A DNA stretch of 39,001 nt from NCBI GenBank assembly GCA_016198325.1, contig JACQIV010000014.1:1-39001 (forward strand), written 5' to 3'. The notes under the pieces are model-generated. The model was not told the DNA's origin, made no database searches, and was given only the letters and a program-made list of their open reading frames with translations. Source of the stretch: Candidatus Curtissbacteria bacterium (GTDB lineage: Bacteria > Patescibacteriota > Microgenomatia > Curtissbacterales > GWA2-41-24). Shown one piece after another: positions 1 to 39,001 of the stretch. Each line of letters starts with the position of its first letter. Position 1 is the first letter of the stretch. A program made the position numbers and the translations under genes.

Positions 1-51
1 AGGGAAAGGGAATATTAAGGGAAAACCGTAGGTTGTCCCTTAAAGTCACAT

Positions 52-339
52 ATGAATATCAAGCCACTCGCAGGATATGTTTTAGTAGAACCGGTTCCAA
101 AGGAGACCAAAACAGCCAGTGGAATTGTCCTCCCGGATTCAGCAGACGAAAAGCCACAGGAAGGTAAAATTCTTGCAATCGGGGATTCAATTTTCGACGA
201 AGGCCACGAAATAAAATGTCCAGTAAAAGTAGGGGACAAGGTCGTCTATAAAAAATGGGGCGGGAATGAAATTAAAGTTGAAGGAAAGGAACTTTTGCTC
301 ATTAAGTTCGAAGACTTGATGGCGCAAGTTAAAAAATAA
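52..339 (+). CDS. groES: Co-chaperonin GroES
   Basis: 95 aa; GroES fold signature ([29 protein letters not shown]...[15 protein letters not shown]); directly upstream of groEL. Confidence 0.97.
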
Positions 340-341
340 GC

Positions 342-1967
342 ATGGCTAAACAATTACTTTACGCAGCAGAAGCAAGAACAAAATTAAAAGCAGGTATCGA
401 CAAGCTTGCCAATGCCGTCGCAACTACTCTAGGCCCTAAAGGCAGAAATGTCGCTTTAGATAAGAAATGGGGAGCCCCCAATGTAATCCACGACGGGGTA
501 ACCGTTGCTAAAGAAATCGAACTCGAAGATCCGTTTGAAAATATGGGCGCATCCCTCGTAAAAGAAGCGGCAAGTAAAACCAATGATGTAGCAGGAGACG
601 GAACAACCACAGCAACCATCCTTGCTCAGGCAATGGTCGAAGAAGGCATTAAAAACATAACAGCAGGTGCAAACCCGATGATACTTAAAAAAGGTGTCGA
701 AAAAGCAACAGAAGCTGTTGTTGCCGAACTTAAGAAAATGGCCAAAAAAGTTGCAGGTCAGGAAGAAATCGAACAAATAGCCACTATTTCGGCAGCAGAT
801 CCGTCAATCGGTAAAATGATAGCAGAAGCGCTAGATAAAGTCGGTCCGGATGGGGTTGTCACGGTCGAAGAAGGCAAAGGCTTAGAGCTTTCCGTCGAAT
901 ATAAAGACGGCATGGAATTCGACAGAGGATTTGTTTCCCCCTATTTCGTAACCGACTCCGACAAAATGCAATCGGTTATAGAGGACGCGCACATACTTAT
1001 TACTGATCAAAAAATTGCTTCACTTAATGATTTACTTCAATTCCTGGAAAACTTCGTTAAAGTCTCCAAATCCTTAGTCATCATTGCCGACGAGGTCGAA
1101 GGAGAAGCTCTGGCAACCCTGGTTGTTAACAAACTACGCGGTACATTCAACGTTTTGGCAATCAAAGCCCCCGGTTTCGGTGACCGAAGAAAAGAAATGC
1201 TCGAAGATATTGCAATTTTAACGGGTGGAACAGTTATCTCCGAAGACATGGGAAGAAAACTGGAATCCGTAACTATCGACGACCTGGGCAGGGCAGACAG
1301 GATAGTCTCCGACAAAGACAATTCCATTATTGTCGGCGGTAAAGGTGCAAAAAGTGCAATCGAAGGCCGTATTAAACAGATCAAAACCCAAATCGAGACA
1401 ACGGATAGCGATTTCGATAAGGAAAAATTGGAAGAAAGGCTCGCCAAACTTTCCGGCGGAGTAGCGGTAATCAACGTCGGGGCGGCAACGGAGATCGAAC
1501 TCAAGGAAAAGAAAGAAAGGGTAGACGATGCGGTACACGCCACAAAAGCAGCAGTTGAAGAAGGATACGTTGTCGGCGGCGGAGTCGCACTGCTCAGATC
1601 TGCAAAAGTACTGGAAAAACTTGCTTTAATTGGAGAATCGGATGAGCGGATCGGTGTCGAAATTGTCAAAGAATCACTTAAAAAACCTCTCGCCAAACTT
1701 GCAGAAAATGCCGGTGCGGATTCCGGTTGGGTTGTGAAGGAAGTCGAAAAAAGCACAGGCAACTCCGGCTTCAATGCTCTGAGCGGAAAATTTGAGGATC
1801 TGGTAGTAGCCGGTGTAATTGACCCGGTTAAAGTAACTAGGTCCGCGCTTCAGAACGCAGCATCCGTTGCCATGATGATATTAACAACCGAAGCGTTAAT
1901 TACGGATCTCCCCGAAAAAGAAAAAGCTATGCCGGCAATGCCCCCGGGCGGCATGGGTGATTATTAA
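342..1967 (+). CDS. groEL: Chaperonin GroEL
   Basis: 541 aa; [33 protein letters not shown], Met/Gly-rich tail [11 protein letters not shown]. Confidence 0.98.
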
Positions 1968-2071
1968 ATCTCCCACTACTAATTCTTCACTGCACACAAG
2001 ACGTATCAATGTTGTACACATTAGAGTTGCAAGGGAAAGCCCTGAAATAGTTGAAGCGGCTAGGTTTACGT

Positions 2072-2311
2072 CTACTCTTCTTTCACCAGCTTAGAGAGCT
2101 GGTAAGTTACAAAAACGGCAAAAGAAGTAATAATCACAGCATAAATAAACTTCGAGACAATTACAGGCCCCACAGCCACATATTTGGCAATATATTCATT
2201 TACAAAAGTTTGGATAGCTTCGTTCCAGGCCAGAGCCGCAACAAATCCAAATCCCGCTGTTGAAAGTGTAACCAACTGGCGAATTAGTTCCATCCTTAGT
2301 TTCTTAGGCAT
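2072..2311 (-). CDS. Small two-TM membrane protein, DUF5654-like
   Basis: 79 aa; MELIRQLVTLSTAGFGFVAALAWNEAIQ pattern; two hydrophobic segments. Confidence 0.7.
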   Translation of the reverse strand: MPKKLRMELIRQLVTLSTAGFGFVAALAWNEAIQTFVNEYIAKYVAVGPVIVSKFIYAVIITSFAVFVTYQLSKLVKEE

Positions 2312-2434
2312 ATTCAGAGGCTATTATCCAAATTATGAAACCATAAAGTCAAATCACTCTTCTGGCCCCCCTTTGGCACTTTTGGTACTTGTCACACTAC
2401 CTTGTACCCATATACTTTTCGAACCTTTCGTACA

Positions 2435-3076
2435 TCACTTCAAGACGATCTTCAACCGTCCGTTCTCCAAATGCGCCGGAAAATCTGTAATGTCCGTCTT
2501 TGCCATCATCCTGAAAGTCTTAACACCGCTTGGAACAGGCAACCTGCCGGAAATTTTGACCTCCCCGGTTGAACTGTTACTACTTACAATGCTTTCTGCA
2601 AGCGGGTTCTTATCCGAAACATTCTTGATTTGTCCATACGCCCTACCGTTTCCGTAAAGTACCCAGACCGATGCTTCAAAAACCATATAATCAATTTCGG
2701 AATATTTCGAAAAATCAACAGTTACGTCTGTTCCGGGAATATCGGAAAAACTATTTGTGCTTGCCGAGCCCGATCCCAATGGAATAAAAATTTCTTTTTG
2801 TGCAGTTTGGACAATGGTTTTTGTCTCTTTCTGGATTATTGTTTTAGGCTCAACAGATGGTTCCGGGCTGGGCGAAGCCTGAATATAGGGAGTGGGAGAA
2901 CTAACCTCCTCAATGTTACCTATTTGTTTACTTTCATCTGAAGTCCCTTCCTCACTTGGAATTTTGACGTTTAAGTTTTTGGCATTTCCCCAAATCCAGT
3001 AGTTAACAAAAATCAAATCTACCATCGCCAAAACGAACAAGGCGATACCCATTTTTATAAAAATTTTCGAACCCAT
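2435..3076 (-). CDS. Membrane-anchored exported protein of unknown function
   Basis: N-terminal TM (IALFVLAMVDLIFVNYWIW), Ser/Pro/Thr-rich linker, FxxAM-like beta-rich C-terminal domain. Confidence 0.65.
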   Translation of the reverse strand: MGSKIFIKMGIALFVLAMVDLIFVNYWIWGNAKNLNVKIPSEEGTSDESKQIGNIEEVSSPTPYIQASPSPEPSVEPKTIIQKETKTIVQTAQKEIFIPLGSGSASTNSFSDIPGTDVTVDFSKYSEIDYMVFEASVWVLYGNGRAYGQIKNVSDKNPLAESIVSSNSSTGEVKISGRLPVPSGVKTFRMMAKTDITDFPAHLENGRLKIVLK

Positions 3077-3146
3077 ATCACCATCATATCAAAGCGAAGG
3101 CGGGCTTGATCCGGTTACTTCTTAGTCTTAAACTTAACTTGCCGTC

Positions 3147-3641
3147 ATGATTCCTCCCAAACCTCCCTCGTTTAAACAAAAGAAAAAAGTGGAGAAATTT
3201 CTTGGCAAAGGCGAAGAGCCTGTAATTGTCACCAGCATCGGTCCCCGCTATTTCTGGATAAATTTTTTCATACTGCTTCCATTTGCCCTGATTTTTATCG
3301 GACTTCCCAGATGGGGCAAAATCGTCAGGATGCGCCAATCCTACACGTATGTTCTAACAAACAGGAGATTTATGATTATCCGCGGAATTTTCTCAAGAAA
3401 AATAGTAACAGCACCGCTTAAAGCAGTTACGCACGTAACGGTGGAGCAGTCCGTTTTACAAAGGTTTCTTTTCAACACCGGCCACCTGGTCATAATTACC
3501 GCCGGTTTTGACCAGAGAGAAATCGTTATAGAAAATATCGGGAACCCTTTAAGATTTAAGGTTTTAATGGAGGATTTGACTCACAGGCTGGACGATTCCA
3601 CAGACAGCCAGAAAAGCCCCATGAGATCACTCTCTGCTTAA
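3147..3641 (+). CDS. PH-domain (bPH2/YdbT-like) membrane protein
   Basis: TM followed by YTYVLTNRRFMIIRGIFSRKIVTAPLKAVTHVTVEQSVLQRFLFNTGHLVI, typical bacterial PH domain. Confidence 0.8.
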   Translation: MIPPKPPSFKQKKKVEKFLGKGEEPVIVTSIGPRYFWINFFILLPFALIFIGLPRWGKIVRMRQSYTYVLTNRRFMIIRGIFSRKIVTAPLKAVTHVTVEQSVLQRFLFNTGHLVIITAGFDQREIVIENIGNPLRFKVLMEDLTHRLDDSTDSQKSPMRSLSA

Positions 3642-4406
3642 TTACTTTGTCGGCAGGACCGAAGACGGGTCGACCATCTGGTCGTTGTCATATATCTCTA
3701 AGTGGACGTGGGGACCGGTTGTTCTTCCGGTCATACCTACGTTTCCGAGTACGGAATTAGTAGTAACCATATTACCCACACCCACATTGATCCTACCCAT
3801 ATGGGCATAAAGTGTCTTTAGTCCGTCCCCGTGCGTAACGATAACAATATTACCCTTACCGTCAGGCGTGAATCCTGCAAATTCCACGATTCCCGGGCCC
3901 ACTGGCTTAATCGGTGCCCCAAGGTTGGTAGCTATGTCGTTTGCCCTGTGGTAAGAAAAATATCCTTGTGAAACGTATCCCTTTTCAACCGGGCTTGAAA
4001 ATTCAAAAGGGGAAAGCCTTCCCACTACTGCCAGGGATATTTCGGTTTCCGCCTCGTTTTTGACAGCCTCTTCTGCAAGGCCGGCAGCAAGTATTGGTTG
4101 GCCGTTTATCTTAATCTCAGCCTGTTTAACCCTAAGGTAAGGCGCAGCGAAGCTTGTTAAGGCAAACCCAAGCATTAGGGCAAAAATTGCCTTCATAGAA
4201 AATTTGGCCCGCGGCCTTACTTTAAGCTCAATATATAGATAATTTAAGGTGAGCATTAAGGCCTTCTGAACAGGCAAACTTAAAAACCTTTTTGTAGCCT
4301 TGAAGGCATAAAGTTTCTTGAGGCTATTTAGCCTCGAAACTAAAAGTAAACTCTTTTTTGCGAGAAGCCTTCTGGCCATTCGCAATTGTTTGTTAGGTTT
4401 ATTCAT
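3642..4406 (-). CDS. M23 family metallopeptidase (LytM-like), membrane anchored
   Basis: GYFSYHRANDIATNLGAPIKPVGPG...VTHGDGLKTLYAHMGRINVGVG...TGRTTGPHVHLEIY; start 4406 preferred over 4436 because GGAGAG lies 6 nt upstream of ATG. Confidence 0.92.
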   Translation of the reverse strand: MNKPNKQLRMARRLLAKKSLLLVSRLNSLKKLYAFKATKRFLSLPVQKALMLTLNYLYIELKVRPRAKFSMKAIFALMLGFALTSFAAPYLRVKQAEIKINGQPILAAGLAEEAVKNEAETEISLAVVGRLSPFEFSSPVEKGYVSQGYFSYHRANDIATNLGAPIKPVGPGIVEFAGFTPDGKGNIVIVTHGDGLKTLYAHMGRINVGVGNMVTTNSVLGNVGMTGRTTGPHVHLEIYDNDQMVDPSSVLPTK

Positions 4407-4510
4407 GTAGCTCTCTCCAAAGCTATTTAGCCACAAAATACCCTAGGAATAATTAATTCTTAGGGATTTTGGGCTCATATCAAGCCCATAGGAGAAATTT
4501 ACAAGTGGCA

Positions 4511-4539
4511 ATGATAACAAATACGCTATTCCATGTCAA
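4511..4539 (-). promoter_or_regulatory. Candidate sigma70-type promoter for the M23 peptidase gene
   Basis: Minus strand TTGACA (4539-4534), 17-nt spacer, TATCAT (4516-4511). Confidence 0.6.
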
Positions 4540-4610
4540 GTATTACTATGGGTTTATATATTCGACGATTATTTCATCAAACACTGTGTACAGTTTTGAA
4601 CGAAGTGGGC

Positions 4611-4656
4611 AGTTTACACCGAGCCAAGCGAGTAGTTTACATCGAGCGTAGCGAGA
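4611..4656. repeat. Two 23-bp tandem repeats, AGTTTACAyCGAGCnnAGCGAG
   Basis: AGTTTACACCGAGCCAAGCGAGT then AGTTTACATCGAGCGTAGCGAGA; 19/23 identical, each with a CGAGC..GCGAG quasi-palindrome. Confidence 0.8.
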
Positions 4657-4677
4657 TGCTAACGTAGATTAAAGAAA

Positions 4678-5499
4678 ATGAACCTGCTCAAGAGAGTGTC
4701 AACTGTCAAACGTCAACTGTCAAATGTCAAACCTGCAATGGTCACTATCCACTTTGCACTGACCACTATACTCCTCTCCGGCTGTAGCCTCCTCGGTTCA
4801 CAAAATCCTTCAGCACTTCAGGTTAAATCCACCCCCGAAGCCGCTGTCTTTCTCGATGACAAGCATATCGGTAAAACGCCGTTTTATTCCGATCAGCTTA
4901 AAGCTGGGACCCATTCCCTTAAAATTGTTGCCTCCGACTCCTCGTATTCGGAAGAAATCGGTCTTATTCCGGGCACGCTTACGGTAGTAAATAGGGAACT
5001 TTCATCGAATTTCATGGCTGCCTCAGGAGAAACCCTTTGGTTAGAACCCTCTTCCCGGGGAATATTTATAAATTCCAATCCAAATGAAGCCTCGGTTGAA
5101 GTGGACGGACAAAAGAAAGGTAAAACTCCGTATCTTTCCGAAGAAATCGAGGTGGGGGATCACAAAATTCACATATCTCGCGAAGGTTATATCACACGAG
5201 AATTTACGGTTAAAACTTCGGGCGGTTCGCGCCTGACGGCAGACGTAACCCTGGCTTCGGAACTTGCTAAAAATCCAAAAGCAGTTCCATCTCCACTACC
5301 TACAGTCCAATTAGAAATATTAAAAACGCCCCAGGGCTTCTTAAAGGTTAGAAAAGAGGCCTCACTTTCCGCACCGGAAGTCGGAAGGGTCAACTCCGGT
5401 CAAAAATATGAACTAATCCAGGAAACCAAAGATTGGTACAAAATAAATTTCGACGGAAAACAGGGCTGGATTTCCGCCCAATACGCGAAGAAAATATAA
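4678..5499 (+). CDS. Lipoprotein with PEGA repeats and C-terminal SH3-like domain
   Basis: Lipobox LLSGC; two PEGA-like repeats (STPEAAVFLDDKHIGKTPF, SNPNEASVEVDGQKKGKTPY); SH3b-like LKVRKEASLSAPEVGRVNSGQKYELIQETKDWYKI. Confidence 0.88.
   Translation: MNLLKRVSTVKRQLSNVKPAMVTIHFALTTILLSGCSLLGSQNPSALQVKSTPEAAVFLDDKHIGKTPFYSDQLKAGTHSLKIVASDSSYSEEIGLIPGTLTVVNRELSSNFMAASGETLWLEPSSRGIFINSNPNEASVEVDGQKKGKTPYLSEEIEVGDHKIHISREGYITREFTVKTSGGSRLTADVTLASELAKNPKAVPSPLPTVQLEILKTPQGFLKVRKEASLSAPEVGRVNSGQKYELIQETKDWYKINFDGKQGWISAQYAKKI
4698..4732. repeat. Five tandem heptamers GTCAAMY
   Basis: GTCAACT GTCAAAC GTCAACT GTCAAAT GTCAAAC read directly. Confidence 0.9.
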
Positions 5500-5631
5500 C
5501 GTTCCGTTGTCAGACCTTGTGCCCATAACACCCATGACCCCATTGATCCTTCTTGTTTTCATACTTGTAAAATTGCAAATAATACTTTTAAAATATAGCG
5601 AAACTTAAATTGAATCTGCCCCCAAAGATTA

Positions 5632-6738
5632 GTGGCGAAAAAAAGTTCCTCAAATAAGTATTTAAAAACAAAAGTTCGTGCTATCGAGGTAAAGAAGAAA
5701 CCCCTCGCACAACTTCTAAAAGAAATGTCCCAAACAGGATTCCAAGGCAGGACACTTGCAGAAGTAGTTGATGTCTGGGAAAAGATGGCCCGTGATCCGA
5801 AAACAACCATCATACTGGGCTACGCAGGTTCACTTTCAACAACCGGCCAGTGGAAAATCATCAACTGGCTAATAGAAAACCGTTTTATTGATGTCCTGGT
5901 TGCAACAGGAGCAAACCTTTCCGAAGACATTGTTGAGGCGATGGGCAGGACCTACTGGAAGGGAAAGGTTAATGTTGACGATTACGATCTTTTAAAGAAC
6001 GACGTTAACCGCTACTACGACGTTTACGGATCCGAAATCGATTATATGGATATGACGGAATTAATTGCCGATTTTTACCTCAAATTCCTCAAGCCGGATA
6101 CCGCGTACTCCTCACGCCAACTTTTTTACCTGTTTGGCCAGTGGCTTTGGAAAAAGGGGATAAAATCAATTGTAGCAACTGCCGCCCACCACCAGGTCCC
6201 TGTTTTCTGCCCGGCAATTGTCGATAGTCCCTATGGCGACGCCGGCCTGATAGCAAAGAGTCAGGGTTTTCGGCTTATCCTCGATAACATGAAGGATTAC
6301 ACGGAATTCATGAGCATGGGCGAAAAGATCAAGCAAACTGGCGTCGTCTACATAGGCGGGGGAGTCCCAAAAGATTTTATCCAGCTTCTTGCAGTCACTT
6401 CCAATCTGATGTATCCAAACAGGGAAATTCCCGGCAGAAAACCAACTGTAACCCGTGCCGCCCGCGACAAAAAGTACATGGAAGCCTACTATTCCCATAA
6501 ATACGCAATCCAGATAACCACCGACGCGCCGCAATGGGGAGGCCTTTCGGGCTGTACTTTCGAAGAAGCGACCAGTTGGGGTAAAGAAGATATTAATGCA
6601 GATAAGGTCCAATGTTACTGTGACGCAACTATTGCCCTTCCGATCGTTACTCACGCCCTTGCAGAAGGGGTCAAAACCAAGCGCAAAGCCCCTAATTTCT
6701 CCTGGATCTTCAAAGAAGATGCCAAAGATGCCAAATGA
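5632..6738 (+). CDS. Deoxyhypusine synthase family protein (possible homospermidine-synthase-like enzyme)
   Basis: 368 aa, GTG start; GYAGSLSTTGQWKIINWLIENRFIDVLVATGANLSEDI; C-terminal EEATSWGKEDINADKVQCYCDATIALPI aligns with the DHS active-site Lys region (SWGK). Confidence 0.88.
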   Translation: MAKKSSSNKYLKTKVRAIEVKKKPLAQLLKEMSQTGFQGRTLAEVVDVWEKMARDPKTTIILGYAGSLSTTGQWKIINWLIENRFIDVLVATGANLSEDIVEAMGRTYWKGKVNVDDYDLLKNDVNRYYDVYGSEIDYMDMTELIADFYLKFLKPDTAYSSRQLFYLFGQWLWKKGIKSIVATAAHHQVPVFCPAIVDSPYGDAGLIAKSQGFRLILDNMKDYTEFMSMGEKIKQTGVVYIGGGVPKDFIQLLAVTSNLMYPNREIPGRKPTVTRAARDKKYMEAYYSHKYAIQITTDAPQWGGLSGCTFEEATSWGKEDINADKVQCYCDATIALPIVTHALAEGVKTKRKAPNFSWIFKEDAKDAK

Positions 6739-7600
6739 TATAGAGTTCCCGAGTCTCGAGCCGTTCAACTTTCTGGGTTTGGAAGACCAAACCCTGGAAA
6801 AAGCGAAAGCAGTAGTCTTTCCCGTGCCGTACAATTCAACAACCTATTGGAAGTCGGGCACCAAAGACGGCCCAAAAGCAATTATCGAAGCCTCACGTCA
6901 TATCGAACTATACGACCATGAATTTAAAAAGGACATTTCCAAAATCGGCATCTATACGCTTGCCGAACTCGAAGTTTCCAAAAATTCACCTAAAGAAACT
7001 ATTGACCGCATAACATCAGTCGTCGGTCAAATCCTAAGTAGGGAAAAGTTTCCTCTGATATTAGGCGGCGAACACTCAATCGCCCTTGGCGGAATTATGG
7101 CGGCAGCCCAAAACTTTAAAAATCTGTCAGTACTTCAACTAGACGCCCATACCGATTCAAGATTCGAATTTGAAGGGACAAAATATCACCATGGCTGCAC
7201 CATGCGCCGGGCGGTCGAAGATCTTGGTCTTTCAGTCACACACGTAGGTATCAGGTCCTCCTCGGAAGAAGAAGTAAAATTCCTGGAAAAATCCAAAAAA
7301 AACCACGTTTTCCCGGCTCCGGAACTGCCAACCGAAAAGATTATCAAAACACTAAAACCAAATGTTTACCTTACCTTCGATCTAGACGCGCTAGACACAT
7401 CCATCATGCCGGCAACAGGCACACCCGAACCCGGAGGCCTCAAATGGTATGAAACCTTGAAGTTACTAAAGACAGTTGCCAAAAGGCGCAATATTGTTGC
7501 TACCGATATCGTCGAACTAGACCCGATTCCCGGCATCCACGCACCTGACTTTCTTGCCGCTAAGTTGGCTTATAAACTTATTGGCTATAAGTTTACGTGA
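6719..7600 (+). CDS. speB: Agmatinase / ureohydrolase family protein
   Basis: LGGEHSIALGG, LQLDAHTDSR, LTFDLDALDTSIMPATGTPEPGG metal-binding motifs; likely start ATG 6719 or 6728, overlapping the upstream stop. Confidence 0.92.
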   Translation: MPKMPNDIEFPSLEPFNFLGLEDQTLEKAKAVVFPVPYNSTTYWKSGTKDGPKAIIEASRHIELYDHEFKKDISKIGIYTLAELEVSKNSPKETIDRITSVVGQILSREKFPLILGGEHSIALGGIMAAAQNFKNLSVLQLDAHTDSRFEFEGTKYHHGCTMRRAVEDLGLSVTHVGIRSSSEEEVKFLEKSKKNHVFPAPELPTEKIIKTLKPNVYLTFDLDALDTSIMPATGTPEPGGLKWYETLKLLKTVAKRRNIVATDIVELDPIPGIHAPDFLAAKLAYKLIGYKFT

Positions 7601-7653
7601 AGCTTATTGAACAAGTATTGATAGCTTTTACTTAAACGTAAATGAAGAAAGTT

Positions 7654-7675
7654 ATCCTGAGCAAGGTCGAAGGAT
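7654..7675. repeat. Short palindromic unit ATCCTGAGCAAGGTCGAAGGAT
   Basis: ATCCT...AGGAT outer arms; abuts the ghost agmatinase tail. Confidence 0.5.
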
Positions 7676-7717
7676 GATTTTTTGGCAGCAAAACTTGCCT
7701 ACAAGTTAATAGGGTAT
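7676..7717 (+). pseudogene. Ghost copy of the agmatinase C-terminus (DFLAAKLAYKLIGY)
   Basis: 14/14 aa identical to 7547-7588, 12 of 14 codons changed synonymously. Confidence 0.85.
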
Positions 7718-7780
7718 GCTCTAGGACAAGACCCTCGCAAAAGAATTGTTGTTTACAAAATCGTTCTAGCCAAAAAGCGT

Positions 7781-7808
7781 AACCATTTTAGATATTGCTA
7801 AAATGGTT
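7781..7808. promoter_or_regulatory. 11-bp perfect inverted repeat upstream of dinD-like gene (candidate operator)
   Basis: AACCATTTTAG-ATATTG-CTAAAATGGTT. Confidence 0.5.
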
Positions 7809-7829
7809 TATTCAGTGTATTATTTTTTT

Positions 7830-8987
7830 ATGTCCTCAGGTCTAAATCAGCTTCAGAGCAACCTAGAATCGCTTAAAAAGACAGCTGAAGATTTAGAGTA
7901 TTGGTCAGCAAGGGAGCTAATGCCCATGCTTGGCTACACTAATTGGGAAGGCTTTAAGACAGCCCTTAATCGTGCCAGAGAATCATGCCAACAAACAGGG
8001 CAAGTTGTTTCAGACCATTTTCGGGGCGCCCTAAAAATGGTCGATATCGGGTCCGGAACAAAAAGAGCAATCGAGGATCTACTATTAACACGTTATGCTT
8101 GTTATCTGGTTGCTCAAAATGGAGATCCCCGAAAGCCTCAAATAGCTGCGGCTCAACGCTATTTTGTTGTAAAAACACGAATGCAAGAGGTTTGGGAACA
8201 AAGGGCAATTGAAAGCAAGCGCTTGGAAGAACGAGATAAACTTAGAGATACTGAGAAAAAAATTGAGCGAACGGTTTACCAACGAGGAATTACACAAAGC
8301 TTTGAGTTTGCAACCTTTAAAAATAAACATATTGAGGCGCTCTATGGGGGAATCAATACACCTGATCTGAAAAAAAGACGAGGAATTCAAAAAGATAGGG
8401 CACTTGCAGATTTCGATACAGATGTCGAACTCAAAGCTAAAAGTTTTGCACTCGGAATGACAGATCATAACATTCGGACAAAAGATTTGGTCGGAAGAGA
8501 TAGGCTAGAACATGAAGTAATAGCGAATAGTACAGCTACAAGAAACGCACTATTAGCCAGAGGTATTATTCCTGAGAATCTTGAACCTGAGGAAGACATT
8601 AAGAAAATTGAGAAACGCAGAGCAAAGGAATTGCATGCGTTAGAGGCTACAGGATCACACAAAGCGATAGAAGAATCTTCAAGGATAAAAGAGCTTGAAA
8701 GACAATTTAAGCAAACCAACACTCAAGCACAAAACAAAATCGTTTCAAAAAGCAGACAGAAATCAAATTATGCGGGTTGTTTTAACGTCAAGCTGCCGCA
8801 AGAAGTTACAAGAGTGCATTTATCAAAACTATATGAATTATTCAGAGACAACCCAGGAATTACTACAATAATCTTGGAAGTTCCTGGAGTCAATTCTACT
8901 AGGCAATTTAAAGTTCCGTTTCAGGTGAATGTGACGGATGACGTAAAAATAAAACTTAAAAAAATATTAAATTCGTCAGAAGGATAA
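7830..8987 (+). CDS. dinD: DinD-like (BRO-N) protein with C-terminal extension resembling the DNA Pol III alpha C-terminal domain
   Basis: EYWSARELMPMLGYTNWEGFKTALNRARESCQQTG...YACYLVAQNGDPRKPQIAAAQRYF; C-term LSKLYELFRDNPGITTIILEVPG...KVPFQVNVTDDVKIKLKKIL; start 7830 preferred over 7803. Confidence 0.85.
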   Translation: MSSGLNQLQSNLESLKKTAEDLEYWSARELMPMLGYTNWEGFKTALNRARESCQQTGQVVSDHFRGALKMVDIGSGTKRAIEDLLLTRYACYLVAQNGDPRKPQIAAAQRYFVVKTRMQEVWEQRAIESKRLEERDKLRDTEKKIERTVYQRGITQSFEFATFKNKHIEALYGGINTPDLKKRRGIQKDRALADFDTDVELKAKSFALGMTDHNIRTKDLVGRDRLEHEVIANSTATRNALLARGIIPENLEPEEDIKKIEKRRAKELHALEATGSHKAIEESSRIKELERQFKQTNTQAQNKIVSKSRQKSNYAGCFNVKLPQEVTRVHLSKLYELFRDNPGITTIILEVPGVNSTRQFKVPFQVNVTDDVKIKLKKILNSSEG

Positions 8988-9033
8988 ATAGGTGAAAAGC
9001 AGGTACAAACTTAAACAGTTGGATTGACAGCAT

Positions 9034-9074
9034 CGATACAATTTGATGGTTACAAAAACGTTTATCAAGCTAAT
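9034..9074 (+). pseudogene. Ghost copy of the 5' end of the 12083 membrane-protein gene
   Basis: 34/41 nt identical to 12071-12111; MVTKTFIKLM versus MVPKTVIKLI. Confidence 0.65.
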
Positions 9075-9076
9075 GT

Positions 9077-11983
9077 CTACCTCAGTTCAACTTTAGTTTG
9101 GATATCAGTTTCTGATACTTCCAGATTAAGTTTATTGTCCGAAAAGGTAGGGACTACATAGTTATTATTCAGCTGAATATCCACAACCTCCCAAGGCAAA
9201 AAGGGTAGTCGGACAAACGTTTTTCCGCCACATCCGTTTTGCACATTTAAAGTAAATGTCTTTGCACTTTTTTCCCAATCAACAGAAATTTCCCCGCATG
9301 ATGCTTTAATGCTAGTAGATGTTTTGTCGGTAATAATCATTGGTTCAATAGTCGTACTTTTAAAACCGGGGGATGCCGGCCTAATTCCTCCAACATATGC
9401 CGGCAAAAAGTAAGTTGGCGTTCCGGCCCAGGCGTGGGTTAAAGAGCCCTGGGGACGCGAACTAATTCTTGGGTCAAAAGTCTCCCAGGTAGAGACTGCA
9501 CCGCGTCTTAACATTTCGCCCCAGTAATTATTCATTAGATTCTTAACTTGCACCGCATCCCCGAATTGTTGCATAACCATTAAATAAAACAGGTTAAAGT
9601 AACCCGTTATAAACGTCGGGTTTTTAACTCTGAGACTATCGTAAATAATTTTGGAAAATTCAGCATCAAAAGTGTTGCTCCAAAGAAAAGCAACCAGTGC
9701 ATGCGGCTCCAATTCCGCCAAATTTTTACCGGAAAGCAGTTCGCGGTTTTTTTGCACCTGTTCCTCTTTTAATTTTCCGAATTTTTCCGATTTCTGCACA
9801 TCTCTTTCTTTATACAATTCCTCTAAATCAGCCAGGTTTTTAGTATAGAAGGCTGTAAGGATTAGATTTGTATCGGAAGGCACATCTCCGGGCGAAAGAT
9901 GGTTAGTCCAGCCCGTTAAGACTTGACCAAGTTCCAAATCGGTTGGCCTGTCTTGGTTAATAAGCCCGAATGGCTCTTGCAATTTCGAAACAGCTGCTAC
10001 AATTTTCTCTGCCGTCGGAAGCAGCTGGTTTAAAGCCTCCTCATCATTGGTGTAAAGGTAGTAATCCTTCAAGAAACTGACAAAAAGAAGATTATAGGAA
10101 AGAATCGTTTGATTAAGACTTGAAGGGAATACTGTTTCGATTAAACCGGTCGGTTTCTGGCTCGAAGCATATTCATATAAAGCCTTTTTTGCCAGGTCAC
10201 GGCTATCAAGGCTATAAAAACCCATAAGCATCTCAACGTAGGCATCTCCAAGGTATTGTGAACGTTCGTGAACAAAACTATCCTCAAACTGGTTCTGCAT
10301 GGCATATTTAAGAGTATCCTCGCCTAGTCTGTAAGTTTTATTTAATAATTCGTCGGAGCTTTTAAAATCGCCGACTTTGCCGGCCGGATAACTAACGGCA
10401 AAAAATTTAACTGATGTATCCACGTCCGCATCTGGCTCAGTTGTAACTTTAATTAATCTCATACCTCTCCGGCCGAAAGTTTTATAAGTAAATTCTCCAG
10501 CTCTATCAGTAATAATTTTATCTTTCTGGACCATGCTGCTTTCCCAATCCTCAAAATACTGAGCTGTTATTGTTGTTGAACCGGAAGCTTTAAAAGTAAA
10601 TTGGGGAAAACCGGCCACGACCTTTTCAAAATCAAACCAGAGCGCCCCGTCTTTTTTGAATACTAACTTAGGAGAAATCTCGCTATATGATAACGGCAAA
10701 ATTTCTCGTGCATAAAGATTTTGTTTCTTTTCGACTAAAGCCTCTTTCGCATTTTTAAACTTAACTGCCTGAGGGGTAAAATCATATATTTCGCGATAAA
10801 GCCCGGAGTTAATTTCATGATGTTTGACCTTGGCGCTTTCAAGGTCAACCTTTTGCCATCCGGTTTGGCCTGTAACCAGCCATGTCCGGTTAGTAGATAA
10901 AGCTAATTTTAACCCTGCAATTTCATAAGAAAATTCGGCCAAAACCCCGCCCGGAATTTGTTTTTGGAAATGAGTTTCGTGGTTATAGCTATAAGCAAAA
11001 ATCTCAATTTGATTTTTCCCTTCACGAAGGAAAGAAGATAAATCGTACTCGTCAAAATAAAGCCTTTTTTCATCTATCGGTCCGGGTCCTTCTCCAACAA
11101 ATTGGCCATTTAAAAAAAGCCGATACCTGCTTTTAGCAGTAATTGTTGCTTTGGCTTGTTTTGCAAACTTACCCGGGACATATAAATTCTTTTTAAATTT
11201 AAGATATTGATCATTCGTCTGTATATCTGCCCAGATCCATCTACTCTCGCCAAACTGTGAAGTAGTTTTAACACTCAATATGCAAAAAACAAAAAATATA
11301 CCAACAAGCACAAATATTGCTGTTTTAAGTTTAAATTCAGGTCTTAACAAGGGATAAGTTAACATCAGCAGAGATAAAATAAGTAGAAAAACGGGTAAAT
11401 AGTCAAAAAAACTAATCGGAATGAAAAATAGTTGCAATTTGTTAAAAATAATATTTTCAAGTGGAGCCGACCAAATTGCTCGGCCTAACCATAATCCAAC
11501 TACGACTAATATCGAAAAATAATACAAATTATTAACCTTGTAATTTCTTTTCCATAAGATCATTATTGTCAAAATTACCGGCGTATAAATAAGACTTTGG
11601 AGTTTGTGCTGCTTAAGGTTTACAAATGTTTCAATGTAAATAAGCAAACTGGAAGCAAGAAACAACCCGGTAGACACGTCATTCTTCTTTTTAAAATGGA
11701 GAAAAGTTAACGCCCATAACGCAAAAAGCAGAGTATTCGGTAAGTATTTTATAGTTGCAATATAAGATTGGTTCTGAAGGTAAGGAATTAAAAATGACGG
11801 AAACGATGTGAACTTACTGTTTAATATAAGGGCAAGCTCAAGTAATTTTTTACTAATTGCGGAATGTTGGTAGTAAACATCGGTTGGAATTGCAAAATAG
11901 ATAAGAAGAATTAACAATACGTCAAATGCAAGTATCGCCAGTATCGGCAAGCGTAGCAACTTTCTTTGTTTAATCCGTGTCAT
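9077..11983 (-). CDS. Polytopic membrane protein fused to a GH78-like alpha-L-rhamnosidase
   Basis: About 7 hydrophobic segments at the N-terminus; then rhamnosidase N-like domain (RYRLFLNGQFVGEGPGPIDEKRLYFDEYDLSSFLREGKNQIEIFAYSY) and catalytic-like region (TWETFDPRISSRPQGSLTHAWAGTPTYFLPAYVGGIRPASPGFKSTTIEP). Confidence 0.85.
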   Translation of the reverse strand: MTRIKQRKLLRLPILAILAFDVLLILLIYFAIPTDVYYQHSAISKKLLELALILNSKFTSFPSFLIPYLQNQSYIATIKYLPNTLLFALWALTFLHFKKKNDVSTGLFLASSLLIYIETFVNLKQHKLQSLIYTPVILTIMILWKRNYKVNNLYYFSILVVVGLWLGRAIWSAPLENIIFNKLQLFFIPISFFDYLPVFLLILSLLMLTYPLLRPEFKLKTAIFVLVGIFFVFCILSVKTTSQFGESRWIWADIQTNDQYLKFKKNLYVPGKFAKQAKATITAKSRYRLFLNGQFVGEGPGPIDEKRLYFDEYDLSSFLREGKNQIEIFAYSYNHETHFQKQIPGGVLAEFSYEIAGLKLALSTNRTWLVTGQTGWQKVDLESAKVKHHEINSGLYREIYDFTPQAVKFKNAKEALVEKKQNLYAREILPLSYSEISPKLVFKKDGALWFDFEKVVAGFPQFTFKASGSTTITAQYFEDWESSMVQKDKIITDRAGEFTYKTFGRRGMRLIKVTTEPDADVDTSVKFFAVSYPAGKVGDFKSSDELLNKTYRLGEDTLKYAMQNQFEDSFVHERSQYLGDAYVEMLMGFYSLDSRDLAKKALYEYASSQKPTGLIETVFPSSLNQTILSYNLLFVSFLKDYYLYTNDEEALNQLLPTAEKIVAAVSKLQEPFGLINQDRPTDLELGQVLTGWTNHLSPGDVPSDTNLILTAFYTKNLADLEELYKERDVQKSEKFGKLKEEQVQKNRELLSGKNLAELEPHALVAFLWSNTFDAEFSKIIYDSLRVKNPTFITGYFNLFYLMVMQQFGDAVQVKNLMNNYWGEMLRRGAVSTWETFDPRISSRPQGSLTHAWAGTPTYFLPAYVGGIRPASPGFKSTTIEPMIITDKTSTSIKASCGEISVDWEKSAKTFTLNVQNGCGGKTFVRLPFLPWEVVDIQLNNNYVVPTFSDNKLNLEVSETDIQTKVELR

Positions 11984-12082
11984 CGCCTGAGAGATATTAC
12001 AATTTTATCGCATGCAAAATCGTCGGCTATAGTCTCTCCTTTAATTGACACCCACCGCAAGTTCCCCCTACGATAGAATTTG

Positions 12083-12619
12083 ATGGTACCAAAAACCGTT
12101 ATCAAATTAATCGACGAAGCAATTATCCCTGCAATTCTCTTAATTTCTGCCAAGATATTTGGGTTAATCGGAGCATCACTCATCTTTGGCCTCCCATTTT
12201 CAATTCATGGTCGCAAAATACTGGCAATTTTACCCTCAGTACAATTTGCCAACTTTCAGGATTACATTGTGGCCGAAAACTATTCCAATTTGGCTATGTT
12301 TATAGCCGCAGCTGCAGGCACAATGTATATCCTTGTAAAAGCCCATTTTTTCCACGAAAGCCATATTCACCCGAAACTTCAGGCAAAGCTTGCTAAACTG
12401 AACCTGGAATCACTAATAACGCCTAGTTATCATCTTTATCACCAAGCGGCAATTTGGCTGACCTTTCTTTGGTTAACTGTTGCTTTCATGTTTATTTCTT
12501 CTATCCTAAAAATTACATATCCTCAAATAACCATAATTGCCTTTATTGTTGCCGCCAATTTTTCCTGGGTTTTCGCAATCGACGTGGAAAAAGAAATAGA
12601 GCTTTCTAGGGAGACTTGA
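12083..12619 (+). CDS. Multi-pass membrane protein of unknown function
   Basis: 178 aa with several hydrophobic segments; adjoins the downstream ORF; candidate promoter TTGACA (12045-12050)-N18-TACGAT (12069-12074). Confidence 0.7.
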   Translation: MVPKTVIKLIDEAIIPAILLISAKIFGLIGASLIFGLPFSIHGRKILAILPSVQFANFQDYIVAENYSNLAMFIAAAAGTMYILVKAHFFHESHIHPKLQAKLAKLNLESLITPSYHLYHQAAIWLTFLWLTVAFMFISSILKITYPQITIIAFIVAANFSWVFAIDVEKEIELSRET

Positions 12620-13039
12620 ATGAAAAAAAAGCATTTTCTTTATACTCTTGCCAATTTCTCAACATTTATGGTTTTGGCAGCAATTGTAGCAGCGCCATTA
12701 TATTTTGCTTCGAAATTTACACAAGTTGCGGGCGTTAAATCCCAAAGTACTTATTTGATAATTTCCCAGGCGGAAAAATTTCCCGGGATGAAGTTTTCCC
12801 AGGATGGAACAACTTATTCCCTCAATTTGCCCAATTCCGCAGAGGCTTACCTCGCAGTACTAATTCTCAATAACCCGACGAATCAAAGCAGGACTTACCA
12901 AATAGAAAGTAGTGATGGATTCTTCTTTGGGGATAATTTGGACGAAAAACTCAAATCGATTTCATTACCGGCAGGTGCATCGGTTCCGGTAAGTGTCCAG
13001 TCCAAAGATAATAGCGAGGTAGAATTTTCGGTTAAATAA
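12620..13039 (+). CDS. Exported/membrane-anchored hypothetical protein
   Basis: 139 aa; N-terminal signal/TM segment and beta-rich remainder; contiguous with the upstream gene. Confidence 0.65.
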   Translation: MKKKHFLYTLANFSTFMVLAAIVAAPLYFASKFTQVAGVKSQSTYLIISQAEKFPGMKFSQDGTTYSLNLPNSAEAYLAVLILNNPTNQSRTYQIESSDGFFFGDNLDEKLKSISLPAGASVPVSVQSKDNSEVEFSVK

Positions 13040-13092
13040 TTGAAGATAGATTCCCAATTAACAATGAACGATAAACTATTAACGATAAAATC

Positions 13093-14103
13093 CTATTGTA
13101 AAAACCGAATAAACCTTGCCGGCAAAAATCCGCTTCCGTAAATAATCACAAAGACAACAAAAATCCACAAAATCACCACAGAAAGGAGTGGTACATCGGA
13201 AAGCAAAACCCGCTCCGGTGATTCGCCTTCTTTTTTCTCGTGTATTACGTACAGATAACGCATGACCCCGTAAATCACAAACGGCACAGTGGCCATCAAC
13301 CATTTCGAAGCAAGCAAAGTCCTTGGCAAATAGTCGCCGAATAAAACCAGCACTTGTGGGCCGGCAGAAGGCGGCGGTTGCAGGAACGTAAACATCGTAT
13401 ACGAAAGCCAGGTTGCAGTTGCAAACATAATGGTTAATGAATCAAGAAGCGTTTCGGGGTAGTGCAACAAAATTGCCCTCGTAGTCAAATTTTTACTTTG
13501 GGTACCCAAAAGTAACGTTCTTTCCGACCTTCTTTTCCCGATTGCCAGAAACAGCGAAAGACATGCAACAGTTAGGATAAACCAGACAGTAACATGCGCG
13601 TCAATTAAAACCCCTCCTGCGTAAACCCGAAGAAGGAAACCGGAAGCAATTGCCATGACATCAAGCAATATGACAGATCTTAAGAAGAGGGAATAAGAAA
13701 GTTGCAGTATTGCATAAGCAAGTAATACTATCGAAAAAAATCCTGAAAGTTTACCGGCAGTAATGTACGAAACCCCAATCAACATGGAAGCAACGAACAA
13801 TGCAAGTATAGGGCTTACTTTTCCGGCAGCAATCGGCCTTTTGCGCTTGAACGGATGTTCTCTGTCCTTTTTTAAATCAATAACATCGTTGATAAGATAA
13901 ATTCCGGAAGTTAATGCGGTAAATATTAAAAACCCGACCGTTGTTGTTGCAAATTTTTCCGGGTTAAAAAATTCTCCTTCAAAGACAAGCGGAGCATAAA
14001 GTGCCAGGTTTTTAAGCCACTGTCGGGGCCTTGCGGAAACAAAAAGCCAAAAGGGAAGCCAGATTACTTTTGGCCCTTTATTGGTAAAGTCATATGTAGC
14101 CAA
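13093..14103 (-). CDS. UbiA-family prenyltransferase, decaprenyl-phosphate phosphoribosyltransferase-like
   Basis: SARPRQWLKNLALYAPLVF...SGIYLINDVIDLKKDREHPFKRKRPIAAGKVSP...KRRSER, typical of DPPR synthases. Confidence 0.87.
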   Translation of the reverse strand: MATYDFTNKGPKVIWLPFWLFVSARPRQWLKNLALYAPLVFEGEFFNPEKFATTTVGFLIFTALTSGIYLINDVIDLKKDREHPFKRKRPIAAGKVSPILALFVASMLIGVSYITAGKLSGFFSIVLLAYAILQLSYSLFLRSVILLDVMAIASGFLLRVYAGGVLIDAHVTVWFILTVACLSLFLAIGKRRSERTLLLGTQSKNLTTRAILLHYPETLLDSLTIMFATATWLSYTMFTFLQPPPSAGPQVLVLFGDYLPRTLLASKWLMATVPFVIYGVMRYLYVIHEKKEGESPERVLLSDVPLLSVVILWIFVVFVIIYGSGFLPARFIRFLQ

Positions 14104-15149
14104 ATCAAGCCTCCCAAAACAATAATACCGATTATCAAAATTGCAAATACTTTACCTGTTGAATTCAGGTTTAGCGCAATCGCCCCCAAAATAGCACACA
14201 GAATCCAATAAAACAAGGCAACTTGCCTTTGCGACAAGCCAAGAGATAACAGTTTATGGTGCAAATGACCACGGTCTCCCACAAGTGGCGATTTTTTCGA
14301 AGATAATCTGCGGATAATCGTAAAAACACCGTCTGTTAAAGGAACAACCATAACTAAAACAGCCGTGCCGACTTTTGCGCCCGAAAGAATTGCTAAAACT
14401 GCAACCAAAAAGCCCAAAAAATAAGAACCCGAATCACCGGGAAAAATCCGTGCAGGGGCAAAATTGAATACCAAAAAACCCAAAGTTACTGCGGCACCAA
14501 TCAGCGAAAGTAGGGAGACCATGAGTTGAGTGGGGTCGGAATAAGAATATTTAAGGCTCACTAAAAATAGGACAATTAACGCAATAAATACAATTCCCGG
14601 CATTTGCCCGTCGACTCCCGAAGAAAAATTCACCATATTAATGACCCAGACGATCCAAAGCACTGCGAATAAATCGGCAAGTACCAAAATAGAATGCGGT
14701 CCCCAAAAATCAAAAACAATTCTAAGTGTATCAAGCCTCAAGACGGAAAAATCTCCCGGCAAAACAGAAGCAATCGGGTTTGTAATAAAAGCAATTCCGA
14801 CACCGGACCCGACAACTACTATAGCTGCCAGTATTTGAGCAAACAACCTTAATCCTTTATTCAATTCGCGTCTGTCGTCAATAAGCCCGGCAAGTACCAA
14901 AATTAAACCGCCTGCAAAAATTCCAAGTAACTGCCCGCTTATCCCGACAAATAAAAGTGCTGCCAAAAAAAAGGAACAAAATAAAGCAAGCCCCCCTGCT
15001 CTTGGAATAATTGTTTTATGCAGTACTGCGGGATGTTTGTGTTTTTCAGGGTCATCAACATAACCGAATTTTTTAGCCAGATAAATCGTAATTGGAGTAA
15101 AAAGAACAGAAAAAGAAAAAGAAACCAAAAAGACTAATAAAAAAGTCAT
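14064..15149 (-). CDS. MraY/WecA/TagO-family polyprenyl-phosphate sugar-1-phosphate transferase
   Basis: GLALFCSF, GLIDDRRELNKG, NMVNFSSGVDGQMPG, FPGDSGSYFLGFL, RGHLHHKLLSLG motifs. Confidence 0.92.
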   Translation of the reverse strand: MTFLLVFLVSFSFSVLFTPITIYLAKKFGYVDDPEKHKHPAVLHKTIIPRAGGLALFCSFFLAALLFVGISGQLLGIFAGGLILVLAGLIDDRRELNKGLRLFAQILAAIVVVGSGVGIAFITNPIASVLPGDFSVLRLDTLRIVFDFWGPHSILVLADLFAVLWIVWVINMVNFSSGVDGQMPGIVFIALIVLFLVSLKYSYSDPTQLMVSLLSLIGAAVTLGFLVFNFAPARIFPGDSGSYFLGFLVAVLAILSGAKVGTAVLVMVVPLTDGVFTIIRRLSSKKSPLVGDRGHLHHKLLSLGLSQRQVALFYWILCAILGAIALNLNSTGKVFAILIIGIIVLGGLIWLHMTLPIKGQK

Positions 15150-15514
15150 ATTAATAGTTCTACAATCTTAAACAACCCGTAGAAAGAGCTAAAAACAATA
15201 ACGGCTGCTGATCCGCCAAGCGACCTTTTTAAAAATTTATTTTCATCGGACAAAAAAGAGATGATTGCGAAATTAATAACAACACAAACAATAGAAATTG
15301 AAGGGAAAATCCATAAAAAAATCGGCGCACCAAGCATTTTTTCTCCCCAGGGCATCGAATAAAATACGGGGACTTTCGGCGGAAACTGTTTAAGGTTCAC
15401 AAGAATTAGGCCGACTTCAAGTAAAATTAATAGACACGAAACTGAAAGCAACAAAAATAAAAGTTTATCCCGTGATAAACTTTCCCGCTCCAACACCAGT
15501 TGCTTAAAAGTCAT
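15146..15514 (-). CDS. Small membrane protein of unknown function
   Basis: 122 aa, three hydrophobic segments; overlaps the GT4 gene by 4 bp. Confidence 0.65.
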   Translation of the reverse strand: MTFKQLVLERESLSRDKLLFLLLSVSCLLILLEVGLILVNLKQFPPKVPVFYSMPWGEKMLGAPIFLWIFPSISIVCVVINFAIISFLSDENKFLKRSLGGSAAVIVFSSFYGLFKIVELLI

Positions 15515-15556
15515 TTAAAAATTCTCGATCTCCATCCTAATATCCTTGTTACCCAA

Positions 15557-17041
15557 CTATTTCCTTTGCCAAACCTCACTGCCTTCAACTTTAGCCACAA
15601 AAGTATAATGGGAAGATAGTATTTTCTCAAGAGCCTCAAAATATCCTATTGAGCTTTTGGGTTTGATAATAAAAACCGGTAAGTTCGCACGCAAATCTTC
15701 CTCCACTTCGCGCTTACCGTCCGGTACTCCGAATACATGGAAAGAAGTAACATAACGGCTTGGATTCCAAAGGTCGCCAATCGCATATAACCAGGGCCAG
15801 TCTCCCCAAATATAAACGGTTTTGCCGGCACCACCACTTGCCTTTAGAAAGTCCAATGTTCCCATTATCGAATTTACCCCTCCGTCAAAATAATTATTAT
15901 AGTCAGCAGTAGATTTATTTCCCCTGGCATAATCCAGAAAATTTGCCCAGTACTTAAACTGGTTCAACGGCCCCCCCGACAAAAAATCACGGAACAAAGT
16001 TTGGGTTAAAAAGATAAGTGGAACAAAGAAAAAAATTGCAAAAATAGCCCCTGCCTTCGTTAGTTTCACCGGTAGCTTTATTGAAGCAATTGTCAGCGCA
16101 ACAGCAGGTGCAGCCTGGATAAGGTAATGCCCGTAAGTCCTCCCCGAAAAATAACTGCCCAAAAACGAGAACCCAAGCCACAATAAAAACAAGTGGGAGA
16201 TTTCGACTTTCCCTCTCACCTTGTTAAAAAGTCCGTATAAAATTGCCGATGCCGGCGCCATAAACTTCGCCGCGTTTATAAAAATGGCGTACTTTGGACT
16301 CTCCTGTAGATAAATCCTGTAATACGTGTATGCTGCAAAAATATAGTCGTCAACAAGTTTTTTTGGTGCAAAATATAAAACGGTAACAACATATGGAATA
16401 GCAAAACCGACTCCCATCATAATTGCCGAATAAAAAATTTGCTTGATGCTTTTTAAGTACAGAAAAACAAAAATTCCAAGCGCCACAGCCTCAAGCGCAC
16501 CGACTTGTTTATAAAGTGAAGCAATTGCAAACAAAAATCCGGCAGCAAATAGTGAAGGTAAGTCAAAATTACGCTTGATCGCTACTAACATCGCAAGCGT
16601 AATCGGTAAAACCATAAATATTTCCGTTAATGCTAAATTACCTTCAACCAACCTCAGCGAAGTAATAAGGCCGAAGATAAAACTTGCAACAAGTGCCCGT
16701 TTTTCTCCCAAAACTGCCTGCCCTATCTCATAAATGACCGCAGCTGTTCCCAGTACAACAACGATCGTTACAAGTCTTAGCCAGAACATCGAAACCCCGA
16801 ATGTTGCAAAAATAGCCTGGTATGTCAGGTAAATCATTGGTGGTTTGTTATCCCAGGCAGTTTCATAAAGAACACCGCCAAGGTTTAAGTTCCTGGCAAC
16901 CGCAGCAAAAATGCCCTCATCCCCATACCAAAAGGGCTCAAAGAGCGAGGGGAAACGCAGCACAAAGGTCAAAAGCAAAATACCGGCAAGTATCAAGTGA
17001 TGATGTTTATATTGTTTTTTAAGTGCCTGAATTATCTTCAT
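15557..17041 (-). CDS. GT39/ArnT-like membrane glycosyltransferase
   Basis: RFPSLFEPFWYGDEGIFAAVARNLNLGGVLYETAWDNKPPMIYLTYQ, typical GT39/PMT N-terminus. Confidence 0.85.
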   Translation of the reverse strand: MKIIQALKKQYKHHHLILAGILLLTFVLRFPSLFEPFWYGDEGIFAAVARNLNLGGVLYETAWDNKPPMIYLTYQAIFATFGVSMFWLRLVTIVVVLGTAAVIYEIGQAVLGEKRALVASFIFGLITSLRLVEGNLALTEIFMVLPITLAMLVAIKRNFDLPSLFAAGFLFAIASLYKQVGALEAVALGIFVFLYLKSIKQIFYSAIMMGVGFAIPYVVTVLYFAPKKLVDDYIFAAYTYYRIYLQESPKYAIFINAAKFMAPASAILYGLFNKVRGKVEISHLFLLWLGFSFLGSYFSGRTYGHYLIQAAPAVALTIASIKLPVKLTKAGAIFAIFFFVPLIFLTQTLFRDFLSGGPLNQFKYWANFLDYARGNKSTADYNNYFDGGVNSIMGTLDFLKASGGAGKTVYIWGDWPWLYAIGDLWNPSRYVTSFHVFGVPDGKREVEEDLRANLPVFIIKPKSSIGYFEALEKILSSHYTFVAKVEGSEVWQRK

Positions 17042-17074
17042 AACCAACCTCTAATGACCAATACCTAACCTCTA

Positions 17075-18505
17075 TTACCTAACTTCTAAACTCGGCCCCG
17101 GCCTAAGTTCCAGATACCGTCTTTCCGGTGCTTCGTCTACTTTAACAACACCGTTTGCCTCATACGCGTCAAGCAGGCTTTTACCCGAAAATTGCACCAG
17201 ACCCTCCGGCAATACTATCAGTTCGTTTTCAAGTCCAAAGCGGTTTCTGTAATAAAGGGCTTCTGCAAAAGAAGGCAATACGGTAACAATCGGCTCGTTA
17301 CCAACTTTTCCTACAATCTGTTCCTCATACACCTGCTTGAAACCGTACGTATAACGCGAAAATGTTAGAAGGTCGATAGCCAAAGCAAGTCCAATTATCG
17401 CGCCAACTGTTGGTATATAAAAATATTTTCCAAGTCTTTGGGCAGTATGGACAAGAACCAGTGAAAGCGGGATTGAAGCATTGATTAAATAACGCCAGAA
17501 AAAAATCGGCCTGAACGGTACACTAACATTTCCTGCCTTAAATCCCGGAAGGGTTGCCAGGACAAAGGGAACAGTTGCCCAGAGCCAGATTAAAAGATAT
17601 GGTTTTTCGAATTTATGTCGGAGGGCGTGCTGGATAATCCCAATGGTCAATAAGCTTATCGAAAAGCCAAACAAAAAAGGCCGGAAAATATTTTTGTGCT
17701 CTCCCCCCAAAATCCTCAAAAGAGCCTCATAATGAGTCCGCCCGTCAACTTGCCCAATCCAATAACTCTCTTTAACCGAAGTCACTTGTGAATATAAAAA
17801 AGGGATCCAAGGCAAATATAGAAGTGCCACAACAAAGTAAAGGCCAAACATCTTAAAGAATATTTTTCTGTCTAAAAGCAACAGGTAAAGGCCTTGGGCA
17901 GCCAGTGTAAAAAACATGTAATAGTGGGTATAAATTCCAAGAGTAGAAAATAAGACAAATCCCAATGCTCTCAGCTTTGTGAATCCTTCAGAAATTCTAA
18001 TCAAAAAATAGACTGACCCGACTGCCGTGAAAGCAAACATTGTGTAGTTTCTGGCTTCATATGCATAAGTAAAGAAGATGGGGTTCAAAGCAACAACTAA
18101 AGTTGAGACCAATCCAAAAATTTTGCCTTTTATTTCCGAAGCTAGCTTCCAGACCAAAAATAACGTCAGAAAATAAAAAATAATGGAAACCGAACGGGTA
18201 ACAATTTCCGTTGGAGGGAAAAATTTATACACAATTTCAATTACCGAATAATAAGCCGGCGGATGAAAATCCGCAGCCGTCGTTTTTAACATTTGCAAAT
18301 AGGGGAGTTGCGAAATCAGAGAAGTCCACGCCTCATCCCCCCAAAAGCCCCGCGTAAGATAATTTTGGGAAAACGAGAACATTAAGTTAAGTATAGCGAA
18401 TAAACCGTCGTTTTTTACAATCCATTTTCGGTTTGACGGCGATTGCTTCAAGTTTCCTCTAACCCTATAGTTGCTTTTAGACCAACCAAATGGTAGAATT
18501 AACAA
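17075..18505 (-). CDS. GT39-like membrane glycosyltransferase
   Basis: GFWGDEAWTSLISQLPYLQMLKTTAADFHPPAYYSVIEIVYKFF; multiple TMs; N-terminal start (TTG 18505) uncertain. Confidence 0.8.
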   Translation of the reverse strand: MLILPFGWSKSNYRVRGNLKQSPSNRKWIVKNDGLFAILNLMFSFSQNYLTRGFWGDEAWTSLISQLPYLQMLKTTAADFHPPAYYSVIEIVYKFFPPTEIVTRSVSIIFYFLTLFLVWKLASEIKGKIFGLVSTLVVALNPIFFTYAYEARNYTMFAFTAVGSVYFLIRISEGFTKLRALGFVLFSTLGIYTHYYMFFTLAAQGLYLLLLDRKIFFKMFGLYFVVALLYLPWIPFLYSQVTSVKESYWIGQVDGRTHYEALLRILGGEHKNIFRPFLFGFSISLLTIGIIQHALRHKFEKPYLLIWLWATVPFVLATLPGFKAGNVSVPFRPIFFWRYLINASIPLSLVLVHTAQRLGKYFYIPTVGAIIGLALAIDLLTFSRYTYGFKQVYEEQIVGKVGNEPIVTVLPSFAEALYYRNRFGLENELIVLPEGLVQFSGKSLLDAYEANGVVKVDEAPERRYLELRPGPSLEVR

Positions 18506-18606
18506 ACTTAAGTTGAGCGACTAAAAGTTTTTGCTACCCCGGGAAGCTAATCTCCTTACAGACAAAAATCCTATTTAATCTCTCATTAAGAAGTAAAGAT
18601 GAATTT

Positions 18607-18855
18607 ATGGACATAGCATCGGAAACCGTTTGCATCCGCTGTGGTAAAAAAAGAATTTTCCTGAAAAAATGGTCCGAAAAAGCGGACGGAAAAGGAAAGC
18701 TCCTCACTTACACACAGACGATTTGCCCGGATAAAAAATGCCAGGAAATTGTAGACGCAAAGTTTACGGAAATGCGCGAACGCAGGGAAATGTCCGAAGA
18801 AAAAAGAAAACATAATTTAATTAATAGAAAGTTAAAACATCAAACAACAAAATGA
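18607..18855 (+). CDS. Small zinc-ribbon-like protein
   Basis: CIRCGKKR and CPDKKC Cys pairs; overlaps the downstream DEAD-box gene by 4 bp. Confidence 0.65.
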   Translation: MDIASETVCIRCGKKRIFLKKWSEKADGKGKLLTYTQTICPDKKCQEIVDAKFTEMRERREMSEEKRKHNLINRKLKHQTTK

Positions 18856-20033
18856 AAAGAAGTTTTTCGCCTCACTCATTCAAAAATAAATACCGCGGCT
18901 TAAGGCAATCGCGTCGCAGCCCAGCATCTTATAAAACGCACTCGGAAAAGTACATAAATAAGAATGTAGAAGTACAAACCGAAGAAAAGTACCGAAACAC
19001 CCACATTTTTTCCGATTTCGACATCGCAAGTATTCTCAAAGAAAACATCACAGCGCGTGGATACAAAATTCCGACGCCGATCCAGGATAAATCAATCCCA
19101 ATAATTCTCGAAGGGCACGATTTAATCGGAATAGCAAACACCGGCACTGGTAAAACCGCTGCTTTTCTTGTGCCTTTAATTAATAAGGTTCTTAATAAAC
19201 GAGACGAAAAAGTTTTAATTATTGTTCCAACCCGTGAGCTGGCTATGCAGATAGACGAAGAATTAAAGGCATTTGCAAGATCAACGGGTATTTTTTCCCA
19301 GGTCTGTATAGGTGGTGCCAATATTAATGCTCAGATTTCGGGGCTTTCCGGAAATCCCGGTTTTGTAATAGCGACACCGGGCAGGCTCAAGGATCTTATA
19401 AATAGGGGACTAGTTAATGCACTAACCTTCTCAAGTGTCGTTCTGGACGAAGTAGATAGAATGCTGGATATCGGTTTCATAAGGGATATCCGGTTTATAA
19501 TTTCGCACCTTCCCGAAGTTCGCCAATCACTCTTTTTCTCGGCAACAATCGACCGCGATGCAAATACCATTGTCCAGACTTTTCTTAAGGATCCGGTTAC
19601 GGTTTCCACAAAAGTTGGTCAAACGGCAGCGGGTGTCGAGCAGGACATTATCAAGGTAAATAGCAATTGGGAGAAATTTGAAAAACTATATTTCATGTTA
19701 AAGCAAAAAGAATTCTCAAAAGTGCTGATTTTCGGCCGCACAAAACGTGGCGTGGAAGGTTTGTCCCGGAGTCTTCGGAAAGAAGGTTTTTCTGCTGATT
19801 CAATCCATAGCAACAAATCACAAAGCCAGCGAATTAGGGCCCTTTCGCAGTTCAAAGGTGACCGCCTGCAAGTACTAGTTGCTACAGATATAGCAGCTCG
19901 TGGACTGGATATAGAAGCAGTATCGCACGTAATTAATTACGACGAACCATCGACCTACAACGATTACATCCACAGAATAGGCAGGACCGGCAGGGCAAAC
20001 AGGCAGGGCAAAGCCCTAACCTTCGTAATGTAA
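18852..20033 (+). CDS. DEAD-box ATP-dependent RNA helicase
   Basis: ANTGTGKTAAF, PTRELAMQ, TPGRL, VLDEVDRM, FFSATI, HRIGRTGRA motifs. Confidence 0.96.
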   Translation: MKRSFSPHSFKNKYRGLRQSRRSPASYKTHSEKYINKNVEVQTEEKYRNTHIFSDFDIASILKENITARGYKIPTPIQDKSIPIILEGHDLIGIANTGTGKTAAFLVPLINKVLNKRDEKVLIIVPTRELAMQIDEELKAFARSTGIFSQVCIGGANINAQISGLSGNPGFVIATPGRLKDLINRGLVNALTFSSVVLDEVDRMLDIGFIRDIRFIISHLPEVRQSLFFSATIDRDANTIVQTFLKDPVTVSTKVGQTAAGVEQDIIKVNSNWEKFEKLYFMLKQKEFSKVLIFGRTKRGVEGLSRSLRKEGFSADSIHSNKSQSQRIRALSQFKGDRLQVLVATDIAARGLDIEAVSHVINYDEPSTYNDYIHRIGRTGRANRQGKALTFVM

Positions 20034-20064
20034 GTTTTCTCGAACGTGGGCATTTAACCTCACT

Positions 20065-20168
20065 TTATTCCGAGCGAGAAAACCCCGGCATTCATACCGG
20101 GGATGAGAGTGAATCTCGCGAAGCGAAGGATCAAAATACCACGGCCTTCAGGCCGTGCGTAGTTTATT
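20065..20168. mobile_element. 104-bp repeat copy 1, candidate non-autonomous IS200/IS605-derived element
   Basis: Identical to 22779-22882; hairpins CCCCGG-N8-CCGGGG and CACGGCC-TTCA-GGCCGTG; TTATT at both ends. Confidence 0.75.
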
Positions 20169-20261
20169 GTTTTCAAGAATAAATATTCCTTTGAGGGATG
20201 ATGGGTAAAGAACAGAACTAACCATTGCCAATTCCTGTAAATATTGTAGAATTGTTTCTAA

Positions 20262-20495
20262 GTGAAAAACCTCGAAAAATTTGGCATTGACAGGAATTTC
20301 CTAATATCTGGTGCTATTGCGCTTGTTGCGGTTGCCGTTATACTCGTAATCTTTAAAGATTCAACTACCCGTTTCACTTTTGTAATGCCAGTCTTTGCCG
20401 GCTTTATTTTTTACAATATTCTGACTTCAAAGGATTTAGACAAAGAGGATGACGCAGAAGAAAAGAGTAAATCCGCTGCTAAAGGAAAAAAATAA
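20262..20495 (+). CDS. Small two-TM membrane protein
   Basis: 77 aa, GTG start; candidate promoter TTGCCA (20225)-N16-TAGAAT (20247-20252). Confidence 0.6.
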   Translation: MKNLEKFGIDRNFLISGAIALVAVAVILVIFKDSTTRFTFVMPVFAGFIFYNILTSKDLDKEDDAEEKSKSAAKGKK

Positions 20496-21566
20496 TTAAT
20501 AGGCGTAAGAAAGCTGTCTTCGCCAATCCTCAAAGCGTTTGACCAAGTCAATATTTTCCACCGGATACGGTTCGATCCCCAAACCGCTGAATCCGTAATT
20601 TAATAGCGCAGCCGCCGCGATTTCCCTATCTTCTATCGAATTTGCTCCCACAACAATTGCCATCAGGTTTTTGCCCTCACGGCTTGCTGTAACAATTGTA
20701 GCGTGGCCCGCTTCTTCCGTATAACCGATTTTTAACCCGTCTACACCGGGATATGTCCCCAGAAGTGCATTCCAGTTTGGCAGGTCAAATAATTTATGGT
20801 TTGCGTTGGCATCAAGCCGCAAATATTCGGAAGCAGCAATCTTTGCAATTAAAGGATAATTTGTTTTCGCGTCATTGGCAATTATCGCAAGATCGTAAAC
20901 GGTCGAATAGTGGTTGACAGAATCCAGACCGGTTGCCGTCTCAAGACGGGTGTTTGCGGCACCGATCTTCTTCAGTTTTTCGTTTACTAGTTGCATGAAA
21001 GTAGTGGTTCCGGATCCTGCTCGTTTTCCCAAATCATCGGCAATTACCTCTGTCGCGTCGTTTGCTGAAGTTAATATCGCTCCGGCGATCGCTTCACTAA
21101 GTGTTAATCTCTCCTTTTCTCTAAGTCCAAGCTTGGTTGGTATCTGCTCACTGGCATTTTTGGATACCACCAATAATTCATTTTCGGAAGCCAAATCAAG
21201 GGCAGTGATAACTGTTGCCAGCTTGGAAAGCGAAGCAGGTGCAATTTTTTCATTGAGATTGCTGGACCAAAGGACTTTGCCGGAATCTTCGTCAATTACA
21301 GCACCCGCACGGATTTGGGGTAAATTTTCAACATTTTCACTGCTTCCCGCGCCTTGCGGCTGCCAATAATCATTCCCGGTGAGCTTCTTTTTAGCATCAA
21401 AAAACGCCTCCCTCTTGTTTATTGGAACCGGTGAAAGGATAGAATTATCCTGGCTGTTTATCTGCCTGAAAACCGCAAAAGAAAGAACAAAAGCCAAAGC
21501 TATAAAAACAAGCCTCTTTTCAAAATTTAAAAAAATACTACCCTCAAATTTAAAGTTCTGCCGCAT
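20496..21566 (-). CDS. D-alanyl-D-alanine carboxypeptidase, peptidase S11 family
   Basis: ASLSKL (SxxK), SANDATE (SxN), DGLKIGYTEEAGHATIVTASR (KTG-like). Confidence 0.92.
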   Translation of the reverse strand: MRQNFKFEGSIFLNFEKRLVFIALAFVLSFAVFRQINSQDNSILSPVPINKREAFFDAKKKLTGNDYWQPQGAGSSENVENLPQIRAGAVIDEDSGKVLWSSNLNEKIAPASLSKLATVITALDLASENELLVVSKNASEQIPTKLGLREKERLTLSEAIAGAILTSANDATEVIADDLGKRAGSGTTTFMQLVNEKLKKIGAANTRLETATGLDSVNHYSTVYDLAIIANDAKTNYPLIAKIAASEYLRLDANANHKLFDLPNWNALLGTYPGVDGLKIGYTEEAGHATIVTASREGKNLMAIVVGANSIEDREIAAAALLNYGFSGLGIEPYPVENIDLVKRFEDWRRQLSYAY

Positions 21567-21567
21567 T

Positions 21568-22809
21568 TTAGTGAGTCTTAGCATCTGCGAGGTTTATCCT
21601 GTTTTCTCCCGGAAATTTTTCAGAAAGAGTTTCCCAAAAGCTTTTTTCCCCTTCATCAAATCCCAACGCCCATATTCCGACACCCGCCAGGTTTTTCTCC
21701 TTGGCAAAATCGTACTTTAGGGAAAGCGATTTTTTATCTTCCATATAAACAACATGCCAGCCAGTCTCGTCCCAATAACCACGCCAAGAAACTTTTGCAT
21801 CATCGTCCCAGCCCCCGAGTGGAGTAGTCATCAGAAGTTGGTTACTATTAACTTTTTCCTGGGTTGTTGCAAAAGAACTTCCCCATGACCGGTCAGCCTT
21901 AGGTTGCGGGTCAACGGAAGGGTAATTCCAGCCGTAATAAGGAACTCCCATGATGATTTTGTCGGCAGGTGCTACCTTAAGAAAATCGTCTACCGCCGTC
22001 GAAACGTCGTACCAAAAAGGTCCCTTGCCGTTGTTATACCCGTAAAACGGCGCGCTCGGTCCGATTTTTTCCGAACCCGGATAGTAAAAGTCATAAGCCA
22101 TCATAAAAATCCCGTCAGTGTGTTTTGCCAAAAACCCAAGATCATAAATTTTGTTATCTTTTGCAGAAGATGCGATTACGGAAACGGTAATATAAGGATT
22201 TTGTTTTGTCTCTGCCTCCACTCTTTCCGAAAAGTAAGCAATAAATTTGGAAAAGCGGCTTCTTAAATAATCATCGGAAGGCATGAATTCAAAATCGATA
22301 TTGACCCCGTCCAGCTCGCGGTTATTCAAGATTGCAATCGTCTCCGCTGTCGTATTTTCCCAGGCTTCTTCGTCGTATAAAAATAACCTAATATCGTAAG
22401 GCTCCATCTGAGTGAGCGTTACTACCCTGCGAACATCATGTGACTTGGCTTTTTCAAATAAATTGGCGAGCTTCGGGCTTTCAAAAACTCCCCATTCATA
22501 AGAAGTCCTATCAATAGAACCGTCAGCAAAAACCGGCAGGGAAAAATAGGCAAACGTAGTTAAAGTATCCCAATCAACATTGTCCATTTTGGAAAGCGTC
22601 CAGTAAGGAGCGAAACCAAATACTTCCTGTTTTGGCACGGCAGAAGCAGCAACCGGCGGTAAAAATTTAGCGATAAACGATGGTCTTGAAACAACTACAA
22701 AACCTAAAAAAAAGATCCCGCAAACTAGGATCACAGAGGTCAAAAGCCAAGTGTATTTTCTCCGTAAGTTTTTCCGGATTATTCCGAGCGAGAAAACCCC
22801 GGCATTCAT
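21568..22809 (-). CDS. GH18-like (YaaH/chitinase-like) membrane-anchored protein
   Basis: FGFAPYWTLSKMDNVDWDTLTTFAYFSLP, LDGVNIDFEF, GIFMMAYDFYYPGSEKIGPSAP, MGVPYYGWNYP; ATG 22809 lies inside the 104-bp repeat. Confidence 0.88.
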   Translation of the reverse strand: MNAGVFSLGIIRKNLRRKYTWLLTSVILVCGIFFLGFVVVSRPSFIAKFLPPVAASAVPKQEVFGFAPYWTLSKMDNVDWDTLTTFAYFSLPVFADGSIDRTSYEWGVFESPKLANLFEKAKSHDVRRVVTLTQMEPYDIRLFLYDEEAWENTTAETIAILNNRELDGVNIDFEFMPSDDYLRSRFSKFIAYFSERVEAETKQNPYITVSVIASSAKDNKIYDLGFLAKHTDGIFMMAYDFYYPGSEKIGPSAPFYGYNNGKGPFWYDVSTAVDDFLKVAPADKIIMGVPYYGWNYPSVDPQPKADRSWGSSFATTQEKVNSNQLLMTTPLGGWDDDAKVSWRGYWDETGWHVVYMEDKKSLSLKYDFAKEKNLAGVGIWALGFDEGEKSFWETLSEKFPGENRINLADAKTH

Positions 22810-22882
22810 ACCGGGGATGAGAGTGAATCTCGCGAAGCGAAGGATCAAAATACCACGGCCTTCAGGCCGTGCGTAGTTTATT
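22779..22882. mobile_element. 104-bp repeat copy 2, overlapping the 5' end of the GH18-like gene
   Basis: 104/104 identical to 20065-20168 by direct reading. Confidence 0.75.
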
Positions 22883-22994
22883 TCTGGCAGGGAAGGTAAC
22901 ATTAGGTAAAATTTCTTTCCGCAACTAAAGGAATCAAAAGGGTAGCAAGTGAAAATTACAGTGTCAAGTCGAGGTTTGGAAGAAAAACAATAAT

Positions 22995-23018
22995 TTATAC
23001 CTTTTCCGTCACTCTATT
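22995..23018 (-). pseudogene. Ghost copy of the GT2 C-terminal codons (RVTEKV-stop)
   Basis: Minus strand AAT AGA GTG ACG GAA AAG GTA TAA versus the real end TAT AGA GTA ACT GAG AAA GTT TAG. Confidence 0.6.
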
Positions 23019-23033
23019 CGCAGAAAGAGTGAC
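23008..23033. other. 8-bp stem hairpin downstream of the GT2 gene
   Basis: GTCACTCT-N10-AGAGTGAC; no clear U-tract. Confidence 0.55.
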
Positions 23034-23043
23034 TTCCATAAAT

Positions 23044-24537
23044 CTAAACTTTCTCAGTTACTCTATACTCCAAATATTTTCCAAGCATCAGCCTTGTATG
23101 CGCGTCGATTCCCGGTAAAGCGGTAAACAGGAAAGTAATAACAGGCATCAAAATATACTCAAATGGGGTCAGGACTTTTTTAACGAAAGTTGCATGTTCG
23201 CTTCTTTTTGGCCTCTGTCTCCAGTCAATAACAATGATAACTGCCAAAAATATCCAGCAGGTGGTCAAAATCCCAAAAGATACCCTTGGCAAATTCTGGC
23301 CCATCACCGTTTGGGCAAAAGCTGGGTTCAGAAGTGTCGGGATAGTTGCCCCAAGAGTTATCGCAAACCAGTTAACCGGCCAAAGAAAATGGTCCTCGAT
23401 TACTTTAAAAACCCGGATTGTCCTTCTCCAGAAAGGAATATGCGTGTGTGTCAGCCACTTTTTAATAATGTAAGCATCGTCCGAAACTCCCCAGGCCCAA
23501 CGTCTTTCCTGCTCATAAAAATTAATTAAGGATTTAATATACGTTGTCGATTCAGCTGCATCCGCATTGGCCGGTAAAAACACCGGGTCAACATCGACTA
23601 AACCGTCTTTTGCGAAAAAACTTTTGAAGAAAATCCGGTAATCTTCCGGAATTACATCGACATCCCAGTAACCGACCTCATGAAGGAGCTTCATGGAAAG
23701 TGAATACATCGAATAATTTACAAGTCTGTCAGTCCTCGAATTTTGTGCTGTCTGCCAAACAGAGCCGAGTGAATTCATAACTCTAATTGGCGCGGGTACT
23801 TTCCAAATATTTGTGTAAAAAAGAATTATAGGCTGCCAAAATAGCAGATACCTTTTTTCTCCCTTGGAAAGAAATTTAAAGGTCAAGCATGAAAGATATT
23901 TTTCGTGAAGCTGCCCGTCGGCATCTTTGGAGGTAACCGTCATAAAGTTGATATCCAGCTTCTTTTTATCTATCAAAAACTTTTTTGCAATTTTTCCGGC
24001 ATATGCCTCATTGGAAGATTTACCTTTTACTTCATGGGCAATGTCGGGATGAAACGTAAAAAAAAGATTGCCGAAATGTTGGCCGTATTTTTTTCTGATC
24101 GCTGCGGCTTTGTCTCTGGCGTCTTTTCCTTCGCGTGCTTCAAAAGCGACACAAATAGAAATTCTCTTTTTTGGAAAATCTTGCCGAACTAGTGAATCAA
24201 GCCCCCGTTCCAGAACATGAAGCGGTTCCTTATAAGTCGGAATCAGGACTAAATGATGAACCTTAACAAAATCCTTAAGTTTTTTTGCATCTGCAAGCCA
24301 GTCATATTTTTGGGCAGCATTTAACTTCAGATGGGAAAGTATAGCCGAAAAAGCCATAATGGCACTTTTATAGAACCAGAAAATAATAAAGAAGATAATG
24401 TAATAAGCAACGTAATGGGGAACCCAGAAAGAACCCCAAACCGGGAAGAGAATCAAAGTCCACGAAAAAGTCCCTGGTAATATTTCCAGGAACCTGTGTA
24501 TTATCGGATCATGTTTTTCAACAAACCTTCGCATCAT
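23044..24537 (-). CDS. Membrane GT2-family glycosyltransferase
   Basis: HHLVLIPTYKEPLHVLERGLDSLVRQDFPKKRISICVAFE, QERRWAWGVSDD (QxxRW), multiple TMs. Confidence 0.85.
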   Translation of the reverse strand: MMRRFVEKHDPIIHRFLEILPGTFSWTLILFPVWGSFWVPHYVAYYIIFFIIFWFYKSAIMAFSAILSHLKLNAAQKYDWLADAKKLKDFVKVHHLVLIPTYKEPLHVLERGLDSLVRQDFPKKRISICVAFEAREGKDARDKAAAIRKKYGQHFGNLFFTFHPDIAHEVKGKSSNEAYAGKIAKKFLIDKKKLDINFMTVTSKDADGQLHEKYLSCLTFKFLSKGEKRYLLFWQPIILFYTNIWKVPAPIRVMNSLGSVWQTAQNSRTDRLVNYSMYSLSMKLLHEVGYWDVDVIPEDYRIFFKSFFAKDGLVDVDPVFLPANADAAESTTYIKSLINFYEQERRWAWGVSDDAYIIKKWLTHTHIPFWRRTIRVFKVIEDHFLWPVNWFAITLGATIPTLLNPAFAQTVMGQNLPRVSFGILTTCWIFLAVIIVIDWRQRPKRSEHATFVKKVLTPFEYILMPVITFLFTALPGIDAHTRLMLGKYLEYRVTEKV

Positions 24538-24694
24538 ATATTTTTTGCGTTGAAAAATATATCAAAGGAGCCACATTGCAAGAAGCGTTGCTCTCGCAAG
24601 TGGAACTGCTGATATAATTTCAACAAACCGCTTCATTATATTAATTTATTATCCTCCTTTTATTCGTATAAATTCGGATTAAGTAACTCGTAAC

Positions 24695-25531
24695 CTATTC
24701 GAATTTAAACAACCTCTTCGCATTAGCAGCCGTGGCAGAGTAAATGTCGATAGGCGAAACATTACGGAGGCCTGCTATGAAGTCGGCGATTATTTTAACA
24801 TTTTTAGGCTCGTTTTTGCTACCTCGGTGCGGTTCGGGTGCAAGAAAGGGCGAATCTGTCTCAATCAACATCCTCTCAAGCGTGACCATCTTTGCTGTTT
24901 CCTGTACTAAAGGGGCGTTTTTAAATGTCACAATTCCCGAAAAAGAAATATAAAATCCAAGTTCAAGCACTTTTTTTGCAGCCTCAACACCCCCGGTCCA
25001 GGAATGAAAAACCCCTTTTAAAGTCGAGGACTGTCCTCGCCAATTTTTAGAATTGGAAATCATTTCAAATATCTCATCCCACGCATTCCGGCAATGAATT
25101 ATCAATGGTAAATTTAAGCCAACAGCCAAATCTATCTGTTTTTTAAATAATTCTCTTTGAAATTGCTTGTCTTTGTCGACTGTTGGTACCCTTTTCTCTC
25201 CCTCCAAATAGTAGTCAAGGCCACACTCTCCAACAGCTATAACCTTCTTTGACGATCTTGCCAACTGTTTTAATGTTTTAATACACTGCAACAAGTCCAT
25301 TTCTCCTACTTCGTCTTTTCCGTCCTGTGGATGAATTCCACACGTTGCGTAAATTTGTAGATCATCCCTGGAGTATTTTTCAGCAACCTCGATGGATTTT
25401 TTGCTTGCTTCGATTGAAGTGCCAACGCAAACGATTTTATCAACGCCAGCCTTTTTTGAATCAGCAAGTATCTCATCAATGGTTCTGCCTTCCGGTAAGA
25501 AATCTAAATGGGCATGGGAGTCAATAAGCAT
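24695..25531 (-). CDS. tatD: TatD family hydrolase
   Basis: MLIDSHAHLDF, GIHPQDG, VAVGECGLDYY, LPLIIHCRNAWDE, LIETDSPFLAPEPHRG. Confidence 0.94.
   Translation of the reverse strand: MLIDSHAHLDFLPEGRTIDEILADSKKAGVDKIVCVGTSIEASKKSIEVAEKYSRDDLQIYATCGIHPQDGKDEVGEMDLLQCIKTLKQLARSSKKVIAVGECGLDYYLEGEKRVPTVDKDKQFQRELFKKQIDLAVGLNLPLIIHCRNAWDEIFEMISNSKNWRGQSSTLKGVFHSWTGGVEAAKKVLELGFYISFSGIVTFKNAPLVQETAKMVTLERMLIETDSPFLAPEPHRGSKNEPKNVKIIADFIAGLRNVSPIDIYSATAANAKRLFKFE
25025..25039. repeat. 15-bp odd palindrome CGAGGACTGTCCTCG inside tatD
   Basis: Read directly; shares AGGACnGTCCT with the inverted repeat at 30722-30758. Confidence 0.6.
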
Positions 25532-25551
25532 ATTTATATTTCCCTCCACCG

Positions 25552-25661
25552 GTCATCCTCGCGAAAGCAGGGATATGACATTCGCCCCGGGAACTAAACC
25601 TCAAGGGATTTTTGATCCCGCCAAAGGCAAGGTTCGCCCCCGGCGACAGATCGAGAATGAC
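25552..25661. repeat. 110-bp MITE-like element with 10-bp terminal inverted repeats
   Basis: GTCATCCTCG...CGAGAATGAC (9/10 complementary); internal GGGAT/ATCCC stem and repeated TTCGCCCC. Confidence 0.55.
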
Positions 25662-25696
25662 AGAAAGATAGCAATTTCTCGCACTGATTTTTTTAC

Positions 25697-27118
25697 TCAC
25701 AACCGTGGGAACAAAGGTTTTTCCGATTTAATTTCCCCGTTAAACTGCTGCATAATCCTTTCCGAAGTTTCGGGCATAAAAGGAGAAAGATTATATGCAA
25801 TTTCACGGATTGCAGAGGCAATTGGTGTTATTACTGACTTTAACGCCTTACCATCCTTTTCCCATGGTTTTTCGTCATTTATTAATTTATCCAACCTCGA
25901 AACTTCCTCCCATATGGCAAAAGCGGCATGGTCAAATCTAAATTTATCCAAATTGGCAGAGACTTCTTTTAAGAATACATACTTTCCCTTTTTTGGAAGC
26001 TTCAGGCTTACTTCCTGGCACAGCCTTGCAACCCTTGCCACTAAATTACCAAGTCCGTTTGCCAACTCTCCATTGTAAATTTCTACTAACCTTTTTTCCG
26101 AAAAATCACCGTCTCCCCACGAAGGGATTTCCCGAAGTAAATAGTATCGAATAACTTCACTGCCGTACTTTTTAACCATTTCAAAAGGGTCGATCACATT
26201 ACCAAGAGTTTTGGAAATTTTTTGTCCCTCGATTGTTATATAACCATGCACAAATTCCAAGGTAGGCAGGGGGACTCCGGCAGAAGCGAGCATTGCTATC
26301 CAGTAAACAGCATGGAAACGGATGATACCCTTTCCAATCACGTGAATCCTATTTGGGTTAGTTGTCCAAAACTTACCAAAAAGTTTCTCTTCACGTGCAA
26401 AACCCAAAGCTGTCAAATAAGTGACCAATGCATCAAACCAGACGTACATCACCTGTGAATCGTCCCCGGGTACCGGAACTCCCCAACCCCTTGCTCTTTC
26501 GACTGACCGGGAAATACTAAAATCTTCCAGCCCGCCTTCAATAAAGGCGAGAACCTCTTTTTTCCTTGTCTGGGGAATTATTTTTAAACTGTCTTTTTTA
26601 ATTAATTCTCTCAGGAATTCTTGATAGTTACTAAGCTTAAAAAAATAATTTTCCTCTTCGACTTTGTCTATGTTTGTATGGCCATCCGGACACTTCCCGT
26701 CTTTTATCTCTAAAGGTGTATAAAAAGCCTCACAACCCACACAATAAAGCCCTTTATAGTTTTTCTTGTAAATGTCTTCTTTTTTACACAACGACCATAA
26801 TTTCTGGGCTCCCTTTATATGGCGTGCATCGGACGTCCTGTTAAAAACGTCCCATGTCAAATTGAGGGCAGGTTTTAAATCCTCAAACAATTTCGCATTT
26901 CTGTCAACAAGCTCCTTCGTGGAAATTCCTTCTGCTTCTGCCGCCTGGACATTTTTCAGCGAGTTTTCGTCCGCCCCGGAAGAAAAGTAAACATCGTTCC
27001 CCAATAATCTCTGGTACCTGACGTAACAATCGCTCATGACCGCCTCCAACGCAAAACCAATATGCGGAGCCGCATTGACGTAAGGTATAGCCGTCGTTAA
27101 ATAAACTTTTTTAGCCAT
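25697..27118 (-). CDS. metG: Methionyl-tRNA synthetase
   Basis: TAIPYVNAAPHIGFALEAV, CVGCEAFY...CPDGH, EGQKISKTLGNVIDPFE. Confidence 0.95.
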   Translation of the reverse strand: MAKKVYLTTAIPYVNAAPHIGFALEAVMSDCYVRYQRLLGNDVYFSSGADENSLKNVQAAEAEGISTKELVDRNAKLFEDLKPALNLTWDVFNRTSDARHIKGAQKLWSLCKKEDIYKKNYKGLYCVGCEAFYTPLEIKDGKCPDGHTNIDKVEEENYFFKLSNYQEFLRELIKKDSLKIIPQTRKKEVLAFIEGGLEDFSISRSVERARGWGVPVPGDDSQVMYVWFDALVTYLTALGFAREEKLFGKFWTTNPNRIHVIGKGIIRFHAVYWIAMLASAGVPLPTLEFVHGYITIEGQKISKTLGNVIDPFEMVKKYGSEVIRYYLLREIPSWGDGDFSEKRLVEIYNGELANGLGNLVARVARLCQEVSLKLPKKGKYVFLKEVSANLDKFRFDHAAFAIWEEVSRLDKLINDEKPWEKDGKALKSVITPIASAIREIAYNLSPFMPETSERIMQQFNGEIKSEKPLFPRL

Positions 27119-27165
27119 ATGGGAATTATATATTTAAATTCGAATCTCAATAAACTCGGACAATA

Positions 27166-29598
27166 TCAGTTGTCGTTTTTTTCCTGTTTCTGTTCGTTTT
27201 TATTACTATTTTCTATTTTTATTTCATTTGGCAGCCCGCCCTGTGGCAGTGGAGGAGAAGAAGGGCTTGGCGACGGCGAAGGGAAAAGCTGTGGGCAGGA
27301 AGCGCAGAAATCTTTTTTGGAATAAGGGTCCTGCACGACAATCTGTTCCTGTTCTTCCGCATTTGGCGAACCCGGTTCAACTACTTGGCCCGTTGTCTTG
27401 TCTATCCAGACCTTTGCTTTGGCAAAACTATCTTTCTTCGGCTCTGTCCCGGCGATGAAATATTCGGTTCTGTTTGAGCATTTTTCGCTTTTGGCTCCCC
27501 CTGTTGTTGAACAAACTTCTCTGGCTACGACTCCGGAAGGTACCTTAAACGCTTCGTTAACTTTGTCGCGTAAGACTTCGGCCATTACCGCATTCCAAAT
27601 AGGCGCTGCTCCTGTTACGCCTGAAGACAAAGAAGGGTGCATCGGAGTGTTGTCATTATTCCCTACCCAAGTTGCCACTAAATAGCTTGGCGTGTATCCG
27701 ATCGTCCAGTTATCCCGCTTGTCATCGGTCGTTCCGGTTTTAACTGCCACGGTTTTACCCTTTATATTTAGAAGCGAAGCCGGTCCGAATGCCGATGATC
27801 TTGCCCCATTGTCGGAAAGAATCGAAGAAATTAGAAAAGATGCTTCCGTAGAAAGTACGCGCTTGCCGCTTTTTTGTTTGAATTCCTCCAGTATTTTCCC
27901 CCTCGAATCTTCAACTTTCAGAACAGGAACAAGGTCAATTCTTTCTCCCTGGTTTGCAAAGACCCCGAAAGCGGTAGCCATCTCTGTCATTTTGACCTCT
28001 CCTCCACCAAGAGTCAGCGAAAGACCGTATCTGGAAGGGTCGGTCAGGGAATTTATTCCCATCTCGCTTGCTTTCTTGACCATTTCATCTACACCGTTTA
28101 GTGCCAAGACTTTAACAGCAGGGATGTTGTAAGAATTACCAAGGGCGTTACGGACAGTCACCGGACCGTGATATTTGCCGTCATAGTTAACAGGCCTGTA
28201 CGGGCTTGGTCCGCCAGAAAAAGTTGTTGCAACATCGATAATAATTGTCGCCGGTGTTATTAATTTTCGGTCCAGGGCAAGGCCATAATTTATAGGTTTA
28301 ATCGAAGAACCCGGTTGTCTCTGTGCAACCGTCACATTAACGTTTCCGTCCTCGTCTACATTGAAAAAATCACGGGAGCCGACCATTGCCAGTATTTCTC
28401 CGCTTTTTGGCTTGGTAACTAGTGCCGCCCCGTTACCGACCCTGAGCGGTTTTAATTTTTCGATATTTTCGCGGACAATCGATTCGCTTTTCTCCTGAAG
28501 ATCCAAATCAATAGTTGTTGTTACCTTCAAACCACCCTGAGCTGCCACAGTCTCACCATATTTTCCGGCCAGATATTCCCGCACATACATCACAAAATGG
28601 GGCGCCTTTATATCTGTAGCTGCGGACTTAAATTTTAACTCTTCGCCCGCCCCTGCATTTGCCTCCTCCTGTGAAATATATCCATCCTCAACCATTCTTC
28701 TCAACACAGCCAGTTGTCTATCCTTTGCCCTTTGAGGGTTCCCGGAAAACGGAGAAAAATAACTTGGCGCCTGTGGCAAACCGGCAAGTAATGCCGCTTC
28801 TCCAAGCGATAAATCTTCAACTTTTTTCCCGAAGTATTGTTCTGCCGCAGCAGATGCTCCCCATGCTGTCCCTCCATATGGGACTTGGTTTAAATACATC
28901 TCAAGTATCTCATTCTTGGAAAAGGCCATTTCCACCCTGAATGCCAGGTATAGCTCCTTAACTTTTCTGTTTATCGTTCGCTCCGGCGTTAAAAACGCGC
29001 TTTTTACAAGTTGTTGGGTAATAGTCGAACCTCCCTGTAAATTACCTTTAAAAACCGTACTCTCCGCTGCCCTTATAATTCCGTATATATCAAACCCCTT
29101 GTGTTTGTAAAAATCTTTGTCCTCGATAGCAATCGTTGCCTTTTCAAGAGTATCCGGGACTTCCGAAAGCGGGACAATCGTCCTATTTTCATCGGTATAA
29201 ACGTTATAAAGAAGCTTTCCGTTTCTGTCGTAAATCTTTGTGGTTTGGGGGACCTGCCTTTCTTCAAGCGCTCTGGGGCTCGGCAAATCTTTAGTAAAGT
29301 ACCAGATACCAATAATAATAAATGCGATAGTTACAAGGCCGAATTTAAAACTTTTATCTTGGTGGACAATTGGATGGTGGATTAGCGAACTAATTTTAGA
29401 AGAGATTCTTGGCGCTCTTTTTTTCAGGTCCAGATTTAGCCTCTTTAAAACAAAGTAGAGGCTGATAAAAAAGTGTCTAAGGATCCATATAGTAATATCA
29501 CCAAAAAAGGTGACAAGCCTGATAAACCAGGTTAAGAATCCGACGATTATAGAAAAAAAGAAGCCAATTACGGTCGAAAAATAATCCCTTTTTGCCAT
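27166..29598 (-). CDS. Class A penicillin-binding protein (GT51 plus transpeptidase)
   Basis: AIEDKDFYKHKGFD, GGSTITQQLVKS, EMYLNQVPYGG; QPGSSIKPI, VKTGTTDDKRDNWTIGYTPSYLVATWVGNNDN. Confidence 0.96.
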   Translation of the reverse strand: MAKRDYFSTVIGFFFSIIVGFLTWFIRLVTFFGDITIWILRHFFISLYFVLKRLNLDLKKRAPRISSKISSLIHHPIVHQDKSFKFGLVTIAFIIIGIWYFTKDLPSPRALEERQVPQTTKIYDRNGKLLYNVYTDENRTIVPLSEVPDTLEKATIAIEDKDFYKHKGFDIYGIIRAAESTVFKGNLQGGSTITQQLVKSAFLTPERTINRKVKELYLAFRVEMAFSKNEILEMYLNQVPYGGTAWGASAAAEQYFGKKVEDLSLGEAALLAGLPQAPSYFSPFSGNPQRAKDRQLAVLRRMVEDGYISQEEANAGAGEELKFKSAATDIKAPHFVMYVREYLAGKYGETVAAQGGLKVTTTIDLDLQEKSESIVRENIEKLKPLRVGNGAALVTKPKSGEILAMVGSRDFFNVDEDGNVNVTVAQRQPGSSIKPINYGLALDRKLITPATIIIDVATTFSGGPSPYRPVNYDGKYHGPVTVRNALGNSYNIPAVKVLALNGVDEMVKKASEMGINSLTDPSRYGLSLTLGGGEVKMTEMATAFGVFANQGERIDLVPVLKVEDSRGKILEEFKQKSGKRVLSTEASFLISSILSDNGARSSAFGPASLLNIKGKTVAVKTGTTDDKRDNWTIGYTPSYLVATWVGNNDNTPMHPSLSSGVTGAAPIWNAVMAEVLRDKVNEAFKVPSGVVAREVCSTTGGAKSEKCSNRTEYFIAGTEPKKDSFAKAKVWIDKTTGQVVEPGSPNAEEQEQIVVQDPYSKKDFCASCPQLFPSPSPSPSSPPLPQGGLPNEIKIENSNKNEQKQEKNDN

Positions 29599-29763
29599 TT
29601 TCTTGCCTTCAAATAATGTTCACATTCTATCTCACTTAGCCTCAATTTGACACTAGGCCAAAAAGGCCGCAGTCTGCCAAAAGTTGCGCTTTGAGCCGTG
29701 TATGAATAATACTGAAAAGGCGAAAAGCAAAACTTGGCAAAGTACCTTATAATTACTTGCTAA

Positions 29764-30234
29764 ATGGAAGAAAAACGGGGACCGATAGAAAAAGGCGAAA
29801 AAGGCTGGCCGGTAAACCCCTTCGGTGTTGTCGCTGTTGTAGTTTTTGTGCTTGTAATCGTTTTTTTAATCGCGCGGCCTCTTTTTCGGCAAAAAGCCCA
29901 AGGTGACCAAAACCAACAAACAAATTCACCGGGAGGAAGGATTATTTCACCGAATGCCGGAGATATCATCAGGTCGGGAAACTTGCCTCTTGAGCTTTCC
30001 GTAGACAGTCCAACTGACGCCCAAAAAGTCCAATTTTGGATAAAAAGCTATGCGGACGGTAAGTGGCAGATGGTTGGTGAAGACACTGGCTCGCCGTTTA
30101 AGCTTGACTGGCAGATCCCTAACGAATATCAAAACAAAGCAGTCGCCATTACCACCCACATCTACCAAAAAGACGGAAAAATAGTAAAAGACCCTGGCGG
30201 CTGGCGCGAAGGTATAATACTCCTATCGGAGTAA
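29764..30234 (+). CDS. Membrane-anchored Ig-like domain protein
   Basis: N-terminal TM then IISPNAGDIIRSGNLPLELSVDSPTDAQKVQFWI...; TATAAT at 29748-29753. Confidence 0.65.
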   Translation: MEEKRGPIEKGEKGWPVNPFGVVAVVVFVLVIVFLIARPLFRQKAQGDQNQQTNSPGGRIISPNAGDIIRSGNLPLELSVDSPTDAQKVQFWIKSYADGKWQMVGEDTGSPFKLDWQIPNEYQNKAVAITTHIYQKDGKIVKDPGGWREGIILLSE

Positions 30235-30332
30235 ATTTTCTAAATCCAAATTGCTCTAATTTCTAATCAATTTCACAAAATTTGAAAATTATTTAGATCA
30301 ATTAGAAATTAGGTAAATTAGGTTAATTTTCA

Positions 30333-30704
30333 TCAACTTCTCTTTCCCAAATAACTATAAAAAGCAAAAATAACGACCACCAAAAGCGCAAGGCTAACAT
30401 TAATTAGCGTGATTAATTTAAGAACTCCAAGTACGGCAAATAAAGCCAAAAAAAATGCCACAAAAAACGACATCTTAAAAGAAGTCTTAAAATACCAATC
30501 GCGGTCATACTTTTTATAGAACCTTGTCCTCAAAAAATACAAAACAGTTCCCAAAAAGCAGAAAAAAAAGATAAAAACCAAAAAAACAAAAAGCGTAAAA
30601 TAGCGCCAGGGGTTAGTTTCCGGATCGACTTCAAATACAATCCACAAAATTCCAAAAATAGAAGCAATAGTCAATAAGAATGTAAAAGGCAAAAACTTCT
30701 GCAT
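30333..30704 (-). CDS. Small four-TM membrane protein
   Basis: 123 aa, four hydrophobic segments. Confidence 0.6.
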   Translation of the reverse strand: MQKFLPFTFLLTIASIFGILWIVFEVDPETNPWRYFTLFVFLVFIFFFCFLGTVLYFLRTRFYKKYDRDWYFKTSFKMSFFVAFFLALFAVLGVLKLITLINVSLALLVVVIFAFYSYLGKRS

Positions 30705-30721
30705 AACTTAATCATAGTAGA

Positions 30722-30758
30722 GAGGACGGTCCTTGTCTTCCACATAAGGACCGTCCTC
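30722..30758. repeat. 13-bp perfect inverted repeat between divergent genes
   Basis: GAGGACGGTCCTT-N11-AAGGACCGTCCTC. Confidence 0.75.
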
Positions 30759-30777
30759 ATTTAAATTAATTTACTGA

Positions 30778-30783
30778 TATAAT
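30778..30783 (+). promoter_or_regulatory. TATAAT -10 element 8 nt upstream of the rmuC start codon
   Basis: TATAAT read directly; distance implies a leaderless or near-leaderless mRNA. Confidence 0.55.
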
Positions 30784-30791
30784 TCCCCAAA

Positions 30792-31781
30792 ATGGATCCA
30801 CAGCTACTCCAACTCTCAATCGGTGTTATCATTATTACTGCGCTTGTTGTCTTCTATCTTCAGATTAAAAAACTAACAGATACAAAATCTAAAGACGAAA
30901 CCACAAAACTCCTTACACAACTCGTCTCCGACATGCGCGGTTCCATGGATAAAACCACCGATTCCATGGTAAGGCAAACCAAAGCTATCAATGAACGTTT
31001 AGACCGTGCCGCGCAGGTGATATCAGGCGTTTCAAAATCTGTAGGCGAAATGACGGAACTGGGAAGGTCAATGAAAGATCTACAGGAATTCCTGCGCTCG
31101 CCAAAACTTCGGGGCCAAATAGGGGAGTCCATCCTCAAAGATTTGCTTTCGCAATCTCTCCCAAAGCAAAACTTTCATCTTCAATACGCTTTTAAGAGCG
31201 GAGAAATAGTCGATGCCGCCTTAAAACTCGAACAGGGAATCATTCCGATAGACGCCAAATTCCCTATGGAAAATTTTAGGAAGATGACAAAAGCAAAAGA
31301 CGAACAAGAGCAAGCGCAACATCGCAAATCATTTGTTTCGGACGTCAAAAAACACATCGATGCAATTTCCAACAAATATATCCGCCCACAGGAAGGAACC
31401 CTCGATTTTGCCCTCATGTACATTCCAAGTGAACCTATCTATTACGATATCCTCACCAATAATCCGGAACTCGACGAATATGCCTATACAAAACGCGTCC
31501 GCCCTGTTTCCCCAAACACGCTTTATGCTTATCTGCGCGCAATAATCATGTCGCTGGAAGGTTCAAGAATCGAAAAACAGGCAGGCCAGATATTGGCGGC
31601 CCTTCGTGAAATCGGCGACGAAACCACCAAGTTCGGATCAAGCCTCTCCATCCTCACCAAACATATAAAAAACGCCGCAGCATCAAGCGACGACGTCAAC
31701 ACCCGCTATGCACGCCTTTCCTCAAAAATTTCAACGGTCCAGACGATAGAAGAAAAAGCCACCAAAAGATTGAAAACTTAA
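30792..31781 (+). CDS. rmuC: RmuC family DNA recombination protein
   Basis: SPKLRGQIGESILKDLLSQSLPKQNFHLQYAFKSGEIVDAAL...IPIDAKFPMENFRKM...ALMYIPSEPIYYDI...VSPNTLYAYLRAI. Confidence 0.95.
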   Translation: MDPQLLQLSIGVIIITALVVFYLQIKKLTDTKSKDETTKLLTQLVSDMRGSMDKTTDSMVRQTKAINERLDRAAQVISGVSKSVGEMTELGRSMKDLQEFLRSPKLRGQIGESILKDLLSQSLPKQNFHLQYAFKSGEIVDAALKLEQGIIPIDAKFPMENFRKMTKAKDEQEQAQHRKSFVSDVKKHIDAISNKYIRPQEGTLDFALMYIPSEPIYYDILTNNPELDEYAYTKRVRPVSPNTLYAYLRAIIMSLEGSRIEKQAGQILAALREIGDETTKFGSSLSILTKHIKNAAASSDDVNTRYARLSSKISTVQTIEEKATKRLKT

Positions 31782-31847
31782 AGGTAATGCTATTTATCCT
31801 CCTGAAACTCAAAGTGTACGATTGAAGCAAGCCAAAGCCTTGTGCCC

Positions 31848-31876
31848 TTGACTAAAAATGAGTCTTATAGTATAAG
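31848..31876 (+). promoter_or_regulatory. Candidate promoter TTGACT-N17-TATAAG
   Basis: Read directly; -10 ends 8 nt before ATG 31885. Confidence 0.6.
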
Positions 31877-31884
31877 AGTGCAAA

Positions 31885-32325
31885 ATGTCACACTTTATTG
31901 AAGCTGCCAGAGAAAAATTGCGCAAAGAAGAACAGAAGGGATTCTTCACCAAGCAACTCTTTACTGTTGCGATAGATTTACTTCAAGAAAGGGGAGTCCC
32001 TTATCGTCAAGGTTTATTCAAATATTCATCAATTCTTCACACCATTAATTTTGCTGAACCACCCATTACAGTGACTGTGTTGGCCGGTACTAATTTAGAT
32101 AAAGCAAAATCTGTCTGGATAGCAGTCGAGGGAATGGATTATTGGCTGGGAACATTTAAAGAAGGAAAGGGCAAAGGCGAAAGATTTACTTCCGAAAAGA
32201 GACGCCTTAGATTGTCTGACAATCGGGTTTCTGGAAGTGGTATGGACGCTGAATTTGAAGAAATATCGAACCATCTTGAGGTGTTAAACTTAGTTCAAAG
32301 AGAAGTTTCCCAAACGCAAGAATAA
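31885..32325 (+). CDS. Conserved-looking hypothetical protein
   Basis: 146 aa soluble ORF with its own promoter-like sequence; no family recognised. Confidence 0.55.
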   Translation: MSHFIEAAREKLRKEEQKGFFTKQLFTVAIDLLQERGVPYRQGLFKYSSILHTINFAEPPITVTVLAGTNLDKAKSVWIAVEGMDYWLGTFKEGKGKGERFTSEKRRLRLSDNRVSGSGMDAEFEEISNHLEVLNLVQREVSQTQE

Positions 32326-32427
32326 TCATAAATTCTAAAGAAAATTTTGCAGTTTTTCTCTACAGACCCCTTTTTAATGGTTGTTAATTTTATTATGGGT
32401 AAATAGCCGCAATTCCGGCTCGGTTAT

Positions 32428-32462
32428 AAAAAATCCCCTCGACAGAGAATTTGGCGAGGGGA
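32428..32462 (-). terminator. Intrinsic terminator for the PSP-rich exported protein gene
   Basis: Minus strand TCCCCTCG-N13-CGAGGGGA followed by TTTTTT. Confidence 0.75.
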
Positions 32463-32485
32463 ACAGCCGACCGCAAAGTTGGCCA

Positions 32486-33319
32486 CTAACTAACCAAATT
32501 TTGTAAAAATGCAAGCACTTGTCCGATAAAGATGATTGCCTGGTCAATTGGTCCGTTTGTTTTAACCTGAACATTTACATTTCCAGATAATGGCTCGGGC
32601 GATGCGGAAGGTGATGGTGTAGGGGAAACGGATGGTTCAGGCAAAACTTCCGGACTTGCAGACGGTGTTGGTGATACGTCAGGCGAAGGCGATGGACTAA
32701 CCACCGGTGAAGGGCTGGTACTTGCGTCCGGTGATGCACCGGGTGAAGCAACAGGTGTCGGTGTTGGTGATGGTGAAGGGTTCGTTACGTTTCCCGCAAG
32801 GTCTTGAAGAAATCCCAGAACACTACCTAAAAATGAAATAACTTGGTCAATCGGCCCTGAAGCTTTTATTTTGACTTTGACATTACCGGAAACTGTGGGT
32901 GACGGACTCGATGTCGGTGAGGCTTCAGGCGAAGCTGAAGCATCCGGGCTTCCGCTTGGACTGGCACTCGGGTCTGCACTAGCAGATGGCGAAGCATTTG
33001 GTGATGCAAAAGGGAATCCGGAAGGAAATGGACTTCCTAAAAAGGGAAAACTTCCTTTGAATTTAAATTGAAATTTCCCCTTATTAGCACCCCTCGCATT
33101 ATTATCCTCATGGTCTTCATCCTCCTCCTCGTTTTCATCCTCGTGTTCATTTTCAATTTTAATTTTGCTTTTTGCCTCTAAATTGCCCTGGCTGGAATTA
33201 CTATTCAGTTTAAATTCGAACTGTGATTTATTTTTGTTTTCGGATTTTGCAAAGGCTGGAGTGGTTCCTATAAGGAGAAAAAGAATTACAAAAAACAGTA
33301 GCAGTTTTTTCATCTTCAA
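32486..33319 (-). CDS. Secreted low-complexity protein with two copies of an SGNVxVxxKxxGPIDQxIxFxGxVLxFLQ motif
   Basis: Signal peptide MKKLLLFFVILFLLIGTTPAFA; SPSPSP/SASP linkers; duplicated about 33-aa motif. Confidence 0.75.
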   Translation of the reverse strand: MKMKKLLLFFVILFLLIGTTPAFAKSENKNKSQFEFKLNSNSSQGNLEAKSKIKIENEHEDENEEEDEDHEDNNARGANKGKFQFKFKGSFPFLGSPFPSGFPFASPNASPSASADPSASPSGSPDASASPEASPTSSPSPTVSGNVKVKIKASGPIDQVISFLGSVLGFLQDLAGNVTNPSPSPTPTPVASPGASPDASTSPSPVVSPSPSPDVSPTPSASPEVLPEPSVSPTPSPSASPEPLSGNVNVQVKTNGPIDQAIIFIGQVLAFLQNLVS

Positions 33320-33395
33320 AAATTAAAACGGATAAAATCCAAAAATGTTACAGAACAATGATTTTTCTAAAAACCCAATACCCAATACAAATAAA

Positions 33396-33424
33396 GACCA
33401 TTAGGGGTTAAACCCCTAATGGTC
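33396..33424. repeat. 29-bp REP-like palindrome flanking the RAYT gene (3' side)
   Basis: GACCATTAGGGGTT-A-AACCCCTAATGGTC, 14-bp perfect arms. Confidence 0.9.
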
Positions 33425-33428
33425 ATAT

Positions 33429-34076
33429 TCAATCAATAATGAGATTGTCTATTTTTTTCAATCCCCCCGCATAATCAGCATGATCGTGTATGAATTTTTT
33501 ATATTCAGTCCTAGAAGGGAAAAAATCAGTAATAACAGTAGTTTCGCAAAAAGTTTCGTCAGACTTGAAAATAAAATCTTTATAAGATGACCATTGGTAT
33601 GAATCCAGGTCTTCAGTTAAACCAGCTACATATGGGTTCAAATGAATATATCTTGTTATATGAATCAGTTGTTCGTCATTCTTTATTCTTACAGCCTTAA
33701 AAGGTCCCTGCATTAAGCTTCCCGACCTTACATATTTTTTATTGAAGTATTCTGTATAAGCATTGGTGATCTGTTTCAAAAACTTAGAAATACCGCTCTT
33801 AGTTGTTTGTTTTAAAAGGAGATGAAAGTGGTTTGGCATCAGGCAATAACTAACCAAAGCAGCTTCCTTTGAAAGATTTTTATTATGAAGCCTTATTGGT
33901 AGACGCGGATATTTAGTAAGAACTCTTTCTAAGGGATAAAGATATATAAACAAATAGTAGATAAAAATTTTGTAATCCTTTTCGTCTAGAAAAATCTTTC
34001 TTTTTTCGACGCCTCTATTGAATACATGATAATAGGCATTTTCCTCATACTCTCGAACGACGTATTTAGAAGGCAT
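33429..34076 (-). CDS. REP-associated tyrosine transposase (RAYT), Y1/HUH family
   Basis: YYHVFNRGVEKRKIF; PNHFHLLLK (HUH); ITNAYTEYFNKKY (catalytic Tyr region); GPFKAVRI, ITRYIHLNP. Confidence 0.92.
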   Translation of the reverse strand: MPSKYVVREYEENAYYHVFNRGVEKRKIFLDEKDYKIFIYYLFIYLYPLERVLTKYPRLPIRLHNKNLSKEAALVSYCLMPNHFHLLLKQTTKSGISKFLKQITNAYTEYFNKKYVRSGSLMQGPFKAVRIKNDEQLIHITRYIHLNPYVAGLTEDLDSYQWSSYKDFIFKSDETFCETTVITDFFPSRTEYKKFIHDHADYAGGLKKIDNLIID

Positions 34077-34099
34077 AATTAGGGGTTAAACCCCTAATT
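34077..34099. repeat. 23-bp REP-like palindrome flanking the RAYT gene (5' side)
   Basis: AATTAGGGGTT-A-AACCCCTAATT; shares the 21-nt core ATTAGGGGTTAAACCCCTAAT with the 33396-33424 copy. Confidence 0.9.
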
Positions 34100-34122
34100 C
34101 AGACTAATGTTAAAATAAGGCC

Positions 34123-37047
34123 GTGTCAACCATCCTTAAAGACCTGAACCCCAAACAAAAAGAAGCAGTAACAACCACCGAAGGCCCGCTTTTAATAATC
34201 GCCGGTGCTGGAACCGGTAAAACCACCGTAATAACCAGAAGAATCGCCTATATTATCGAAAAAAAACTAGCCAAGCCAGCCGAAATTTTAGCGCTTACTT
34301 TTACAGATAAAGCCTCTCAGGAGATGGAGGAAAGGGTAGATGCTTTGGTTCCCTACGGATATATCGATACTTGGATACACACTTTTCATGCATTCGGCGA
34401 CCGCCTGCTCCGCGACAACGCACTCGACATTAACCTTCCTCCCGATTTTAAAGTGCTTTCCCGCCCACAGCAAGTCCTTTTTTTCCAGCAAAATTTATTC
34501 CGTTTTAACTTAGACTATTACCGCCCGCTTTCAAACCCCAACAAATTTATTTCCGCCATGCTCTCGTTTCTCTCAAGACTTAAAGACGAAGATATTAGTC
34601 CCGAGGAATTTTCCAGGTTTGCTAAAAACCAACAGAAAGAGGGAAGCGATAAACAGGAAGCAAACCGGATAGAAGAGCTTGCCGGAGCTTATCAAGACTA
34701 TGAAAAATTTAAATCGGAAGCGGGAGTTATCGATTTTGGCGACCAGGTTGTCAAAACACTTAAACTTCTAAGAACCCGGGAAAGAGTTCTCAAAAACTAC
34801 CGGAAACAATTCAAATATATTCTTGTCGACGAATACCAGGACACTAACTTTGCCCAAAACGAGTTGGTTAAATTACTTGCCGTGTCACACCAAAATATCT
34901 GTGTAGTCGGTGACGACGACCAGTCAATTTACAAGTTCCGGGGTGCGGCAATTTCAAATATCCTTGAATTTGCAAAGGACTTTCCCAAAGCCAAACAGGT
35001 AGTCCTTACAGAAAATTACCGCACGAACCAGTCAATCCTAAACAGCGCTTACCGCCTGATCACAAATAACAATCCCAACCGGCTGGAAGTCCAAAATAAA
35101 ATCGACAAAAGACTTAAATCTCAAAGAGGCCAGGGTATGCCCCCTCAGGAAATTTTCACAGAAACTATATCCGAGGAAGCAGATGCGGTTGTCGAAGAAA
35201 TAGAAAAACTCATGAAAAAGAAAGTCAAAGGTTACTCCTACCGCGACTTTGCCATTCTGGTCCGTGCCAATGCCTCGGCAGATTTTTTCTTAAGAAGTCT
35301 CAATATGAAAGACATTCCCCACAAATTTATCGGATCGTCCGGACTATACCAACAGGAAGAAGTCGGCGTTCTCATTTCCTTTTTGAATGCCATTTCCAAT
35401 TTCGAAGACAGTATTAACCTTTATAACTTAATCATCTCGGATATCTACCAGATGCCTCCTCAGGAAGCGATCAAACTCTTATCCTTTGCCAAACGAAAAA
35501 CCCGCTCACTCTACTATGTATTAAAAAATCCAAAAGGGCCTTCCTTGGAAGAACTGGGGTTATCAAAAGAAGCCGGGGAAATTATAAAAAAAGTTCTCAT
35601 CGACCTTGATGAAGCGATTAATCTTTCAAGACGCGAAAAAGTCGGAAGAGTCCTGTACGATTTCCTAAAAAGGACCGATTATTTAAATACACTGACAAAA
35701 ATAGATACGGTTGATGCCCAGGTAAAAACCCAGAACATCGCCAAATTCTTCGACAAAATTAAACAGTTCGAAACTGTTGCCAAGGTAGAAACAGTTATCC
35801 AGTTTGTCGATTATTTACAAGCCCTACGGTCTGCCGGTGACGACCCGGCAACTGTTGAATTTGACCCTAACGTCGATGCGGTCAACGTCATGACTGTTCA
35901 TCAGGCAAAAGGTCTGGAATTTCCCGTCGTTTTTCTGGTAAATCTTACATCCGACAATTTCCCGACTCGCTCAAGGACTGAAGCCATCGAAGTCCCGGAG
36001 CAGATCATTAAAGAAACCTTGCCTTCCGGAGACTGGCACATACAAGAAGAACGGCGGCTTTTTTATGTTGGTGCAACCCGCGCAAAAGATCTCCTCTATT
36101 TTTCCTTTTCAAAAGATGTAGGGGGCAAAAGGCTTAAAAAAGTTTCACCGTTTGTACTGGAAGCGCTGGATAAACCGCAAATTGCCGGCACGGTTACAAA
36201 AGCATCACCTCACCAGAAGATAGAAAAATTTGCGCCCGTCGCGTTAAGAACAACCCAAACTGTACTTTTCGACGTTGATGTTCTCAAGCTCACCCAAGGT
36301 TCGATCGATGACTACCTTACCTGCGCTTTCAAATACCGCTATGTCCACCTGCTTAGGGTTCCAATCCTAAGACATCACGCGATCATTTATGGGTCTGCAC
36401 TCCATTTGGCAGTTGCCGCATTTTTAAGGTCAAAGAAAAGCGGTAACATGCTCACCCTTCCTCAAACCCTAGAGGTTTTTGAAAATGCCTGGGATTCTGA
36501 GGGATTTTTAACTCAGGAACACGAGGAAAAAAGAAAAATGCAGGGGAAGCTTGCTATGGAAGCCTTTTATAAAAGGGAAACTAATAATAAAGACATACCG
36601 GGTCTTATTGAATCTTCGTTTAAATTTTCCCTCGAAGGAGTTATGGTAGTTGGCCGTTACGACCGGCTGGACGTAAAACCGGGCTCAAAAGTTACTATTA
36701 TCGATTACAAATCTTCCGAAAACATTAATCAGGAAAGGGCAGATGCCCAGGCCGAAGAATCAACGCAACTGGCAGTCTATGCTCTGGCTTACTTTAAAAA
36801 TTATAGAATTATGCCGGGAAAAGTCCTTTTACACTTTCTGGAAAACGGTATTGAAGGCGGCTACACTCCGACAAAAAAGGATATCGAAAAAACCGAAAAA
36901 TTAATAGTAGGAACAGCAGAAAATATCACCCGCGATATTAAAAACGATTCATTCAAGGCAAACCCTAAATACTTCGGCCGCGAACCGGCCTGTGTTTACT
37001 GCGCCTATAATTCAATCTGTCCATTTTCATTATCAAAAATATCCTGA
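34123..37047 (+). CDS. UvrD/Rep-type superfamily 1 helicase with C-terminal PD-(D/E)XK nuclease-like domain
   Basis: GAGTGKTTVITRR, VDEYQDTN, GDDDQSIYKFRGA, LTENYRTNQ, MTVHQAKGLEFPVVF, VGATRAKDLL; C-term GRYDRLDVKPGSKVTIIDYKSS and CVYCAYNSICP. Confidence 0.94.
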   Translation: MSTILKDLNPKQKEAVTTTEGPLLIIAGAGTGKTTVITRRIAYIIEKKLAKPAEILALTFTDKASQEMEERVDALVPYGYIDTWIHTFHAFGDRLLRDNALDINLPPDFKVLSRPQQVLFFQQNLFRFNLDYYRPLSNPNKFISAMLSFLSRLKDEDISPEEFSRFAKNQQKEGSDKQEANRIEELAGAYQDYEKFKSEAGVIDFGDQVVKTLKLLRTRERVLKNYRKQFKYILVDEYQDTNFAQNELVKLLAVSHQNICVVGDDDQSIYKFRGAAISNILEFAKDFPKAKQVVLTENYRTNQSILNSAYRLITNNNPNRLEVQNKIDKRLKSQRGQGMPPQEIFTETISEEADAVVEEIEKLMKKKVKGYSYRDFAILVRANASADFFLRSLNMKDIPHKFIGSSGLYQQEEVGVLISFLNAISNFEDSINLYNLIISDIYQMPPQEAIKLLSFAKRKTRSLYYVLKNPKGPSLEELGLSKEAGEIIKKVLIDLDEAINLSRREKVGRVLYDFLKRTDYLNTLTKIDTVDAQVKTQNIAKFFDKIKQFETVAKVETVIQFVDYLQALRSAGDDPATVEFDPNVDAVNVMTVHQAKGLEFPVVFLVNLTSDNFPTRSRTEAIEVPEQIIKETLPSGDWHIQEERRLFYVGATRAKDLLYFSFSKDVGGKRLKKVSPFVLEALDKPQIAGTVTKASPHQKIEKFAPVALRTTQTVLFDVDVLKLTQGSIDDYLTCAFKYRYVHLLRVPILRHHAIIYGSALHLAVAAFLRSKKSGNMLTLPQTLEVFENAWDSEGFLTQEHEEKRKMQGKLAMEAFYKRETNNKDIPGLIESSFKFSLEGVMVVGRYDRLDVKPGSKVTIIDYKSSENINQERADAQAEESTQLAVYALAYFKNYRIMPGKVLLHFLENGIEGGYTPTKKDIEKTEKLIVGTAENITRDIKNDSFKANPKYFGREPACVYCAYNSICPFSLSKIS

Positions 37048-37143
37048 GATTGAATTACGTGAGCGATAGCGAACTTAACACTATCTGCCCCTTTTCCTTA
37101 GCTAAGGTCACCTAAACAAGGTGTTTACTATAATGTAGAAGGA

Positions 37144-37671
37144 ATGCCATTTATCCTCGGCCTTGCATATCTGTTAATTTTTCTCCTTTTACTATTCGCC
37201 ATAATTTTAACGGTCTTTATGATAATTGACCTTTTTTTGGAACTTCCCTATGTTGGAACCCAAAAAAAGAAAATGGATACTATTATGAAATTTGCCAAAA
37301 TTAAAGAAGGTGAAACGGTTGTGGATTTAGGTAGCGGCGACGGCCGGTTATTGATTGAATCTGCAAAACGGGGCGCCTTCGCGATTGGTTACGAAATTAA
37401 TCCATTCCTAATTGCAGCAAGCATTATCCATACGAAACTCGAAGGGCTTGCCAGTCACGTCGAAGTTTTCAAAAAAAGCCTGTGGCGGGCAGACTTAAAA
37501 GTTGCGGACGTAATTTTTGTATATACACTCCGAAAAACCATGCCAAAAATGGAAAAATTCATCTTTGAAAACGCCAGAAAAGGAACCCGGGTTGTCGTCA
37601 ACACAAACCCATTCCCCAACAAAAAAGCCGAAAAAGAAGAAAACGGGGTATATCAATACTTTTTAAATTAA
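37144..37671 (+). CDS. Membrane-anchored SAM-dependent methyltransferase
   Basis: N-terminal TM; GETVVDLGSGDGRLLIESAKRGAFAIGYEINPFLI; TATAAT at 37129-37134. Confidence 0.8.
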   Translation: MPFILGLAYLLIFLLLLFAIILTVFMIIDLFLELPYVGTQKKKMDTIMKFAKIKEGETVVDLGSGDGRLLIESAKRGAFAIGYEINPFLIAASIIHTKLEGLASHVEVFKKSLWRADLKVADVIFVYTLRKTMPKMEKFIFENARKGTRVVVNTNPFPNKKAEKEENGVYQYFLN

Positions 37672-37836
37672 TATTACTCTAAGACCAGAAAATAAACCTA
37701 ACATCCATATTAGCAAAATATAAACTAAAATTAGGCTTAGCTACTAAAGAAATCTTTAATTCTTTGTATCCACTTATACTAATTGTTGACTTTCCTGCAG
37801 CATTTGGTTCAAAATTTCCAATAAGCTGCCCGCTTT

Positions 37837-38643
37837 ATGACACCGGAAGCGACAGTTGAAACTCTTGGCCTTCCTTTTAGAGAAGAACCCCAACACCGCA
37901 TCTTATTTCATAAAACCCAGGAGGCAATGCACGAGGCCGGCTCTTCCGTAAATTCATACTGGGAAGACCTCATTCAAGCCGGTATTGCAGATGCCCTGAT
38001 GACGGCGCAGATTAAACTAACATCAGTGCCTATCGCGATAAATGCGCAGGATGTTTCTAAATATGATTACTTTTTATCATACGAAGGCGCAGCCGTGGAT
38101 AATTTTCTTCAACCGCTGGATATTTTTCACTTAGTTAAGGACGAGGACCTGAATAAAACGGAATCTGTCGGGATTATTAAAATCGGCACTTACCGGGGCC
38201 TGAATACAAGATATTCACAACTGGTTATGTTTACAGTAGAGGATGAAGATTCCCAGGTCCCCGAGCAGTCATTCCATTTCTTTCGCGGTGAACTGGTATA
38301 TGCAACCCAAGTAACCCAGCCCCAAGTCGCATTCGAAGGAATTGGACCGGAAGATGAAAAACAATTTGCCAAAGTCAGGTTTTTTGTTGATTATGAGAGC
38401 AGAGAAAGGACCTTAGTGTTTACCGGAGGAATTTACTATGAAGATTTTAAAAACCAACACCTATACAAAAATGAATCGGGTGTATTTGTAACAACTCAGA
38501 AATTATCCGTCACAGATCCTTTCAAGGGAGAGGTTCAGTTCTTTGACGTGGAAGAAGATGGTCAAATTCAGATATCGGAACCGTTCAGTTTGCCGGATGC
38601 AATAAGAGATATGGGCAAATTCCAGCCAATTAATCAAAATTGA
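37837..38643 (+). CDS. Hypothetical protein, 268 aa
   Basis: Long ORF with soluble composition; no family recognised. Confidence 0.6.
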   Translation: MTPEATVETLGLPFREEPQHRILFHKTQEAMHEAGSSVNSYWEDLIQAGIADALMTAQIKLTSVPIAINAQDVSKYDYFLSYEGAAVDNFLQPLDIFHLVKDEDLNKTESVGIIKIGTYRGLNTRYSQLVMFTVEDEDSQVPEQSFHFFRGELVYATQVTQPQVAFEGIGPEDEKQFAKVRFFVDYESRERTLVFTGGIYYEDFKNQHLYKNESGVFVTTQKLSVTDPFKGEVQFFDVEEDGQIQISEPFSLPDAIRDMGKFQPINQN

Positions 38644-38652
38644 GAGACTAAT

Positions 38653-39001
38653 TCACCTTCTACTTGCCCTCAAAACGAGCCATCTCAATTTTTCTCCTAC
38701 ATTCAATAGATTGTACATAGAGGGTTTCAAAACCAGGTCATAAGTTCCAATGTACTCAACATGTGCCGGGCCGTATCCCGCTTTAAACCTATGAAAACCA
38801 AACCATGGATTCTTTTCATTTGCGTCCGGTTCAAGTGCCCCCCACATATCAAAAAATTTAAGCCCCATTTTTTTGCCTAGTCTAATTGCGTCCCAGGCAA
38901 TTAAATTTGAAGCCATTACATCTTTGTTTTCCGTTGAAGAACCGCCATACGGATAATAGAGAGTGTCTTTGAAATTCAGGAGCAGCCAGGCAACTAAAGG
39001 C
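38653..39001 (-). CDS. FemAB/FemX-like aminoacyltransferase (partial, continues past the window end)
   Basis: Frame is open to the window edge (...FKDTLYYPYGGSSTENKDVMASNLIAWDAIRLGKKMGLKFFDMWGALEPDANEKNPWFGFHRFKAGYGP). Confidence 0.85.
   Translation of the reverse strand, partial: PLVAWLLLNFKDTLYYPYGGSSTENKDVMASNLIAWDAIRLGKKMGLKFFDMWGALEPDANEKNPWFGFHRFKAGYGPAHVEYIGTYDLVLKPSMYNLLNVGEKLRWLVLRASRR

Follow-up and report, generated by a model that had tools for sequence, protein, structure and literature searches.

Just downstream of the intact agmatinase gene lies a 42 bp segment (ghost 1) that, judged by the peptide it encodes, is the remnant of another agmatinase (arginase family) gene. It probably has no function of its own, and we consider it fairly likely to be what remains of the 3' end of an earlier agmatinase, xenologous to the present one, after stacked transfers and displacement. 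The features of the locus are collected in Table 1, with positions numbered in the window, i.e., the whole stretch of 39,001 nucleotides analyzed.

Table 1. Features in and around the agmatinase locus.
Feature	Position	Strand	Evidence
Deoxyhypusine-synthase-family gene (DHS), operon partner of agmatinase	5632..6738	+	Pfam DS 7e-87
Intact agmatinase, tail ending in DFLAAKLAYKLIGYKFT and stop	6719..7600	+	TIGR01230 3e-67, above cut-off
Resident 14-codon agmatinase tail copy	7547..7588	+	Encodes DFLAAKLAYKLIGY
AT-rich spacer, 53 bp, 26% GC	7601..7653	.	Base composition
Palindrome ATCCTGAGCAAGGTCGAAGGAT, 22 bp	7654..7675	.	One further genomic copy, C5:6326
Ghost 1, 3' stub of second, diverged agmatinase (DFLAAKLAYKLIGY)	7676..7717	+	Tail identity, profile
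Open continuation of ghost frame, 27 codons, ALGQDPRKRIVVYKIVLAKKRNHFRYC and stop	7718..7801	+	No match found
Hairpin AACCATTTTAGATATTGCTAAAATGGTT upstream of dinD, start of conserved dinD unit	7781..7809	.	G105 DNA similarity, fold
dinD / Bro-N gene, foreign	7833..8987	+	PRK11525 1e-87; 83% identical in G105
Membrane-anchored alpha-L-rhamnosidase-like gene, foreign to order	9077..11983	-	Pfam Bac_rhamnosid6H; absent from 14 relatives
Possible ghost 2, NFIACKIVGYSLSFN and stop, agmatinase-tail-like minus 4 codons, unproven	12001..12048	+	BLOSUM 37
Native promoter region of downstream gene; right end of insert	12042..12077	+	TAATTGACAC and CCTACGATA with equal spacing in G011 (L111), 24/36

The resident tail and ghost 1 encode the same residues at 14 of 14 positions, from DNA that is identical at 27 of 42 nucleotides (64%). 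Two of the 14 codons agree, those for F and the last Y, and the identity at first, second and third codon positions is 11, 14 and 2 out of 14, respectively, with third positions being saturated. The coordinates and counts given for this pair in the first-pass annotation were exact on recount. A chance match was ruled out as the origin of the ghost by shuffling and by profile search: in 300 shuffles of positions 7601-7832, the closest 14-mer reached 8/14, and an agmatinase-tail profile recovered the ghost in the window with an E-value of 1.7e-7. Compared with the conserved agmatinase tails of other families, the ghost peptide is identical at 11-13 of 14 residues. The ghost was not found in viral contigs, and no known RNA element was found.

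Ghost 1 lies in the same reading frame as the agmatinase, with five stops between them in addition to the gene's own stop (7598-7600); these in-frame stops ruled out a read-through or frameshifted alternative C-terminus. No intact gene is attached to the ghost, with stops and an unrelated palindrome directly upstream and no further remains of a second gene seen between 7601 and 7675. On the other side, the frame is open past 7717 to a TAA at 7799-7801, reading YALGQDPRKRIVVYKIVLAKKRNHFRYC, and searches with the 27-codon continuation found no homologue. The first-pass annotation had asked whether the start of this continuation, ALGQDPRKRIV, is the native C-terminus in other strains. Among the agmatinases compared, which come from outside the genus, none ending in this way was found, and native tails are short (KFT, IFS, SLIKEIR, ATSD). 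The ghost might also be read as part of a small translated ORF (39 aa from a TTG at 7682) or of a dinD leader peptide, with an AAGGA motif 7 bases upstream of the TTG and 39 open codons in its favor. However, the AAGGA is part of the palindrome, the continuation has no homologue in searches, and the region upstream of dinD in G105 lacks the ghost ORF, which leaves this reading with hardly any probability.

From the codon pattern, the parent of ghost 1 is an agmatinase that diverged long ago under protein-level selection, and recent duplication was ruled out by the nucleotide identity and the two codons in common. The resident tail shares 28-33 of 42 nucleotides with well-conserved agmatinase tails of other genera and families, and 23 of 42 with two poorly conserved tails. 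Since the divergence between ghost and resident tail is about that between agmatinases of other families, ghost 1 is the 3' end of an agmatinase with its own evolutionary history. If the peptide were coded twice independently with the codon usage of the window, the two versions would be expected to agree at 32.3 of 42 nucleotides (P(<=27) 0.006), so that the difference is a little above the independent-coding expectation, a single post-hoc figure that is given no weight. Divergence under protein-level selection followed by capture, as put forward in the first-pass annotation, is therefore upheld by the saturated third positions and by an identity between own tail and ghost no higher than that between own tail and other genera.

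The locus was compared with the rest of the order in a set of 15 genomes including the source genome (one family, 14 genera), in which all relatives belong to other genera. DHS, agmatinase and rhamnosidase were found in none of the 14 other genomes, and the same holds for full-length dinD, whose matches there were C-termini of DNA polymerase III alpha-like proteins. Nearly all relatives of the order show synteny for the flanking genes, namely the PEGA-domain gene and those at 12080, 12620 and 13093. In 11 of the 13 regions compared, the interval between the PEGA gene and the 12080 homologue measures 31-204 bp. Since the syntenic relatives are free of agmatinase and the promoter region of one of them, G011, matches that of the window, the segment from about 5500 to 12041 (about 6.5 kb) is a foreign insert. 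It contains DHS, agmatinase, ghost 1, dinD and rhamnosidase, and no recombinase or integrase gene was found within it. Lying inside this insert, ghost 1 does not represent the tail of an ancestral agmatinase native to the chromosome. The earlier suggestion of allelic replacement from a diverged relative was the better of the two mechanisms originally offered, but the displaced agmatinase would itself be foreign, given that an agmatinase occupies the site in none of the 14 other genomes of the order.

In the relative G006, three different genes on about 2.8 kb occupy the same chromosomal spot (L120, G006:C28, 856-3380), one of them dihydrodipicolinate-synthase-like by eye, which indicates a variable site. 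In the loci L116, L119 and L121 of relatives, the short gap between PEGA gene and 12080 homologue consists of degenerate AATTGG- or TCAGA-like repeats.

With regard to the junction, the only other copy of the palindrome in the genome is intergenic and longer, reading TCATCC...GGATGA. The GGATGA of the window palindrome (7672-7677) overlaps the first ghost codon; the ghost D may thus come from the palindrome, with the break within a few bases of 7676, and secure ghost homology begins at F (7679). In terms of its position, the palindrome is supported as the breakpoint marker that it had been suggested to be. Contigs of two related organisms wrongly joined through the short palindrome during assembly would also put the junction exactly on the repeat, and the assembly is fragmented (29 contigs). 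Such a chimera is nevertheless very unlikely, as the left and right flanks are neighbors in relatives and the partner contig would require the palindrome inside an agmatinase reading frame.

In the favored history of displacement, foreign DNA would have entered on several occasions between the PEGA-domain gene and the 12080 gene. A diverged DHS-agmatinase operon arriving there would have displaced an older agmatinase, the far end of the operon joining illegitimately at the palindrome, just inside the last codons of the older gene, which would have been left stranded before dinD. We infer this order of events, as well as homologous joining at one end combined with illegitimate joining at the other. 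The outcome resembles xenologous in situ displacement with a leftover fragment, where a diverged orthologue likewise occupies the place of the older copy with the old end beside it, and the divergence between stub and resident gene is at the level of orthologues (27/42 vs. 28-33/42 nucleotides). It differs in that the older copy was here itself acquired, and in that only 14 recognizable codons remain. Homology-facilitated illegitimate recombination, with one homologous and one illegitimate end, is a described process (e.g., PMC3240628). It would be expected to leave one side of the junction clean and to truncate the resident gene at the other side; at this locus the outcome alone is visible.

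Against displacement, the informative length is only 42 bp and the source lineage is not placeable, and the open 27-codon continuation matches no known agmatinase tail. If displacement is correct, the ghost would be a fossil of one spot in a reduced CPR genome that acquired this polyamine enzyme repeatedly, from donor lineages so diverged that agreement survives only at the protein level. Ghost 1 is in this sense a real but ordinary scar of horizontal transfer.

The window agmatinase is 68, 66 and 49% identical to those of G153, G055 and G247, respectively, and DHS is 71% identical in G153, where it also lies upstream of agmatinase. A pair of complete agmatinases of this type occurred in none of the genomes searched, a result that argues against standing tandem paralogues. 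A tandem paralogue or second acquired agmatinase downstream that later lost all but its final codons by deletion, without any displacement, would leave the ghost as it is, directly downstream and in the same orientation. Moreover, and equally in line with displacement, piecemeal deletion of an agmatinase is seen independently in G162, of another family, whose ruined agmatinase persists as three short blocks (residues about 25-57, NVYLSFD, and a frameshifted MSAPDFLAAKLAYKIIGYATSD) and is of separate origin, retaining the same tail among its blocks. Even so, with the pair of complete genes in no genome searched and nothing more of the second gene within 7601-7675, loss of a downstream copy is judged unlikely. 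The ruined gene of G162 is located at L012 (G162:C2), about 1430-1600 on the minus strand, near an ISXO2/IS1595-like transposase gene (read from translation).

Some prophages integrate into the 3' end of a protein gene and supply a replacement tail, as at icd. Integration of this type gives a synonymously differing gene tail and a displaced old tail, as found here, although this locus has no element, integrase or identical core. In the corresponding scenario, site-specific elements would have entered at the agmatinase 3' end, each supplying a recoded tail and shifting the previous one outward, and ghost 1 would be an attR remnant after deletion of the element in between. Tails stacked in the same orientation fit with it, as does a possible second ghost, which lies where the dinD-rhamnosidase segment ends on the side away from ghost 1 and whose starting codon nearly coincides with that of ghost 1. 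On the other hand, the insert has no recombinase gene and only 87 bp lie between resident tail and ghost. In addition, third positions differ throughout, with no long run of identical bases between the tails that could be a core, and no downstream tail copy was seen at any other agmatinase locus in the approximately 190 kb scanned, empty-site loci included. An icd-like integrating element, the other mechanism of the first-pass annotation, is accordingly hard to sustain and somewhat less probable than the loss of a downstream copy.

The possible ghost 2, located at the very right-hand edge of the insert and oriented like ghost 1, resembles the G055 agmatinase tail NFLAAKLAYKIIGYSLIKEIR minus four codons. 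Its ungapped BLOSUM score equals the best chance match elsewhere in the window, and 0.05% of shuffles of its own 99-bp segment reach it (P 0.0005), for a segment that was spotted by eye. In the agmatinase-tail profile search of the window it was not significant and went unreported. As a second agmatinase stub it is only suggestive. If real, the first-arrived agmatinase would have ended there, and dinD, rhamnosidase, ghost 1 and the present DHS-agmatinase pair would have come later. Two breaks near the same codon would then count against displacement, since illegitimate joining does not predict them. With three tails then stacked around dinD and rhamnosidase (at 7547, 7676 and about 12001), the agmatinase 3' end would have been struck two or more times at almost the same codon. 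This would be a repeated and possibly site-guided accretion of cassettes in a CPR genome, with the frame restored each time and no recognizable integrase, an extended reading that we hold to be doubtful. A real second ghost would make repeated targeting of a gene 3' end testable in CPR bacteria.

Downstream of the ghost, dinD has its 83% identical homologue in a distant family (G105), and from its distribution the gene is itself mobile. The DNA similarity to G105 begins at 7782, shortly 3' of ghost 1. An arrival of the ghost as a regular component of the dinD unit was not supported, since other dinD loci lack it. No relative of dinD was confirmed in viral contigs, and phage records do contain distant DinD relatives. 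The C-terminal residues of the dinD product, about 65 in number (about 311-375), show similarity to the C-terminal end of DNA polymerase III alpha from this genome and relatives, a possible domain fusion by sequence; the G105 homologue stops at about residue 281, without the polymerase-like stretch. The hairpin upstream of dinD folds at a z-score of -2.6 and could be an operator or a terminator. It has perfect 11-bp arms and is partly retained in the G105 homologue.
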